NCBI RefSeq assembly: GCF_026409565.1
Contig: NZ_CP112881.1
Location: forward strand, 1,101,501 to 1,165,500
Origin: Sneathiella aquimaris
Lineage (GTDB): Bacteria > Pseudomonadota > Alphaproteobacteria > Sneathiellales > Sneathiellaceae
Reading direction: 5' to 3'
Length of the DNA stretch: 64,000 bases
This document shows, one piece after another, positions 1 to 64,000 of the stretch; position 1 is the stretch's first letter; each line of letters starts with the position of its first letter. The notes under the pieces were generated by a model. The model saw nothing but the letters and a program-made list of their open reading frames with translations. It did no database searches and was not told the DNA's origin. The position numbers and the translations under genes are program-made.

Positions 1-799
1 CACCAGAGATGAAACCAGACCGGCTTAATTCGGCGCAAGCGATCATCGAGCGAATTGTCTTGCGCCCTTCTTCTGTGTCGTAAGACGGCAATTTGGCGAT
101 AACAATTTCCGTTTCGTGGGCTTCTGGCAGATAGTTCAACGTCGTAACGATGTTCCAACGGTCCATCTGGCCTTGGTTTAACTGTTGTGTGCCATGGTAA
201 AGCCCGGTTGTATCACCCAAACCGATTGTATTTGTGGTCGCGAACATGCGGAAAGCGGGATGCGGACGGATAACCCGGTTCTGATCGAGCAAAGTCAGTT
301 TGCCTTCTACCTCAAGAACCCGCTGAATAACGAACATAACATCAGGGCGGCCAGCGTCATACTCATCAAAAACAATGGCTGTTGGTGATTGTAGTGCCCA
401 TGGAAGAATACCTTCGCGGAATTCCGTGATCTGTTTGCCATCTCGCAACACGATGGCATCTTTACCAACCAGATCGATACGGGAAATATGACTATCAAGA
501 TTAACCCGGATGCAAGGCCAGTTCAGTCGGGCGGCTACTTGTTCGATATGGGTCGACTTGCCGGTTCCGTGATAGCCCTGAACCATAACGCGGCGATTAA
601 AAGCAAATCCCGCCAGAATGGCCATGGTTGTGTCATGGTCGAAAACATAAGTTGGATCCAGGTCAGGAACCAGATCTGAAGTTTGACTGAAAGCCGGGAC
701 TTCAAGGTCCGTGTCAATCTTAAAGACCTCACGGGCTGAAACCGTAGTGTCGGGAAGATTTATTTCCGGTGCGCTTCCGGCAAGTTCTAATGGCGTCAT
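1..799 (-). CDS. cobS: Aerobic cobaltochelatase subunit CobS, 3' part missing
   Basis: CobS is the AAA+ ATPase that, with CobT, drives insertion of cobalt into hydrogenobyrinate a,c-diamide by CobN in aerobic cobalamin synthesis. The frame reads from the ATG at 799 to the left window edge without a stop, giving 266 residues of an expected 330 or so; the C-terminus lies outside. A Walker A motif GYHGTGKS is at residues 75-82 and a Walker B with D145-E146 (VFDEYDAG) follows. The N-terminus (MTPLELAGSAPE, then SAREVFKIDTDLEVPAF) matches the family. cobT would be expected beyond the left edge. The J-domain gene lies 45 bp upstream on the same strand, the usual alphaproteobacterial order. Confidence 0.93.
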   Translation of the reverse strand, partial: MTPLELAGSAPEINLPDTTVSAREVFKIDTDLEVPAFSQTSDLVPDLDPTYVFDHDTTMAILAGFAFNRRVMVQGYHGTGKSTHIEQVAARLNWPCIRVNLDSHISRIDLVGKDAIVLRDGKQITEFREGILPWALQSPTAIVFDEYDAGRPDVMFVIQRVLEVEGKLTLLDQNRVIRPHPAFRMFATTNTIGLGDTTGLYHGTQQLNQGQMDRWNIVTTLNYLPEAHETEIVIAKLPSYDTEEGRKTIRSMIACAELSRSGFISG

Positions 800-844
800 A
801 ACGTTTCCGTATCTTGAGTTTGGACTTTTTTCTTAACGGCTGAA

Positions 845-1441
845 TTAGGAATTACCGTATGAAAGAAGGTGTGTATAGGCCTGATTGATTTTTTTTAATA
901 TTTCTTCTGCCTGTTTATCCCCGCCGTGAAGATCGGGATGGAATTTTTTGGCGAGCTCTTTATGCCGGCGTTTGATGTCTTTTATTTGGCAGCCCGGCTC
1001 AAGGTTGAGAACAGCAAAGGCTTCTCTATCTTTTGCATCAAAAGAAACCTCTTCTGTCGATCGACGCCGATTGGCATCGCGTTCATTGAAGTGATCATGC
1101 CCTGTTTCGCGCCTGAAATCAAATGGATCATCATACTTAAATTCGGTCTTTGAATTGTTCGCAGGAGCTCCCATTTTCCAGGTCGGGCGATGCCCGGTGA
1201 TATCCTCGTCTTTATATTTGAGAATTTCATTATCCGACATTCCTTCGAAGAAGTTCCAGGATTTGTTGAATTCCCGAATATGGGCCAAACAAAACCACCG
1301 ATAATCGTTGGGTGTTCCCCTGTCCATTAAGCGCGACTTGGGTGCCCGAAATTCGCCGGGCTCCTGACATTGCTGATGATCGCAAATCCGTTGCTGGGAA
1401 ATGTCGTCGGCCATGGAGTGTTTAAAATCATACTTCTTCAT
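845..1441 (-). CDS. J-domain (DnaJ-like) protein
   Basis: Co-chaperone-like protein of 198 residues with a C-terminal J domain at about residues 139-195. The HPD tripeptide that stimulates the Hsp70 ATPase is at 168-170. The N-terminal half carries C20, H22, C25, C51 and H54, a possible metal site, in a region (WFCLAH, then NFFEGMSD) that recurs in alphaproteobacterial proteins encoded beside cobS. It lacks the G/F-rich and zinc-finger regions of true DnaJ, so it is not the general chaperone gene. It is transcribed toward cobS, probably as one unit. Its client is unknown; a link to cobaltochelatase rests only on gene order. Confidence 0.85.
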   Translation of the reverse strand: MKKYDFKHSMADDISQQRICDHQQCQEPGEFRAPKSRLMDRGTPNDYRWFCLAHIREFNKSWNFFEGMSDNEILKYKDEDITGHRPTWKMGAPANNSKTEFKYDDPFDFRRETGHDHFNERDANRRRSTEEVSFDAKDREAFAVLNLEPGCQIKDIKRRHKELAKKFHPDLHGGDKQAEEILKKINQAYTHLLSYGNS

Positions 1442-1573
1442 AGCACTATTATGGGGCCGCTGCCCAGTGGAGGCAAGGCTAAGAGCTTCGAATCCGCGAA
1501 ATTATGTCAGCTTTGTCACAAAAGATAAGCGCGTCTTTTAATTTTGGTACCCGGCGTAATGCTGTGGGGGCAG

Positions 1574-2017
1574 TTAGACCTTTTCCGTCGTGTCTTCTGT
1601 ATGTTGGGAAAGGGCACGCGCCAGGTGGCTGAGCGCATCCTGATATTTTTCATTTTTGATTTGCGCAAAATTGCGGGCCATTTCAAGGCACATTCTTTGC
1701 CGGCTGGAGGTTTCAGCTGTGTCCGTCGCCTGTAGATTATCAAAGAAATAGTTGATCGGTACATTTAGCGCACTGGCGATGCTGTATAATCGACCGGCAG
1801 AAATCCGGTTGATACCACGTTCATATTTATGCGCCTGCTGGTAGGTGACACCGATAAGATTAGCCATTTGTTGCTGGGTATAACCCATTAGAATGCGTCT
1901 TTCGCGAATGCGGTTTCCGACGTGAACATCAATATGGCGGGTAAGAGGCTCTTCTTCAGACTTGCTGGAATTCGAGACGACTTTTACATGCTTTCTTACC
2001 TTGCCGTGGACAGTCAT
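1574..2017 (-). CDS. XRE-family helix-turn-helix transcriptional regulator
   Basis: DNA-binding protein of 147 residues. The HTH is at about residues 33-88 (GNRIRERRILMGYTQQQMA, then YQQAHKYERGINRIS), followed by the helical tail common in short alphaproteobacterial XRE proteins. The ATG at 2017 has a good ribosome site, GGAG five bases upstream. It is divergent from bolA; the 206-bp space between them holds a 9-bp inverted repeat that could be its operator. Target genes cannot be read from sequence. The first 30 residues are polar and probably flexible. Confidence 0.85.
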   Translation of the reverse strand: MTVHGKVRKHVKVVSNSSKSEEEPLTRHIDVHVGNRIRERRILMGYTQQQMANLIGVTYQQAHKYERGINRISAGRLYSIASALNVPINYFFDNLQATDTAETSSRQRMCLEMARNFAQIKNEKYQDALSHLARALSQHTEDTTEKV

Positions 2018-2105
2018 GTTTTTCTCCGGTCAATCTGGGTGGTGAATTCTGTCGAGTAGTCGCAATTTAAATTATAACTAATATAAGGTAGAATTATTAA
2101 CCTGC

Positions 2106-2137
2106 TTATTCAATGTATAATTTCCAAAATTGAATAA
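2106..2137. promoter_or_regulatory. Inverted repeat between XRE regulator and bolA
   Basis: A perfect 9-bp inverted repeat, TTATTCAAT and ATTGAATAA separated by 14 bp, lies in the AT-rich divergent region. A TATAAT hexamer at 2116-2121 falls between the arms. This fits an operator for the divergent XRE protein, though AT-rich DNA produces such dyads by chance. Confidence 0.35.
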
Positions 2138-2223
2138 ATTAATCGGTATACTCGCATATGATATGTGGAAGGCGGATCTGAATCTATGATAAAGTCCTGT
2201 TTTTATATGCGTAAGAATGAAAA

Positions 2224-2499
2224 ATGTCAGTTGCTGCTTTAATCGAACAAAAACTCAATGAAAAATTCGCTCCGACAGTCCTTGTTGTGACCGACGAGTC
2301 TGCTTTGCATGCCGGTCATGCTGGCGCCCGCCCTGGGGGTGAAAGTCATTTCAGAGTAGAAATAACATCTGCTGCCTTTAATGGTCAATCCAGAGTGGCC
2401 CGTCAGCGAATGGTGTATGGTGTTCTGAGTGACGAAATGAAAGAAACCATTCATGCACTCGCTTTGACAGTGAAAGGCGATGACGAAGGACTGTCCTGA
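2224..2499 (+). CDS. bolA: BolA family protein
   Basis: BolA-like protein of 91 residues, a full family length. It shows the HAGHAG motif near residue 29, the FRVEITSAAFNG core, and the RQRMVYGVLSDEM helix with a strongly conserved R-Y pair. BolA proteins bind monothiol glutaredoxins carrying a 2Fe-2S cluster and act in iron-sulfur handling; some also bind DNA. The gene is divergent from the XRE regulator, close to the J-domain and cobS genes, a neighbourhood common in this class. The ATG at 2224 has only a weak upstream purine stretch (TAAGAA). Confidence 0.92.
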   Translation: MSVAALIEQKLNEKFAPTVLVVTDESALHAGHAGARPGGESHFRVEITSAAFNGQSRVARQRMVYGVLSDEMKETIHALALTVKGDDEGLS

Positions 2500-2600
2500 C
2501 AAGAGACCTGTCTGGCTTTTTAAATTTGAACGTTGAAGAAGTTAATTATTTCCTTATATGCAACTTATTAGTGTATTTTTAGTTGTGTATCGGAGTTATT

Positions 2601-2963
2601 ATGAGTCATCAGCAATCCCTCATTAATCATAATATCAGTATCAAAGACCCTGAAACCGGAGAAGAACACCGGACAAGTATTCGTCTGGAAAAAATTGAGT
2701 GGGACGCCATGCGCCTCATATGTTCACGTAAAAAAATGAACATTAATCGGTATTGCTCATTGGTGGATTTCCATCCCTTGCGGGAGGAGCATTCCCGAAC
2801 CTCGCGCATTCGCAGCGGGATACTGCATTACTTCATGAACAGGACGGCAGCGCTGGAGCTAGCCCAGCAAAAACAGCAGGAGCAGTGGCAAGGTCAGGAA
2901 AGAGAGCAGGGTAGAAACAAGTACAGTCCCCGCAACCTGTCCGGCCGCTCTACCATAGCGTAA
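2601..2963 (+). CDS. Ribbon-helix-helix domain protein
   Basis: Protein of 120 residues, resembling the RHH_4 type of ribbon-helix-helix domains: the strand TSIRLEKIEWDAM, then helices ending in SGILHYFMN. Such proteins bind DNA as dimers. I chose the ATG at 2601 because CGGAG precedes it by five bases; a TTG at 2583 in frame has no such site. The last 35 or so residues are low-complexity and rich in Q, E and R. They overlap the 3' end of the opposing AEC transporter gene by 105 bp. The tail may be a stop-codon readthrough extension, since the RHH fold ends near residue 80. Target unknown. Confidence 0.7.
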   Translation: MSHQQSLINHNISIKDPETGEEHRTSIRLEKIEWDAMRLICSRKKMNINRYCSLVDFHPLREEHSRTSRIRSGILHYFMNRTAALELAQQKQQEQWQGQEREQGRNKYSPRNLSGRSTIA

Positions 2964-3737
2964 GGACAGAAGATAGTTGAAGACGGCAACAGGCATTGTA
3001 CATTCCAAGATAAGGACGCCTCTTGCCGTCCCTTCCAATCCAAACAGCTCAGAAAGACCCAGACCTACCAGAAAACCCATCAATAAGCGGGTCACTGACA
3101 GGATCGTGGCTTCTTTCAGATGTTGCGCGGACAGACTGGCAAGGCTCACACCAAGCGCCATCAACATCAACGGAATTGTCATGCCACCCAGAAGTTTGCT
3201 TGTGTCTATTACCCAAAGCGGCATCGGGACTTCAAACCAACGTAAGGCGAGGGAAATCGAAACCGCATAAACAAGTGGTGTTTTCAAAAACTGGGTAATG
3301 GAGCCTGAGCCTGAAGCAATCCAGACCCCAAACGTAAATTGCAGTACCGCATGAATGGTGAAAAATGCCAGCGCGAGAATTAAGCCTTCCTGCTGAAAGG
3401 CGAAATAACATAGCGGCAGTCCCATATTACCAGTGTTGGGAAACATCAGGGCAGGCAGGTAGTCGCGGTAGTCAAGCTTGAGAACCTTTAAGACGACAAA
3501 TCCGATCGGTACAAATGTGATCAGGGCAATAAGGGCAATAAAGCCAAATTCAAGAAATTCGGTCAGATCCCCTTCCAACTGCACCAGCGTCGTAAAGATA
3601 AGCATTGGCGCACCGATATTGGACACAAGTCCAGTGATCGTTTCCATATGGAAAGATCGATTGGATTTGGACCAATAGTAGCCGAGGCCCGCGCAGATGA
3701 CGACGGGCGCAATAATATTGAAAAGGATCTGAAACAT
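2859..3737 (-). CDS. AEC family transporter (auxin efflux carrier type)
   Basis: Integral membrane protein of 292 residues with about ten hydrophobic segments. The broken-helix motif FPNTGNMGLP near residue 100 is typical of the AEC/BASS-like fold. Family members export or exchange organic anions such as malate; the substrate here is not predictable. Its C-terminus (LFLLG, then TAG) lies inside the convergent ribbon-helix-helix gene. There is no close upstream partner on the same strand except the CNNM gene, whose stop is 32 bp away, so cotranscription with aroK-aroB-CNNM is possible. Confidence 0.85.
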   Translation of the reverse strand: MFQILFNIIAPVVICAGLGYYWSKSNRSFHMETITGLVSNIGAPMLIFTTLVQLEGDLTEFLEFGFIALIALITFVPIGFVVLKVLKLDYRDYLPALMFPNTGNMGLPLCYFAFQQEGLILALAFFTIHAVLQFTFGVWIASGSGSITQFLKTPLVYAVSISLALRWFEVPMPLWVIDTSKLLGGMTIPLMLMALGVSLASLSAQHLKEATILSVTRLLMGFLVGLGLSELFGLEGTARGVLILECTMPVAVFNYLLSLRYGRAAGQVAGTVLVSTLLSFLTLPLLLLFLLG

Positions 3738-3769
3738 AAGGCCGGATAGACTGAGGATTGTTTATGTAT

Positions 3770-5047
3770 TTATACTGGCAATTTAGTAATTCTCAACTCA
3801 GTTATTTGATTTCTTTCCTTCTTTAGAATATCGAACTTAAATCCAAAATAGGTGAAAGCCTGACCGACATCGGGAATGATCTTGGCCTCATGTATGACAA
3901 GCCCTGCGATTGTTGCCGCTTCTTCATCGGGCAAGGACCAATTGCATTTACGATTGAGGTCCCGAATAGTAACAGAGCCTTGCGTAATGATTTGATCCTC
4001 CCGGATGATTTTTACGCCGGCAACGTCGATATCATGCTCATCGGAAATTTCACCGACAATTTCTTCAAGAATATCCTCAAGCGTGACCAGCCCCATCAAG
4101 GCACCATACTCATCCACTACAAGGGCAAAATGCGCCTGACGTTCCAAAAAGGAGTTCAGCTGGTTGCGCAAGGTCGTGGTTTCGGGAACGAAATAAGGCT
4201 CTGATGATATGTCTTCGATTTTCAAACCTTCATAGTCACCATGCAGCGGAATGACTGCGCGCAACAGATCTTTAGCATGAATAACACCGACGATATTTTC
4301 CGGATCTTCGCGCCACAGTGGAATTCGGGTATAAGGACTGGTCAGAACGTGATCAATTATTTCTGAAATTGGTCTTGAGGCATCAACTGTCTCAACGTTC
4401 TTGCGGTGGATCATGATTTCACTGAGCTCCACCTCATCCATATCCAAAATGGTGTCGAGCATGTATTTTTCGTGCATGATGACACCCGCATCTTCAGAAT
4501 GCAGATCGATCGCGCCTCTTAGTTCATCCTGGGCAACATCTGTTAAAGAATCCGGATGGTCTTCCTGACGACCAACACCAAACATTCGCAGCGTGACATC
4601 GACAACAGCGTTCACACCCAAAACAAACGGCGACAGGATAAAAACTGCTGGACGAAGAATGGGCGCGACAAAACGGGCCACTCTAATCGGACGACGGAGG
4701 GCATAGGTTTTTGGTAGAACCTCCGCAAAAATCAACACCATCGCTGTCATGATCAATGTCGCATAGGCAACACCAATGTCACCAAATAGCGAGATCAGTA
4801 AACTGGTAGCGATGGCGGATGCCAGAATGTTAACCAGATTATTTCCCAGCAGAATTGCACTGATGAGTTTCGTGTGTTTCAAGCGAAGTTGATTAACAAT
4901 AGAGGCCCGGGCATCGCCGGCCTGTTCCATTTGGTGGAGCCGGGCACGAGAGGCCGCAGTTAAGGCCGTTTCTGATCCTGAGAAAAATCCGGAGAGAAAC
5001 AGAAGCAACGCAATCGCACCAATTTGCAATAAAATTTCCAAATCCAT
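3770..5047 (-). CDS. CNNM/CBS-domain transporter-like protein (HlyC/CorC family)
   Basis: Protein of 425 residues with the usual architecture: a DUF21/CNNM membrane domain (about 1-190, starting LLLFLSGFFSGSETALTAAS), a CBS pair (about 200-330, including TRIPLWREDPENIVGVIHAKD and ALVVDEYGALMGLVTLEDI) and a C-terminal CorC_HlyC domain. CNNM relatives are Mg2+ exporters or regulators of Mg2+ transport; the old name haemolysin is misleading. The ATG at 5047 follows an AAGGAAAAG ribosome site. aroB ends 11 bp upstream, so aroK-aroB-CNNM is probably one operon, an arrangement frequent in Alphaproteobacteria. Confidence 0.9.
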   Translation of the reverse strand: MDLEILLQIGAIALLLFLSGFFSGSETALTAASRARLHQMEQAGDARASIVNQLRLKHTKLISAILLGNNLVNILASAIATSLLISLFGDIGVAYATLIMTAMVLIFAEVLPKTYALRRPIRVARFVAPILRPAVFILSPFVLGVNAVVDVTLRMFGVGRQEDHPDSLTDVAQDELRGAIDLHSEDAGVIMHEKYMLDTILDMDEVELSEIMIHRKNVETVDASRPISEIIDHVLTSPYTRIPLWREDPENIVGVIHAKDLLRAVIPLHGDYEGLKIEDISSEPYFVPETTTLRNQLNSFLERQAHFALVVDEYGALMGLVTLEDILEEIVGEISDEHDIDVAGVKIIREDQIITQGSVTIRDLNRKCNWSLPDEEAATIAGLVIHEAKIIPDVGQAFTYFGFKFDILKKERNQITELRITKLPV

Positions 5048-5058
5048 GGAACTTTTCC

Positions 5059-6219
5059 TTAATTCCTTTCCGTATGGGATCGGACATAGCTGTCAAGAAT
5101 GTCCAAAATATCGTCTTCGTTTACGTCTTGTGTCGTAAAGGCGGCACCAATTGATTTCATCAGAATAAAGGTGAGCTTTCCTTTGTCGACTTTCTTGTCT
5201 TGATACATGTGCGCGAGAAGTTTTTTGGCATTCCAGACCACGCCCTCGATTGCGGGCAGTTCGCTCAGTAATCCGGTTTTCTGATAGTGCGCCTTCACAC
5301 GTTCGCAATCCTGCCAGGTCATTAAACCCATTTTCGCGGAAAGATCCATTGCCATGAGCATTCCCACAGCTACGCCTTCACCATGGACCAGGCTTGGGCC
5401 GTACCCGGTTTCTGCCTCAAGGGCATGACCAAAGGTATGACCAAGATTAAGCAAGGCGCGGACACCGCTTTCCTTTTCATCTGCTGCGACAATATCAGCT
5501 TTTGTTTGAACGCTTGTTTTTACAGCATGAATACGGGCAGAAATTTCCCCTTCGATGATCGCCGGGCCGTATTGTTCAAGCCAGTTATAGAAATCGAAAT
5601 CCCCAAGAAGTCCATATTTCACAACCTCTGCGTATCCTGCGAGAAGGTCTCGTTGTGGAAGACTATCCAGCAGAGACACATCTGCAACGACAAGTTTTGG
5701 TTGATAAAACGCACCGATTAGATTTTTGCCATGACGGGAGTTTACGCCGGTTTTACCACCGACGGAACTGTCTACTTGGGATAAAAGGGTTGTTGGTATT
5801 TGTATGAAGTCGACCCCTCGCCGAAGGGCGGAAGCTGCAAACCCTGTCAAATCACCGATGACACCGCCGCCGAAAGCAATCAGGCATTCGTCCCGCCCGA
5901 TCCGGGCTTCCAGTAATCTATCCAGCAAGTCCCCAAAAAATTTGAGGTCTTTCGTTTGTTCGCCTGCCGGTAGCGTAATGCTGACCTGTTCTATACCTTC
6001 TGCCTCAAGCGTTTTTTGAAGGCGGTGCAAGTGAAGAGGGCCAACCGTTTCATCGGTTATGATGGCTACTCTTTTTTTTCGAAGCACTTCTGAGATAAGT
6101 GGTCCTGAACGGTCCAACAGGTTTCCGCCGATCACAATATTATAGGACCGTTCACCCAAGTCTACTGAGACGCGCTCGTCTTTTACCGGCTGATGGATAC
6201 TGGACGCTGGAGAAGTCAT
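5059..6219 (-). CDS. aroB: 3-dehydroquinate synthase
   Basis: Second enzyme of the shikimate pathway: NAD+- and metal-dependent conversion of DAHP to 3-dehydroquinate. The 386-residue frame has the family signatures GGGVIGDLTGFAAS, RRGVDFIQIPTTLLSQVDSS followed by VGGKTGVN, and the metal-binding NLGHTFGHALE. It follows aroK by 16 bp on the same strand. The gene is complete with no missing catalytic residue. Confidence 0.97.
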   Translation of the reverse strand: MTSPASSIHQPVKDERVSVDLGERSYNIVIGGNLLDRSGPLISEVLRKKRVAIITDETVGPLHLHRLQKTLEAEGIEQVSITLPAGEQTKDLKFFGDLLDRLLEARIGRDECLIAFGGGVIGDLTGFAASALRRGVDFIQIPTTLLSQVDSSVGGKTGVNSRHGKNLIGAFYQPKLVVADVSLLDSLPQRDLLAGYAEVVKYGLLGDFDFYNWLEQYGPAIIEGEISARIHAVKTSVQTKADIVAADEKESGVRALLNLGHTFGHALEAETGYGPSLVHGEGVAVGMLMAMDLSAKMGLMTWQDCERVKAHYQKTGLLSELPAIEGVVWNAKKLLAHMYQDKKVDKGKLTFILMKSIGAAFTTQDVNEDDILDILDSYVRSHTERN

Positions 6220-6235
6220 TTTCTATTTCTTTAAA

Positions 6236-6832
6236 TTAAAGGTGATTGGAATGTCTGTTTTCCAGCGCACTGATGATCCGATTAACCACATGCTCATGCG
6301 GTCCATCTGCGCTTTCAACCGTTATGTCTGCCCCACCGTAAACAGGATACCGTTTATCCATCAGATCTTTAAGAATCGTCCGTGGATTGCCGGTTTTCAG
6401 TAAAGGGCGCGTATTTCTTTTCATACACCGTTTGTACAAAGTATCCAGATCTGCCCTCAGCCAGACCGAGCATGCATATTTTGAGATCAGTGCCTGAGTT
6501 TCCTTATCCATATAAGCCCCGCCCCCGGTTGCAAGGACATGTTGGGGGCCTTCGAGCAGCCTGGAAATTACTTTACGTTCGCCGTCCCGAAAGGCGGCCT
6601 CGCCATGTTTCTCAAAAAACTCGGGGATACTTAAATTTGAGGCGGCTTCAATTTCGGTATCCGCATCCTTAAAAGGAAGGCCTAGCTGGTGTGCCAAACG
6701 CCGACCAACAGAACTTTTTCCGGCCCCCATTAGACCGACCAGTACGATGGTCTTATTCCCTATGTTTTTTTCGCTGCGATCACCCTTAATGTCTACAGTT
6801 TCCACTGGGGCGTCACGTTCACTTGTCATCAT
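6236..6832 (-). CDS. aroK: Shikimate kinase
   Basis: Phosphorylates shikimate to shikimate 3-phosphate with ATP. A P-loop GLMGAGKSS near residue 37 is followed by DADTEIE, the DGERKVI region and GGGAYM, all expected for AroK. The N-terminus has about 30 extra residues before the first strand, common in this class. Start is uncertain: GTG 6844, ATG 6832 and ATG 6829 are all in frame and none has a strong ribosome site; I prefer 6832 (198 residues). First gene of the aroK-aroB-CNNM set. A perfect FNR-type palindrome lies about 50 bp upstream. Confidence 0.95.
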   Translation of the reverse strand: MMTSERDAPVETVDIKGDRSEKNIGNKTIVLVGLMGAGKSSVGRRLAHQLGLPFKDADTEIEAASNLSIPEFFEKHGEAAFRDGERKVISRLLEGPQHVLATGGGAYMDKETQALISKYACSVWLRADLDTLYKRCMKRNTRPLLKTGNPRTILKDLMDKRYPVYGGADITVESADGPHEHVVNRIISALENRHSNHL

Positions 6833-6861
6833 TTCACATTTCACATTTTATCAACCGACTG

Positions 6862-6876
6862 TACATATGGTATGTA
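6862..6876. promoter_or_regulatory. Small palindrome TACATA-TGG-TATGTA
   Basis: A perfect 6-bp dyad with a 3-bp centre lies between aroK and the FNR-type box, six bases from the latter. It could be part of the divergent control region, or be chance. Confidence 0.25.
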
Positions 6877-6882
6877 AGGCAG

Positions 6883-6896
6883 TTGATGTAAATCAA
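6883..6896. promoter_or_regulatory. FNR-type binding site between aroK and membrane protein gene
   Basis: TTGATGTAAATCAA matches the FNR/ANR/FnrL consensus TTGAT-N4-ATCAA at every conserved base. It sits in the 187-bp divergent space between aroK (start about 50 bp left) and the 46-residue membrane protein gene (start 124 bp right). No promoter with ideal class II spacing is obvious in either direction. Confidence 0.55.
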
Positions 6897-7019
6897 TAAG
6901 GCATGCTAGTTGTTTTAGCCAAACTTATGCCATAATCGCAGCATAGCAAATCAAATAGCAAGGTTATTGCAGCTCGATATCGGGTTCCAGCTGAAAAAAC
7001 AGGGGTATAGTAACGAAAG

Positions 7020-7160
7020 ATGTCAAAATTTTCACTCTTTCTTCTCTTTTTGATAACCGCCATTGTTGTGGGCGGTGGTGTATTCCTGTCGGCGTGGGAT
7101 ATTCCTGCGCCTACCGTACCGGTGGAAAGGGTAATTCCAAATGACCAGTTCCCGAAGTAA
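7020..7160 (+). CDS. Short single-pass membrane protein, conserved type, unknown function
   Basis: A 46-residue frame: MSKFSLFLLFLITAIVVGGG forms an N-terminal membrane segment, and the rest, ending VERVIPNDQFPK, is a short soluble tail. The composition, the DIPAPTVPVE proline pattern and the 20-bp overlap with the next gene argue that it is real. From memory, similar short proteins with IPAPT and VIP motifs occur in Rhodospirillales at this locus. The ribosome site is weak (AACGAAAG). It is cotranscribed and probably translationally coupled with the exported protein that follows, so the two may form a membrane-tethered unit. Confidence 0.6.
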   Translation: MSKFSLFLLFLITAIVVGGGVFLSAWDIPAPTVPVERVIPNDQFPK

Positions 7161-8787
7161 GCGGGCGGCACTGGCCTTTGCCATATTTGGAATGGCCCCT
7201 TTTTTGTACGCCGCGGATCTGAAATCACAGGAAAAACCGCGAAGTCTTGTGCCGGATTTTTCGGCCGGCCAGAACGATAATAAAAAAGCCGGCTCCCGTG
7301 AGACGCCATCCATACTTTTACCGGGAACAGGCACAAATCCTTCAAATAAGATCTCCTCTGAAAGAAGAACCAAAGGGGATGGTACTCTTGTGATCGAAAC
7401 TCTGGACGCATTGGGGCCCGGATCGGCCGGGACATTAGGTGTTGAGCAAGGGGGACTTGGAAACCGGATGTGGGATGGGAGCCCGCCGCGACGAGTGGCG
7501 GCGTTACTGTCTCGTTTGCCCTCTTCAGTCGAATCTCCTGCAGCAAAAGACCTTTATCGGCGGTTGCTGCTCACGGGAGCCGCATTGAACGCTAATGATC
7601 CAGCAACCAGCGGTATCGTGACAATTCGTCTGAACAAGTTGGTCGAGGCCGGAATGCATGCGGACGCTCTTGCCCTTGCGGGGCGGATCCAGCAGGAAGA
7701 CCTTCCTTTGGCGGCAAAGAAACATGTAGCAGAAGCATCCCTGCTGTCTGGAGATCTATCAAAAAGCTGTACTTTGGCCAGTGAACTGACCCAAAGAGGT
7801 GATGTCGATGTGTTTTGGGCCAAACTGGATAGTTTCTGTCTGATCACGGCGGGTGCGCTGGATAAGGCCGAATTGTCTGTTGCCCTGTTGGAGGAAAGAG
7901 GGATCGATGATCCTCTTTTCTTTTCTTTGTTTTCCGCATTAGCGAGCGGAACGCTCCCAAAGGGGCTGACTTTGGAAGGCGCGGATGCACTGCATATCGC
8001 CATGGCGACGGCAGCCAAAATTGAAGAACCGGAGAATAATACTGAACAGGCATATCAAGCTATCTTTGACCGCTTGGCGGGTGCGACGGTAGCTGAGGCC
8101 AAAGTCGAGATCCTGAATGAGCTTTGGAATTCTGCGCGGGTAAATGGTGATTTTGTCGCGATCAGTGCAAAGAGCATGGATGCTTTGAAAACAATTCCCC
8201 CAACCACCTATGGCTTTGAGTTTGATCTTACCGCCGTTCAGGTTTTTCTTCTTTTTGGCGAAGAAGTTCGGGCGGCGGAATGGGAAAGAGTAATCAGAAG
8301 AGGGGCTTCTCAGGGTTCAAATACTGAACGGTTGCAAGGGCGTAAAAATGTTCTTCGGCTCGATAGCTATATTCTGCTTTCAGGTATCCAGGGAATTGCC
8401 CGATGGAACAATCGTAGTTTTGCCGCTTGGTTGAACGCGACGCGGGATCTGCCTGATCAGGGCGAAAAAGCAACCTTTCTTGTTTCTTTGATGGAAGTAC
8501 TGGGCTATCCGATTTCATCGGCAGACTGGGAATCTCTTCTCTTGCTGCCGTTGCCTCTTGCCGATGCCTATAGCAACCACGGACTTGAACGTAATCTAGT
8601 GGCAGCAGCATCGGAGAACAGGGTAGGAGAAACAGTGGCACTTGCCCTTTTGGCGATGGAAGATAAGGGCCCGTCGGAGGTTACAACCACCACCATGGTT
8701 GCCGTGACATCGGCACTTTTAAAGGTTGGTCTTGAAAAAGAAGCAAGACGTTTGGTTCTTGAGGCTGCTATTTCGAAGGAGCTATAA
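7141..8787 (+). CDS. Exported helical protein of unknown function
   Basis: I do not recognise this 548-residue protein. A signal peptide is visible at 1-24 (basic start, hydrophobic core LAFAIFGMAPFLYA, then A). A short polar, low-complexity region follows to about residue 70, containing DFSAGQND and ILLPGTGTNP. The remainder is Ala/Leu/Glu-rich and looks like helical-repeat (TPR/SEL-like) architecture, with repeated helix pairs such as LVEAGMHADALALAGRI. No catalytic motif is evident. GGAAAGG lies about nine bases before the ATG. It overlaps the 46-residue membrane protein upstream, and xerD begins 4 bp after its stop, so all three appear cotranscribed. Confidence 0.75.
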   Translation: MTSSRSKRAALAFAIFGMAPFLYAADLKSQEKPRSLVPDFSAGQNDNKKAGSRETPSILLPGTGTNPSNKISSERRTKGDGTLVIETLDALGPGSAGTLGVEQGGLGNRMWDGSPPRRVAALLSRLPSSVESPAAKDLYRRLLLTGAALNANDPATSGIVTIRLNKLVEAGMHADALALAGRIQQEDLPLAAKKHVAEASLLSGDLSKSCTLASELTQRGDVDVFWAKLDSFCLITAGALDKAELSVALLEERGIDDPLFFSLFSALASGTLPKGLTLEGADALHIAMATAAKIEEPENNTEQAYQAIFDRLAGATVAEAKVEILNELWNSARVNGDFVAISAKSMDALKTIPPTTYGFEFDLTAVQVFLLFGEEVRAAEWERVIRRGASQGSNTERLQGRKNVLRLDSYILLSGIQGIARWNNRSFAAWLNATRDLPDQGEKATFLVSLMEVLGYPISSADWESLLLLPLPLADAYSNHGLERNLVAAASENRVGETVALALLAMEDKGPSEVTTTTMVAVTSALLKVGLEKEARRLVLEAAISKEL

Positions 8788-8791
8788 CGGT

Positions 8792-9694
8792 TTGCACGGG
8801 CATCTACATGAAAAATTTATTGAGATGCTGGTGCTGGAGCGGAATGCGTCACCCAACACGGTCGATGGTTATCTGCGTGATTTACGGGAGCTCGATCAAT
8901 ATCTTGCGACAATTGGTAAAGACTGCCTGAACGTTGAGCAGCAGGATATCAGTAATTTTATTCAAACACTCGATCAACAGGGTCTAAGCTCGGCCACTCA
9001 GGCACGCCGGTTAAGTGCTGTGAAGCAATTTTTCGCCTTTCTTTTGTTAGATGATATCCGAACAGATAACCCGGCAATGAATGTTGATGCGCCGCGGACG
9101 CAACGAAAATTGCCTCAGCATCTGACCGTTTCTGAAGTGGATCGGTTATTTGACGCTGTTGAAGAAGAAATCGAAGACAGTATTCGGCTAAAGGCATTGC
9201 TGCATTTACTTTATGCAACCGGGATGCGGGTAACGGAACTGGTGACGCTGCCGTTCCCGCCAATGGCGGATGAAGATAATTTTTTGATTGTCAGGGGCAA
9301 GGGCAACAAGGAGCGACTTGTTCCTGTCAACGCAGCGGCCAAGGCGGCACTGTCAGACTATATAAAAGTTCGGAAGAATTATTGCCCGCAAGGGAGCTAT
9401 TCGAAGTTTCTGTTCCCCTCGAGAAGTAAACAAGGACATCTGACGCGGCAGCGATTTGCGCAGATGCTGAAAAAACTGGCGACGCGAACAGATATCTCAC
9501 CTTTGCGAGTTTCCCCGCATGCGCTTCGCCATGCATTTGCAAGTCATTTGCTGGCCAATGGCGCGGATTTGAGATCGTTGCAAAAGATGCTGGGGCACGC
9601 CGATATTTCAACAACCCAGATTTATACCCATGTTCTGCAAGAGCGCATGATTGAGCTTGTGCAAAGCCATCATCCGCTCGCAGATGCAAAATAA
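8792..9694 (+). CDS. xerD: Site-specific tyrosine recombinase XerD
   Basis: Acts with XerC at dif to resolve chromosome dimers. The catalytic set is present: R146 (TGMRVTEL), K170, H243 and R246 (HALRHAFASH), H269 (LGHADIS) and Y278. I place the start at TTG 8792: AAGGAG lies ten bases upstream and the resulting 300 residues equal normal XerD length; an upstream start would add 22 residues that overlap the previous gene, and the ATG at 8825 would cut the first helix. The recombinase is chromosomal housekeeping here; no integrated element flanks it. Confidence 0.93.
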   Translation: MHGHLHEKFIEMLVLERNASPNTVDGYLRDLRELDQYLATIGKDCLNVEQQDISNFIQTLDQQGLSSATQARRLSAVKQFFAFLLLDDIRTDNPAMNVDAPRTQRKLPQHLTVSEVDRLFDAVEEEIEDSIRLKALLHLLYATGMRVTELVTLPFPPMADEDNFLIVRGKGNKERLVPVNAAAKAALSDYIKVRKNYCPQGSYSKFLFPSRSKQGHLTRQRFAQMLKKLATRTDISPLRVSPHALRHAFASHLLANGADLRSLQKMLGHADISTTQIYTHVLQERMIELVQSHHPLADAK

Positions 9695-9781
9695 TTTTTT
9701 GGTAAAACTTGACTCTACTACGCAGTTGCAGCAATTTTCTTGCATAACAACAACAGAAAAGCCTTTAGGTGAGGATCTGCT

Positions 9782-10762
9782 ATGAGTTTCACTATTCCCG
9801 AATTATGTCCGTCTCGGCTCAACCGATGTGAGTTGGCTGTTCCCGGCTCCAGTCCAAAGTTTTTTGAAAAAGCAGCCAAGTCAGATGCGGATGCCATTTT
9901 TCTGGATCTGGAAGATGCCGTCGCACCAAGTGACAAAGAAAAAGCCCGGAAGAATATTATTGAAGCCCTGAACGACGTGGATTGGGGGGACAAAGTCATC
10001 TCAGTGCGTATTAATGGCCTGGATACTCATTATATGTACCGAGATGTGATTGATATCCTTGAAAAAGGCGGAGAACGCCTCGATCTGATCATGATTCCCA
10101 AGGTCGGTACCGCTTCGGACATTTATGCGCTGGATATGCTGGCAACACAGGTTGAAACGTCAGTTGGCCGCAAGAAAAAAGTTGGCTTTGAACTGATTAT
10201 CGAAACAGCTTTGGGTATGCAGAATATTCATGAGATTGCTGCGGCCAGCAAACGGAACGAAAGCCTTCACTTCGGTGTGGCAGACTATGCAGCTTCTACA
10301 AAAGCACGGACAACGTCTATCGGTGGACCAAACCCGCTTTATGGTGTTTTGACAGATCCAGCGGACGACGGGTCCCGTGACTATCACTGGGGCGATATGT
10401 GGCATTATGCGATTGCACGCATGGTTGTTGCGGCGCGGGCCAATGGGCTTCGGGCGATCGATGGTCCTTTTGGTGATTTCTCTGACCCGGATGGATATAG
10501 AGCGCATGGTAATCGTGCAGCCATTCTTGGGTGCGAAGGAAAATGGGCCATTCACCCAAGTCAGATTCCTTTAGCCAACGAGATTTTTACACCTGACGAG
10601 CAGGAAGTTGCGAAAGCACGCCGCATTCTCGAAGCCATGGAAAAGGCGCAGGCAGAGGGCACAGGTGCAGTCGCGCTGGATGGCGGATTGATCGACATTG
10701 CCTCTATAAAGCAGGCTGAGGCTCTTGTTACGCAGGCTGATATCATTGCGTCACGCAAATAA
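9782..10762 (+). CDS. mcl1: L-malyl-CoA/beta-methylmalyl-CoA lyase
   Basis: CitE/HpcH-type TIM-barrel lyase of 326 residues. It resembles Mcl1 of Rhodobacter: RCELAVPGSSPKFFEKAAKS, the metal/CoA region FLDLEDAVAP, RINGLDT, the general-base segment FELIIETALGMQNI, DGPFGDFSDP and GKWAIHPSQI. It would cleave malyl-CoA to acetyl-CoA and glyoxylate, and beta-methylmalyl-CoA to propionyl-CoA and glyoxylate, as in the ethylmalonyl-CoA pathway or the serine cycle. No other enzyme of those pathways is in the window, so the exact role is open. The ATG follows AGGTGAGG. A TTGACT...CAATTT promoter-like pair at 9709-9737 precedes it. Confidence 0.85.
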   Translation: MSFTIPELCPSRLNRCELAVPGSSPKFFEKAAKSDADAIFLDLEDAVAPSDKEKARKNIIEALNDVDWGDKVISVRINGLDTHYMYRDVIDILEKGGERLDLIMIPKVGTASDIYALDMLATQVETSVGRKKKVGFELIIETALGMQNIHEIAAASKRNESLHFGVADYAASTKARTTSIGGPNPLYGVLTDPADDGSRDYHWGDMWHYAIARMVVAARANGLRAIDGPFGDFSDPDGYRAHGNRAAILGCEGKWAIHPSQIPLANEIFTPDEQEVAKARRILEAMEKAQAEGTGAVALDGGLIDIASIKQAEALVTQADIIASRK

Positions 10763-10807
10763 AATAAAAAGAAAGGTTGGGTTTTTCCCCATCTGTTCTT
10801 AAATAAG

Positions 10808-10840
10808 GGCGCAACGGTTTATTGACGTAACCGTTGCGCC
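10808..10840. terminator. Strong hairpin between malyl-CoA lyase and accA genes
   Basis: GGCGCAACGGTT and AACCGTTGCGCC form a perfect 12-bp stem with a 9-base loop. The following sequence is AATTTATTA rather than a clean T run, so it may be a weak terminator of the malyl-CoA lyase gene, a processing stop or a protein site. Confidence 0.5.
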
Positions 10841-10888
10841 AATTTATTACTCATTGTCCTGAAATGCTAATTTTACCAGAGTTTGATA

Positions 10889-11842
10889 ATGAACAACTTT
10901 CTTGATTTCGAAAAACCGATTGCTGACCTTGAAGGAAAGATCAGGGATCTTGAGGGTCTGGACAATGGGAGCGATCTCGAAATCAATGAAGATGTTGATA
11001 AGCTGCGTCAAAAAGCAAGCCAACTCTTAAAAAACACATATTCCAAACTCACTCCTTGGCAGAAGACCCAGGTCGCTCGCCATGTGGATCGTCCGAAACT
11101 CAAAGATATCACCCATCGGCTGATCGAAGGTTTTACGCCGCTGTCTGGCGATCGGAACTTTGCCGAAGATCACGCGATTGTTGGTGGGTTAGGTCGTTTC
11201 CGAGGTCAAACGGTGATGGTGATCGGTACTGAAAAGGGGTGCGATCTTGAATCCCGGTTGCACCATAATTTCGGTATGGCCCGCCCTGAAGGATATCGGA
11301 AAACCCAGCGCCTTATGAAGCTTGCCGATCAATTTGGCATTCCTATTCTTACCTTTGTTGATACTTCTGGGGCTTATCCCGGCATCGGCGCGGAAGAGCG
11401 TGGACAGGCCGAGGCGATCGCCCGAGCCATTCAGGTGAGCCTTGATATCCGGGTTCCGGTCATTGCGTCTATTGTGGGCGAAGGCGGATCGGGTGGCGCG
11501 GTTGCCTTGGCGACTGCAAACCGGGTCTTGATGCTTGAAAATGCGATTTATGCTGTTATTTCACCGGAGGGCTGTGCGGCTATTCTATGGAAAACCCGCG
11601 ACCGGGCTGAGGATGCCGCGACAGCTATGAAGATTACGGCTCAGGATCTACTGCGCCTTAAAGTGATAGACCGGATTGTTGAAGAGCCTTTAGGGGGCGC
11701 ACAGCGGGATATTACAGCAGCAATTGATATTTTGGGGGACGCGATCCAGGAGGAATTGAACGACTTGCTGGACCGAGAGCCCGGTACTTTAAGAGAAGAG
11801 CGTCGCCGCAAATTTCTTGCGATCGGTCGATTGGAAGATTAA
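10889..11842 (+). CDS. accA: Acetyl-CoA carboxylase carboxyltransferase subunit alpha
   Basis: Transfers the carboxyl group from biotin carboxyl carrier protein to acetyl-CoA with AccD, giving malonyl-CoA for fatty acid synthesis. The 317-residue frame shows AccA signatures: FGMARPEGYRKTQRLM, TFVDTSGAYPGIGAEERGQ, EGGSGGAVALA and SPEGCAAILWK. I start at ATG 10889 (MNNFLDFEKPIADLE); a TTG two codons earlier adds nothing. It stands alone between a hairpin and a terminator. Confidence 0.97.
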   Translation: MNNFLDFEKPIADLEGKIRDLEGLDNGSDLEINEDVDKLRQKASQLLKNTYSKLTPWQKTQVARHVDRPKLKDITHRLIEGFTPLSGDRNFAEDHAIVGGLGRFRGQTVMVIGTEKGCDLESRLHHNFGMARPEGYRKTQRLMKLADQFGIPILTFVDTSGAYPGIGAEERGQAEAIARAIQVSLDIRVPVIASIVGEGGSGGAVALATANRVLMLENAIYAVISPEGCAAILWKTRDRAEDAATAMKITAQDLLRLKVIDRIVEEPLGGAQRDITAAIDILGDAIQEELNDLLDREPGTLREERRRKFLAIGRLED

Positions 11843-11864
11843 GCGATCCGCATCAGATTGAAGA

Positions 11865-11893
11865 AAAGGAGGCTAATAAAGCCTCCTTTTTTA
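11865..11893. terminator. Intrinsic terminator shared by accA and SDR gene
   Basis: AAAAGGAGGCT and AGCCTCCTTTT form an 11-bp stem with a 5-base AATAA loop, followed by T residues on the plus strand and with an A/T tract on the other side. It lies between two convergent genes and can serve both. Confidence 0.85.
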
Positions 11894-11898
11894 ATGTC

Positions 11899-12738
11899 TT
11901 ACAGTTTGCTTTTAAACGCTGCACCCAATTGTTGGACCGATGCCTGATGTGTCGACCAGTGGCGACCGCCAATCATGCCCCCATCGACAATCAGGTCAGC
12001 GGCATTAACGAACGAACTATCGTCCGAAGCAAAGAAGACTGCCGCCCGCGCGATGTCTTCTGGTAGGCCTGCTCGTGGGATCGGCTGGGCTGTTCTAAGA
12101 ATATCCGCGGCGACATCTGCTGTCTCTTCGGCGGCTTTGCCTTCCAGACCAAGGGCTTTACCAAAAATGCCGGTTGCCGTTGCGCCGGGCGATATGGAGT
12201 TTACACGGATATTATTTTCGCCTAACTCCATTGCAGCACTTCGGGTCAGTTGCAGAACCGCAGATTTAGCCGCACTGTAAACCATGGAGGTGGAATACCC
12301 CGCAAGATGCCCTGCGATGCTGGCATTATTGATGATGCTGCCCGAACCCTGTTTTTTCATGATCGGGGCCACATGCTTGATCCCCAGCATTACGCCGCCG
12401 AAAAGCACAGACATTGCCTGCATTGATTTTTCATAATCAACGGTTTCGATGCTTCCAACGGGTGCGGGGCCCCCAGCATTGTTAAACAATGCATCGATCC
12501 GGCCGAACCTGCTCACCGTTTCCTGGATCATGTTTTCAACGTCTTTTTCAACAGACACATCGGCACGAATAAAATGGGCGTGCTCACCCAAACGTTCAGC
12601 GATCTCTGTCCCTTCTTTTTCGCGCCGGCCTGAAAAGGCAACTGTTGCGCCCTCTTCAATGAAAATCTCGACAGAGCGCAATCCAATCCCGCTTGTGCCC
12701 CCAGTAATTAGGGCGAATTTACCGTCTAGTTTACCCAT
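11899..12738 (-). CDS. Short-chain dehydrogenase/reductase
   Basis: Classical SDR of 279 residues. The cofactor motif TGGTSGIG is at 12-19, NNAGG at 86-90, and the catalytic S140, Y154 and K158 are in place. R38-R39 after the second strand (FSGRRE) suggests NADP(H) preference. The C-terminal DGGMIGG is typical. Substrate is not predictable, and neither neighbour (accA, EAL protein) is clearly linked. Start ATG 12738 (MGKLDGKFALITGG). Confidence 0.9.
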   Translation of the reverse strand: MGKLDGKFALITGGTSGIGLRSVEIFIEEGATVAFSGRREKEGTEIAERLGEHAHFIRADVSVEKDVENMIQETVSRFGRIDALFNNAGGPAPVGSIETVDYEKSMQAMSVLFGGVMLGIKHVAPIMKKQGSGSIINNASIAGHLAGYSTSMVYSAAKSAVLQLTRSAAMELGENNIRVNSISPGATATGIFGKALGLEGKAAEETADVAADILRTAQPIPRAGLPEDIARAAVFFASDDSSFVNAADLIVDGGMIGGRHWSTHQASVQQLGAAFKSKL

Positions 12739-12884
12739 GGGTTAGTCCTTGTTGTTACTTATTATCCCGTAGTAGAGTAGTGGAAAAGACGGGCGATAGA
12801 GAAGCAAAAAGTTTTATATAAATCAATTACGTTGGCAAAAAACCATACAGATCAATCGCCTTTCAAAATAAGATATTTCTTGAT

Positions 12885-12913
12885 TTGGGAAGTCTAGCGG
12901 AATTAGGTATAGT
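12885..12913 (+). promoter_or_regulatory. Predicted sigma70-type promoter of EAL gene
   Basis: TTGGGA and TATAGT are separated by 17 bp and lie 37 bp before the GTG start of the EAL-domain gene. Confidence 0.4.
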
Positions 12914-12949
12914 AGAAAATCCAGTAGGGACCGTGAGGGGGGTCGAGTT

Positions 12950-14191
12950 GTGCTTTATCATTTGGTGATTATTGCTGCCTATGCTTTGACAGGCGCTGTT
13001 ATTGCGCGGCAATTGCCCACCTATATGCCGAATATTGATCCCATAATCAGTTATTATGTTGGCGGGGGTTTCTTCCTCGTTTGTGCATTTCTTCATGATT
13101 TCATTAACCGCAAAGTAGAGCGCGCACAGATGAAGCGGGATATTCAGAACCTTCGGCAGCATGTCGCCGATGCTGAGTTCGGTTTGGCGCGCTTTGAAAA
13201 TATTCTTGGGGGGTTGGCCGGGGATGACGCCGACATGGACGGCTTCGCTGATGAAATGAAGATGTTGCGAAAACTTCTAAACCAGCTGTCCACCGAAATG
13301 AAGAAAGACAAAATTTCAACCAGTAAACAGCCCTTGGCAAGTCAAGTTCGGGGGGACGTATCGGCACCGGTCCGGCCGCCCTTATTTGCATCAAACGGAA
13401 AGGCAGAGCAGGCAGGTCCGGATAAACATGAGATTCTTGAAATTGTTCGTTCTGGTCTTCAGGACAATCGGGTTGATTTATATCTACAGCCGATTGTGCG
13501 ACTTCCTCAGCGCCGGACCCATTTCTATGAGGCCTTTTCCCGTATTCGCGGCGAAAATGGAGAAATAATCACACCGGGTCAGTATTTACCCATTGCAGAG
13601 GATGCAGGTTTTATCGGAACGATCGATAACCTGCTGCTCATTCGGTGTGTACAGTTAATCCGTCGAATTCGGCACCGTAATAGTGAAGTCGCTTTTTTCG
13701 TGAACGTATCGGCAAGAACGTTGCGCGATACAGCTTTTTTTCATCAGTTTGTTGAATTTCTGGACAGAAACAGTGACTTGAATAAAAACCTCATTCTGGA
13801 ATTTTCTCAGGAGGATGTGGAAAACACAATTCCCGAGTTGGAGGGTGGGCTGAAAATGCTGGCTGAGATGGGGTTTAAGTTCTCGATGGACAGAATTACC
13901 CGGCTGGATCTGGACTTTAAAAAACTGGGCGAGGATAATTTCAGGTATCTGAAAGTTGCTGCGGCTGACTTATTGCCCGGCAGCGATGGCCTGCCAATTA
14001 ATATTCATCTGGAAGATCTGCAAGAAGCGTTGGCGCGGGCGAAGATCGAGTTGATTGCCAGCATGGTAGAAGATGAAGACACCGTCATTGGTCTGTTGGA
14101 TGTCGAGGTTGCTTTTGGGCAGGGGTATTTATTCGGAGTCCCGCGTCCGCCACAGCGCTCAACTGATCAGGTAACGGACGCGCAGGATTAA
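12950..14191 (+). CDS. Membrane-bound EAL-domain protein with degenerate active site
   Basis: 413 residues from a GTG with a strong GAGGGGGG site upstream. Two membrane segments (about 3-22 and 33-50) are followed by a coiled-coil-like region (53-120), a variable linker and an EAL domain (about 160-400). EAL domains hydrolyse cyclic di-GMP. Here the signature is EAFSR (194-198), and N252, E284, K335, E374 and Q391 are kept, but the metal-binding DDFGTG loop reads D314-R315-I-T-R-L, losing the second Asp. I infer weak or absent hydrolysis and a possible sensor, scaffold or c-di-GMP-binding role. Probably monocistronic. Confidence 0.85.
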   Translation: MLYHLVIIAAYALTGAVIARQLPTYMPNIDPIISYYVGGGFFLVCAFLHDFINRKVERAQMKRDIQNLRQHVADAEFGLARFENILGGLAGDDADMDGFADEMKMLRKLLNQLSTEMKKDKISTSKQPLASQVRGDVSAPVRPPLFASNGKAEQAGPDKHEILEIVRSGLQDNRVDLYLQPIVRLPQRRTHFYEAFSRIRGENGEIITPGQYLPIAEDAGFIGTIDNLLLIRCVQLIRRIRHRNSEVAFFVNVSARTLRDTAFFHQFVEFLDRNSDLNKNLILEFSQEDVENTIPELEGGLKMLAEMGFKFSMDRITRLDLDFKKLGEDNFRYLKVAAADLLPGSDGLPINIHLEDLQEALARAKIELIASMVEDEDTVIGLLDVEVAFGQGYLFGVPRPPQRSTDQVTDAQD

Positions 14192-14265
14192 AATCTTCAT
14201 TTGACCCCTGTAATGCAGATCGTTATTCCTGCATTCCTCTTTTAATGCCAAAAGTTGGAGTTGGT

Positions 14266-15141
14266 ATGTCCTTTCAGTTTATGCCTGGCCTAGCGCAGAT
14301 CGCAGATCAGTATGATGCCTATATTCTTGATTTGTGGGGGGTTGTACATGATGGAACCCGACCTTATCCGGGCGCATTGAATTGCATGCAGCAATTGCGG
14401 GCGAACGGAAAGCCACTTCTGCTGTTATCAAATGCTCCGCGAACAAACGGCTTCGTAGAAAATTTTCTGGAGACCCTGGGGGTCTCTCGGTCCTTTTATG
14501 ATCAAATCCTGACATCTGGCGACCTCACGCGCGAAGTGTTGACAGACCGGCGGTTTGATTATTTGAAAAAAGAGAATTTGAAGTTCTATCAGTTTGGTGC
14601 GGATAAGGATCGTGGTCTGGATGACGGCCTTGATTATACCCGTGTTTTTAACGTAGCGCAGGCGGACTTCCTGATTTGTACGGGGCTTGCCCATGATGAT
14701 GTTGAAACACCGGAAAATTATCGTGCTCTACTGGCAGAAGCGGCGCGTTTGAATTTACCAATGCTGTGTGCCAATCCTGATCTGACTGTTATGAAGGGGG
14801 ACAGGATGCTGTATTGCGCTGGTGCCCTTGCGGCATTGTATGAAGAGTTGGGCGGACAGGTGACCTTATTTGGAAAGCCTTACGCCAACGCTTATGAGCA
14901 ATCAATGCAAAAGCTGGGGGTCTCTGATCCGTCAAAGATTTTGGCTGTTGGGGATAGTATGCGAACGGATATCAAGGGAGCCAATGGCATGCAGATTGAT
15001 TGCGTTCTTTGCAGCGGGGGGATTCATGCGGAAGAGTGGGGGCTAACAGACGGTGGGTGCCCAACTGACGGGCAGGTGAAAGCGCTGGTTGATCTACATG
15101 GCTTTTCCCCGACCTATGTTGTCGGTCACATGACATGGTAA
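14266..15141 (+). CDS. TIGR01459-type HAD hydrolase
   Basis: HAD-superfamily phosphatase of 291 residues. Motif I is ILDLWGVVHDG, so the nucleophile Asp is followed by L-W-G, as in NagD-like class IIA enzymes. Motif II is LLLLSNAPR, the Lys region is LFGKPY, and motif IV is AVGDSMRTDIKGA. The family is common in Alphaproteobacteria, and its physiological substrate is unsettled. I prefer ATG 14266, which has GGAG five bases upstream, over ATG 14245. A small hairpin (14212-14235) and a TTGACC-N17-TATTCC pair (14201-14229) lie in the short gap after the EAL gene. Confidence 0.87.
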   Translation: MSFQFMPGLAQIADQYDAYILDLWGVVHDGTRPYPGALNCMQQLRANGKPLLLLSNAPRTNGFVENFLETLGVSRSFYDQILTSGDLTREVLTDRRFDYLKKENLKFYQFGADKDRGLDDGLDYTRVFNVAQADFLICTGLAHDDVETPENYRALLAEAARLNLPMLCANPDLTVMKGDRMLYCAGALAALYEELGGQVTLFGKPYANAYEQSMQKLGVSDPSKILAVGDSMRTDIKGANGMQIDCVLCSGGIHAEEWGLTDGGCPTDGQVKALVDLHGFSPTYVVGHMTW

Positions 15142-15144
15142 CAA

Positions 15145-15173
15145 AAAAAGCCACCCGCTTGAGGTGGCTTTTT
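15145..15173. terminator. Bidirectional intrinsic terminator (HAD gene and cheZ)
   Basis: AAAAAGCCACC and GGTGGCTTTTT form an 11-bp stem with a 7-base loop. It lies between the convergent HAD and cheZ genes and has a T run on both strands. Confidence 0.85.
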
Positions 15174-15191
15174 CGTTTGTATCTTTAGTGG

Positions 15192-15845
15192 CTAATTAAA
15201 CAGAGCGTCAATATCGTCCTGATCGATATTTTCGTCGCCTGAAGAAGCTTTTTTAGGTTTTTCCGATGGCGCCGCTTTCTTTTCCGGGCCGTCGGCATTT
15301 TCTTCAGAGGCATCGGACGCTGTGTCGCCAAACATATCGTCAACATATTGCTGATCAATACCTTCGCCGGCTAAGGCAGGACCATTTAATAACCCTGACT
15401 CCTCATCCTGCTCCTCGCTAGGCGGGGTTTCCTCTGGCGGCGCATCCTTACGATGGCCCCACGCAGTGGTCAGGCGGTCCAGATACTGTTCAATATATTC
15501 AAGCGTTGAAACGACTTTGCTAATTCGTTGCCCGGTAATATCTTGAAACGAACACGCTTCAAAGATCTCCATGCAAGCATCGTTGACAACGTTGGCTTCT
15601 ACAACACCAGCGGACATAATCCGTTCAGCGGCAGACATTATCGTATCCGTCGCAGACTCAGTCGCCAACACAATGGCATCTAATTCCTTCCCGGCACGAG
15701 GGAGTTTGTCAGATTTCAGATCGTTCGGGCGAATCTGGGAAATCTCTGATCTCGCAGATACAATAAAGTCTACAAGATCCTGACAATCTTTGTGCAGGTG
15801 AGCAATTTCAGCTCTAAGTACGGCGACTTCGTCATTTCCGGCCAT
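15192..15845 (-). CDS. cheZ: Chemotaxis protein CheZ, CheY-P phosphatase
   Basis: 217 residues. The helical core carries CSFQDITGQRI at 98-108; D102 and Q106 correspond to the catalytic Asp and Gln of E. coli CheZ (D143, Q147). An acidic, Pro/Ser-rich linker (133-205) separates it from the C-terminal peptide IDQDDIDALF (207-216), which should bind CheY. A second similar peptide, IDQQYVDDMF, is at 163-172. Both resemble the N-terminal CheY-binding peptide of FliM. The cheY stop overlaps this start (TAATG), so the two are translationally coupled. No other chemotaxis or flagellar gene is in the window. Confidence 0.92.
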   Translation of the reverse strand: MAGNDEVAVLRAEIAHLHKDCQDLVDFIVSARSEISQIRPNDLKSDKLPRAGKELDAIVLATESATDTIMSAAERIMSAGVVEANVVNDACMEIFEACSFQDITGQRISKVVSTLEYIEQYLDRLTTAWGHRKDAPPEETPPSEEQDEESGLLNGPALAGEGIDQQYVDDMFGDTASDASEENADGPEKKAAPSEKPKKASSGDENIDQDDIDALFN

Positions 15846-16231
15846 TAGAAATCGCCTATGACGCTCGCCATCTTCGTCTTTAGGGTCGCTGCGTTGAATG
15901 GCTTAACAATATAATTATTCACCCCTGCTTTTTTAGCGGCGATAACGTTTTCTGTTTTGGATTCTGCGGTGATCATAATGAACGGAGTCGCTTTCAGCGC
16001 TTCGTCAGCGCGGACTTCTTTCAGCAGTTCAAACCCGGTCATCGGTTCCATGTTCCAGTCTGAGATCACAAGACCATAGGAACGTCCGCGCATTTTTGTA
16101 AGCGCAGCAGAGCCGTCCGCAGCTTCATCAACATTGTCAAAGCCTAATTGCTTGAGCAGGTTACGAATGATCCGCAGCATAGTCTTGTAGTCATCGATGA
16201 TCAGGATCGGCATGTTCATGTCGACAGCCAT
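15845..16231 (-). CDS. cheY: Chemotaxis response regulator CheY
   Basis: Single receiver domain of 128 residues. Acidic pocket D13-D14, phosphorylation site D58 (VISDWNM), T88 (MITAE) and K110 (IVKPF) are all present, and the WNMEPMTGFELL sequence is CheY-like rather than OmpR-like. It would be phosphorylated by CheA and bind the flagellar switch. GAGGG lies upstream of the ATG. It is first in a two-gene unit with cheZ. Confidence 0.93.
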   Translation of the reverse strand: MAVDMNMPILIIDDYKTMLRIIRNLLKQLGFDNVDEAADGSAALTKMRGRSYGLVISDWNMEPMTGFELLKEVRADEALKATPFIMITAESKTENVIAAKKAGVNNYIVKPFNAATLKTKMASVIGDF

Positions 16232-16429
16232 AGAAATACCCTCTTTAAATAAAGCTTCTTCTAAATCGTTTCAAAAACGGCAAGCACATTGCCATCTCCA
16301 TGCAGGCAAATTTACGAAGGGAAACTAAAAAAATGGTTAATGTCGTGCCTGATCGATAAAATTTCTTGCTAATTTTTTTCTGTCGGCTCGCTGGAGGGCT
16401 TGGGAATCCTGTTTTTGGCGCAGTATTTC

Positions 16430-16458
16430 TTGCCCTAATACTAAAAGAAGTCTTATAT
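16430..16458 (+). promoter_or_regulatory. Predicted sigma70-type promoter of maoC-like gene
   Basis: TTGCCC and TTATAT are separated by 17 bp and lie about 36 bp before the MaoC start, within the 263-bp divergent space upstream of cheY. Confidence 0.4.
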
Positions 16459-16494
16459 ATCGCAGCGCAAAATAAAATAAATCCGGGGTGAAAC

Positions 16495-16929
16495 ATGTCA
16501 TTGTATGAAGAGTTGCATGGGTATTTTTTAGAAGATTTGTCGGTCGGAATGCAGGCTCAATATGCCAAAACAGTTACCGAGGCTGATATTATTCTTTTCT
16601 CCGGTGTTTCAGGCGATACAAATCCCGTGCATTTAAATGCCGAGTTTGCAGCGCAGACCATGTTTAAAGAGCGAATTGCTCACGGTATGCTTTCAGCAAG
16701 TTTTCTGTCGACGATTTTTGGGACCAAGTTGCCGGGACCGGGTGCTATCTATATGAACCAGAACTTGAATTTTAAAGCGCCGGTCTGCATCGGAGACACT
16801 GTGGTGGCTGAGGTTACTTTGCGAGAAATCAATGGGAAACGGGTGTCGTTTGATTGTAAATGTTCTATTGGCGATACGGTCGTTCTTGATGGCGAGGCAA
16901 CGCTGATGGTATCAAAGCGCCCTGAATAA
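16495..16929 (+). CDS. MaoC-like (R)-specific enoyl-CoA hydratase
   Basis: Hot-dog fold protein of 144 residues. The hydratase-2 dyad is D41 and H46 in SGDTNPVHLNAEFA, followed by RIAHGMLSASFLS. This is the PhaJ type, which hydrates trans-2-enoyl-CoA to (R)-3-hydroxyacyl-CoA, feeding polyhydroxyalkanoate or fatty acid metabolism. The length fits single-domain PhaJ. A GGGGTG site precedes the ATG. ribF starts 36 bp later on the same strand. No PHA synthase is visible, so the pathway is not settled. Confidence 0.87.
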   Translation: MSLYEELHGYFLEDLSVGMQAQYAKTVTEADIILFSGVSGDTNPVHLNAEFAAQTMFKERIAHGMLSASFLSTIFGTKLPGPGAIYMNQNLNFKAPVCIGDTVVAEVTLREINGKRVSFDCKCSIGDTVVLDGEATLMVSKRPE

Positions 16930-16965
16930 TAATAAAAAAATGTAAAGCTAAGCTGGAGTTTTGGA

Positions 16966-17955
16966 ATGCGCGTAATGCGAAAATATACGGATGTGCCGCC
17001 AGACGTTAAAGGTCTGGTTCTGGCTATTGGAAATTTTGATGGCGTCCACCGTGGCCACCAGTCCGTGATCGCGCAGGCTCAGGAAAAAGCCAAAGAAAAA
17101 GGCGTTTTGTCAGGCGTTCTGACGTTTGAGCCGCATTCACGCGAGTTTTTTGCACCGGATGCCCCTCCCTTTCGTTTGTCGAATCTGGAAACGAAAGCGG
17201 CCCATCTGAACTGGCTTAAAGTCGACGTGATGGTTGCTTTGAAGTTTGATCTGGAATTTTCCCAAAAATCAGCAGAACGGTTTGTCAAGGATGTGCTTGT
17301 TGACGGTTTCGGCGTGTCCCACGTTGTTGTCGGATACGATTTTATTTTTGGGCATAAGCGTCAGGGGACGACGGTTCTGCTCGCTGAACTTGGGCGTCAA
17401 TTTGGCTTTGGCGTAACGGTTGTCGAGCCGGTGGGTGAAGAGACCGTAATTTTCTCGTCTACCGCCATACGTGAAAGTCTCGCACAAGGGAACCCCTTGA
17501 AGGCCGCCAAATTGCTGGGGCATTGGTGGGAGGTCGAAGGACGGGTCGTTGAGGGGGATAAGCGCGGGCGGACCATCGGGTTTCCGACCGCTAACATACC
17601 GATTACCCACTACCACCCGCCAAAGTTAGGGGTTTATGCGGTGCGTGTCGGACTACATGAAGCGGGCAGTACCACTTGGGTGGATGGCGTAGCCAACTAT
17701 GGGAACCGACCGACATTTGACAAGAAAGACGTTCTCTTGGAAGTCCACCTTCTGGATTTTAATGAAACACTCTATGGCCGTAAAATCCGTGTTGCGTTTG
17801 TTGACTTTATTCGCGAAGAGAAAAAGTTCTCTGGCATTGACGAATTGGAGGCGCAGATTATTCGGGACGTTGCATCCGCCCGTCAGATTTTGAACGACCC
17901 TGCGAACAGCCAAACCAAATATGCGGATAAAAACAATCATGCGGCAGAGAATTGA
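16966..17955 (+). CDS. ribF: Bifunctional riboflavin kinase/FAD synthetase
   Basis: Makes FMN and FAD from riboflavin. The N-terminal adenylyltransferase domain begins with LAIGNFDGVHRGHQSVI (HxGH-like nucleotide motif) and contains VVVGYDFIFGHKRQG and SSTAIRESLAQG. The C-terminal kinase domain has GRTIGFPTANI and GVANYGNRPTF. Length of 329 residues is normal. The 266-bp gap before ileS separates it from the next transcription unit. Confidence 0.96.
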   Translation: MRVMRKYTDVPPDVKGLVLAIGNFDGVHRGHQSVIAQAQEKAKEKGVLSGVLTFEPHSREFFAPDAPPFRLSNLETKAAHLNWLKVDVMVALKFDLEFSQKSAERFVKDVLVDGFGVSHVVVGYDFIFGHKRQGTTVLLAELGRQFGFGVTVVEPVGEETVIFSSTAIRESLAQGNPLKAAKLLGHWWEVEGRVVEGDKRGRTIGFPTANIPITHYHPPKLGVYAVRVGLHEAGSTTWVDGVANYGNRPTFDKKDVLLEVHLLDFNETLYGRKIRVAFVDFIREEKKFSGIDELEAQIIRDVASARQILNDPANSQTKYADKNNHAAEN

Positions 17956-18221
17956 TTGTTTCGCGCCATATTCTGTAAAAGGATATCTCGACAGTATATC
18001 TGTGAATTGATACAACGAGCGTCATGAAATTTAAAAAGCGTATATGGATAGGCATCCTGCCCGTTGGTGGCACACTTTGCCGAATTATTGTCCCGGCCTT
18101 TCAAGGATAAGGTCGGGTAATGTTGGCTGTGCCGGTTTCTTGCCAGAACGCCGCTTTTCGGGATCCACTGTCCCGCTCACACTTCGTTATAATAGATTAC
18201 TGTTAGGATCAGTTTGCCCCT

Positions 18222-21029
18222 ATGAGCACTGACTATAAATCAACACTTTTCCTCCCGACAACAAGCTTTCCAATGAAGGCCGGTTTGCCCAACAAAGAAC
18301 CCGCCATTCTGGAACGCTGGGAAAAAATAGATTTGTTCCGCAAACTTCGCGAACAATCGAAAGATCGGGAACAGTTTGTTCTTCATGATGGCCCTCCCTA
18401 CGCAAATGGTCATTTGCATATGGGACATGCGGTCAATAAAGTCCTGAAAGATGTCATCAATAGAAGCCAGCAGATGCAGGGTAAAAATGCCCATTATGTT
18501 CCCGGTTGGGATTGTCATGGTTTGCCGATTGAATGGAAGATTGAGGAAAAATACCGCAAAGCAGGTAAAGACAAGGACGATGTACCTGTTGTTGAATTCC
18601 GCAAAGAATGCCGGGACTTTGCTGCAGAATGGATCGATATTCAGCGCGAAGAGTTTAAGCGCCTTGGTGTGACCGCTGACTGGGAAAATCCTTATATCAC
18701 CATGAGCTTTGATGCCGAAGCGCAAATTGTTCGTGAATTGTTGAAATTTGCAATGAACGGCGGGTTGTATCGCGGCTCTAAGCCGGTTATGTGGTCCCCG
18801 GTTGAAAAAACGGCACTGGCCGAGGCTGAGGTCGAATATCACGATCATGTCTCGACAACGATCTATGTTCGCTTCCCTGTGGAGCAGAGGGCTGATTTCA
18901 TGGAAGGCGCCAGTATCGTTATCTGGACAACCACGCCATGGACGATGCCCGGTAACCGTGCCATTTCCTATGGTGCTGAAATCGATTATGTCGGTGTTCA
19001 GGTGACAGCGGTTGCGGAAGACAGCCTTGGTAAGGTTGGCGAAAAATTCTTCGTGGCTGAGGCCTTGCTCGAAGACTTGAAGTCAGAAGCAGGTATTACG
19101 GAAACAGACACATTTTGGACAGGTAAAGGCTCCGCGTTTGCCGATGTTATTTGCCGCCACCCGTTTGCGGGCCAAGGATATGATTTCCCCGTACCATTGC
19201 TGGATGGTGATCATGTTACGGTGGATGCCGGTACGGGCTTTGTTCACACTGCCCCTGGCCATGGTCAGGAAGATTTCGAGGTCTGCAAAGAGCATAATAT
19301 CGAAATCCCTCAGACTGTGGATGAAGATGGTACATTCTTCAAACATGTTCCGATGTTTGCGGGGGAGCATGTGTATAAATGCAATGACCATGTGGCCGAT
19401 GAGCTGCAAGCCGCGGGCGCATTGCTGAAACGCGGTAAAATCAAGCACTCCTACCCGCATTCATGGCGTTCAAAAGCACCGTTGATTTTCAGAAATACCA
19501 GCCAATGGTTCGTATCGATGGAAACCAATGATTTGCGGAAGAAAGCCCTGAAGGCCATCGACGACACCAAATGGTATCCTAAATCAGGACATCGCCGACT
19601 TTATACGATGGTGGAAAGCCGGCCGGACTGGGTCCTGTCACGGCAACGCGCGTGGGGTGTGCCGATCACGGTTTTTGCGCATAAAGAAACCGGCGAAATT
19701 ATCCGCGACGAAGACGTTAACGGCCGGATCGTTGATGCGATGGAAGCCGAAGGTGCAGATGCATGGTTTGCCTCTGATGCCAGCCGTTTCCTCGGGGACA
19801 AATATGATCCTGATGATTACGAGCAGATCATGGATATTCTGGATGTATGGTTCGATTCAGGGAGTACCCATGCCTTTACTCTGGAAAACCGTCCAGAGAT
19901 GAAATGGCCTGCAGATCTGTATCTGGAAGGCACGGACCAGCATCGTGGATGGTTCCATTCTTCTCTTTTGGAATCTTGTGGTACTCGCGGACGTGCGCCG
20001 TATGATGGCGTTCTGACGCATGGCTTTGTGATGGATGGCAAAGGACGGAAAATGTCCAAGTCATTGGGGAATACCGTTGTTCCTGAGAAAATCATCAAGC
20101 AGAGTGGCGCTGATATCCTGCGGCTTTGGGTGGTGGCGTCTGATTACACCGAAGACATGCGGATTGGTAATGAAATTATTCAGGGCCAGGTTGACAGTTA
20201 TCGTCGCCTGAGAAACACCCTGCGGTTCATTCTTGGTAATCTGGCGGACTGGGATGATGCAGAAAAAGTTGATGTTGCAGACATGCCGGAATTGGAGCAA
20301 TGGGTGCTTCACCGTCTTTCCGTTCTGGACGAGCAAGTTCGCAAAAATTGCAATGAATATGAGTTCAGCCGGATGTTCTCGGCTGTACAGAATTTCTGTA
20401 CCCTTGAACTGTCTGCCTTCTATTTCGACATCAGAAAAGACGTTTTATACTGCGATGGTGTGAACGATGTCCGCCGCCGCGCGGCTCGGACTGTTCTGGA
20501 TCAATTGTTCCATTGTCTGACTGCCTGGTTGGCCCCGGTTCTGGTTTTCACCGCTGAAGAAACCTGGCAGGCCCGCTTCCCGGATGAAGACTACAGTGTT
20601 CATATGAACCAGTTCCCCGACATCCCCGCAAGTTGGCGCAACGAGGTCTTGGATGAAAAGTGGTCTCAGGTCCGGTCGTTCCGTCGTGTTGTCACAGGCG
20701 CGCTGGAAATTGAACGCCGCGAAAAAAGAATTGGGTCCAGTTTGCAGGCGGCGCCAGCGGTGTTTGTGAACGAAGATTACTATTCACTCCTTGAAGCTTT
20801 GCCACTTGATGATATCTGTATTACGTCTGGCTTGACGCTTGTTCGGGATGCTGCTCCTGAAGATGCCTTCACTTTGGAGGATGTTGACGGGGTTGCGGTT
20901 GTTCCGGCGATAGCTCAAGGTGAAAAATGCCAGCGTTGCTGGAAGGTGCTGGACGAAGTGGGTAAACAGCAAGACCATGACGATCTGTGCGGTCGGTGTG
21001 CAGATGTTGTGAGCAGCCTGTCGACATAA
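18222..21029 (+). CDS. ileS: Isoleucyl-tRNA synthetase
   Basis: Class I synthetase of 935 residues. The HMGH nucleotide motif is at 66-69 and KMSKS at 610-614. The editing (CP1) domain includes WTTTPWTMPGN and the DxGTGxVHxAPGHG stretch (DAGTGFVHTAPGHG). The C-terminal zinc finger CQRCW...CGRC shows the bacterial type. A TATAAT at 18188-18193 lies 29 bp before the ATG, with no good -35. No T-box-like leader was seen. lspA follows at 10 bp; ileS-lspA linkage is widespread in bacteria. Confidence 0.98.
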   Translation: MSTDYKSTLFLPTTSFPMKAGLPNKEPAILERWEKIDLFRKLREQSKDREQFVLHDGPPYANGHLHMGHAVNKVLKDVINRSQQMQGKNAHYVPGWDCHGLPIEWKIEEKYRKAGKDKDDVPVVEFRKECRDFAAEWIDIQREEFKRLGVTADWENPYITMSFDAEAQIVRELLKFAMNGGLYRGSKPVMWSPVEKTALAEAEVEYHDHVSTTIYVRFPVEQRADFMEGASIVIWTTTPWTMPGNRAISYGAEIDYVGVQVTAVAEDSLGKVGEKFFVAEALLEDLKSEAGITETDTFWTGKGSAFADVICRHPFAGQGYDFPVPLLDGDHVTVDAGTGFVHTAPGHGQEDFEVCKEHNIEIPQTVDEDGTFFKHVPMFAGEHVYKCNDHVADELQAAGALLKRGKIKHSYPHSWRSKAPLIFRNTSQWFVSMETNDLRKKALKAIDDTKWYPKSGHRRLYTMVESRPDWVLSRQRAWGVPITVFAHKETGEIIRDEDVNGRIVDAMEAEGADAWFASDASRFLGDKYDPDDYEQIMDILDVWFDSGSTHAFTLENRPEMKWPADLYLEGTDQHRGWFHSSLLESCGTRGRAPYDGVLTHGFVMDGKGRKMSKSLGNTVVPEKIIKQSGADILRLWVVASDYTEDMRIGNEIIQGQVDSYRRLRNTLRFILGNLADWDDAEKVDVADMPELEQWVLHRLSVLDEQVRKNCNEYEFSRMFSAVQNFCTLELSAFYFDIRKDVLYCDGVNDVRRRAARTVLDQLFHCLTAWLAPVLVFTAEETWQARFPDEDYSVHMNQFPDIPASWRNEVLDEKWSQVRSFRRVVTGALEIERREKRIGSSLQAAPAVFVNEDYYSLLEALPLDDICITSGLTLVRDAAPEDAFTLEDVDGVAVVPAIAQGEKCQRCWKVLDEVGKQQDHDDLCGRCADVVSSLST

Positions 21030-21039
21030 AGGATATCGA

Positions 21040-21525
21040 GTGAACCCAGTGTTGAGATTAGGTCTGATTGTGGCAACCATTAGTGTTGCCATTGATCAGG
21101 TCTTCAAAATTCAAATGGTTGAATTCATGGCGTCACATCCCTACGGGATCGATGTGACGTCGTTTTTCCGGCTGGTTATGGTTTGGAACAGCGGTGTCAG
21201 TTTTGGCATGTTTGCAGGCGGTGAGGTGACACGCTGGATTTTGATCGGTGTTTCTTTGCTGATCTGTCTGGTGTTGGTCATTTGGATGGCAAGAACCCAG
21301 GATAAACTGCTTGGATTGTCACTTGGTCTGGTGCTGGGCGGTGCCTTGGGGAATGTCATTGATCGTCTGCATTATGGGCGGGTTGCTGACTTTTTTGATG
21401 TTGACCTTATTTTTATGCGTTGGCCTGCTTTTAACATTGCCGATATGTGTATTGTCGGCGGTGTTTTACTTATGTTGGTGCAAAGCTTGTTTTTTGACGA
21501 AAATTCGTCTAAAAAAGACCCGTAA
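21040..21525 (+). CDS. lspA: Lipoprotein signal peptidase (signal peptidase II)
   Basis: Aspartic membrane protease of 161 residues that removes the signal peptide from diacylglyceryl-modified prolipoproteins. Four hydrophobic segments are visible, and the catalytic Asp pair is D117 (GRVADFFD) and D135 (FNIADMCI). It starts with GTG at 21040, 10 bp after ileS, and is followed 17 bp later by a predicted lipoprotein gene that would be its substrate. Confidence 0.96.
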   Translation: MNPVLRLGLIVATISVAIDQVFKIQMVEFMASHPYGIDVTSFFRLVMVWNSGVSFGMFAGGEVTRWILIGVSLLICLVLVIWMARTQDKLLGLSLGLVLGGALGNVIDRLHYGRVADFFDVDLIFMRWPAFNIADMCIVGGVLLMLVQSLFFDENSSKKDP

Positions 21526-21542
21526 TCCAAGGGGGTATTCAA

Positions 21543-22127
21543 ATGTCTAAATTATCGGGAATGACAGTTTGTCTTCTTCTCAGCACTGTTGTACTGACAG
21601 GCTGTGAGGGTACGCGACAGGCGTTGGGGATTGATGGCAAAAAAGCCCCGGATGAATTCGCGGTTCTGACAAAGGCGCCATTGATTATTCCGCCTGACTT
21701 TTCCTTGCGTCCGCCGTCTCCAGGTCAGCGCGGACCACAGGATTTCAAAGTACAGGAAAATGCGCGAAATACGTTGTTCGGGCGTTCTTCTTCAAGTGGT
21801 GTGATTACACAGGAAGAAGCCGCAGCCGCGGGAACGTCTGCCGGTGAATTGGCGTTGTTGCGAAAAGCAGATGCGGACGTCGTTGATCCAGCCATTCGCG
21901 AAGTTGTGGATCAGGAAACATCAACGCTTGCTGAAAATGATGAAACATTGGTCGAAAAGATCATGTTCTGGCAAACGCAACCTAAATATGGATCCGTTGT
22001 TGATCCGGTTCAGGAAAAGAAACGAATTCAGGAAAATGCAGCTTTGGGTAACTCACCGTCAGCTGGCGGGGATACCCCAACCATCGAACGGCGTAAACGG
22101 GCATTACTTGAAGGTCTTTTTGACTAG
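21543..22127 (+). CDS. DUF3035 lipoprotein, BamF-like
   Basis: Exported lipoprotein of 194 residues. The signal peptide ends in a lipobox LTGC with the modified Cys at 21. The KAPDEFAVLTKAPLIIPPDF and LRPPSPG segments are the DUF3035 hallmark. In Caulobacter such a protein (BamF) was reported with the outer-membrane assembly complex; function here is inferred from that. The gene is third in ileS-lspA-DUF3035, a common alphaproteobacterial order, followed by a hairpin and the M16 pair. Confidence 0.88.
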   Translation: MSKLSGMTVCLLLSTVVLTGCEGTRQALGIDGKKAPDEFAVLTKAPLIIPPDFSLRPPSPGQRGPQDFKVQENARNTLFGRSSSSGVITQEEAAAAGTSAGELALLRKADADVVDPAIREVVDQETSTLAENDETLVEKIMFWQTQPKYGSVVDPVQEKKRIQENAALGNSPSAGGDTPTIERRKRALLEGLFD

Positions 22128-22142
22128 GCTTTGATTAACAAG

Positions 22143-22173
22143 GCACAGGAGATATTCCGAAATCTGTGCTTTT
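22143..22173 (+). terminator. Possible weak terminator
   Basis: GCACAG and CTGTGC form a 6-bp stem with interrupted pairing inside, followed by TTTTC. It lies between the DUF3035 gene and the M16 pair. Confidence 0.35.
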
Positions 22174-22267
22174 CATCAAAACGTTACCCTATTAATTGCA
22201 TTCTGCACTTGCAATCCGTTGCATCATCTCCTTAATGAAGGAAGAGGATAAAGGGAGCCTGAACAGA

Positions 22268-23623
22268 ATGAAAAAACTCGTTACCAGAGTTATCGTTTTC
22301 TGCGTTTTAAGTGGTGCATTGATATCTGCGGCACTTGCAGATACCGGCAAAATTCCAACGTTATTTGAACCAAAAACAACTACTCTTGAAAATGGGATGG
22401 ATGTAGTGGTGATCGAAGATCATCGCGCGCCTGTTGTGACTCACATGGTTTGGTACCGGGCCGGTTCGGCGGACGAGCCTGCCGGGAAATCAGGTATCGC
22501 CCATTTTCTTGAACATTTGATGTTCAAAGGCACGAAGAAAATTCCATCTGGCCAGTTCTCTGCAATCGTTGCTCAAAATGGTGGGCAGGACAATGCATTT
22601 ACCTCCTCTGACTATACAGCTTATTACCAAAATGCCAGTGTCGATAAATTGCCGCTTTTAATGGAAATGGAAGCGGACCGGATGACCAATCTGATTTTAA
22701 GTGATGACGCTGTTGGGGCTGAATTGCAGGTCGTTTTGGAAGAACGGTCTCAGCGGACGGACAACAATCCCAACGCCTTGCTAGGCGAACAAATGAGTGC
22801 CGCGCAATTTTTGGCCCACCCGTATGGAATCCCGGTGATTGGCTGGAGGCATGAGATAGAACAGCTGACAACGCAGGATGCCATAAACTGGTACAAAAAG
22901 CACTATGCGCCGAACAATGCAATTCTGGTGGTAGCGGGCGATGTTGATGCGAATGACGTATTCGACCTTGCAAGAAAATATTATGGCCCGGCTAAACCCA
23001 TCGAGATAGAACCTAGAGTGCGTTTGCAAGAGCCCCCTCAACTTGCCAAGCGGATTTTGGTAATGAAGGATAAGCGGGTGCGGGAGCCGTCCTGGCGGCA
23101 GGTGTATTTGGCGCCGAGTGCGCGCACCGGTGATCTGGGTGAGGTTCGCGCCTTAGAGGTTCTAACAGAAATTCTCGGCGGAGGCGTAACAAGTCGGCTT
23201 TATTCCAGGCTGGTGATTGATGAGAAAATAGCAGCGTCAGTTGGAAGTTACTATCGCGCAGGCTCTTTTGATCCGTCCGGGTTCACGCTGTATGGCGTGC
23301 CTTCAAACGGTATTGAGTTGGAACAGTTGGAAGAGAAAATCGCCGTGATAGTTGCAGATGTTGTTGAAAACGGTGTGACGGAAGAGGAAGTCACGCGCGC
23401 AAAGAAGCAACTTCTTGCTGCGGCGATTTACGCGCGTGACAGCATCAGTGGTGCCGCAAATATTTTTGGTGGGGCGCTGGCCAGTGGGGAGACGCTGGAT
23501 AATATTGTCAACTGGCCTGCACAGATTAATCAGGTGACCGCCGAACAGATACAACAGGCGGCGAAAAAGGTTTTTGTTGATCGACAGTCAGTCGTGGGAC
23601 ATCTCCTGCCGGAGGGTAAATAA
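22268..23623 (+). CDS. M16 family zinc metallopeptidase, catalytic, exported
   Basis: 451 residues from ATG 22268, which has GGGAG nine bases upstream and opens a clear signal peptide (MKKLVTRVIV...AALA). A longer in-frame start at 22196 would bury the signal. The inverted zinc motif HFLEH gives H79, E82 and H83, and E159 lies exactly 76 residues on, as the family requires. The protein is probably periplasmic. The next gene encodes a partner without the zinc motif; such pairs form heterodimeric peptidases similar to mitochondrial processing peptidase. Substrate unknown. Confidence 0.93.
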   Translation: MKKLVTRVIVFCVLSGALISAALADTGKIPTLFEPKTTTLENGMDVVVIEDHRAPVVTHMVWYRAGSADEPAGKSGIAHFLEHLMFKGTKKIPSGQFSAIVAQNGGQDNAFTSSDYTAYYQNASVDKLPLLMEMEADRMTNLILSDDAVGAELQVVLEERSQRTDNNPNALLGEQMSAAQFLAHPYGIPVIGWRHEIEQLTTQDAINWYKKHYAPNNAILVVAGDVDANDVFDLARKYYGPAKPIEIEPRVRLQEPPQLAKRILVMKDKRVREPSWRQVYLAPSARTGDLGEVRALEVLTEILGGGVTSRLYSRLVIDEKIAASVGSYYRAGSFDPSGFTLYGVPSNGIELEQLEEKIAVIVADVVENGVTEEEVTRAKKQLLAAAIYARDSISGAANIFGGALASGETLDNIVNWPAQINQVTAEQIQQAAKKVFVDRQSVVGHLLPEGK

Positions 23624-23624
23624 C

Positions 23625-24947
23625 ATGGGAACTTTCTCAATGAAGACATCGTTTTTATCCGCCCTGGTCATACTTGTTGGTCTATTGCCAGTCCCGGCTT
23701 TGAGCGCTGATATTCAGGAGGTTACAACTAAGGGCGGTATCAAAGCCTGGTTTGTTCAGGAAAAATCCATTCCGATTGTCAGTATGGAAGTGGTCTGGCG
23801 CGGCGGGGCAAGTCTGGATGGTAAAGACAAAGCCGGCCTTGCCAGTCTCGCGGCCTCTACAATGGATGAAGGGGCGGGTGACCTGGACAGCCGTGCTTTT
23901 CAGACGCGACTTTCTGATTTGGCGATTTCATTGCGTTTCGATGCGGCAAAGGACAATTTTCAAGGGAGCTTGAAGACCTTGCGCGAAAACCGTGAAGAAG
24001 CTTTCCGCCTGTTTGGATTGGCGATTACGGATCCTCAGTTTGCCGAAGAGCCAGTCGAAAGAATTCGTAATCAGATTCTGGTCAACTTGAACAGAAAGCT
24101 TTCAGATCCGAATAGTCTTGCAGGCAGGGCCTGGTTCGAAGCCGCTTTTGATGGACACCCATATGCTGTTCCAAGTGACGGAACGGTGGAGAGCGTTAAA
24201 CGTATTACCATTAATGATTTGAAAAACTTCAAAAAACGTCAGATCGCAAGAGACAATATGGTTATCTCGGTGATTGGAGATATTTCCAAAGAAGAACTTA
24301 TGACTCTTCTTGATAAAACGTTTTTGCCCATTCCAAAAAAAGCTGAAATCAATACGCCTGAGATTGCGGCCCCGAATACTGAAAAAGGGGTGATCGTAAT
24401 TGATCAGGACATCCCGCAAAGTGTGGTGGTCTTTGGTGGACAAGGTGTTTTAAGAGATGACGATGATTATTACGCGGCCTACGTGTTGAATTATATTCTG
24501 GGCGGCGGTGGGTTCGAGTCCCGTTTGAACAAAGAAGTCAGAGAAGAGCGCGGGCTGGTTTATTCAATTTACAGCTATCTTTATCCGTTACGGTCAGCCG
24601 GGCTGCAACTGGGCGGATTTGGGACAAGTAATGCTTCCGCCGGAGAAGCCATATCATTGGTAAGGGCCGAAATTCGGAAGATCCGCGAAAATGGTGTGAC
24701 GGAAAAAGAGCTCGCCTCTGCAAAGACCTATCTGAACGGTTCCTTTCCATTGCGTTTGTCTTCAAACTCCAATATCGCCAATATCATGGTCAGCATGCAA
24801 CTGCATGACCTGCCCATCGATTATCTTCAAAACCGGCCGAAGCTTATTAATGCAGTAACCTTGGAAGATATAAAACGGGTAGCCAATAAATTGATGGATC
24901 CTGATAATCTGTTGATAGCTGTTGTTGGAAAACCAAAAGGTCTTTGA
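23625..24947 (+). CDS. M16 family protein, non-catalytic partner, exported
   Basis: Signal peptide followed by two M16 domains, 440 residues from ATG 23625. The segment aligned with the zinc motif reads GLASLAASTMDEGAG, so the HxxEH ligands are absent. The C-terminal domain keeps the LGGGGFESRLNKEVREERGLVYS signature. It starts one base after the stop of the catalytic gene, with GGAGG upstream, so coupled expression is likely. Role: structural or substrate-binding subunit of an M16 heterodimer. Confidence 0.9.
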   Translation: MGTFSMKTSFLSALVILVGLLPVPALSADIQEVTTKGGIKAWFVQEKSIPIVSMEVVWRGGASLDGKDKAGLASLAASTMDEGAGDLDSRAFQTRLSDLAISLRFDAAKDNFQGSLKTLRENREEAFRLFGLAITDPQFAEEPVERIRNQILVNLNRKLSDPNSLAGRAWFEAAFDGHPYAVPSDGTVESVKRITINDLKNFKKRQIARDNMVISVIGDISKEELMTLLDKTFLPIPKKAEINTPEIAAPNTEKGVIVIDQDIPQSVVVFGGQGVLRDDDDYYAAYVLNYILGGGGFESRLNKEVREERGLVYSIYSYLYPLRSAGLQLGGFGTSNASAGEAISLVRAEIRKIRENGVTEKELASAKTYLNGSFPLRLSSNSNIANIMVSMQLHDLPIDYLQNRPKLINAVTLEDIKRVANKLMDPDNLLIAVVGKPKGL

Positions 24948-25060
24948 ATTATTCAAAATCTACAAAAAGTGTTGGGTGGCTTTAACTGTATTTGATAGGG
25001 TTTGACCACCAGTTTTTGATGCGTCTTCTTGTAACCCTGCCAACAATAGTAAGAAAAATC

Positions 25061-26344
25061 ATGACCTATACGCAAAAATTCGACAATTGTTTTACAAAAG
25101 ACGGTGACTATACGGATTGGGTTTATACAGCCTTCTCTAAAGCGTTAGCACGGACAGAAGGGATCGCGTCTTCATTGAGTGTGCTGAAGGATCAGGGGCG
25201 TTTGCCTATCCTGACACTTCCAGAACAAACAGAGGATCTGGACGAGCTTGAGGCGCTGGCCGACGAGATAAAACAGAATTATCGTTATGTTGTTGTCGTG
25301 GGTATCGGTGGCTCGTCACTTGGGGCACAGGTACTGGTCAGTCTGCGTGACCCGTCAAATGTCTATCCGAAACTGCATTTCTGGGACACTCTGGATTATC
25401 ATGTCATGGCGCCGCATTTGGCTGAGGAAGATTTGAAAGACACCTTGTTTCTTCTGGTGTCAAAATCCGGCACCACTCCCGAAATTTTGGCGCAGACATT
25501 ATTGGTCGTTGAAGCGCTAAACAATTATGGCGGCAAGGACGCTGTAGCAAAGCATTGCCTTGCTATCTGCGAGCCAACGGAAAACCCGCTGGGCCGTATT
25601 GCTGACCGCTGGGGCATTCGCCGGTTGGCACATGACCCGGACGTGGGTGGCCGGTTTTCCTGTTTGTCATTGGTTGGGGCGCTCCCGGCCATGATTGCCG
25701 GTATTGATATGCGCGCCGTCCGGAAAGGGGCATCGGACGTTTTGCAGGATGCTTTGGTCAACCCTGAAAGTAATGCGCGTGTAGGTGCTGCCAGTCAGTT
25801 TGCTTTGTATGAAATTGAAAATGTCGGTATCAGCGTTTTGATGCCCTATGCCAAACAACTGGAGCCCTTTACCCATTGGTTTCGTCAGCTTTGGGCCGAA
25901 AGTATTGGAAAAGAAGGCCGCGGAACAACACCACTTAACGCTTTGGGGCCCATCGACCAACACAGCCAGTTGCAACTATGGCTTGACGGGCCTAATGACA
26001 AGTTTTTTACACTGATCCTGAATAATGCGGATGACACCAGTCCTTTGATGGATGTGTCTCTTGCCGATGACGATCCGGCGCTGGATTATCTGAAAGACCA
26101 CAAAATCAGTGATGTGGTGCATGCGGAAGGCTCTGCGACTGCGTCAACCCTTGCCAGCCGTGGCAAGTATCTCCGTCGTATTGAGCTGAAAAAGCTGGAT
26201 GAGAAAACTCTTGGAGCGCTGCTCATGCATTATATGTTGGAAACGATCTTTACCTGTCATCTGCTTGGTGTTAATCCCTTCGATCAGCCTGCAGTGGAAG
26301 AGGGTAAGAAACTGACCAAAATGTATTTACGAGGCGAGGGATGA
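25061..26344 (+). CDS. pgi: Glucose-6-phosphate isomerase
   Basis: Interconverts glucose 6-phosphate and fructose 6-phosphate. Two SIS domains carry VVVGIGGSSLGAQ, LVSKSGTTPEIL and PLNALGPIDQHSQLQLW. At 427 residues from ATG 25061 (MTYTQKFDNCF) it belongs to the shorter form of the enzyme. A TTG at 24992 would add 23 hydrophobic, unlike residues. The stop overlaps the mutL start by 4 bp (ATGA). Confidence 0.93.
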   Translation: MTYTQKFDNCFTKDGDYTDWVYTAFSKALARTEGIASSLSVLKDQGRLPILTLPEQTEDLDELEALADEIKQNYRYVVVVGIGGSSLGAQVLVSLRDPSNVYPKLHFWDTLDYHVMAPHLAEEDLKDTLFLLVSKSGTTPEILAQTLLVVEALNNYGGKDAVAKHCLAICEPTENPLGRIADRWGIRRLAHDPDVGGRFSCLSLVGALPAMIAGIDMRAVRKGASDVLQDALVNPESNARVGAASQFALYEIENVGISVLMPYAKQLEPFTHWFRQLWAESIGKEGRGTTPLNALGPIDQHSQLQLWLDGPNDKFFTLILNNADDTSPLMDVSLADDDPALDYLKDHKISDVVHAEGSATASTLASRGKYLRRIELKKLDEKTLGALLMHYMLETIFTCHLLGVNPFDQPAVEEGKKLTKMYLRGEG

Positions 26345-28215
26345 CCCTCCGGCGTTTACCGGACAATATTGTAAATCAGATCGCGGCAGGGGAGGTTGTT
26401 GAACGACCAGCCTCTGCGGTTAAGGAACTGGTCGAAAATTCTATTGATGCAGGTGCCATGCGGATTGATGTTGTCATGCGCGAAGGCGGGCGTTCGCTCA
26501 TTTCGATCACGGATGACGGAAAAGGTATGAGCCGTGAAGAATTGGAACTGTGTTTCGAACGTCACGCAACCTCTAAGCTTCCCGATGAAGACCTTGTGAA
26601 TATCGAGCATCTGGGGTTTCGCGGCGAGGCAATTCCGTCTATCGCTTCGGTGTCTCGGATGAGGATTACCAGCCGCAATGCTGAAGACACGAACGCATGG
26701 ACCCTTAATGTTGAAGGCGGCCGGCGGGGTGAGTTGGAACCAATTGGAGCTCAGCAAGGCACTCGGGTTGAAGTCCGTGATATTTTTTATGCGACCCCCG
26801 CCCGACTTAAATTTCTGAAAACAGAGCGGGCGGAATTCGGGGCGGCACTCGATGTCATGCGCCGATTGGCCATGGCCTATCCTGCCATTGCTTTTTCACT
26901 CTCTGACGAAAAACGGACGGCGTTGAGGGTTTCGGCCTCACAAGGCGATTTATTTGAAGCCTGGCTGGACCGACTGGGTTCCGTTATGGGCCGAGAATTT
27001 GCAGACAACGCATTGAAAATAGACGCGGAGAGAAATGGCGTAAAATTGACCGGTTTTGCAGGGGTGCCCACCTTCAACCGGGGTAATGCGACCATGCAGT
27101 TTATGTTTGTCAATGGACGGCCCGTAAAAGACAAATTGTTCACAGGCGCTGTCCGTGGTGCTTACATGGATTTACTGGCTCGAAATCGTCATCCGTTGCT
27201 CGCTTTATTCCTTGAGTTGCCGCCCGATCAGGTGGATGTCAACGTCCATCCCGCAAAAGCAGAAGTGCGATTTAGGGATTCAGGGGGCGTACGCGGTTTG
27301 ATCGTTGGGGCGTTGCGAAATGCGCTGGCGGAAAATGGACACAGGGCGTCATCTACCGTCGGCGGACAGGCACTTGGATCATTCCAGCCCCAATCTATTC
27401 AAATGCCGTTGCAATCCCGTCCTGCACAGCCTGTGGGTATGGGGGGGTGGTCAGGCGCCATGGCTCCTGCCTATCCGGGGGGTATGTCTGAAGAGACCAG
27501 CCGGTATCAGGCTCCGATGGGCCCGGGTGCATCAGAAGAGCCGCGCCGCGAAGATCATCGGGATATCAATTTTGCGCCTGTTGCCCAGTCCGATAATGGA
27601 CCGTCGTCGCATGGCGAGGGGGATGATTTTCAGGCTTTTCCGCTCGGGGCAGCCAGAAGTCAGCTTCACGAAACCTATATCGTTTCTCAGACCCGCGATG
27701 GGTTGGTGTTGGTGGATCAGCATGCTGCGCATGAGCGCTTGGTTATGGAGCGCATGAAGAAAGCCTTCAGTGACAAGACAGTTCCCCGGCAGATGCTGTT
27801 GTTACCGGACGTTGTTGAAATGGACGAATTGTCTGCGAGCCGACTATGCGAACGGGCAGATGAACTCGCTGATATGGGGCTGGTTGTCGAGCCTTTCGGT
27901 AATGGTGCTGTTGTTATTCGGGAAACGCCGGCCATGCTCGGGAACTGCAATGTGAAAGCACTTGTTCAGGACCTTGCTGATGATCTCGCTGAACTGGATA
28001 CGACGCTTGCCTTGAAAGACCGGATGGACGACGTTTTTGCGACGATGGCTTGCCACGGTTCGGTTCGTTCCGGCCGGCGCTTGACGGTTGATGAAATGAA
28101 CGCCTTGTTGCGGGAAATGGAAGTAACACCGCATTCAGGGCAATGCAATCACGGGCGTCCAACCTATGTTGAATTGAAGCTGACGGATATCGAAAAGCTG
28201 TTTGGTCGACGATAA
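26341..28215 (+). CDS. mutL: DNA mismatch repair protein MutL
   Basis: 624 residues. The N-terminal GHKL ATPase has IAAGEVVERPASAVKELVEN and DDGKGM, then GFRGEAIPSI. A variable Pro/Gly/Gln-rich linker (about 340-430) leads to the dimerisation domain with DQHAAHERLVME, the metal-binding motif of nicking MutL endonucleases (DQHA-x2-E-x4-E). The ACHGSVRSGR and GQCNHGRPT motifs complete that site. So this is an endonuclease-type MutL, as expected where MutH is absent. Confidence 0.97.
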   Translation: MTLRRLPDNIVNQIAAGEVVERPASAVKELVENSIDAGAMRIDVVMREGGRSLISITDDGKGMSREELELCFERHATSKLPDEDLVNIEHLGFRGEAIPSIASVSRMRITSRNAEDTNAWTLNVEGGRRGELEPIGAQQGTRVEVRDIFYATPARLKFLKTERAEFGAALDVMRRLAMAYPAIAFSLSDEKRTALRVSASQGDLFEAWLDRLGSVMGREFADNALKIDAERNGVKLTGFAGVPTFNRGNATMQFMFVNGRPVKDKLFTGAVRGAYMDLLARNRHPLLALFLELPPDQVDVNVHPAKAEVRFRDSGGVRGLIVGALRNALAENGHRASSTVGGQALGSFQPQSIQMPLQSRPAQPVGMGGWSGAMAPAYPGGMSEETSRYQAPMGPGASEEPRREDHRDINFAPVAQSDNGPSSHGEGDDFQAFPLGAARSQLHETYIVSQTRDGLVLVDQHAAHERLVMERMKKAFSDKTVPRQMLLLPDVVEMDELSASRLCERADELADMGLVVEPFGNGAVVIRETPAMLGNCNVKALVQDLADDLAELDTTLALKDRMDDVFATMACHGSVRSGRRLTVDEMNALLREMEVTPHSGQCNHGRPTYVELKLTDIEKLFGRR

Positions 28216-28292
28216 CGAGGGAAAACTGAGCCTCCACCGTTTATTGGATGTACCCAATCCTGATTTCGGGACAACGCGGAAAGGGAGGACAG

Positions 28293-28541
28293 ATGACAAA
28301 ATGGATCATTGCACTCACAGGACTGTTGGCTGTTGCTTTTGTATCTCTGCTTGCCCGAGCACATGACGAGCATTCGAAATACTCCAAAAGGAACATTATG
28401 ACAGCTTTGCCTATGGGGCTATCCAGCTCTTTTACGGCAATCAAAAAATCACCATTTCAGGGTCCCGCGACTACTCCCGCAACGGAACATTCTACAAACG
28501 CGAAAAGGGACATCGGGGGCGAGATATCCTTGTTCCGGTAG
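28293..28541 (+). CDS. Small exported protein, doubtful, possible frameshift
   Basis: An 82-residue frame with an ideal ribosome site (GGGAGG five bases before ATG 28293) and a signal-like start (MTKWIIALTGLLAVAFVSLL). The rest has no recognisable domain. A second frame, open from 28367 to 28633 but lacking a start codon, reads more like protein (YGAIQLFYGNQKITISGS, DYSRNGTFYKREKGHRG), so the gene may carry a frameshift after its signal segment. A GACGGTTT/AAACCGTC stem (28544-28569) follows the stop. Function unknown. Confidence 0.4.
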   Translation: MTKWIIALTGLLAVAFVSLLARAHDEHSKYSKRNIMTALPMGLSSSFTAIKKSPFQGPATTPATEHSTNAKRDIGGEISLFR

Positions 28542-28643
28542 GTGACGGTTTTTCCAGAAACAAACCGTCATGGTTCGAAAAGAAGCAAACGACTAAGCTT
28601 TTACCACTTTTCGATCTGAACATTCGCTTTTAATGAAAGAACG

Positions 28644-28702
28644 TTGATAATCGTTCGGCTTATCGCTAAAAGGCGAGAGAAATACAGCGGAACGATTATC
28701 AA
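28644..28702. promoter_or_regulatory. 13-bp inverted repeat reaching the flavoprotein start codon
   Basis: TTGATAATCGTTC at 28644-28656 and its exact complement GAACGATTATCAA at 28690-28702, with 33 bases between. The right arm covers the ribosome-binding region and the A of the ATG. An inner TCGC/GCGA hairpin (28663-28676) lies in the loop. It could be an RNA structure hiding the translation start or two opposed sites for a DNA-binding regulator. Confidence 0.55.
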
Positions 28703-29898
28703 TGACAGAACGAGCAGTAAAAAATTTTGAAGTGGTTGTTATTGGTGGCGGGGCCGCGGGCCTTATGTGTGCTATCGAGGCAGGCAAAAGGGGCAAAACT
28801 GTCCTACTTCTTGAAAAATCAGATAAAGTTGGCAAGAAAATTCTGATTTCCGGGGGCGGACGTTGCAATTTTACCAATCTTTTTACGGCGCCGGATCGAT
28901 ATCTTTCTGAAAATAAACATTTCCATAAATCGGCATTTAAACAGTATCCGCAGCAACGTTTTATCGATCTTGTGGAAAAATATGGCATCGCCTATCACGA
29001 AAAAAAGCTGGGCCAGCTTTTTTGTGATAATACGGCGTCTCAGATCACTGAAATGCTTTTGCAGGAGTGCGATGCGGCCAATGTTGCCGTCTGGTGTGAT
29101 GCAGGTGCTGACAGAATTGAACGTCACGCCCCCAAAGGCTTTAGCATTCGGATCGGTACGGAACAGGTGAACGCGTCCTCTGTGGTTATTGCGACGGGTG
29201 GGTTGTCTATTCCAAAAATGGGCGCCAATGATTTTGCGCACCGGATGGCGAGCAGTTTCGGTCTTTCCCTTACGCCGATGAAGCCGGGATTGGTGCCCTT
29301 TACGTTCGATGTGCCGGATATGCAGCGCTTCGCGGGCCTGTCAGGTGTTTCGGCTGATGTGATCGCGAAAACCGGAAAAACATCCTTTCGCGAGAATGTC
29401 CTGTTTACTCACCGGGGGGTCAGTGGTCCTGCTATTTTGCAAATTTCTTCTTTTTGGGAAAACGGTAAAGCTATTCATCTTGATTTTCTACCCGATGAAG
29501 ATTTGCTGTCGCAGCTTAAATCCCAACGGCAGGAAAACCCCAAAGGCAGTGTTATCAAATTTATGAACCGGTATCTGGCGTCCCGCCTGGTCGAAAAACT
29601 GTTGGAGAAAACACCACCATTGCCTGAATTTGGAAATTGTTCAGACAGACTTCTGTCTCAGGTAACCGCAGCTATAAAAGACGTTTCAATTACGCCCAAT
29701 GGAACTGAAGGGTACCGGAAAGCGGAAGTTACTTTGGGCGGTGTGAGCACAGCGTGCCTGAATTCAAAAACAATGGAAACAAAAGAGGTGCCCGGTCTTT
29801 ATTTTGTCGGTGAAGCTGTCGATGTAACAGGCTTTCTGGGAGGCTATAATTTTCAATGGGCATGGTCTTCTGGGTATGTCGCGGGGCAAAATGTCTAA
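28702..29898 (+). CDS. BaiN/RdsA-type FAD-dependent oxidoreductase (HI0933 family)
   Basis: Flavoprotein of 398 residues. The N-terminal Rossmann motif VIGGGAAGLMCAIEAGKRG is followed by LLEKSDKVGKKILISGGGRCN and ends with EAVDVTGFLGGYNFQWAW, all family signatures. Members are soluble FAD proteins with mostly unassigned substrates; BaiN reduces a bile-acid intermediate in a gut clostridium, which is unlikely here. The start codon lies at the end of a long inverted repeat and has no clear ribosome site. A PhyH dioxygenase gene overlaps the 3' end by 8 bp. Confidence 0.9.
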   Translation: MTERAVKNFEVVVIGGGAAGLMCAIEAGKRGKTVLLLEKSDKVGKKILISGGGRCNFTNLFTAPDRYLSENKHFHKSAFKQYPQQRFIDLVEKYGIAYHEKKLGQLFCDNTASQITEMLLQECDAANVAVWCDAGADRIERHAPKGFSIRIGTEQVNASSVVIATGGLSIPKMGANDFAHRMASSFGLSLTPMKPGLVPFTFDVPDMQRFAGLSGVSADVIAKTGKTSFRENVLFTHRGVSGPAILQISSFWENGKAIHLDFLPDEDLLSQLKSQRQENPKGSVIKFMNRYLASRLVEKLLEKTPPLPEFGNCSDRLLSQVTAAIKDVSITPNGTEGYRKAEVTLGGVSTACLNSKTMETKEVPGLYFVGEAVDVTGFLGGYNFQWAWSSGYVAGQNV

Positions 29899-30721
29899 CC
29901 TTTCGAAAAAAGACTGGGAGTCTCTTTGCCCAGAACTGACCATTGAGGAGGCATATACGTTTCCGCAAATTGATTTCTCTGACGACAGACTGGATGACAT
30001 CGCAACGGGTGTTTGGGGTAACGGGTTTATTCATGAAAAACCGGTTTTTAGCCAAGAACAGCTGCATCCTCTCCTGAAGGCCTTGACTTTGATGCAGGCA
30101 AAAGGAATTCCACCTGTTTACATCTATGTTTTTGATCAACCCTGGTATTTGTTCAAGCAGTTAAATCAGCTCATTGGCCATTTCCTTGGCGATGAATATG
30201 CCTTGTTGCCAAACCTGTGGGCCTGGTATTTCGATGCACCGGGGGAGCGGGGATGGCGGCCGCATCAGGATTGTCATTTGGAAACGGTTTTTGATTTGGG
30301 CGGGGACAAAATGCTGATGAGTTTGTCTTTATGGATACCCTTGACTGATTGCACAGAAGAAAATGGCTGCATGTTCGTATTACCGCGAGAGAAAGAACAT
30401 GTTTTGCGGGACAATCCTGAAATGGAACAGGCTTTACTGGAACCGTATGCTCAGCCCTTACCCGCGGCGGCGGGGTCTGTTCTTGGGTGGCCGCAGGATC
30501 TTGTGCATTGGGGCGGAACCTTTAAGGAGGGGGCTGTGCCCCCACGCGCCAGTCTTTCTCTGGAGTTTCAAAACACGGCATTTGATCCGCTGGTTGCCCC
30601 ATTTCTGGATGCGGGCGCACCGCCAGTATTTCAGGAAAGGTTAAGTCTAATTCAGGGCCAATATGAAAAATACAAACATATTGTCTCCGAAAATGAAGTC
30701 AGTTTTTTCGCAGAAAAATAA
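29891..30721 (+). CDS. Phytanoyl-CoA dioxygenase family protein
   Basis: Fe(II)/2-oxoglutarate dioxygenase of the PhyH type, 276 residues. The facial triad is visible as H125 and D127 (RPHQDCH) and H206 (LVHWGG), with R223 downstream (PPRASLSLEF) as likely 2-oxoglutarate anchor. The substrate is unknown. The start ATG 29891 lies inside the last codons of the flavoprotein gene, so the two are coupled; ATG 29876 is an alternative. Its 3' end overlaps the convergent rsmD by 23 bp. Confidence 0.83.
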   Translation: MSNLSKKDWESLCPELTIEEAYTFPQIDFSDDRLDDIATGVWGNGFIHEKPVFSQEQLHPLLKALTLMQAKGIPPVYIYVFDQPWYLFKQLNQLIGHFLGDEYALLPNLWAWYFDAPGERGWRPHQDCHLETVFDLGGDKMLMSLSLWIPLTDCTEENGCMFVLPREKEHVLRDNPEMEQALLEPYAQPLPAAAGSVLGWPQDLVHWGGTFKEGAVPPRASLSLEFQNTAFDPLVAPFLDAGAPPVFQERLSLIQGQYEKYKHIVSENEVSFFAEK

Positions 30722-31265
30722 GCTTTGCAGCCCCGTATTTGCGTTCATCCAGGGTCTCAAAACGATCGGGAACATCCAATTTATCTTTCGTCGCAAGTTC
30801 GATGACAATAATGGTGTTTTCTTTTAACCACCCGCCCTTGTCGAGACCTTCCAGACAGGGTAGCGCAAGATTTTCTCCATAAGGTGGGTCCATCAGTACC
30901 AGATCGGCGGGATAGCCAGCATTGCCAGGCAGATTGCCATTTCGATTGAGAATATCGGCTTTTCCGCGTCCATCAACCAACGCAACATTTTCTTTGATCA
31001 GTTTTAGGCTGGCTGGGTGATTGTCCACAAATGTGACATGGCTCGCCCCGCGTGAAAGCGCCTCAACACCGAGGGAGCCGGTACCGGCAAAAACATCAAC
31101 GACCCGAACGCCAAGCGGTAACGCACCATTCGTCGTACGGTAGTCACTACCATGGGCCAGAATATTGAATAATGCCTCGCGCGTGCGGTCTGCGGTCGGG
31201 CGAATACGTTTGTCTTCTGGGAAAAAAAGTTTCTTACCGCGAAATTCGCCGCCAACAATACGCAT
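30699..31265 (-). CDS. rsmD: 16S rRNA (guanine(966)-N(2))-methyltransferase
   Basis: SAM-dependent methyltransferase of 188 residues. It has MRIVGGEFRGKKL, RPTADRTREALFNIL, the SAM-binding DVFAGTGSLGVEALSRGA and the catalytic LMDPPYG. It methylates G966 of 16S rRNA in the 30S subunit. The rluB stop overlaps its start by one base, so rluB-rsmD is one unit, as in many Alphaproteobacteria. Confidence 0.95.
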   Translation of the reverse strand: MRIVGGEFRGKKLFFPEDKRIRPTADRTREALFNILAHGSDYRTTNGALPLGVRVVDVFAGTGSLGVEALSRGASHVTFVDNHPASLKLIKENVALVDGRGKADILNRNGNLPGNAGYPADLVLMDPPYGENLALPCLEGLDKGGWLKENTIIVIELATKDKLDVPDRFETLDERKYGAAKLIFLRKN

Positions 31266-32185
31266 CAGGATTTTTTCCCAGACCGGTTTCTGGACGGCGC
31301 CGGGCGTTTGCCTTGCATGCTACCGGGTTTGTGAGGCTGTGACCTGGCACCTCTTTTTTCAGTGGGCTTTGGTCCGCCTTTGGTCCGCAGAGTGGGCCTT
31401 CCTCGCCGGTTCTTATCGGTTATTTCCGGTGTTTCGTCGTCTTCTTCTTCAAATTTTTCGACACCCATTTGGTCCCGCAGGATTTTCGATTTTACTTCTT
31501 CAACCTTACCGTCTTCCAACTCCCCAAGCTGCAGTGGTCCATATGAAACCCGGATCAACCTTAGAACTGTGTAGCCTAAGAATTCCATGACTTTCCGGAT
31601 TTCCCTGTTTTTTCCTTCGCGCAGGGAAATGGTTAGCCAGGAATTTGCACCTTTTGTACTATCAAGATCGGCTTCGATTGCGCCATATTTAACGCCTTCG
31701 ACGGTCACGCCTTTGCGCAACAGTTGCAGATCACGTTCTTTGGGGTGTCCGTGCACACGTACACGATATTTGCGTTTCCAGCCTGTTGCAGGGAGTTCCA
31801 GACGACGCGCAAGTTCTCCATCATTAGTTAAAAGAAGAAGCCCTTCCGAGTTTAAGTCCAGGCGGCCCACAGAGATGACACGCGGCATATCCTCAGGCAG
31901 CTTGTCAAACACTGTGTCGCGGCCTTTTTCGTCTTTGTGGCTTGTTACCAAGCCCACGGGTTTATGGTAGCGCCAAAGGCGAGGACGCTCCTTTTTGGGG
32001 AGCGGATTACCATCAACAATGATCGTGTCCGTTGGCGACACAGTAAAAGCTGGGCTATCCAGTTTGGTACCGTTCACAACTACACGGCCTGCCGCAATCC
32101 AGCGTTCCGCATCCCGGCGTGAACACAATCCTGCCCGGGCCATCCGCTTTGCAATGCGTTCTTTTTTTTCAGTCTCATCAGTCAT
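31265..32185 (-). CDS. rluB: 23S rRNA pseudouridine synthase, RluB/RsuA family
   Basis: 306 residues: an N-terminal S4 RNA-binding domain (about 8-60, including RMARAGLCSRRDAERWI), then the synthase domain with the catalytic Asp in GRLDLNSEGLLLLTNDGE, and GKNREIRKVMEFLG. The last 60 residues or so form a basic, disordered tail rich in K, R, P and G, common in this family and probably RNA-contacting. RluB modifies U2605 of 23S rRNA; RsuA or RluE specificity cannot be excluded. Next to rsmD and the amidotransferase gene. Confidence 0.92.
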   Translation of the reverse strand: MTDETEKKERIAKRMARAGLCSRRDAERWIAAGRVVVNGTKLDSPAFTVSPTDTIIVDGNPLPKKERPRLWRYHKPVGLVTSHKDEKGRDTVFDKLPEDMPRVISVGRLDLNSEGLLLLTNDGELARRLELPATGWKRKYRVRVHGHPKERDLQLLRKGVTVEGVKYGAIEADLDSTKGANSWLTISLREGKNREIRKVMEFLGYTVLRLIRVSYGPLQLGELEDGKVEEVKSKILRDQMGVEKFEEEDDETPEITDKNRRGRPTLRTKGGPKPTEKRGARSQPHKPGSMQGKRPAPSRNRSGKKS

Positions 32186-32186
32186 G

Positions 32187-32900
32187 TTATTTTGCCGCTT
32201 CCTGAATAAACGCTTCCATAATTTTTCGGTCCCCGTCTGAAATCAAATATTCGGGGTGCCATTGCACGCCAAGGCAAAACCGGTACCGATTGTCTTCGAT
32301 ACCTTCAATAACGCCATCGGATGCAGTAGCATTCACCGTAATGTTTTCTGATACATCTTTTGCAGCCTGATGGTGCGCGCTGTTAACGGGAAGAGTGGTT
32401 GTGCCCACAATTCGGTGAAGAAGCGTTCCTTCCCGGACGCTGACATTATGACCAGCTTCGGTTCGGGGGTTGGGCTGTTCGTGGGCGAGGGCATTTTCCA
32501 CTTCATCCGGGATATGCTGGATGAGCGTACCGCCCAGAATGACATGCAAAAGTTGCTGCCCGCCGCAAATACCCAGAACGGGTTTGTCTGCTTTCAGCAT
32601 GGCCTCTGCCATGTTGCGCTCAAACGCTGTTCTTTTGTCCTTGGTCACGACAGTCGAATGCCGTGATGTGGCACCAAACATCGCGGGGTCCACATCAAAG
32701 GCGCCGCCCGTCACGACCAGCCCATCAATCAGATCAAGATATTGATCCGTCATCTCGGGTTCATGAGGCAGGGCAATCGGTAGACCCCCGTTTTGGGTAA
32801 TGACATCCGCATAATTTTGGCGCAAGGCATACCAGGGCATGTTCGAATAGGCACCCGGATCCTCAGAATCCAGAGTTATGCCAATAATAGGTTTTTTCAT
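32187..32900 (-). CDS. Class I glutamine amidotransferase, PuuD-like hydrolase
   Basis: 237 residues. The nucleophile is C112 in LGICGGQQLL, and the His-Glu of the triad is in GVQWHPEYL. This matches gamma-glutamyl-gamma-aminobutyrate hydrolase-type proteins, which remove glutamate from gamma-glutamyl compounds in polyamine breakdown. No other puu gene is present, so the substrate may differ. It ends 2 bp before rluB and is likely cotranscribed with rluB-rsmD. Confidence 0.87.
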   Translation of the reverse strand: MKKPIIGITLDSEDPGAYSNMPWYALRQNYADVITQNGGLPIALPHEPEMTDQYLDLIDGLVVTGGAFDVDPAMFGATSRHSTVVTKDKRTAFERNMAEAMLKADKPVLGICGGQQLLHVILGGTLIQHIPDEVENALAHEQPNPRTEAGHNVSVREGTLLHRIVGTTTLPVNSAHHQAAKDVSENITVNATASDGVIEGIEDNRYRFCLGVQWHPEYLISDGDRKIMEAFIQEAAK

Positions 32901-33017
32901 GCTTTCTTTTAAGCCTCCCGGCGAAATGAAACAAGCGATGAGACAGGCTATCAGGAAAAAATGAATGAAATATGGTTGTCACTTGACGCAAACCCATAAT
33001 CTCGGCACTTTTGTGGG

Positions 33018-33476
33018 ATGGATCTGGAACTTACAAATTTTATGGAAAATGCACTGCACACCGCAGAAATAGCGGCGAAGCAGGGTGAGGTCCCTGTTGG
33101 GGCTATTGTGGTTGATTCTAAAACAGGGCGCATTGTTGCGACAAATGGAAATCAGATGGTGGGGCGTCACGATCCAACTGCTCACGCTGAAATGCTTGCA
33201 ATTCGTGCTGCGGCTAATATGGTTGGTAGCCAAAGGCTGACCGATTGTGATCTGTATGTGACCTTGGAGCCCTGTGCCATGTGCGCGTCCGCTATCTCTC
33301 ATGCGAGAATTCGTAGATTGTATTTTGGAGCGTTCGACCCAAAAAGTGGGGGTGTGGAACATGGCGCCCGAGTTTTTGATCACGCTACCTGTCACCATAA
33401 ACCAGAAGTTTACGGTGGTATTGGCGAAAAAAAGTCGGCTGAATTGCTAAAGAATTTCTTTGCCACCCGGCGATAA
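33018..33476 (+). CDS. tadA: tRNA-specific adenosine deaminase
   Basis: Deaminates A34 to inosine in tRNA-Arg(ACG). Zinc and catalytic residues are H56 and E58 (HAEML) and C86 and C89 (EPCAMCA). Length of 152 residues is normal, and the C-terminal GGIGEKKSAELLKNFF is family-like. It is divergent from the amidotransferase-rluB-rsmD genes, a frequent alphaproteobacterial neighbourhood. Ribosome site is weak (TGTGGG). Confidence 0.95.
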   Translation: MDLELTNFMENALHTAEIAAKQGEVPVGAIVVDSKTGRIVATNGNQMVGRHDPTAHAEMLAIRAAANMVGSQRLTDCDLYVTLEPCAMCASAISHARIRRLYFGAFDPKSGGVEHGARVFDHATCHHKPEVYGGIGEKKSAELLKNFFATRR

Positions 33477-33518
33477 GAAAAACAACAAACAAAAAACAAA
33501 ACAAAAAAGGGAAACAGC

Positions 33519-34721
33519 ATGAATTTCGAATATTCTGACAAGGTCAAAGAATTACAAGCACGTGTACAGGCCTTTATGGATGAGCATGTGTATCCGAATG
33601 AAGATGTGTTTGAAGAGCAGGTTAATGAAGGGGATCGTTGGCAACCAACGGCTATTGTCGAAGAGCTAAAAGTGAAGGCGAAAGAAGCGGGTTTATGGAA
33701 CCTGTTTCTGCCTGAAAGTGACCGTGGCGCCGGGTTGACAAATCTTGAATATGCGCCGTTATGCGAAATAATGGGACGCGTCTCGTTTGCCCCTGAAGTT
33801 TTCAACTGCGCCGCCCCTGACACTGGCAATATGGAAGTGTTCGAACGGTATGCAAATGATGAGCTGAAAGAAAAATGGCTTGTTCCACTGTTGAACGGTG
33901 ATATCCGCTCTGCCTTCGCTATGACCGAGCCAAGGGTCGCATCATCAGATGCAACCAACATTGAATCGGATATCATTCGTGATGGAGATGAGTATGTGAT
34001 TAATGGCCGGAAATGGTGGACATCCGGTGCGATGGACCCTCGTTGTAAAGTACTGGTTTTTATGGGTAAGACTGACAAAACAGCGCCCGTCTATAATCAG
34101 CAGTCCATGATCATCGTGCCAATGGATACACCAGGGATTGAAATCAAGCGCTTCCTACCTGTATTTGGGTATGACCATGCGCCTCATGGCCATGCGGAAG
34201 TTGATTTTAAAGACGTTCGTGTTCCAGCCGATCACATTCTGCTTGGTGAAGGCCGTGGTTTTGAAATTGCTCAAGGGCGGCTTGGCCCAGGACGAATTCA
34301 TCACTGCATGCGTTTGATCGGTGTGGCTGAACGGGCCCTTGAAAAAATGTGTGTTCGTGTGAAATCTCGCGTGGCATTTGGTAAACCAGTTGCAGAGCAG
34401 ACGGTTACGCTTGAAAGAATCGCTGAATCTCGCGCCAAGATTGAGCAGGCCCGTTTGCTGACCCTGAAAGCGGCCTACATGATGGATACGGTTGGTAACA
34501 AAAAAGCCAAGGCCGAAATCGCCATGATCAAGGTTGTTGCACCAAACATGGCCTGTGAAATTATTGATTGGGCTATTCAGGCCCATGGCGGTGGCGGTGT
34601 GACCAGTGACTTTGGTCTGGCGTCTGCCTATGCAGGGGCTCGGACATTGCGTCTTGCTGACGGACCGGATGAAGTTCACAGAAACCAGATTGCACGTCTG
34701 GAACTGAAAAAACACGATTAA
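33519..34721 (+). CDS. Acyl-CoA dehydrogenase, ACAD10/ACAD11 type
   Basis: 400 residues with N-terminal helical, central beta and C-terminal helical domains. Segments such as [62 protein letters not shown] and [20 protein letters not shown] are those of the ACAD10/ACAD11 branch rather than short- or medium-chain enzymes. In animals that domain is fused to an APH-like kinase; here two kinases of matching type are encoded convergently 0.5-2.6 kb away. The likely chemistry is conversion of 4-phosphoacyl-CoA to enoyl-CoA in 4-hydroxy acid degradation, as with LvaC. Followed by an intrinsic terminator. Confidence 0.88.
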
Positions 34722-34747
34722 TCTGTCATCGTTATCCAGGATAAAAG

Positions 34748-34778
34748 AAGCCCTTGCTGCAGATGCGAGGGCTTTTTC
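34748..34778 (+). terminator. Intrinsic terminator after acyl-CoA dehydrogenase
   Basis: AAGCCCTTGC and GCGAGGGCTT pair over 10 positions (one G-T) with a 7-base loop, followed by TTTCTTT. Confidence 0.8.
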
Positions 34779-34849
34779 TTTGCATACTTCGGGGCGGTCT
34801 TATATACAGGCCTTTCGTTTCGTAGGCGTAGTAATTTGGGAATTACAGT

Positions 34850-35086
34850 ATGATCAAGACAATTGGATGGTCAGCGATTGCAGTCGTTGTCGTGGTTGCC
34901 GGCTTTTTATACCGGTATCAGAGTCTTGATCCATGCGAATGGATGACACAGGAACTCTCTGAATATGCGGGTATATCTGGCATATCCGGACTGGGCTCCA
35001 CAGCGGGCGCCGTTATGAATACCGGCGAATGTCTGCAAAATTGGATGGATCTCAGGGTCAAAGGCGCTGAAAGTCTCCAGAAATAA
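34850..35086 (+). CDS. Small membrane-anchored protein of unknown function
   Basis: 78 residues: an N-terminal membrane segment (WSAIAVVVVVAGFLY) and a soluble, probably periplasmic tail with C29 and C60 that could form a disulfide. The Gly/Ser-rich stretch SGISGLGSTAGA lies between the cysteines. It is flanked by terminators on both sides, which supports its being an independent gene. I do not recognise the family. Confidence 0.6.
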   Translation: MIKTIGWSAIAVVVVVAGFLYRYQSLDPCEWMTQELSEYAGISGISGLGSTAGAVMNTGECLQNWMDLRVKGAESLQK

Positions 35087-35090
35087 AATA

Positions 35091-35117
35091 AACCCGCCAG
35101 AGTTGGCGGGTTTTTTA
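35091..35117 (+). terminator. Intrinsic terminator after small membrane protein
   Basis: AACCCGCCA and TGGCGGGTT form a 9-bp stem with a 4-base loop and a T6 tail. Confidence 0.88.
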
Positions 35118-35202
35118 GTGCTCTTTTGGGGGATGTTTGCAGTCAATACCAGATAGCAGGTAAAGCAGGAGACCGCCTGCGCGACGGTTCTCCTGATTGA
35201 GA

Positions 35203-36249
35203 TTACTTGTTCTGGACTTTGCTCCAGCCTAGCATCGACAGCATCTGAGCAAATGCACCATATTGGGTCGCACGTGAAGAACTGGCGTTACCATCCAGAC
35301 CACGCTTGTAAACGCCTTGGACAATCGCTGCCAATCTGAAGAATGAAAAGGCGATATAGAATTCCCAGTTTTCGATACCGTCCCGACCGGTTCGCTTGCA
35401 ATAGGCGTCAATATATTGCTGCTCGGTTGGTATACCAGTCGCGGCGAAGTCTGTTTCAACCAATCCGCCCGATGCAGGATGCATGAAATGGTAGGTCATG
35501 CAGTTATATCCAAGATCAGCAAGAGGGTGCCCGAGAGTACACAGTTCCCAATCCAGCACTGCTGATACTTCCGGCTTTGTTGGGTGAATAATCATATTCT
35601 CAAGACGGTAGTCACCATGACAAATGGTTGTCGTATCATCATTTGGCAGGTTCTTTGGAAGCCAATTGATCAGATTTTCCATAGGTTCGACTTCGTCGGT
35701 TTGGGACGCGCGGTATTGTTTGGTCCACCGACCGATTTGACGTTCGAAATAGTTTCCTTTTTTACCAAAATCGCTAAGTCCGGCTGCATCCACATCCACA
35801 TTGTGCATCTTTGCCAATGTGTCGTTCATGGCATCATAAATTGCGGAACGTTCAGCAGGGTCCATACCCGGTATGGCGGGTTCGCGAAGAATTCGGCCTT
35901 CCACTTTTTCCATGATGTAGAAGGGGGTTCCGATGACATCAGCATCTTCGCAAAGACAAAAGGTTTTCGCGACCGGGACATCCGTCTTCTGTAATGCAGA
36001 CATAATGCGATATTCGCGTTCCACGGCATGCGCGGAGGGCAGCAGCACCCCAGGGGGTTTTTTTCGCATAACATATTGCTGATTTGGTGTGCTTAGCAAA
36101 AATGTCGGATTAGATTGGCCGCCCTCAAACTGATTGATGGTTAGCGGCCCGGAAAAGCCTTCGACATGTTCGTTGAGATAATCGATGAATTTGCCTTCAT
36201 CGAATTTATGGGCCTCCCGTACCGGAATAACATCTGCGTTATCGCTCAT
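35203..36249 (-). CDS. APH-like phosphotransferase (ACAD10/11 kinase type), copy 1
   Basis: Kinase-like protein of 348 residues. The catalytic loop is CHGDYRLENMI (HxDxxxxN), and the metal-binding segment is VLDWELCTLGHPLADLGY. Further up, NQFEGGQSNPTFLLST and RKKPPGVLLPSAHAVEREY are typical of the kinase domain fused to ACAD10/ACAD11 and of LvaA, not of antibiotic kinases. Predicted role: phosphorylation of the 4-hydroxyl of a 4-hydroxyacyl-CoA. A close paralog starts 39 bp upstream. Confidence 0.88.
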   Translation of the reverse strand: MSDNADVIPVREAHKFDEGKFIDYLNEHVEGFSGPLTINQFEGGQSNPTFLLSTPNQQYVMRKKPPGVLLPSAHAVEREYRIMSALQKTDVPVAKTFCLCEDADVIGTPFYIMEKVEGRILREPAIPGMDPAERSAIYDAMNDTLAKMHNVDVDAAGLSDFGKKGNYFERQIGRWTKQYRASQTDEVEPMENLINWLPKNLPNDDTTTICHGDYRLENMIIHPTKPEVSAVLDWELCTLGHPLADLGYNCMTYHFMHPASGGLVETDFAATGIPTEQQYIDAYCKRTGRDGIENWEFYIAFSFFRLAAIVQGVYKRGLDGNASSSRATQYGAFAQMLSMLGWSKVQNK

Positions 36250-36288
36250 GCCCCAGTCCTTTCTGTTTTTGTTTGTTATGCGGAGTTT

Positions 36289-37356
36289 TTATTTCTTTAG
36301 GATCATTTCTACCTGTTCCCAACCTTTTACTGCAAGAGGTTTGGCGCGGGCGCCCATTTCTTTTGCATGCGGACTGGAGGCCGTTCCGTCGACTACGCGG
36401 CCCATGATGCCTTGCAAGATGGCAGCGAGACGGAACATGTTGTAGGCCATATAAAAGTCCCAGTTATCGATAGTATCGTGGCCTGTACGTTTGCAATAGG
36501 CTGCGACATATTCCTCTTCTGTCGGAATACCCAAGGAGGGCAAATCAAGTCCCTTTAGTCCGCGGAAAAGCTCCGGTTCCAGACGCCAGGTCATGCAGTG
36601 ATAGGAAAAATCAGCGATTGGGTGGCCGAGTGTGGATAATTCCCAATCTAGTATGGCAATCACCTTTTTACTCTCTTTGTCCAGCATGGTGTTATCAAGG
36701 CGATAATCTCCATGAACAATAGACGTTTCATCGCCAGCCGGAATATTGTCCGGTAACCAGGCCATAAGCTTATCCATCTCTGGAATAACCTCGGTTTCCG
36801 ACGCCTTATATTGCTTGGACCACCGGTTGATCTGCCGGGCCAGATAGTCCGTCGGCTTACCAAAATCATCGAGCCCAACCGCTTTATAATCTACGCTATG
36901 TAAGGCGGCCATGGCGGCGTTCATGGAATCAAACGTAGTGGCGCGTTGTTCATTGGTGAAGTGTGGAATGGCGGGATCCCACTCGACAACACCATCGACG
37001 AAATCCATGATATAGAACATGGTGCCGAGAACGGCAGGGTCCTCGCATAAACAATAGGTTTTTGGAACCGGCACATCTGTATTTGCCAACCCACTGATTA
37101 CTTTGAATTCTCGGTCTACCGCATGGGCGGATGGAAGGAGTTTTCCAGGGGGCTTGCGTCGCAGGACATATTTTTTATTGGGTGTCGACAGCATGTAACT
37201 GGGGTTGGATTGACCACCCTTGAACTGGCTTATTTCCAGCGGACCTTCAAAGCCATCCACATTTCCGTTCATGTAAGCTTGTAAGGCATTGGCATCAATT
37301 TGATGTTTTTCCTGAACATCCATAATACCTGAAAAATCAGAAGATGAAGTGGTCAT
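36289..37356 (-). CDS. APH-like phosphotransferase (ACAD10/11 kinase type), copy 2
   Basis: Paralog of the preceding gene, 355 residues from ATG 37356. That start has AGGGAA upstream and leaves a 13-bp gap to purD; the longer frame to 37440 would run into the purD 3' end. Catalytic loop VHGDYRLDNTM and ILDWELSTLGHPIADFSY. SQFKGGQSNPSYMLST and RRKPPGKLLPSAHAVDREF show the same ACAD10/11 type. The two copies differ enough to suggest different acyl chain preferences or a heteromer. Probably cotranscribed purD-kinase-kinase. Confidence 0.88.
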   Translation of the reverse strand: MTTSSSDFSGIMDVQEKHQIDANALQAYMNGNVDGFEGPLEISQFKGGQSNPSYMLSTPNKKYVLRRKPPGKLLPSAHAVDREFKVISGLANTDVPVPKTYCLCEDPAVLGTMFYIMDFVDGVVEWDPAIPHFTNEQRATTFDSMNAAMAALHSVDYKAVGLDDFGKPTDYLARQINRWSKQYKASETEVIPEMDKLMAWLPDNIPAGDETSIVHGDYRLDNTMLDKESKKVIAILDWELSTLGHPIADFSYHCMTWRLEPELFRGLKGLDLPSLGIPTEEEYVAAYCKRTGHDTIDNWDFYMAYNMFRLAAILQGIMGRVVDGTASSPHAKEMGARAKPLAVKGWEQVEMILKK

Positions 37357-37369
37357 AACGTTCCCTTTT

Positions 37370-38650
37370 TTATTTTTGTTGTTCCCGCGCAATGGCTCGC
37401 CAGCCAATATCCTTTCGGCAAAAGCCTTCTTTCCAGTCAATTTTGGAAACGGCCTGATAGGCTTTGGCTTGGGCCTGACTTACGGAATTTCCAGTGGCAG
37501 TTACGCCAAGAACCCGCCCGCCTGTGGCCAGAATTTTCCCGTTTTCCTTTTTTGTGCCGGCGTGGAAGACGGTCACGTCATCAATGGCGTTTGCGTCATC
37601 CAGACCACTAATTTCCGTATTTTTTTCATAGGCCCCAGGATAGCCGTTTGCGGCCATAACGACCAGTAGAGCTGTCGTTTCTTTCCAATTTAATGAGACT
37701 TCATCCAAAGTACCATTGGCCGTCGCTTGCAGGGCAGGTAGAATATCGCTGTCAAGGCGGGCGCAAATAACCTGACACTCAGGATCACCAAAGCGAACAT
37801 TATATTCAATTAGCCTTGGCCCTGTTTCTGTAATCATCAAACCTGCATACAGAACTCCCGTATACGGAACCCCGCGGTCTTTCATTGCGGCAACCGTGGG
37901 TTTGATTATGGTGTCGATTGTCATCTGGATCATTTCATCTGTCATGACGGGCGCAGGGGAATAGGCGCCCATGCCACCAGTATTCGGTCCGGTATCGCCA
38001 TCTCCAACGGCTTTATGGTCCTGCGCTGTCACTAACGGTAAAATGGTTTCGCCGTCTGTCAAAACAAAGAAACTGGCCTCTTCGCCTTGCATAAATTCCT
38101 CGATAACAATTTCAGTGCCGGAGGCACCAAACAGCCCTCCAAAAATATCGTCAATGGCGGCGTCGGCTTCTGATCGGGATTGCGCAATGATGACCCCTTT
38201 CCCGGCAGCAAGACCATCGGCTTTGATCACAATTGGTAGTGACTGACTATCCAGATAGGATTTTGCCGTTTCAGCATTGTCAAATCGTTCATAAGCTGCC
38301 GTTGGAATATCGTATTCCCGGCACAGGTCCTTCATAAACCCTTTTGATCCTTCCAGTTCTGCGGCGCCTTTTCGCGGGCCAAACGCAGGAAGGCCAGCGG
38401 CAGATAGGCTATCCACCAATCCTTCGACCAACGGAGCTTCGGGTCCGACAATGACAAATTCGATCGCATTGTCCCGGCAAAATTGAATAACACTGGGGTG
38501 ATCAGCGGTATCGATTGACACGCACGTCGCCACTTGATCTATGCCGCCATTTCCAGGAGCACAATAAAGAACATCAATTGCTTCGGATTTATTCAAAGCC
38601 CAGCAGAGGGCGTGTTCACGGCCGCCGGAACCGATTACCAATACATTCAT
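37370..38650 (-). CDS. purD: Phosphoribosylamine-glycine ligase (GAR synthetase)
   Basis: Second step of purine synthesis: 5-phosphoribosylamine plus glycine and ATP to GAR. ATP-grasp protein of 426 residues from ATG 38650, opening with MNVLVIGSGGREHALCWAL. Family motifs: LAAGKGVIIA, EEFMQGEEASFFVLTDG, GAYSPAPVM and EYNVRFGDPECQ. The long frame from 38743 adds 31 residues that have no counterpart in the family. It is divergent from xseA, with 96 bp between the starts. Confidence 0.95.
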   Translation of the reverse strand: MNVLVIGSGGREHALCWALNKSEAIDVLYCAPGNGGIDQVATCVSIDTADHPSVIQFCRDNAIEFVIVGPEAPLVEGLVDSLSAAGLPAFGPRKGAAELEGSKGFMKDLCREYDIPTAAYERFDNAETAKSYLDSQSLPIVIKADGLAAGKGVIIAQSRSEADAAIDDIFGGLFGASGTEIVIEEFMQGEEASFFVLTDGETILPLVTAQDHKAVGDGDTGPNTGGMGAYSPAPVMTDEMIQMTIDTIIKPTVAAMKDRGVPYTGVLYAGLMITETGPRLIEYNVRFGDPECQVICARLDSDILPALQATANGTLDEVSLNWKETTALLVVMAANGYPGAYEKNTEISGLDDANAIDDVTVFHAGTKKENGKILATGGRVLGVTATGNSVSQAQAKAYQAVSKIDWKEGFCRKDIGWRAIAREQQK

Positions 38651-38746
38651 GTGAAAAACGCTATTTTCCTGTTTCGTTGCCCCTATGGGAGAGTGTAGAG
38701 TTTGTATCATAGTGACGTTGCGAAACAAATATTCTAAAGGCAAGAA

Positions 38747-40198
38747 GTGTCAGATTCTCACACCCCTCAAACGACCAACATTCATGAATTCACAGTTTCA
38801 GAGCTGAGCGGTGCTTTAAAACGTACGGTTGAGGATCAGTTCGGGCATGTTCGAGTGCGGGCAGAAATCTCCGGCCTGAAGCGCGCGGCGTCTGGCCATG
38901 TTTATCTTGCCTTGAAGGACGATAAAGCCGTTCTGGACGGTATTATGTGGCGCGGAACCGCACAAAAACTTTCATTTCGGCCAGAAGACGGATTGGAAGT
39001 GATCTGTACAGGCAAGCTGACAACCTATCCCGGACGCTCCAAATACCAGATCGTTATTGAGGCCATGGAACCTGCGGGTGTTGGCGCCTTGATGGCGTTA
39101 TTGGAAGAAAGAAAACGGAAATTGGCGGCAGAGGGACTTTTTGCGCCTGAGCGAAAAAAGGCGCTGCCGTACCTTCCGCGTGTGATCGGTGTTGTGACCT
39201 CACCGACCGGTGCTGTGATTCGGGATATCCTTCATCGTTTGCGGGATCGGTTTCCCACACATGTGCTGTTGTGGCCTGTGTTGGTGCAGGGGGAGACAGC
39301 TGCTTCACAAATCGCTGCCGCTATTAAAGGTTTCAATGCGATCGGCGAAGGCGGTGAAATTCGTCGGCCTGACCTGCTTATCGTTGCGCGGGGTGGCGGC
39401 AGTCTGGAAGATCTGTGGGCCTTCAACGAGGAAGAAGTGGTTCGCGCGGCGGCTGAAAGTCAGATACCGCTTATTTCCGCTGTCGGGCATGAAACAGACA
39501 CAACATTGATCGATTACGTTTCGGACCGGCGGGCACCAACACCCACGGCCGCGGCCGAGATGGCTGTTCCGGTTCGTTCTGAATTGTTGGCCTATGTCGA
39601 CGACCTTGAACGCCGAAAGCGACGGGGATTATCCCGGTCTGTTCAGGAAAAAAAGGATCGTTTGCAGGGGCTCGCTCGCGGTTTGCGTGATCCTCAATCC
39701 ATGATTGCGGAAAAAGTTCAGCATCTGGATCATCTGGAAAACCGGTTGCGCCAGTCTGTTCAGAATATGGTGTCTATGAAGCAGCAACGTTTTCTCAGTA
39801 CGGGGGCCCTTTTGCGACCCGACGTCTTGACCCGTGGGTTTGTTCAGTATCAGGAACGGCTTGCAAATTATGAAGGACGGCTATCTCGGGCTGTCAAAGT
39901 CAAGACCGAACGCCTGTCCCATCAACTGGACACTTCCTATCGTCTGCTGGAAAGTCTTTCGTTTAAAAATGTTCTGTCCAGAGGGTACAGCATTGTTCAG
40001 GATGAAGACGGGAAGGTGATATCGACTGTTAAGCAGGCGAAGGCAGGGAAACTGGTAACCGTTCGAATGAAAGATGGTGACGCTCCCGCTGTTTTTGGGG
40101 CAGAGCGCCTGAAAACAACTAACATCAGTGCGCCAAAAAAAAACAAAACCGGTGCGGATAAACCAGAGAATAAGCCAACTCAGGGGACGCTTTTGTGA
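38747..40198 (+). CDS. xseA: Exodeoxyribonuclease VII large subunit
   Basis: 483 residues: an N-terminal OB fold (FTVSELSGALKRTVED, VRAEISGLKRAASGHVYLALKD), the catalytic DUF-like core with SPTGAVIRDILHRL, LIVARGGGSLEDLWAFNEE and SAVGHETDTTLIDYVSDRRAPTPTAAAE, then a long coiled coil. It degrades single-stranded DNA with XseB, encoded elsewhere. The start is GTG at 38747. The last codon overlaps the GTG start of the M23 gene. Confidence 0.95.
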   Translation: MSDSHTPQTTNIHEFTVSELSGALKRTVEDQFGHVRVRAEISGLKRAASGHVYLALKDDKAVLDGIMWRGTAQKLSFRPEDGLEVICTGKLTTYPGRSKYQIVIEAMEPAGVGALMALLEERKRKLAAEGLFAPERKKALPYLPRVIGVVTSPTGAVIRDILHRLRDRFPTHVLLWPVLVQGETAASQIAAAIKGFNAIGEGGEIRRPDLLIVARGGGSLEDLWAFNEEEVVRAAAESQIPLISAVGHETDTTLIDYVSDRRAPTPTAAAEMAVPVRSELLAYVDDLERRKRRGLSRSVQEKKDRLQGLARGLRDPQSMIAEKVQHLDHLENRLRQSVQNMVSMKQQRFLSTGALLRPDVLTRGFVQYQERLANYEGRLSRAVKVKTERLSHQLDTSYRLLESLSFKNVLSRGYSIVQDEDGKVISTVKQAKAGKLVTVRMKDGDAPAVFGAERLKTTNISAPKKNKTGADKPENKPTQGTLL

Positions 40199-41004
40199 TA
40201 CGAATAATTGCGGTTTTATGCTGTCTTTGGGGGACGCCCTTAGTCGCTGGAGAGTTGGAGCTGAAGGGAGCATTTACCCAAGGCGGCCTTATTTTGGGGA
40301 AAACGGCGCCTGGGGCTTCTATTTCGCTGAATGGCAAGGAAATTCGGGTTTCTGACACCGGCGAGTTTGTGTTCGGATTTGGACGGGATCATAAAGCTGA
40401 GGCTTTATTAGAGGTTAAGCGTCCGGATGGCACGATAACAAAAAAACGGTTGAAGATATCAAAACGGCAATACAAAACAGAACGGATAAACGGATTGCCG
40501 CCGTCAAAGGTCACGCCCAGTGAGCAGTTCTTAAAACGAATTCGCCGGGAAAATGGTGAGATTGCAAAAATTCGGGCAATAGACACTGATGAAAAATGGT
40601 TTCTAACTGGCTGGAAATGGCCAGCGTCCGGCCGGATTAGCGGTGTCTTCGGGAGCCAGCGGGTTCTGAACGATATTCCAAAGCGCCCTCATTACGGTTT
40701 GGATATTGCCGCGCCTGTTGGAACCCCTGTTTTCAGTTCGACGGATGGTCTTGTCAGACTGTCAGAACAGGATCTGTATTATACAGGCGGAACCGTTATG
40801 ATCGATCATGGGTACGGTCTCGTGTCTGTTTATTCGCACTTGTCGAAACTCTCAGTGAAGGCAGGGCAATTTGTAAAACAGGGCGAAAAAATTGGCGAGA
40901 TTGGCGCCACTGGCAGGGCCAGCGGTCCGCATCTGGACTGGCGGTTAAACTGGTTTAAAGAACGGTTGGATCCCCAGCTTCTATTGGAAGGTCGGGCAAA
41001 CTAG
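40195..41004 (+). CDS. M23 family peptidase (LytM-like), variant zinc motif
   Basis: Exported protein of 269 residues with a short signal peptide (IIAVLCCLWGTPLVAG). The C-terminal LytM domain has HYGLD (H166, D170) and YSHLSKL (H215). The last motif, usually HLH, reads GPHLDWRL: H246 is kept, but the residue in the third zinc-ligand position is D248. It may cut peptidoglycan cross-links, or act as an EnvC-like activator if inactive. GTG start overlaps the xseA stop (GTGA). Confidence 0.87.
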   Translation: MIRIIAVLCCLWGTPLVAGELELKGAFTQGGLILGKTAPGASISLNGKEIRVSDTGEFVFGFGRDHKAEALLEVKRPDGTITKKRLKISKRQYKTERINGLPPSKVTPSEQFLKRIRRENGEIAKIRAIDTDEKWFLTGWKWPASGRISGVFGSQRVLNDIPKRPHYGLDIAAPVGTPVFSSTDGLVRLSEQDLYYTGGTVMIDHGYGLVSVYSHLSKLSVKAGQFVKQGEKIGEIGATGRASGPHLDWRLNWFKERLDPQLLLEGRAN

Positions 41005-41010
41005 ACTTGG

Positions 41011-41160
41011 TTAGTCTTTTCCAGAGAGAACCCTGTCCGTTTTTTCCAGGTTTTTCTTCGTATCACTTTTTAACCCTTCCCACGTGCTGGAACATCCACT
41101 GACTCCAACAGCAGTCATGAGCAAAAGGGACGTTAGAATGAGTTTGCGAATGTAAAACAT
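41011..41160 (-). CDS. Tiny lipoprotein, entericidin-like
   Basis: A 49-residue frame: MFYIRKLILTSLLLMTAVG, then the lipobox VSGC and a short tail (SSTWEGLKSDTKKNLEKTDR) with the helical, Lys-rich character of entericidins and similar stress lipoproteins. AAAGGA lies five bases before the ATG at 41160; an adjacent ATG at 41163 is the alternative. It converges on the M23 gene, 6 bp apart, and is transcribed toward it. Confidence 0.65.
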   Translation of the reverse strand: MFYIRKLILTSLLLMTAVGVSGCSSTWEGLKSDTKKNLEKTDRVLSGKD

Positions 41161-41231
41161 CATGGTCCTTTCTTTACGGTACGAAGGTTTCAGATAAGGT
41201 CAGTTTTTGACCTAAATAAGGCAGCGTGGCT

Positions 41232-42029
41232 TTACTTTTTGGGGACAAAATCTCCAAGAACATTCATCAGTTCCGGGTGCAGTGCCTGTCCGGACGAAAT
41301 AACCGTCTCATGCAATGGGACTTTCTGATTGTAAACGAGGTGGTGGCCCTTGGTCGTTGTGGAAAGTCCCCCAGCCTCTGACAGGATCAAATCCGCAGCG
41401 GCAATGTCCCAATCGCTTTTAGCCGAGAGCGATAGGGATGCGTCATATTGCTGAGATGCTACAAGGACAATCCGGTAAGCAATGGAATTCAGATGTTCAA
41501 AGTCGGCACCAGGTGTATCTTCGAGCCAGTTATGCCATTCAAATGCTTTGCGGCTGGCGAGCAATCGGGTGTTTTCCAGACTTCGGTTGTCACTGCAGTT
41601 CAGCTTTTCACCATTTAAAAAGGCCCCTTGACCGAGCGTTGCTTCAAAGAATTCGTCAGTAACCGGGTTGAAGACCGCAGCACAGACCGGTTTTCCATCT
41701 TCGACCAAGGCCGCGCAAACCGTAAATTCCGGTTTGCCAGCGATGAAGGAACGGGTGCCATCAATCGGGTCGATAATCCAGACCCGTGATTTGTTCAACC
41801 GAGCAGGATCATCAGCTGTCTCTTCAGACAGCCAGCCATAATCGGGGTGGCTGTTTAAAAGATGCTGTTTCAAAAAGGAATCAATTGCGATATCGGCTTC
41901 GCTCACCGGGTCGCCCGGGTTTTTCTCCCAGCTTTTTAAATCACTGTTAAAAAAGCTGAGCGCGATCTTTCCTGCTTGGCGAACGGCCTTGTCAAGTTCC
42001 TCTTGTTCAGTTTGGTACCGACTGTTCAC
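41232..42029 (-). CDS. cysQ: 3'(2'),5'-bisphosphate nucleotidase CysQ-like, inositol monophosphatase family
   Basis: Mg2+-dependent phosphatase of 265 residues. Metal-binding motifs: WLSEETADD, DPIDGTRSFIAGKPEF and WDIAAADLILSEAGG. These support the family; assignment to PAP phosphatase (CysQ) rather than inositol-1-phosphatase or histidinol phosphatase rests on length and neighbourhood. Its start overlaps pmbA by 4 bp, and the pmbA-IMPase pair is common in Alphaproteobacteria. Confidence 0.82.
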   Translation of the reverse strand: MNSRYQTEQEELDKAVRQAGKIALSFFNSDLKSWEKNPGDPVSEADIAIDSFLKQHLLNSHPDYGWLSEETADDPARLNKSRVWIIDPIDGTRSFIAGKPEFTVCAALVEDGKPVCAAVFNPVTDEFFEATLGQGAFLNGEKLNCSDNRSLENTRLLASRKAFEWHNWLEDTPGADFEHLNSIAYRIVLVASQQYDASLSLSAKSDWDIAAADLILSEAGGLSTTTKGHHLVYNQKVPLHETVISSGQALHPELMNVLGDFVPKK

Positions 42030-43381
42030 GTTCCTGCAACCATCATTCCATCAATTCTCAATGTTGGCGCATTGGTTCCAAATTTGAATTCCAGATCGTT
42101 GGCGGGTGTCAAATTAAGGAACATATCCTTCAGATTACCGGCAACAGTGAGTTCAGATACAGGAAACAGGATTTCTCCATTTTCAATCCAGAAGCCAGAT
42201 GCGCCGCGGCTATAATCGCCTGTCACCCCATTCACGCCGAAACCGATAAGGCTGGTAATATACAAACCTGATTTGATGTCCTTGATCAGGTCGTCATGGC
42301 TCAATGAACCAGCTTCCATATACAGATTGGTTGTTGACGAGCCTGGAGGGGAAGAGGTGCCCCGTGACGCCCGGCCATTGGATTGCAATCCAAGCTGCTT
42401 GGCCGTTGCGCTGTTTAAGATCCAGTTTTTGAGAACACCGTCTTCAATCAGGTCAATTCGGCTATTTTTCACACCTTCGCCATCAAAGGGCTTTGATGCT
42501 GCACCGCGCCGGCGATGCGGATCATCGATGATGGAAATTTCAGGCTTGAAGACCTGTTTATCCATATGATCTTTCAAAAAGCTGGTGCCGCGGGCAACCG
42601 ATGCGCCAGAAACCGCACCCGCCAGATGCCCAACAATGCTGCTGGATACACGATTGCTGAAAATAACCGGCACTTTAGCACTCGGCATTTTGCGTGGGTT
42701 TATGTTTTTGACCGTGCGTTCTCCTGCTGTACGACCAACGTCAGCGGCATTTCGTAACTCTTCCAGATGACGTTTGCTATCATAGTCGTAGTCGCGCTCC
42801 ATACCGGTTCCCTCGCCGGCGATCACCGAAATTCCTACGGAATGGCTGGAAGACGAATAAGATCCGGTAAAGCCATCTGATGTTGCAAGGGCGATAGATG
42901 AATGACCAAAGGATGCGCTGGCCCCTTCGGAGTTGGTCACGCCAGAAACAGCAAGCGCGGCTTCTTCAGCTTGCTTCGCAGTTTCCGTCAGTTCCTCGGC
43001 AGACTGGGTCGAGGGATCATATAGATCGAGTTCTGGGAATTCCCTGGCAAGCAGCTCAGGGTCTGCCAAGCCGCAATAGGCATCTTCTGGCATGTTGCGC
43101 GCCATATCCAGTGCGCGATCGACCAAGGCGTCCAGAACACCGGCATCCGTGTCGTTGGAAGACACAAAAGCCTGCTGTTTGCCGATCAGGACACGCAGAC
43201 CAAGATCGTGGGCTTCTGATCTTTCGATCTCTTCAATTTCACCTAAACGGTATGCCACACTGGTTGACGTGCCCTGCACACGGACGGCATCAGCAGCATC
43301 GGCTCCTTTTGCACGTGCCTTTCTGACAAGGTCATCCAGAATGTTCAGTGAATTTTGTTCGTTGGCTTTATGATCAGACAT
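42026..43381 (-). CDS. pmbA: PmbA/TldE, TldD-partner protein
   Basis: 451 residues of the TldD/PmbA family. It has the family scaffold but no HEXXH zinc motif, so it is the TldE (PmbA) subunit, which pairs with the catalytic TldD to form a peptidase used on microcin and antitoxin substrates. Recognisable stretches: LGLRVLIGKQQAFVSSND, NPRKMPSAKVPVIFSNRVSS, RRRGAASKPFDGEGV and TGDYSRGASGFWIENGEI. CAGGAAAAC precedes the ATG. tldD lies 6.5 kb away in the same window and on the same strand. Confidence 0.93.
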   Translation of the reverse strand: MSDHKANEQNSLNILDDLVRKARAKGADAADAVRVQGTSTSVAYRLGEIEEIERSEAHDLGLRVLIGKQQAFVSSNDTDAGVLDALVDRALDMARNMPEDAYCGLADPELLAREFPELDLYDPSTQSAEELTETAKQAEEAALAVSGVTNSEGASASFGHSSIALATSDGFTGSYSSSSHSVGISVIAGEGTGMERDYDYDSKRHLEELRNAADVGRTAGERTVKNINPRKMPSAKVPVIFSNRVSSSIVGHLAGAVSGASVARGTSFLKDHMDKQVFKPEISIIDDPHRRRGAASKPFDGEGVKNSRIDLIEDGVLKNWILNSATAKQLGLQSNGRASRGTSSPPGSSTTNLYMEAGSLSHDDLIKDIKSGLYITSLIGFGVNGVTGDYSRGASGFWIENGEILFPVSELTVAGNLKDMFLNLTPANDLEFKFGTNAPTLRIDGMMVAGT

Positions 43382-43444
43382 GTTTTCCTGACGGGATTTA
43401 ATCGACGATATCTACTAAGGTAAGCATTGACGCTAAAAATGGAA

Positions 43445-44215
43445 TTAGAAAAAATTCAAAAGGCCGTTTAATCCATCGAATAACAATTTTCCGCCGGTCA
43501 CCACCAACAGAAAATAGGCCAGTTTATAGAAAATCTGTTCCGGGACCATTTTATGCAGTTTCACCCCTAACCAGATCCCGATAGGGGCTAGCGGGAAAAG
43601 GATCAATGAGGTGGACAGGTTTTGTGTGGAAAGCTGTCCAAGATATGCATAGGGGATCAGCTTTACATAGTTTACGGCCAGAAAAAACCATGTCGCAGTT
43701 CCAACGAACAGGGTTTTATCGATTTTTTGCGGCAGCATGTAAAATTGTAAAGGCGGGCCGCCCGCGTGGGCGACAAAACTTGTAAAGCCGGAAATGCCGC
43801 CCCAAAAACTGCCTCTGGCAAGGCTGGGTTGATGAACCGATTGCGTCGCCAACGGGTTTAGCCAGTAATTGAGCGTAAAAAGAACAGCGACACTGCCAAT
43901 AACAATTCGAACAATATCTTCGTTCAACTGGTCAAAAAGGAGCGTCCCAAGACCGATCCCAACAAAAGCACCGGGCAACAGATAGAGGAGGTTTTTCAGG
44001 TGAAATTTTTTGCGATAGGCGATGATGCCAAAAATATCCATGAGACAGAGGATCGGTAGGATAATTGCCGCGGCCTGCACCGGAGAAATAAGCAGCGCCA
44101 ACAAAGGAACTCCCAGCATCCCCAGTGATCCGGCAAACCCGCCTTTGGAAATTCCCACAAGCAGAATAGCAGGCACTGCAACACAGTAAAAAATCGGATC
44201 TGTCATCATTTCCAT
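43445..44215 (-). CDS. Sulfite exporter TauE/SafE family membrane protein
   Basis: 256 residues with seven or eight hydrophobic segments. The glycine-rich repeat GGFAGSLGMLGVPLLAL near the start and the second half-repeat FTSFVAHAGGPPLQFYMLP are TauE/SafE hallmarks. Members move sulfite, sulfoacetate or other organic sulfur anions; substrate unknown here. It follows ubiD by 6 bp and is likely in the ubiA-ubiD transcript. Start is ATG 44215 or ATG 44206. Confidence 0.87.
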   Translation of the reverse strand: MEMMTDPIFYCVAVPAILLVGISKGGFAGSLGMLGVPLLALLISPVQAAAIILPILCLMDIFGIIAYRKKFHLKNLLYLLPGAFVGIGLGTLLFDQLNEDIVRIVIGSVAVLFTLNYWLNPLATQSVHQPSLARGSFWGGISGFTSFVAHAGGPPLQFYMLPQKIDKTLFVGTATWFFLAVNYVKLIPYAYLGQLSTQNLSTSLILFPLAPIGIWLGVKLHKMVPEQIFYKLAYFLLVVTGGKLLFDGLNGLLNFF

Positions 44216-44221
44216 TTTGAC

Positions 44222-45730
44222 TTAGGACCAGATCGATTTGCCGTTACCGGGCAGTCCAAGGCTATCCCAGATTTTATCAATCCTGTCGACGACGTCTCTC
44301 TCCATCTGGATTTTTTCGCCCCATTCCCGGTCGGTTTCCGGTGGGAGCTTATTGGTCGCATCCATTGCAACCTTGCCGCCAAGGCCAGATTTTGGGGAAG
44401 CAAAGTCCAGATAATCAATGGGCGTGTCTTCGATCATGGTAATATCTCGCACTGGATCCATGCGGGTCGAAACCGCCCACATAACATCCTTCCAGTCCCG
44501 CGCATTGATATCGTCGTCAACGATAATCAAGAACTTGGTGTACATGAATTGTCTCAGATAGGACCAGGCCCCCATCATGACGCGCTTTGCATGACCGGCA
44601 TACGCTTTTTTCATCGAAATTACGGCGATCCGATAGCTGCACCCTTCAGGCGGTAGCCAGAAATCAACAATTTCCGGGAACTGCTGTTGAATGAGCGGGA
44701 TAAAAAGCTCATTCAAGGCTTCCCCCAGCACGCTCGGTTCGTCTGGCGGGCGCCCTGTGAAGGTAGAAAGATAGATAGGGTCTTTGCGCATTGTAATGGC
44801 CGTGATCGTAAAGACCGGAAATTGCTCTACGGAATTGTAATAGCCGGTGTGATCCCCATAAGGACCTTCGTCCGCATAGTCATCAAGCGATACAAACCCT
44901 TCCAGAACAATTTCCGAATTTGCCGGGACTTTCAGCGGGACCGTTTTACAATCCACGAGCTCCTGTTTTTTACCAGACAGAAGTCCGGCAAATTGATATT
45001 CAGAGAGATTGTCCGGGATTGGCGTAACCGCGGCGAGGATTGTTCCGGGGTCGGCACCAATGACAATCGCTGCTGGCAATGGCTCCTGCTTTGATTGGCC
45101 CCATCTTTGGTGGTGCTGAGCCCCCCCGCGATGTTTCAGCCAGCGCATGATGGTTTTGTTTTTGTCCAGCTTCTGCATCCGGTAAATGCCAAGGTTGAAA
45201 TCGTCGCTTTTCTCGTTGCCGGGACCTTTCGTTACAACTAGCGGCCAAGTGATCAATGGGGCCGGCTCTCCGGGCCAGCAGGTCTGAATGGGCAGATCAT
45301 CAAGATTGATGTCCTCGCCGGTCAGAACAATGTCCTGGCAGGGGGCGGAACGTACGGTCTTGGGCCGCATATTCATAACCGTTTTCAAGACCGGCAACAT
45401 TCCCATTGCCTCGCGTATACCCTCAGGGGGTTCAGGCTGGCGCAGAAAAGCCAGTGTTTCGCCAACTTCGCGGAGTTGTTCGGGCTTTCGGTTCATCCCC
45501 ATGGCAACCCTGTCGACCGTGCCAAACAGGTTTACCAGCACAGGCATTGAAGAGGGTTTACCCGTTTCATCAACGACATTTTCAAATAAAACGGCAGGGC
45601 CTTCTTCGGCAAGAAGGCGGGTTTGTATCTCGGTCATTTCCAGATTAGTCGAGACGGGCTCTTTTACGCGCACCAATTTGCCCTCTTTTTCAAGAAGGGC
45701 CATAAAATCTCTCATAGAGGAAAAAGACAT
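44222..45730 (-). CDS. ubiD: 4-hydroxy-3-polyprenylbenzoate decarboxylase
   Basis: Prenylated-FMN decarboxylase of ubiquinone synthesis, 502 residues. It contains the UbiD-family features [45 protein letters not shown] and the E-R/E catalytic region with [11 protein letters not shown]. The prFMN cofactor would be made by UbiX, which is not in the window. AAGGAAC precedes the ATG; ubiA ends 9 bp upstream. Confidence 0.96.
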
Positions 45731-45739
45731 GAAAGTTCC

Positions 45740-46687
45740 TTAGTCCAGGATTTGGAAATTGCCAGCCACAATAGCGAAAAGTACAATTGCACCAAATATT
45801 TTATTGGATTTAAACAACATCAGGCATCGATCAGAATTGTCAATATCCAGATATCGTATTTGCCATAACAGATGGGCGCCCGCACCGGCGATCCCAATGT
45901 AGAATAACACTGACAGATCGTTCAGCCATCCACAGAGCGTAAGGCTAAGCAAGGTGATCAGATAAAAACCAAACAGCCAATCTGTCGTTTGATTGCCAAA
46001 TTTAAGGGCCGTCGATTTGACACCGATGAGGATATCGTCTTCTTTGTCCTGATGCGCGTAAATCGTGTCATATCCTAATGTCCAACTGATGCCGCCCACA
46101 TACAGGATGACGGCTGTCCATGACAGGGAACCTGTTTGTCCAACCCAGCCCAAAAGGGCACCATAGTTAAAGGCAAGTCCCAGAAAAAACTGCGGCCAGT
46201 AGGTAAATCGTTTTGCAAACGGATAGATAGCGACCAGAACTAAACTGGCAGCCCCGACAATAATTGCGGGAAGGTTGAACTGTAATAAGACCAGTAAACC
46301 GACCAAACACTGAACAGCCAACCAGATCACGGCTTGCCGAACAGAGACCTGCCCGCTTGGAATGGGCCTTTTACGGGTTCGTTCCACCATGCCATCGAAA
46401 TTTCGATCGGCGATGTCATTGAGCGTGCATCCGGCGCCGCGCATTACAAAAGCACCGATCGCAAAGCAGACGAGCAGAAAAGCATCCGGAAGCTGGCCCT
46501 GCCCGGTTGCGAGTGCGACAGACCACCAGCAGGGAAAGAGCAAAAGCCAAGTCCCGATTGGCCGATCCACTCTTGATAACTTGAGATAGGGCTGAACCAT
46601 CTCGGGGGCATAGGCGTCGACCCAGTTCTGTTTGCTGGCGTCCGCTATGATTTTGTCTTCATGCTTTTCTGTCATTCTGCTTATCAT
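45740..46687 (-). CDS. ubiA: 4-hydroxybenzoate polyprenyltransferase
   Basis: Membrane prenyltransferase of 315 residues with about eight hydrophobic segments. Both Asp-rich motifs are present: NDIADRNFDGMVERTRKRPIPSG and GYDTIYAHQDKEDD. It attaches the polyprenyl chain to 4-hydroxybenzoate. Start could also be ATG 46675 (MTEKHEDK). It is first of ubiA-ubiD-TauE and divergent from rsmE. Confidence 0.95.
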   Translation of the reverse strand: MISRMTEKHEDKIIADASKQNWVDAYAPEMVQPYLKLSRVDRPIGTWLLLFPCWWSVALATGQGQLPDAFLLVCFAIGAFVMRGAGCTLNDIADRNFDGMVERTRKRPIPSGQVSVRQAVIWLAVQCLVGLLVLLQFNLPAIIVGAASLVLVAIYPFAKRFTYWPQFFLGLAFNYGALLGWVGQTGSLSWTAVILYVGGISWTLGYDTIYAHQDKEDDILIGVKSTALKFGNQTTDWLFGFYLITLLSLTLCGWLNDLSVLFYIGIAGAGAHLLWQIRYLDIDNSDRCLMLFKSNKIFGAIVLFAIVAGNFQILD

Positions 46688-46795
46688 TCTGATCTAGTCT
46701 GACTGTCATTGAATTTACCGGATTAACCTAATGACCGCGTGACATCAATGTTCCTTATGCATTATATCCAGTTCAAACAGGCTAAGGATCAGGAT

Positions 46796-47536
46796 ATGGC
46801 CCCTAAAATTTCTTCAGTGAGACTGTATGTTGAAGCGTCACTCGGTTTGGACGCGGGCATTATTTTGGACCGACCACAGGCCCATTATGTTGGTAATGTC
46901 ATGCGAAAACAGGTCGGCGATCCAGTTGTTTTGTTCAACGGCCGGGATGGGGAATGGTTTGGTGAGTTGCAGGAAGTTCGAAAGAACCAAGCCCTTGTTC
47001 ATGTGAAGTCCTGCCTAAGAGAGCAGACGCCCGAACCTGATATCATCCTGTATTTTGCGCCCTTGAAAAAGATCCCGACAGCGCTGGTTGTGCAAAAAGC
47101 AACGGAACTGGGGGTGTCGCAACTGGCGCCTGTTCAGACGGCTCGTACCAATGCGGATAAGATCAAGCATGATAAAATGGTGCTTCAGGCGATTGAAGCG
47201 GCAGAGCAGTCGGAACGGTTGTCTGTTCCTGAAATCTGTAAACTGGAAAAGCTTTCAGCCGTTTTAAAGCATCGGGATCTGGACCGTCCGTTGATTTTCT
47301 GTAATGAGCGGCTGGATAAGAAGGCGCCTCTGGAACAATTGGCGGACCTTAAAAAATTCGGGAAATGGGCGGTGCTGATCGGCCCGGAAGGAGGGTTCTC
47401 TGAGGAGGAGGTTTCACAGATCATGGCGTCTGAAAATGTTCGTGCGATTGGCCTGGGGCCTAGGATTTTACGGGCTGAAACAGCGGTGATGGCCAGCTTG
47501 ACACTTTTACAGGCGGTTTGTGGCGATTGGAATTGA
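46796..47536 (+). CDS. rsmE: 16S rRNA (uracil(1498)-N(3))-methyltransferase
   Basis: SPOUT-class methyltransferase of 246 residues from ATG 46796, chosen because it gives the normal RsmE length and has AGGAT upstream; the longer frame adds 19 unlike residues. Motifs: HYVGNVMRKQVGD, LKKIPTALVVQKATELGV, IGPEGGFSEEEV and GLGPRILRAETA (knotted SAM site). It lies between ubiA and gshA as in many relatives. Confidence 0.95.
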   Translation: MAPKISSVRLYVEASLGLDAGIILDRPQAHYVGNVMRKQVGDPVVLFNGRDGEWFGELQEVRKNQALVHVKSCLREQTPEPDIILYFAPLKKIPTALVVQKATELGVSQLAPVQTARTNADKIKHDKMVLQAIEAAEQSERLSVPEICKLEKLSAVLKHRDLDRPLIFCNERLDKKAPLEQLADLKKFGKWAVLIGPEGGFSEEEVSQIMASENVRAIGLGPRILRAETAVMASLTLLQAVCGDWN

Positions 47537-47690
47537 ACCATAGTTACCCTGATGTTACTGGAAAATGATGGGTATTCAGTTTTATAAATGGATTAAGACT
47601 TGAAGCATTATATTCAATGGATTACTTCATAAAAAATGCGGTCGGTGTTTGGGCGTAAAAGTCCGGCCAGAACTTTTTGAAAGGAAGAAC

Positions 47691-49058
47691 ATGTCCGGAC
47701 CTGCGAAAGGTGACGTGGTAGAGATCACCGGGAAAGCTCAATTGGTGGAGTTTGCAGAAAGTGGATGCAAACCAAAGGAAGCTTGGCGTATCGGCACTGA
47801 ACACGAAAAATTTGGTTTCAATCTGGATACACTGGAACCACTCCCTTATGACGGGCCATCCGGTATCCGCGCTATGCTCGAAGGCTTGCAGCGTTTTGGA
47901 TGGCAACCCGAATATGAAGGGGACAATGTTATCGCGCTGACGATGAAAGGCTACAGCGTTAGCCTTGAGCCCGGCGGTCAGCTGGAATTGTCTGGCGAAG
48001 CATTGGAAACACTTCATCAGACCTGTACAGAAGTGCATACACATCTGGCCCAGGTTCGTGAAGTTGGTGATGAAATTGGCGTGGGCTTTCTTGGGTTGGG
48101 TTTCAGCCCGAAATGGTCATTGGACGAGACACCAATGATGCCAAAGGGCCGATACCAGATCATGAAGAATTATATGCCGACCCGCGGACAGCATGGTCTG
48201 GACATGATGTTCCGATCTTGTACAGTTCAGGTTAATCTTGATTATGGATCCGAAGCTGACATGATCAAGAAGTTCAGAACCAGTTTGGCTCTGCAGCCTG
48301 TGGCAACTGCTTTGTTTGCAAATTCTCCTTTTACTCAAGGGAAGCCTAACGGACATTTAAGCCACCGAAGCTTTATCTGGACCGATACGGATCCTGATCG
48401 GACTGGTATGCTTCCCTTTGTGTTCGAAGAAAACTTTTCGTTTGAACAGTATGTGGATTATGCGCTGGATGTGCCGATGTACTTCGTCTATCGAAATGGC
48501 GAATATATTGACGTTTCGGGGCAGTCGTTCCGTGATTTCATGGATGGGCGCCTTCCCGGGTTGCCAGGCGAGAAGCCAAGTCTTGTGGACTGGGATAACC
48601 ATTTAACAACGATCTTTCCGGAAGTCCGTATGAAACGATTCCTTGAAATGCGCGGCGCTGACGGTGGGCCATGGCGGCGTTTATGTGCCTTGCCTGCGTT
48701 CTGGGTGGGATTGCTGTATGATGATGATGCGCTAAACGCGGCTTGGGATCTGGTGAAAAACTGGACAGCGGAAGAACGTCAATCCCTGCGGGATGGCGTT
48801 ATTACAACGGCTTTGCAGACGAAAACACCGGATGGCCGAACTGTTCGCGATCTTGCTACTGACATTCTGGATATCTCCTCAGCGGGACTGAAAGCCCGTA
48901 AAAAACTTGATAGTTTTGGAGAAGATGAAACCCATTTCCTGAACGCGCTGAAAACGACCGTTGAAACGGGTATTACGCCTGCAGAAGAAATGCTGGCCTT
49001 GTATCATGGGGCGTGGAACGGATCCATCGATCCCGTGTTCAAGGATTACGCTTACTAA
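47691..49058 (+). CDS. gshA: Glutamate-cysteine ligase, plant/alphaproteobacterial type
   Basis: First step of glutathione synthesis. 455 residues from ATG 47691, which follows AAAGGAAG. It has the GCS2-like signatures [51 protein letters not shown] and RTCTVQ-like [15 protein letters not shown]. The longer in-frame start at 47649 adds 14 residues without support. Its 3' end overlaps the convergent cytochrome gene by 4 bp. Confidence 0.94.
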
Positions 49059-49903
49059 GGTTTATCCAGCTGTCGGCTGAGTGATAAGAGGCGTTGGTAC
49101 CGCGCCTGCCTTTCGTTTAAAGATGCGCCTGATGAAACCGGGCGCATTTTTTTTATGGCACGGGCAAGCTGGGTGTAGCCTTGCCTGTTTTCTTCATTAA
49201 TCTGGCGTCCCAGCTCTTCAATAATCAAGTCACCAATTAGTGTATAGGCTGTTTTATCGCCTGCGTGCAGCGGGGGTTCCAGCAAAGAAACAAGATCGGT
49301 TGCAGGCGAAAAGGGGGATTGTACAATCATGTCAGTACCTGTCTGTTTTTCAAGAAGTAACAGATAGGAAACCAAAGCATCCAATGACCATCGGGAAGGC
49401 GTTGGCCCGGCAAATTCATTGACTATGACATGACGTGTAAAGGCATGTAAGTCTGGCAATGTAGGGCCTGTTCCATAGGGGGCTGTATCTCTTATGCCGC
49501 GCAGGGTTGGAATTTTCCGCGGGTTGAAAATACCATCCTCTGACGCCGCATTCCAAAAGCCATGGGTCACGTCGATATGCCCGGGCCTGTTTGACAGTCC
49601 GGATATGTAAAACCCTGTATTTACATGTCCTGCCGGATGGCAGCTATTGCAGGATAATCCAATACGGACAGCCTTTTCACCCAGAAGAGAGGGGCTTCTG
49701 AAAAGAAGTCTGCCTAAAAGGGCTGGACCTTTGAACTGAACCGTTTTTTTTGTTATTTCACCGACTGAAGCGTCTTCGCTGGATGTATTGCTGCCAGGGG
49801 GAAGCCAGAGGGTGTTTTGCGCAAACGATGTGGCCGGGGCATCAGCCATCAACAGGCATAGAATGAACCCGCCAGCCAACAGTCGTTTTCGCTTTAAAAC
49901 CAT
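49055..49903 (-). CDS. Exported mono-heme c-type cytochrome, MauG/CcpA-like C-terminal half
   Basis: 282 residues with a signal peptide ([18 protein letters not shown]...FA). One heme site, CNSCH at about residue 84, is followed by [19 protein letters not shown] and [13 protein letters not shown], which resemble the second half of di-heme peroxidases. Only one CxxCH is present, so it is not a full peroxidase. The start ATG directly follows the tldD stop (TAG then ATG), so expression is coupled to TldD. Role unknown; an oxidative maturation step is possible. Confidence 0.78.
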
Positions 49904-51337
49904 CTAGCTGGCAGTGCCGCCGACAGTAAGGCCACCCAGAAGCATTGTAGGCTGACCAACACCCACAGGGACACTTTGCCCTGCTTTTCCGCATGTGCCG
50001 ATACCGCTATCCAATGCCATGTCATTCCCAATGGCTTTCACCTTTTTAAGGGCTTCACTGCCGGTCCCGATGAGGGTTGCTCCTTTAACCGGGGCGGTTA
50101 ATTTTCCATCCTCAATCAGGTAGGCCTCAGTGCAGGAGAACACAAACTTGCCAGAGGTGATGTCAACCTGACCGCCACCAAAATTAACAGTGTAGAGCCC
50201 CTTCTTGACGGAGGAAAGAATTTCACCGGCATCCTGATCTCCGCCAAGCATGTATGTATTTGTCATGCGCGGCATTGGCAGATGGGCAAAGCTTTCCCGG
50301 CGGCCGTTGCCGGTCGGTTCCACACCCATAAGGCGGGCGTTCTGCCTGTCCTGCATATATCCCACAAGGATGCCGTCTTCGATGAGTGTTGTGCAGCTGC
50401 TGGCGGTGCCTTCATCGTCAACCGTCAACGATCCCCGCCGGTCTGGAATGGTGCCATCATCAACGACTGTCACCCCTTTGGAGGCGACCCGCTTGCCCAT
50501 TAAATCAGAGAAGACAGACGTCTTTTTGCGATTGAAATCCCCTTCAAGGCCGTGACCAACGGCCTCATGCAGGATAATGCCTGGCCAGCCTGGTCCCACA
50601 ATTACATCCATCTCCCCTGCAGGCGCGTCTACTGCGTCCAGATTAACAACCGCTTGCCTGAGCGCCTCATCAACGGCCGATTGCCAGGTTTCCTCTTCCA
50701 GATAAAAATCATAGCCTGTGCGTCCGCCCATACCATGACTGCCGCTTTCCCGGCGACCATTCTGTTCGACAACGACAGAAACATTCAAACGCACCAGGGG
50801 ACGGATATCTCCGCTTCGCTCGCCGCCGCTTCGAATAATCTCAACGCCTTGCCAGGATCCCGCCAGAGAGGCCGAAACCTGAACCACACGGCTGTCTTTT
50901 GCCCGTGCATAAGCATCGACCTCTGCAAGGGTCTTTACTTTTGCATCAAAGGGGATGTTCTGCAGCGGGTTATCGTCTGCATAAAGGGAACTGTTGGAGC
51001 CTGCAGGGGGCATTGCTATATTGCCGCTATGACCACTGGAAACGGCTTTCACCGTGTCAGAGGCGGCTTTGATAGCTCTTTCACTAAGCTCGGATGCGTG
51101 GGCGAAACCAGTGGCTTCACCGGCGACAGCGCGCAGGCCAAACCCTTGTGTTGTATCAAAACTGGCACTTTTCAACCGGCCGTCGTCAAAGGAGAACCCC
51201 TCTGACTGTCGGTATTCCAAAAACAGTTCCCCATCATCTGCCCCGTCGAGAGAAGCCGACACGATTTTTTCGACCGAACCGCGATCCATATCGGTACCGG
51301 TAAAGAATAAATTGTCGGCAGTTTTGATGTCTGTCAC
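49904..51337 (-). CDS. tldD: Metalloprotease TldD
   Basis: Catalytic subunit of the TldD/TldE peptidase, 477 residues. The zinc motif HEAVGHGLEGDF is in the middle, with RRGSLTVDDEGT and MPRMTNTYMLGGDQDAGEI after it. I prefer GTG 51337, which has GGAG seven bases upstream, over ATG 51358. Partner PmbA is encoded at 42.0-43.4 kb. A c-type cytochrome gene is directly coupled downstream. The divergent neighbour is the cox cluster. Confidence 0.95.
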   Translation of the reverse strand: MTDIKTADNLFFTGTDMDRGSVEKIVSASLDGADDGELFLEYRQSEGFSFDDGRLKSASFDTTQGFGLRAVAGEATGFAHASELSERAIKAASDTVKAVSSGHSGNIAMPPAGSNSSLYADDNPLQNIPFDAKVKTLAEVDAYARAKDSRVVQVSASLAGSWQGVEIIRSGGERSGDIRPLVRLNVSVVVEQNGRRESGSHGMGGRTGYDFYLEEETWQSAVDEALRQAVVNLDAVDAPAGEMDVIVGPGWPGIILHEAVGHGLEGDFNRKKTSVFSDLMGKRVASKGVTVVDDGTIPDRRGSLTVDDEGTASSCTTLIEDGILVGYMQDRQNARLMGVEPTGNGRRESFAHLPMPRMTNTYMLGGDQDAGEILSSVKKGLYTVNFGGGQVDITSGKFVFSCTEAYLIEDGKLTAPVKGATLIGTGSEALKKVKAIGNDMALDSGIGTCGKAGQSVPVGVGQPTMLLGGLTVGGTAS

Positions 51338-51568
51338 GCTTACGCTCCATTTCAGCATTTTTCCAAGCCCGGATAGGCCTTTTGTTAAATATGTGGTTTT
51401 CTTAGCAAAATGTCGAGGGTGAGTGTTAATAGAGGCAACGATTCAAGCGCTTGTGGTATTGTTATCGGGTTAAAGATGCGTCAAAATGTCACAACTTGAC
51501 CAAAAGACGGCAAATCTGCGCTTTCGTAGACGTCGGGACGGGAGTAGTCTTTATGGTTTAAAGTGTTG

Positions 51569-51596
51569 TTTTTATTGTTTTATTTTTATTGTTTTG
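51569..51596. repeat. 14-nt tandem AT-rich repeat upstream of cox promoter
   Basis: TTTTTATTGTTTTA followed directly by TTTTTATTGTTTTG, 13 of 14 bases identical. It may be a bent or IHF/NAP-bound stretch about 100 bp upstream of the FNR sites, or simple low-complexity DNA. Confidence 0.6.
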
Positions 51597-51690
51597 CGGC
51601 ATATAAGAAGAGTCTTGAGTGTAAAAATACAGATAAATCCAGTCTAAGGCTTGTTCTGTTGATGGTCGTTCGTGTAGTTTCCGCACCAAC

Positions 51691-51704
51691 TTGATCTGAA
51701 TCAA
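51691..51704. promoter_or_regulatory. FNR-type binding site 1 upstream of ctaC
   Basis: TTGATCTGAATCAA matches TTGAT-N4-ATCAA at all conserved bases. Its centre is about 44 bp upstream of the start point predicted from the TATAAA box, close to the class II activator position. Confidence 0.65.
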
Positions 51705-51706
51705 TT

Positions 51707-51720
51707 TTGATTTGCGTCAA
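51707..51720. promoter_or_regulatory. FNR-type binding site 2 upstream of ctaC
   Basis: TTGATTTGCGTCAA matches the core TTGA-N6-TCAA, with GTCAA as used by Rhodobacter FnrL sites. It is 16 bp from site 1 centre to centre and overlaps the -35 region, so occupancy should block the promoter. Confidence 0.6.
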
Positions 51721-51735
51721 CAGACTGGCTATAAA
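51707..51735 (+). promoter_or_regulatory. Predicted sigma70-type promoter of cox operon
   Basis: TTGATT and TATAAA are separated by 17 bp, 77 bp before the ctaC start. Confidence 0.5.
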
Positions 51736-51812
51736 TAAGGCATGATCACAAATCCCTCTATGACTGGAGTAAGGATTTGCTGAGCTAAGAAAGCGATTAG
51801 AAACGGGAATAA

Positions 51813-52664
51813 ATGATGGCTATGGTTAAAAAAATTGTCGCCCTATTTGCTGCTTTTGCAGTATCGGCGCTGACAATGGGGAACGCCGTTGCGGCCCAGG
51901 GACAGGCTACTCCATGGCAATTGGGATTTCAGGATGCATTCTCCCCAGTTGCTCACCAAATGAATGATTTTCACAATCTGCTATTGGTCATTATCACGGC
52001 CATTACGCTTTTTGTGCTTCTTCTTCTTGTCTATGTTGTTATTCGATTTAACCGGAAGGCCAATCCAACGCCTTCGAAAACATCGCACAACACATTGATT
52101 GAATTTGTCTGGACGGTAGTGCCGATCCTGATCCTTATCGCCATCGCGGTACCTTCTTTCAAACTTCTCTACTATGGAGATCGTGTCGAGAAAGCGGACA
52201 TGACCATCAAAGCCATCGGTTACCAGTGGTATTGGGGTTATGAGTATGTCGACGAAGATAATCTTGCTTTTGAAGCTGTGATGCTTGAAGAAGACGAACT
52301 TAAAGAAGGTCAGCCACGGTTGTTGGCAACTGACAATACAATTGTTCTTCCGATCGATACAAATATTCGACTGCTGGTTACAGCGGAAGATGTTCTTCAT
52401 TCTTGGGCGATGCCAGCATTTGGCGTCAAGATGGATGCCGTTCCGGGCCGTCTTAACGAGACTTGGATGCGGATTGAGAAAGAAGGCATGTATTACGGTC
52501 AGTGCTCTGAGTTGTGCGGTGCCCGCCATGGCTTCATGCCGATTATGGTGAAAGCTGTCAGCAAAGAAGACTACAAAGCTTGGCTTGTAAAAGCGAAAGA
52601 AGAATTCGCGAGCGCGGGTGGGGAGGCTTTGAAAATCGCCGACGCATCTGCTGTCACACAATAA
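51813..52664 (+). CDS. ctaC: Cytochrome c oxidase subunit II
   Basis: 283 residues: a signal peptide (VKKIVALFAAFAVSALTMG...AVA), two membrane segments (about 48-70 and 95-112), and a periplasmic cupredoxin domain with the CuA ligands in CSELCGARHGFMPI. The aromatic patch YQWYWGYEY accepts electrons from cytochrome c. There is no C-terminal cytochrome c fusion, so this is an aa3-type subunit. First gene of the cox cluster; start may be either of two adjacent ATGs. Confidence 0.97.
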   Translation: MMAMVKKIVALFAAFAVSALTMGNAVAAQGQATPWQLGFQDAFSPVAHQMNDFHNLLLVIITAITLFVLLLLVYVVIRFNRKANPTPSKTSHNTLIEFVWTVVPILILIAIAVPSFKLLYYGDRVEKADMTIKAIGYQWYWGYEYVDEDNLAFEAVMLEEDELKEGQPRLLATDNTIVLPIDTNIRLLVTAEDVLHSWAMPAFGVKMDAVPGRLNETWMRIEKEGMYYGQCSELCGARHGFMPIMVKAVSKEDYKAWLVKAKEEFASAGGEALKIADASAVTQ

Positions 52665-52672
52665 TCCGTTAG

Positions 52673-54292
<1,620 letters not shown>

Positions 54293-54306
54293 CGACGGAG
54301 TGCTTG

Positions 54307-55224
54307 GTGTCTGACACAAGTATCATTCGGGACACAGAAGCTCGCGCTGATTATTCATCGGCGCGAGCAAGTGACTATTTTGCCCTCTTGAAACCAAGGG
54401 TGATGTCGCTTGTCGTGTTCACCGGCTTGGTCGGATTGGCCGTTGCACCGGGTTCTTTGCATCCTGTTCTTGCGTTCACAGCATTGCTTTGCATCGCGGT
54501 TGGGGCAGGCGCATCCGGTGCGATTAATATGTGGTATGATGCCGATATTGATCAGGTTATGGAGCGGACAAAAAACCGTCCTGTACCGTCTGGAAAGGTA
54601 ACAGCGAACGAGGCTTTGGCTGTTGGCGTAAGCCTATCAGTTGCTTCAGTCGTTTTGATGGGGCTCGCAATTAATCTGGTGGCAGCTGCATTGCTGGCGA
54701 TCACCATCGGGTTCTACATTTTCGTTTACACAATGTGGCTGAAACGTCGGACACCGCAGAATATTGTTATCGGCGGCGCAGCTGGCGCTTTTCCTCCCAT
54801 GATCGGGTGGGCTTCTGTGACCGGTGATGTCAGCATTGAATCGATTGTTCTCTTCGCCATTATTTTTATGTGGACACCTCCACATTTTTGGGCTTTGTCC
54901 TTGTGGCGGGATATCGATTACGCGAAGGCCGGTGTTCCTATGTTGCCGGTTGTTGCCGGCCGGGAGGCGACCCGCAAGCAGGTCGTTATCTATAGTGTTC
55001 TGCTGTTCCCAGTGGCAGTGATGCCTTATTTTCTGGGATATGCTGGTCTTTTTTATGGTATTGGATCGGCAATTCTGGGCGGTATCTTCCTGTTCGGTGC
55101 GTTAAAGGTCTGGGTTAAGAAAGACGAGAAAAGCGCGAAACAGCTTTTTGCTTTTTCTCTTCTGTACCTCTTTTTAATTTTCGCCATATTGCTTGGTGAA
55201 AACATCGTGAAAGGCATTTTGTAA
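54307..55224 (+). CDS. ctaB: Protoheme IX farnesyltransferase (heme O synthase)
   Basis: Makes heme O, precursor of heme A. UbiA-like membrane protein of 305 residues with the Asp motif [23 protein letters not shown] and a second acidic motif near [17 protein letters not shown] start at GTG 54307: CGGAG precedes it by six bases, while the TTG one codon earlier is too close. The ctaA step (heme A synthase) is not in the window. Confidence 0.95.
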
Positions 55225-55225
55225 A

Positions 55226-55351
55226 ATGGCTGAGGACGATGAACGCAAAAAAATGCGTAATCGCAATCTGGTTGTCGGCGGCATATTGTTTGCCCTCGTT
55301 ATTCTTTTTTACCTCATCACTGTTGTAAAAATGACGGGAGCTGGTGGATGA
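55226..55351 (+). CDS. CoxF-like small membrane protein
   Basis: 41 residues: a charged start (MAEDDERKKMRNRN), one membrane segment (LVVGGILFALVILFYLITVV) and a short tail. It begins one base after the ctaB stop, and its TGA overlaps the ctaG ATG by 4 bp. Small single-pass proteins in this place in alphaproteobacterial cox clusters are annotated CoxF. Role unproven; assembly is likely. Confidence 0.72.
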   Translation: MAEDDERKKMRNRNLVVGGILFALVILFYLITVVKMTGAGG

Positions 55352-55953
55352 CGACTGAGACTGCAAAAAAATCGAAACGCCTTGCTGTCGTTCTTGTTGG
55401 ACTGGCTGCGGGCATGGTGGGGATGGCTTATGCCGCTGTCCCACTATACGATTTGTTTTGTCGTGTTACGGGATATGGCGGAACCACCCAGCAGGCGTCT
55501 ATGGCGTCAGATGTGATTCTGGATCGGGAGATTACTGTCGGGTTTGATGCGAACACATCGCGGAAAATGCCGTGGGAATTCAAACCAGTCAAAAAAACGA
55601 TTACGTTAAAGATTGGCCAGACGGGATTGGCTTTTTATGAAGCTTATAACCCGACCGATCAGACGATTACGGGAACGGCATCCTTTAATGTGACGCCACA
55701 AAAAGTTGGTCAGTATTTTACAAAGATTGATTGTTTTTGTTTTACTGAGCAAACCTTGAAGCCGGGGCAACGGGTAGATATGCCGGTGACATTCTTTGTC
55801 GATCCGGAAATCGCCAGTGATCCAAATACAAAAGAAGTGGAAACAATTACATTGTCCTACACTTTCTTTCCGATAGAACCGGAAGAAGAAACTGAGGAAG
55901 AGACTGTTTCCAGCGTTGATAACGCGGCAAAAAAAGCCGTAGAAACTAACTAA
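55348..55953 (+). CDS. ctaG: Cytochrome c oxidase assembly protein CtaG (Cox11)
   Basis: Delivers copper to the CuB site of subunit I. 201 residues, one N-terminal membrane segment, then a periplasmic beta domain with the copper motif [21 protein letters not shown]-terminus after about 180 is an acidic extension (EPEEETEEE) not needed for the fold. Follows the small CoxF-like gene by an ATGA overlap. Confidence 0.95.
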
Positions 55954-56014
55954 CCCTTTTGGGGGTCCTATTGATAAAACCGGGGGGAATCCGGTTAGAT
56001 TGCAGGAGTTGAAG

Positions 56015-56809
56015 ATGGCAGATTCACACGCCAAACAACATGATTACCATCTCGTCGATCCGAGCCCATGGCCGGCATTGGCGTCTTTGTCTGCTTTTAT
56101 TGCCGCCATTGGCGCGGTTATGTGGATGCATGACAAGGGCTTTGCGGTATTCACCATCGGTATGATCATGTTGCTGTATACCGCCTATGTCTGGTGGCGC
56201 GACGTTGTCAAAGAAGGCGAGCATCAAGGGCACCATACACCTGTGGTCCAACTTGGACTTCGCTATGGCATGATTATGTTTATTGCATCAGAGGTTATGT
56301 TCTTTGTTGCATGGTTCTGGGCCTACTTTAATGCGGCCTTTTTCCCAACGGAAGCCGTTGGCAGCGTTTGGCCACCAGAGGGAATTCAAACCTTCGATCC
56401 ATGGACTCTTCCCTTTGTGAATACATTAATCCTGCTGACATCCGGGACAACAGTGACATGGGCCCATCACGCTTTGCAGCACGGTGATCGGAAGGGGCTT
56501 ATTCAAGGCCTTATCCTGACTGTGATCCTGGGGGCAGTTTTCTCAGTCGTTCAGGGATATGAATATTCTCATGCGGCCTTCGGGTTTACTGACGGGATTT
56601 ATGCGTCAACCTTCTATATGGCCACTGGTTTTCATGGTGCGCACGTTTTGATCGGAACGATCTTCTTGTTGGTCTGTTTGATCCGGGCGACTAAAGGCCA
56701 CTTTACTGAAAAACACCATTTCGGTTTTGAAGCTGCTGCCTGGTATTGGCACTTTGTTGACGTGGTATGGTTGTTCTTGTTCGCCGCCATTTACTGGTGG
56801 GGTGCCTAA
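56015..56809 (+). CDS. ctaE: Cytochrome c oxidase subunit III
   Basis: 264 residues with seven membrane segments and the subunit III signatures [47 protein letters not shown] and [25 protein letters not shown] 56015 with CAGGAG upstream is preferred over a TTG at 56000. Last gene of the cox set before a terminator. Confidence 0.97.
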
Positions 56810-56903
56810 GACGCCTTCCCCTTCCGGCCGGCTAACGTCTGGTCGATATTGAAAAGCTGCGCAGAACACCATTCCTGCAACTGCTGTTCACGCAGATCAA
56901 TTG

Positions 56904-56942
56904 AAAACAGGCCTCTCTCTTGCCGAGGGGCCTGTTTTTTTG
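56904..56942 (+). terminator. Intrinsic terminator of cox operon
   Basis: AAAACAGGCC and GGCCTGTTTT form a 10-bp stem with a further internal CCTC/GAGG pairing, followed by T7. It separates ctaE from surf1. Confidence 0.82.
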
Positions 56943-57044
56943 TGCATTGAAATTCATTGTAATTGCCATGCCGGACCTTTAAATGGAAACAAGAGTATCC
57001 TATGGTAAATCTCAATTTTGAACCAAAGACGTAAGTCCCATATC

Positions 57045-57758
57045 ATGAAAAATTTTTCTCCCGGTTTTTGGCCAACGGTCATGACTATTCCCATTGTTAT
57101 CGTGCTGCTCACTTTAAGCATCTGGCAGCTAAACCGTTACGCCTGGAAGGTAGAATTGATTGACCATTTGTCAGCTCAATTGGCCCTGGACCCGGTTGAT
57201 TTGCCAACAGGCGATGTTGTACTTTCCGAATGGGAACACCGCAAGGTTCGCCTGCGCGGAGAATTTCTTCACGAAAAGGAAATTCACCTTTTCAGCCATG
57301 CCGACAAAGGGCGTAAGGGGTTTCAGATAATAACCCCCTTTAAACGGGCTGAAACCGGGCAAATCTATCTGGTTAATCGGGGTTGGGTGAACGAAGGGTT
57401 CAAGGATCCTGAAAATAGGACTGAAGGCTTAATAAGCGGCGTCGTGAACGTCACAGGGGTTGTTCGGAAACCCTGGACGAAAAGTTATGATTTTCTGCCG
57501 GATAATAACCGGGCAACCAACGTCTGGCTGTATGGCGACCTTGCCCAAATGGCGGCGCATCAAAATGTAGAAGCCGCACCGTTTTTTATTGAACTCGACG
57601 CAACTCCTGTTCCAGGCGGATGGCCAATTGGCGGGCAAACGCGTATCTCCATACCCAATAATCATCTGGAATATTTCATTACCTGGCTGGGCCTTGCAGC
57701 AGCAATGCTGGCGATTTACATTTTTTACGGTATCGGTAAAGCCAAGAAAAAGGATTAG
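57045..57758 (+). CDS. SURF1 family cytochrome oxidase biogenesis protein
   Basis: 237 residues from ATG 57045: membrane segments at both ends (TVMTIPIVIVLLTLSIWQL and ITWLGLAAAMLAIYIFY) flank a periplasmic domain with the SURF1 pattern LRGEFLHEKEIHLF, ITPFKRAETGQIYLVNRGWV and HLEYFITWLGLA. Surf1 helps insert heme a into subunit I. It is separated from ctaE by a terminator, so it may have its own promoter. The DUF983 gene often found before it is absent. Confidence 0.92.
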   Translation: MKNFSPGFWPTVMTIPIVIVLLTLSIWQLNRYAWKVELIDHLSAQLALDPVDLPTGDVVLSEWEHRKVRLRGEFLHEKEIHLFSHADKGRKGFQIITPFKRAETGQIYLVNRGWVNEGFKDPENRTEGLISGVVNVTGVVRKPWTKSYDFLPDNNRATNVWLYGDLAQMAAHQNVEAAPFFIELDATPVPGGWPIGGQTRISIPNNHLEYFITWLGLAAAMLAIYIFYGIGKAKKKD

Positions 57759-57768
57759 AGATCCAAGT

Positions 57769-59256
57769 ATGTCTGCATATGCGAAATTAGAGCAGCTTTT
57801 TCATAAGCGGTCTGTTCTTTCGGGGGCGAGCGCCATTCTTCATTGGGACAACGCCGTCATGATGCCAGACGGCGGGGCGGAAAGCCGGTCAGAACAATTG
57901 GCAACGCTTGGCCTTATGTCTCATGAATTGCTGAAGGGGCCGGCCGTGGAAAACTGGCTGGAAGAGGCTTCTTCTGAAACCCTTGATGAGTGGCAAACAG
58001 CGAACCTGAGGGAAATGAATAACCAATGGCGTCATGGGAACGCTGTTGAAGGCTCTTTGGTTGAGGCGTTGTCGCGAGCAACGTCACAATGCGAAATGAC
58101 CTGGCGCGCAGCGCGCGAAGAAAACGACTTTTCAGTCTTGCAAGAAGAGTTGGAGAAGGTTGTTTCCTTGACGCAGGAAATGGCCATGGCGAAGGCAGAG
58201 GCCTTCGGTGTAACGGCTTATGATGCGCTGCTTGATCAGTTTGAACCCGGCTGCACCGCAGAGGCAATTGATGTCCTGTTTGACGATTTAGGGGCTTTTT
58301 TACCGGGCTTCCTGGATCAAGTTTTGGAAAAACAACGCGTAAATGGCCGCGGTGAAAAACCCGAAGGGCCTTTTCCGATAGAGGTTCAGCGCGATCTTGG
58401 CGAAGCCTTCATGAGGGCGTTGACCTTTGATTTTAATCACGGGCGTCTTGATACCAGCCACCATCCTTTTACAGGGGGAACACCAGACGATGTCAGGCTA
58501 ACGACCCGTTATGAAGAGGATGATTTCACCCAAAGCCTTATGGGAACGTTGCATGAAACGGGTCATGCCCTGTACGAGCAGAATTTGCCGCTTAAATGGC
58601 GTCATCAACCGGTTGGTCAGGCTCGTGGCATGGCGATGCATGAAAGCCAGTCGCTTCTGATTGAGATGCAGCTTTCTCGAGGTCCGGAATTTCTCCAATA
58701 CGCCATCCCGATTATTCGCGATGCGTTTAAAGGAGAGGGTGAAAATTGGACATTTGCAAATCTGAAACAGTTTTATCATCGTGTAGAGAGGGGCTTCATT
58801 CGGGTAGACGCGGATGAAGTGACCTATCCCCTTCATGTTATTTTACGGTACCGATTGGAAAAGGCGCTTTTATCGGGGGATTTAAAAGTCAAAGACCTGC
58901 CGGGTGCCTGGAATGAAGGGATGATGAGTTTGCTGGGCGTAACGCCGCCCAATGACCGGCTTGGCTGTCTTCAGGACATCCACTGGCCAGGAGGCGCGAT
59001 CGGTTATTTCCCGACTTATACAATGGGCGCACTGGCTGCAGCTCAATTGTTTGAGGCTGCAAGAAATGATCTTTCTAACATGAACGCAGACATCAGAGCC
59101 GGAAAATTTGAACCGCTTGTGGGCTGGCTTAAAAAACATGTTCACCAAATGGGGAGCCTTAAAAGCACCGATCAGATGTTGGAAGACGCCACCGGTAAAA
59201 AAATGGGGACAGACGCCTTTAAAGTCCATCTGACTGATCGTTATCTTAAAGGCTAA
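57769..59256 (+). CDS. M32 family metallocarboxypeptidase
   Basis: 495 residues from ATG 57769. The zinc site is HETGH (GTLHETGHALYEQ), and MAMHESQSLLIEMQ provides the third ligand, as in Taq carboxypeptidase. GSILHWD-like ASAILHWDNAVMMPDGG and GALAAAQLF are typical. Normal family length. The long frame to 57589 overlaps surf1 and is unsupported. It follows surf1 by 10 bp and may be cotranscribed. Cytosolic; releases C-terminal amino acids. Confidence 0.93.
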   Translation: MSAYAKLEQLFHKRSVLSGASAILHWDNAVMMPDGGAESRSEQLATLGLMSHELLKGPAVENWLEEASSETLDEWQTANLREMNNQWRHGNAVEGSLVEALSRATSQCEMTWRAAREENDFSVLQEELEKVVSLTQEMAMAKAEAFGVTAYDALLDQFEPGCTAEAIDVLFDDLGAFLPGFLDQVLEKQRVNGRGEKPEGPFPIEVQRDLGEAFMRALTFDFNHGRLDTSHHPFTGGTPDDVRLTTRYEEDDFTQSLMGTLHETGHALYEQNLPLKWRHQPVGQARGMAMHESQSLLIEMQLSRGPEFLQYAIPIIRDAFKGEGENWTFANLKQFYHRVERGFIRVDADEVTYPLHVILRYRLEKALLSGDLKVKDLPGAWNEGMMSLLGVTPPNDRLGCLQDIHWPGGAIGYFPTYTMGALAAAQLFEAARNDLSNMNADIRAGKFEPLVGWLKKHVHQMGSLKSTDQMLEDATGKKMGTDAFKVHLTDRYLKG

Positions 59257-59338
59257 TTTACCTGTAAATCTGCTGAATTTAAGTATAGAACATTAGGCTG
59301 TTTGATTTGAGGCCGCAATTCCTAACTGGAGAGACACG

Positions 59339-60739
59339 GTGCGATACATAAGTACACGCGGGGAAGCACCAGCGTTAAATTTTGAAGATGTGGTTTTAAC
59401 TGGTCTGGCCAGAGACGGCGGGTTGTATGTTCCGGAAACCTGGCCGCAGATGTCTCATCAGGAAATTCGTGATCTCGCTGGTGAAAGTTATGCCGAGGTT
59501 GCAGCGATTGTTCTTCAACCTTTCCTTGGCGATAGTGTGAGCCCGTCTGATTTTAGGCAGATGACGGAAAAGGCGTATGGGGCTTTCTCCCATAAAGCCG
59601 TTGTTCCTCTGTCACAGCTGGATGCCAACGATTTTTTGATGGAGCTGTATCACGGCCCGACTTTGGCTTTTAAGGATGTGGCACTGCAACTGTTGGGGCT
59701 GCTCTATGATCACCTGCTTGGCCGGAAAAACAAAAAAGTAACGATTGTCGGTGCTACATCCGGGGATACAGGCTCTGCTGCGATTGAAGCCTGCCGGGGC
59801 CGGGATGCGGTAGATATTTTTATCCTGCATCCTGCCGGAAGGGTGTCTGATGTACAGCGCCGTCAAATGACGACTGTCTTGGACAGTAACGTGCACAATA
59901 TTGCTGTTGATGGTGATTTTGATGACTGTCAGGCGCTAGTAAAAGCCTTGTTTAATGATCTGGATTTTCGGGATCAGTATGCGGTATCCGCTGTGAATTC
60001 CATTAACTGGGCCCGGGTTATGGCGCAAATCGTCTATTATTTTACGACGGCGATTAGTCTGGGAGGACCAGGACGGGCCATTTCATATTCGGTGCCAAGT
60101 GGAAATTTTGGTGACATTTATGCCGGTTATTGCGCGGCTAAAATGGGTTTGCCAATTGAACAATTGATCGTAGCGACAAACCGGAATGATATTCTGTCGC
60201 GGTTTTTTAATACGGGCGAATATATCAAAGAAGGTGTTGATCCCACCATTAGTCCCAGTATGGATATTCAGGTCTCCAGTAATTTTGAACGTTTTCTGTT
60301 TGACCTTTACGGGCAGGATGGCGCTGCCGTGAAAGAGATGATGCGGCAACTGGATGAAGACGGAGGATTTACCGTTAATATGTCACAACTCAATAACGCT
60401 ACTTTCTCGGCCGCAAAATGCGACGAGCAGGAGACATTGGATGTGATTGCAAAAACCTTGAAGGAAAATGGCAAACTGGTTGACCCGCATACTGCTGTCG
60501 GCCTGAAAGCCGCGGCGGACTGCCGTAGGAATGTGAAAACACCAATGGTGACGTTAGCGACGGCTCATCCTGCTAAATTCCCGGCTGCTGTAGAAAAAGC
60601 GACTGGGCATTATCCTGAGTTACCAGGGCATATGGCCGATTTATTTGAACGGGAAGAAAAAATGGATCATCTGCCTAATGATCTTTCCTCCCTGCAAACC
60701 TATATTAGAGAACGGGCGCGTATTTTAAGCGCTGATTGA
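59339..60739 (+). CDS. thrC: Threonine synthase
   Basis: PLP enzyme of 466 residues that converts O-phosphohomoserine to threonine. PLP lysine in GPTLAFKDVALQ, phosphate-binding SGDTGSAAIEA, and NSINWARVMAQIVYYF confirm it. Starts with GTG 59339 and a good TGGAGAG site. The long form is typical of Gram-negative ThrC. Its stop is 14 bp before the M16 gene. Confidence 0.96.
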   Translation: MRYISTRGEAPALNFEDVVLTGLARDGGLYVPETWPQMSHQEIRDLAGESYAEVAAIVLQPFLGDSVSPSDFRQMTEKAYGAFSHKAVVPLSQLDANDFLMELYHGPTLAFKDVALQLLGLLYDHLLGRKNKKVTIVGATSGDTGSAAIEACRGRDAVDIFILHPAGRVSDVQRRQMTTVLDSNVHNIAVDGDFDDCQALVKALFNDLDFRDQYAVSAVNSINWARVMAQIVYYFTTAISLGGPGRAISYSVPSGNFGDIYAGYCAAKMGLPIEQLIVATNRNDILSRFFNTGEYIKEGVDPTISPSMDIQVSSNFERFLFDLYGQDGAAVKEMMRQLDEDGGFTVNMSQLNNATFSAAKCDEQETLDVIAKTLKENGKLVDPHTAVGLKAAADCRRNVKTPMVTLATAHPAKFPAAVEKATGHYPELPGHMADLFEREEKMDHLPNDLSSLQTYIRERARILSAD

Positions 60740-60753
60740 CAGAAAGTTATCGA

Positions 60754-62016
60754 ATGAACCTTCAGGTTTCTACGCTAGAAAATGGGATGCGGGTCATTTC
60801 TGATCCCATGCCCAACCTTGAAACATCTGCCGTTGGTGTCTGGGTTGATACCGGGGCCCGCCACGAGACACCGGAACAAAATGGCATCTCCCATGTTCTT
60901 GAGCATATGGCATTCAAGGGAACGGAGACCCGTTCCGCCTATGATATTGCTGAGAGCATCGAGGCTGTTGGTGGACATTTGAACGCCTACACGAGCCGCG
61001 ATCAGACCGCGTATTATGCGCGCGTTTTAAAAGACGATCTGGGTCTGGCAACGGAAATACTGTCTGACATATTACAACATTCAACCTTTGATCAGGACGA
61101 ATTGGCCCGTGAAAAAGAAGTGATTGTTCAGGAAATCGGCCAAACGAATGATACGCCGGACGATATCATTTTTGATCACCTTCAGGAAACTGCATATGCA
61201 AATCAGGCGGTGGGACGTTCTATCTTGGGAACTGCAGAGCGGGTTCGTGGTTTTACGCGCGAAACAGTTTCCGGATATATGAAAGATCGCTATTTGGCCC
61301 CGCAACTTGTTCTGAGTGCATCCGGAGCGGTTGACCATGACGAATTGGTCCGCATGGCAGAGGATATGTTCTCTGGTCTTGCAAAAGAGGGTCAAACAGG
61401 GATGGAAGACGCCCGTTATACCGGTGGTGACTACCGTGAAGCGCGTGATCTGGAACAGGTTCATTTTGCGCTATCCGTGCCAGGACTTTCCTATCAGGAC
61501 GAAGATTTTTATGCAGTTCAGGTTTTATCCGGGCTGCTGGGCGGTGGGATGTCATCGCGTTTGTTTCAGGAAGTGCGGGAAAAAAGAGGGTTATGCTATT
61601 CCGTTTTTGCGTTTTCGTCTTCTTTTGCGGATGCAGGGTTATTCACTGTATATGCAGGAACCGGCGCGGAACAGATTGGTGAACTGGGCGGCGTTATCTG
61701 TGATGAGTTAATTCGCGCAACCAGTGATATCACAGAGGCTGAGGTTGCCCGTGCCCGTGCACAACATAAAGCGGCACTGTTGATGGGGCAGGAAAGTCCA
61801 GCAGCCAGATGCGAAGTCCATGCCCGCCAGATGTTGATCTATGACCGTGTTATTTCTCCTCAGGAAATTTCTGAAAAGATCGAAGCGGTTACGCCGGAAC
61901 ATCTGCAAAAAGTGGCGAAAAGGCTGTTTTGTAACGTTTCTCCAACGATTGCGGGTCTGGGACCAATTAAAAATCTTGATAAATTCGATCACTTTGCGGC
62001 AAGATTTGCAGGCTAG
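60754..62016 (+). CDS. M16 family peptidase, mitochondrial processing peptidase-like
   Basis: 420 residues from ATG 60754 without a signal peptide. The zinc motif HVLEH gives H47, E50 and H51, and LAREKEVIVQEIGQ carries the downstream Glu. LLGGGMSSRLFQEVREKRGLCYSV is the C-terminal signature. This cytosolic form is closest to the bacterial ancestor type of mitochondrial processing peptidase beta. Third M16 gene in the window; thrC-M16-GNAT is a common order in Alphaproteobacteria. Confidence 0.94.
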   Translation: MNLQVSTLENGMRVISDPMPNLETSAVGVWVDTGARHETPEQNGISHVLEHMAFKGTETRSAYDIAESIEAVGGHLNAYTSRDQTAYYARVLKDDLGLATEILSDILQHSTFDQDELAREKEVIVQEIGQTNDTPDDIIFDHLQETAYANQAVGRSILGTAERVRGFTRETVSGYMKDRYLAPQLVLSASGAVDHDELVRMAEDMFSGLAKEGQTGMEDARYTGGDYREARDLEQVHFALSVPGLSYQDEDFYAVQVLSGLLGGGMSSRLFQEVREKRGLCYSVFAFSSSFADAGLFTVYAGTGAEQIGELGGVICDELIRATSDITEAEVARARAQHKAALLMGQESPAARCEVHARQMLIYDRVISPQEISEKIEAVTPEHLQKVAKRLFCNVSPTIAGLGPIKNLDKFDHFAARFAG

Positions 62017-62055
62017 GCTTTTTTCTGGCTTGTCTGCATCTCTTACCCAAAGGAA

Positions 62056-62676
62056 ATGTCTTTGGATGATTTGAATGTAATCAACAGGTTTTTATATTTT
62101 GGCGCCCAAAAGCCGGTTGTGTCCGACCGGCTTTATATCCGCTATCCAAGGCTATCAGACTGGCAGCAATGGTCTGCGGTTCGGACGATTAGCCGGGATC
62201 ATCTGGTCCCGTGGGAACCTGTATGGTCACCCAATAATCTCAGTAAGGTGAATTTTAAAGCGCGGCTTCGGCATTACGCTCGGGATGCACGCGAAGATAT
62301 AGGTCATGCCTATTTTCTGTTTCGAAAAGACAATCATCAACTGATCGGTAGCATAACGCTGAGCAATATACGGCGGGGTGTTTCGCAAACCGGAAGCATT
62401 GGTTATTGGACTGGGCTGCCTTATATCCGAAAAGGTTACATGTTCGAAGCGTTATGTGCCTTGCTGCCGTTTATTTTTGAACATCACAGACTGAGGCGTG
62501 TTGAGGCCGCCTGTGTACCAGAGAATGCGGCCAGTGGATCCTTGTTGAGAAAAGTCGGTTTCATTGAGGAAGGGCGTGCGCGCGAGTATTTATGCATCAA
62601 TGGAACCTGGCAGGATCACCTTCTTTTTGCGTTGCTGGAGTCAGATAAAATTAACAGCACCGGCCCTCAGGCGTGA
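62056..62676 (+). CDS. GNAT acetyltransferase, RimJ/RimL-like
   Basis: 206 residues. GNAT elements: RLYIRYPRLSDWQQW, IGSITLSNI, the acetyl-CoA loop GYWTGLPYIRKGYMFEAL, and AACVPENAASGSLLRKVGFIEEG. RimJ acetylates ribosomal protein S5 or acts in 30S assembly; the target here is not proven. AAGGA lies too close to the ATG at 62056, so a TTG two codons on is an alternative start. The 3' end overlaps yqgE by 10 bp. Confidence 0.88.
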   Translation: MSLDDLNVINRFLYFGAQKPVVSDRLYIRYPRLSDWQQWSAVRTISRDHLVPWEPVWSPNNLSKVNFKARLRHYARDAREDIGHAYFLFRKDNHQLIGSITLSNIRRGVSQTGSIGYWTGLPYIRKGYMFEALCALLPFIFEHHRLRRVEAACVPENAASGSLLRKVGFIEEGRAREYLCINGTWQDHLLFALLESDKINSTGPQA

Positions 62677-63242
62677 CCAAGGTCAGAAGATAAGAGGCCC
62701 GGGTCAAATCCAAGTTTGTTAATTGCCGCTTGCCACTTTTTCTCTAGTTTCTCACCAAAAACCAGATCACTGTCGGCCTCGACAACCAGCCAGCCATTTC
62801 CCTGAATTTCCTGTTCCAGCTGACCGGGTCCCCACCCAGAATACCCCAAGGCAAGAAAACTGCTGTCTGGTCCATTTCCTTCTGCCATGCATTGGAGCAT
62901 GTCTAACGTCGCGGTGAGGGCAATGCCTTGACCTATTGGAATAGTTGTTTCGTGCACAAGATCGGTTGAATGAAGGACAAAGCCTCGTTCTGTTTCAACC
63001 GGGCCGCCAAAGTGGATATGTGGATTAGTTGACCTGGCGGTAACCGGAATATCAAGTTGGTCGAGCAATTCCTTAAAGGAAAGGACGCCCAGATCCTTGT
63101 TTAAGACAATGCCCATGGCACCGTCTTCAGTATGCGAGCAGAGCAGAATGATGGAGCGTTTGAACCGCGGGTCGGGCATTGTGGGCATTGCGACCAGTAT
63201 TTGACCTTCGAGATATCCTGTATCAATTTTTGTGCCTGTCAT
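62667..63242 (-). CDS. YqgE/AlgH family protein
   Basis: 191 residues of the DUF179 fold: GYLEGQILVAMPTMPDPRFKRSIILLCSH, GAMGIVLNKDLG, FGGPVETERGFVLHS and LALGYSGWGPGQLEQEIQGNGWL. Function is not firmly known; AlgH was linked to alginate regulation in Pseudomonas. ATG follows GAGAGATC. Divergent from the DsbD-like gene. Confidence 0.92.
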   Translation of the reverse strand: MTGTKIDTGYLEGQILVAMPTMPDPRFKRSIILLCSHTEDGAMGIVLNKDLGVLSFKELLDQLDIPVTARSTNPHIHFGGPVETERGFVLHSTDLVHETTIPIGQGIALTATLDMLQCMAEGNGPDSSFLALGYSGWGPGQLEQEIQGNGWLVVEADSDLVFGEKLEKKWQAAINKLGFDPGLLSSDLGHA

Positions 63243-63378
63243 GATCTCTCTTTAGTTTTTGTGTTTAACCCTCATCATATCGATGAAATAATTGTGACGT
63301 GCAACCTGAGCATATTGCCCTATATTTTAAAGCATTACGAACTCAATAACTATTAATCTGGTGCTGGGCTTTTAAAAA

Positions 63379-64000
63379 ATGAAGAAGAAAATTCTGGTTT
63401 TTATCGGAAGCGTCACTTCTTTCAGCGTTTTATTTTTATCTTTACTGGCGTTTGCTGCGCAAGGGCAGGTATCAAAAACGAACCTGATTTCAGGCGTTCA
63501 GGCCGTCGGCGATGATGCAGTTATCATGATGGGACTGCATATTGCGTTGAATAAAGGATGGAAGACCTATTGGCGAAGTCCAGGGGATGCCGGTATCCCG
63601 CCGCAGTTTAATTGGTCAGGATCTGAGAATATCGAGAAGGTGGAAGTTCTTTGGCCCAAGCCTGTCGAATTTAGCAGCGCTGGCCTTTCATCCTGGGGAT
63701 ACAAGGATGAAGTTGTCTTTCCGTTACGGGTGACGTTAAAGCAGCCGGGTCAAGCCGTTCGGGCCAGTCTGGATGTGTTTTACGGTGTATGCGAGATGGT
63801 TTGTATCCCAGTGAAACAGGAAGTTGCCCTCAGTCTGCCCCAAGGACCTGCCGAAACGTCGAAGGATGCACCGCTAATACAATTATTTGCTGAGCGGGTT
63901 CCGTTGTTACTGTCGATGTCAAACCAGGTTCATGATATGAAGGTTGAATCAAATGGAACACAGGGACTGACAATTACAATCAAGTCTGACCTTCAGTTTA
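63379..64000 (+). CDS. DsbD-like N-terminal domain protein, 3' part missing
   Basis: The frame opens at ATG 63379 with a signal peptide (MKKKILVFIGSVTSFSVLFL...AFA) and runs off the right edge after 207 residues. YWRSPGDAGIPPQFNWSGSE, VLWPKPVEF, GYKDEVVFPL and YGVCEMVCIP are the pattern of the DsbD N-terminal (DsbDalpha) domain, with the C-x4-C pair that carries the redox site. A full gene would continue as a membrane disulfide reductase or as a shorter DsbD-domain protein; which one cannot be decided here. Confidence 0.85.
   Translation, partial: MKKKILVFIGSVTSFSVLFLSLLAFAAQGQVSKTNLISGVQAVGDDAVIMMGLHIALNKGWKTYWRSPGDAGIPPQFNWSGSENIEKVEVLWPKPVEFSSAGLSSWGYKDEVVFPLRVTLKQPGQAVRASLDVFYGVCEMVCIPVKQEVALSLPQGPAETSKDAPLIQLFAERVPLLLSMSNQVHDMKVESNGTQGLTITIKSDLQF

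Follow-up and report, generated by a model that had tools for sequence, protein, structure and literature searches.

Does a pair of FNR-type palindromes upstream of the cytochrome c oxidase aa3 genes of Sneathiella aquimaris place this operon under oxygen control, and in which direction would such control act? The window (the whole 64,000-nucleotide stretch of contig NZ_CP112881.1 that was analysed) carries ctaC, encoding oxidase subunit II, as an ORF on the + strand (51813–52664, ATG at 51813) with 587 relatives in the genome collection, the close named ones being from Sneathiella. It is followed on the same strand by ctaD, encoding subunit I (52688–54292; PF00115 match, E 3e-160), and by three ORFs of the same operon named from their sequence: ctaB (haem O synthase, 54304–55224, + strand), ctaG (Cu assembly, 55348–55953, + strand) and ctaE (subunit III, 56000–56809, + strand). 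The gene order after the promoter region is ctaC, ctaD, ctaB, ctaG, ctaE, SURF1, and the divergent gene on the other side is an ORF named from its sequence as tldD-like (U62 peptidase; 49904–51358, − strand). The terminal oxidases of the genome are aa3 and cbb3 only; a search for a bd oxidase in the genome found none.

The two palindromes that the first-pass annotation had reported upstream of ctaC were both recovered, 16 bp apart centre to centre. Site 1 (51691–51704, unstranded) is TTGATCTGAATCAA, with perfectly palindromic half-sites; site 2 (51707–51720, unstranded) is TTGATTTGCGTCAA, and its left half doubles as the −35 hexamer of a predicted promoter, P2, so the boxes are not independent signals. 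The TTGAY-N4-RTCAA box that marks the alphaproteobacterial FNR regulon is thus found twice, at 51691 and 51707. Across the complete 3.94-Mb genome this pattern has 31 sites, versus 7 for the reversed control pattern. When the 454-bp intergenic region was shuffled 20,000 times at the mononucleotide level, at least one box arose in 55 of the shuffles and two boxes in none; the pairing is not chance.

The only other closely paired boxes in the genome (L205; TTGAC..GTCAA at G000:C1 3151998 and 3152020, 22 bp apart) separate a TetR-type regulator from an NAD(P)H-oxidoreductase-like gene and are better read as a TetR operator than as FNR sites. Perfect FNR-type boxes also occur at window positions 6883–6896 (TTGATGTAAATCAA), just upstream of a shikimate kinase-like gene (6236–6844, − strand), and at G000:C1 1468607 (L192; TTGATTTGGATCAA), 58 bp ahead of a small gene that we take to be DUF983-like. 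The DUF983-like family is found inside cta operons elsewhere.

A regulator suited to such boxes is encoded in the genome. Among the strong Crp/Fnr matches, L005 alone has a CX2CX7C motif together with a further Cys and an ETVSR helix; with its Fe-S cysteine motif CSNCAAHELALC, it has the features of the regulator of the FNR regulon. Its gene lies within an fnrL-hemN-ccoN cluster in which an FNR box precedes ccoN. FnrL is present in 24 of 25 genomes of the family, and all 22 FnrL proteins with enough sequence have both the cysteine motif and the helix. In every Sneathiella genome with an available upstream region, a perfect FNR box lies ~106–178 bp upstream of the ccoN match, and the motif is therefore in use. 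A further box in an intergenic region is found 52 bp from an ompW-like gene, and the FnrL targets listed for R. sphaeroides include ompW (PMC2908626). Binding of the ctaC boxes by a different Crp/Fnr-family protein, FixK-like or NO-responsive, would be conceivable inasmuch as FNR, FixK and DNR have a common site (PMC2908626) and L006 has a related HTVSR helix; we consider it improbable, however, as no second protein with an ETVSR helix is found among the strong Crp-family matches.

Two promoters can be predicted between the divergent genes, both on the + strand. P1 (51651–51678) consists of a −35 TTGTTC (51651–51656), N16 and a −10 TGTAGT (51673–51678), followed by a conserved TTCCGC, and would start transcription near 51685. 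P2 (51707–51735) consists of a −35 TTGATT (51707–51712), N17 and a −10 TATAAA (51730–51735), with a start expected near 51742. P2 had been proposed in the first-pass annotation with site 2 as its −35, and the hexamers, their spacing and the overlap with site 2 are all as described there. A sigma-70 consensus scan of the + strand reported neither promoter, the hexamers being weak by that consensus, so both P1 and P2 rest on conservation and spacing.

Conservation was assessed in 24 Sneathiella ctaC upstream regions, which a ctaC tree divides into clade A (11 species, including that of the window) and clade B (13 species), and in an outside survey of 26 alphaproteobacterial ctaC loci that belong to neither Sneathiella nor the Pelagibacteraceae. 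P1 is conserved in both clades, with a weaker form in L043, a member of another genus, and its strict form is found at 5 of the 26 outside loci versus 0.007 expected in shuffles. No other element upstream of ctaC is conserved so deeply, and we infer that P1 is the main promoter. The sequence TTGATTTG is found in all but one of the 24 species, the exception being L028 with TTGATTAG. The −10 of P2 is gone in L023 and L041, both of which retain P1; site 1 is also retained in L023. The centre of site 1 falls at ~+12.5 from the predicted P1 start, and P1 accounts for site 1 better than P2 does, since L023, a single species, keeps site 1 without the P2 −10.

More broadly, CTTGTT-N16/17-TGTA(G/A)T is found at window positions 51651–51690 and at L020–L043, L063, L075, L081, L084, L088 and L108. 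The CTTGTT-type element upstream of ctaC thus spans several alphaproteobacterial groups and is conserved more deeply than the FNR boxes. Closer to the gene, both clades conserve a stretch resembling GACGGGAA, which reads AACGGGAA in the window (51800–51812), directly before the ctaC start codon and in the place of the usual Shine-Dalgarno sequence. A hairpin in the 5′ leader of ctaC was considered and rejected: the leader at window positions 51743–51815 gave a fold z of −1.66, two relatives gave −0.7 and −0.8, and RNAalifold found a shared leader structure in neither clade.

Site 1 reads TTGATYNRAATCAW in 11 of 11 clade A species, in 0 of 13 clade B species, and is missing in L043. The cultured species S. 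chinensis and S. glossodoripedis are among the clade A members that retain it. Its ten half-site columns required a single parsimony step in total among the 11 clade A species (an A/T change at the last base), compared with 1.75 steps per column in its centre and 4.1 per column in the neighbouring P1 spacer, a pattern that looks like that of a dimer site under selection. This bears on the possibility that the palindromes arose by chance or as by-products of the promoter and serve no regulator. Such an origin would fit the membership of TTGATT in a promoter and the lack of site 1 at ctaC in clade B, but it is very hard to reconcile with half-sites that stay invariant over 11 divergent species or with the failure of 20,000 shuffles to yield a pair, and we give it hardly any credence.

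Site 2 evolves differently in its two halves. Because TTGATT serves as the P2 −35, the left half shows 0 steps in both clades. For the right half the figure is 2.2 steps per column in clade A, where the background is ~4, and 3.6 per column in clade B, so that any constraint on it is weak. Six of the 11 clade A species and one clade B species, L030, have a strict RTCAA there. These data allow a variant of the explanation preferred below, with which its probability overlaps: FnrL represses through site 1 only, and site 2 is just the P2 −35, whose right half matches in the window by descent or chance. The drift of the right half agrees with this, as does the invariance of TTTTGATTTG even in the sister clade that lacks site 1. 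On the other hand, a strict right half in about half of clade A, a right-half rate below that of the spacer background and the near-perfect box formed by the window's own copy of site 2 argue against it. We regard this variant as possible, but as a tentative alternative rather than the expected one.

Clade B lacks site 1 at ctaC yet keeps both FnrL and the ccoN box, and loss of FnrL or of cbb3 as the cause of the missing boxes is accordingly rejected. Site 1 is missing from the outgroup too, so its history is most simply read as one gain in clade A, with loss in clade B as a possible alternative. The comparison of upstream regions among relatives, which the first-pass annotation had put forward as a check, found site 1 throughout its own clade and nowhere in the sister clade, and for site 2 an invariant left half and a loose right half. 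The two clades offer a clean natural contrast, with the same sensor, the same cbb3 box, and site 1 at aa3 in one of them, so that promoter swaps could test directly how such an oxygen operator is acquired or lost.

Taken together, the aa3 operon is probably controlled by an FNR-type regulator, and we think it likely that both boxes are FnrL operators that mediate low-oxygen repression of the aa3 operon, with activation of cbb3 via the ccoN box. As oxygen falls, FnrL would regain its [4Fe-4S] cluster, dimerise and bind the ctaC region, repressing the aa3 operon while activating cbb3 from the box ahead of ccoN. On site 1, FnrL would cover ~+6 to +19 of P1 and block the first transcribed bases; bound to site 2, it would lie over the P2 −35 and spacer, so that each promoter would have its own blocking box. 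Both box positions appear to favour simple repression; the FnrL binding, the transcript starts and the repression in this scheme are predictions from sequence. Since the centres lie 16 bp apart, the two dimers would face opposite sides of the DNA, and simultaneous binding may not be possible; the poor conservation of its right half may also make site 2 a weak binding site in relatives. That the sister clade manages without both boxes counts against the operator model.

A more elaborate scheme, advanced in the first-pass annotation, is a two-way switch: at intermediate oxygen, FnrL would occupy site 1, in a class II-like position, and activate P2; with less oxygen, it would additionally fill site 2 and turn P2 off. 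The second half of this scheme fares well, since site 2 lies over the −35 and spacer of P2, where repression is expected. In favour of the first half, all clade A species keep the same spacing between site 1 and P2, site 1 is better conserved than site 2, as would be expected of the first-filled site, and L029 has an intact P2 with a degenerate site 2. However, the predicted centre of site 1 is at ~−44.5 from the P2 start rather than at the −41.5 of class II sites, which makes class II activation possible but unlikely, the start itself being a predicted one. Relative to P1, moreover, site 1 would be in a repressing position, and the switch leaves P1 out of account; L023 has lost the P2 −10 and retains site 1; and the effect of FnrL known at aa3 operons is repression. 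The switch as a whole is thus weakly supported and in our judgement unlikely, and it is equally doubtful that one FnrL acts both ways on a single aa3 promoter region through adjacent boxes of different affinity. If it did, aa3 expression would peak at intermediate oxygen, with the necessary layout in one Sneathiella clade and not its sister.

Simple repression by FnrL, the preferred reading, has precedents. The first-pass annotation was right that FNR-type control is probable and that site 2 lies on a −35, where repression is expected, but its premise that FNR sites are not expected at aa3 operons does not hold: direct FnrL repression of coxII and coxI has been published (PMC2908626; also PMC5398030). 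ChIP-chip in R. sphaeroides places FnrL at coxII-X-XI-III and at coxI, and FnrL represses both (Dufour et al. 2010, PMC2908626); in ChIP-seq data coxI is again listed, with a minus sign taken here as repression (PMC4263372). The core FNR regulon predicted for 87 alphaproteobacteria includes cytochrome c oxidase subunits I and II (PMC2908626). PMC5398030 describes activation of cbb3 and repression of aa3 (ctaCBGE, ctaD) by D. shibae FnrL under low oxygen, and PMC4999443 describes predicted FnrN/FixK sites upstream of the ctaCDBXGE operon in Caulobacterales and Rhizobiales. In P. denitrificans, FnrP represses the qox (ba3) operon; ctaDII mRNA is unaffected in an fnrP mutant there, and the rule of FNR repression of aa3 is thus not universal (PMC6955949). 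Our literature search did not find an FnrL aa3/cbb3 switch described in Sneathiella, and the excerpted text of PMC4999443 does not mention the genus.

The outside survey agrees with this literature. Of the 26 other alphaproteobacterial loci, 5 have a perfect FNR box no more than 250 bp from ctaC, versus 0.03 expected, and among 32 Pelagibacteraceae the count is 0; FNR boxes at ctaC thus seem to be patchy but recurrent. At L090, L091 and L110, an FNR-like box, TTGAGCTARATCAA, covers the −35 hexamer of a TATAAG promoter, the spacing being almost that of site 2 and P2. These loci belong to Kordiimonadaceae, Emcibacteraceae and another alphaproteobacterium; at L091 and L110 a further box, perfect in sequence, is found 49 bp upstream. 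At L067, L069 and L078, a perfect FNR box lies just upstream, not downstream, of a P1-like CTTGTT near ctaC, so FNR-box positions at aa3 promoters differ between groups.

FNR repression of aa3 operons is therefore already known, and on these analogies the Sneathiella case would fit that class; what is new is modest, namely a double box with one copy per predicted promoter and a clade-specific site 1. Rhodobacter sphaeroides is alike in its regulator type, its aa3 genes and its box (TTGATtcagATCAA and TTGATctggATCAA there), and also in that, by locus number, a U62 peptidase gene (RSP1825) adjoins coxII (RSP1826; PMC2908626). It differs in having one box listed per promoter, with binding measured, whereas Sneathiella has two boxes 16 bp apart, with binding predicted. 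The cta operons of Caulobacterales and Rhizobiales likewise have predicted FNR-type sites upstream, but for FixK or FnrN and in other orders. Paracoccus denitrificans resembles the proposed system in that a single FNR protein has opposite effects on cbb3, which it raises, and on a second haem-copper oxidase, which it lowers, but the lowered oxidase is ba3. In Dinoroseobacter shibae, FnrL raises cbb3 and represses aa3 at low oxygen, as proposed here for Sneathiella, a genus to which the known aa3-to-cbb3 switch under FnrL would appear to extend.
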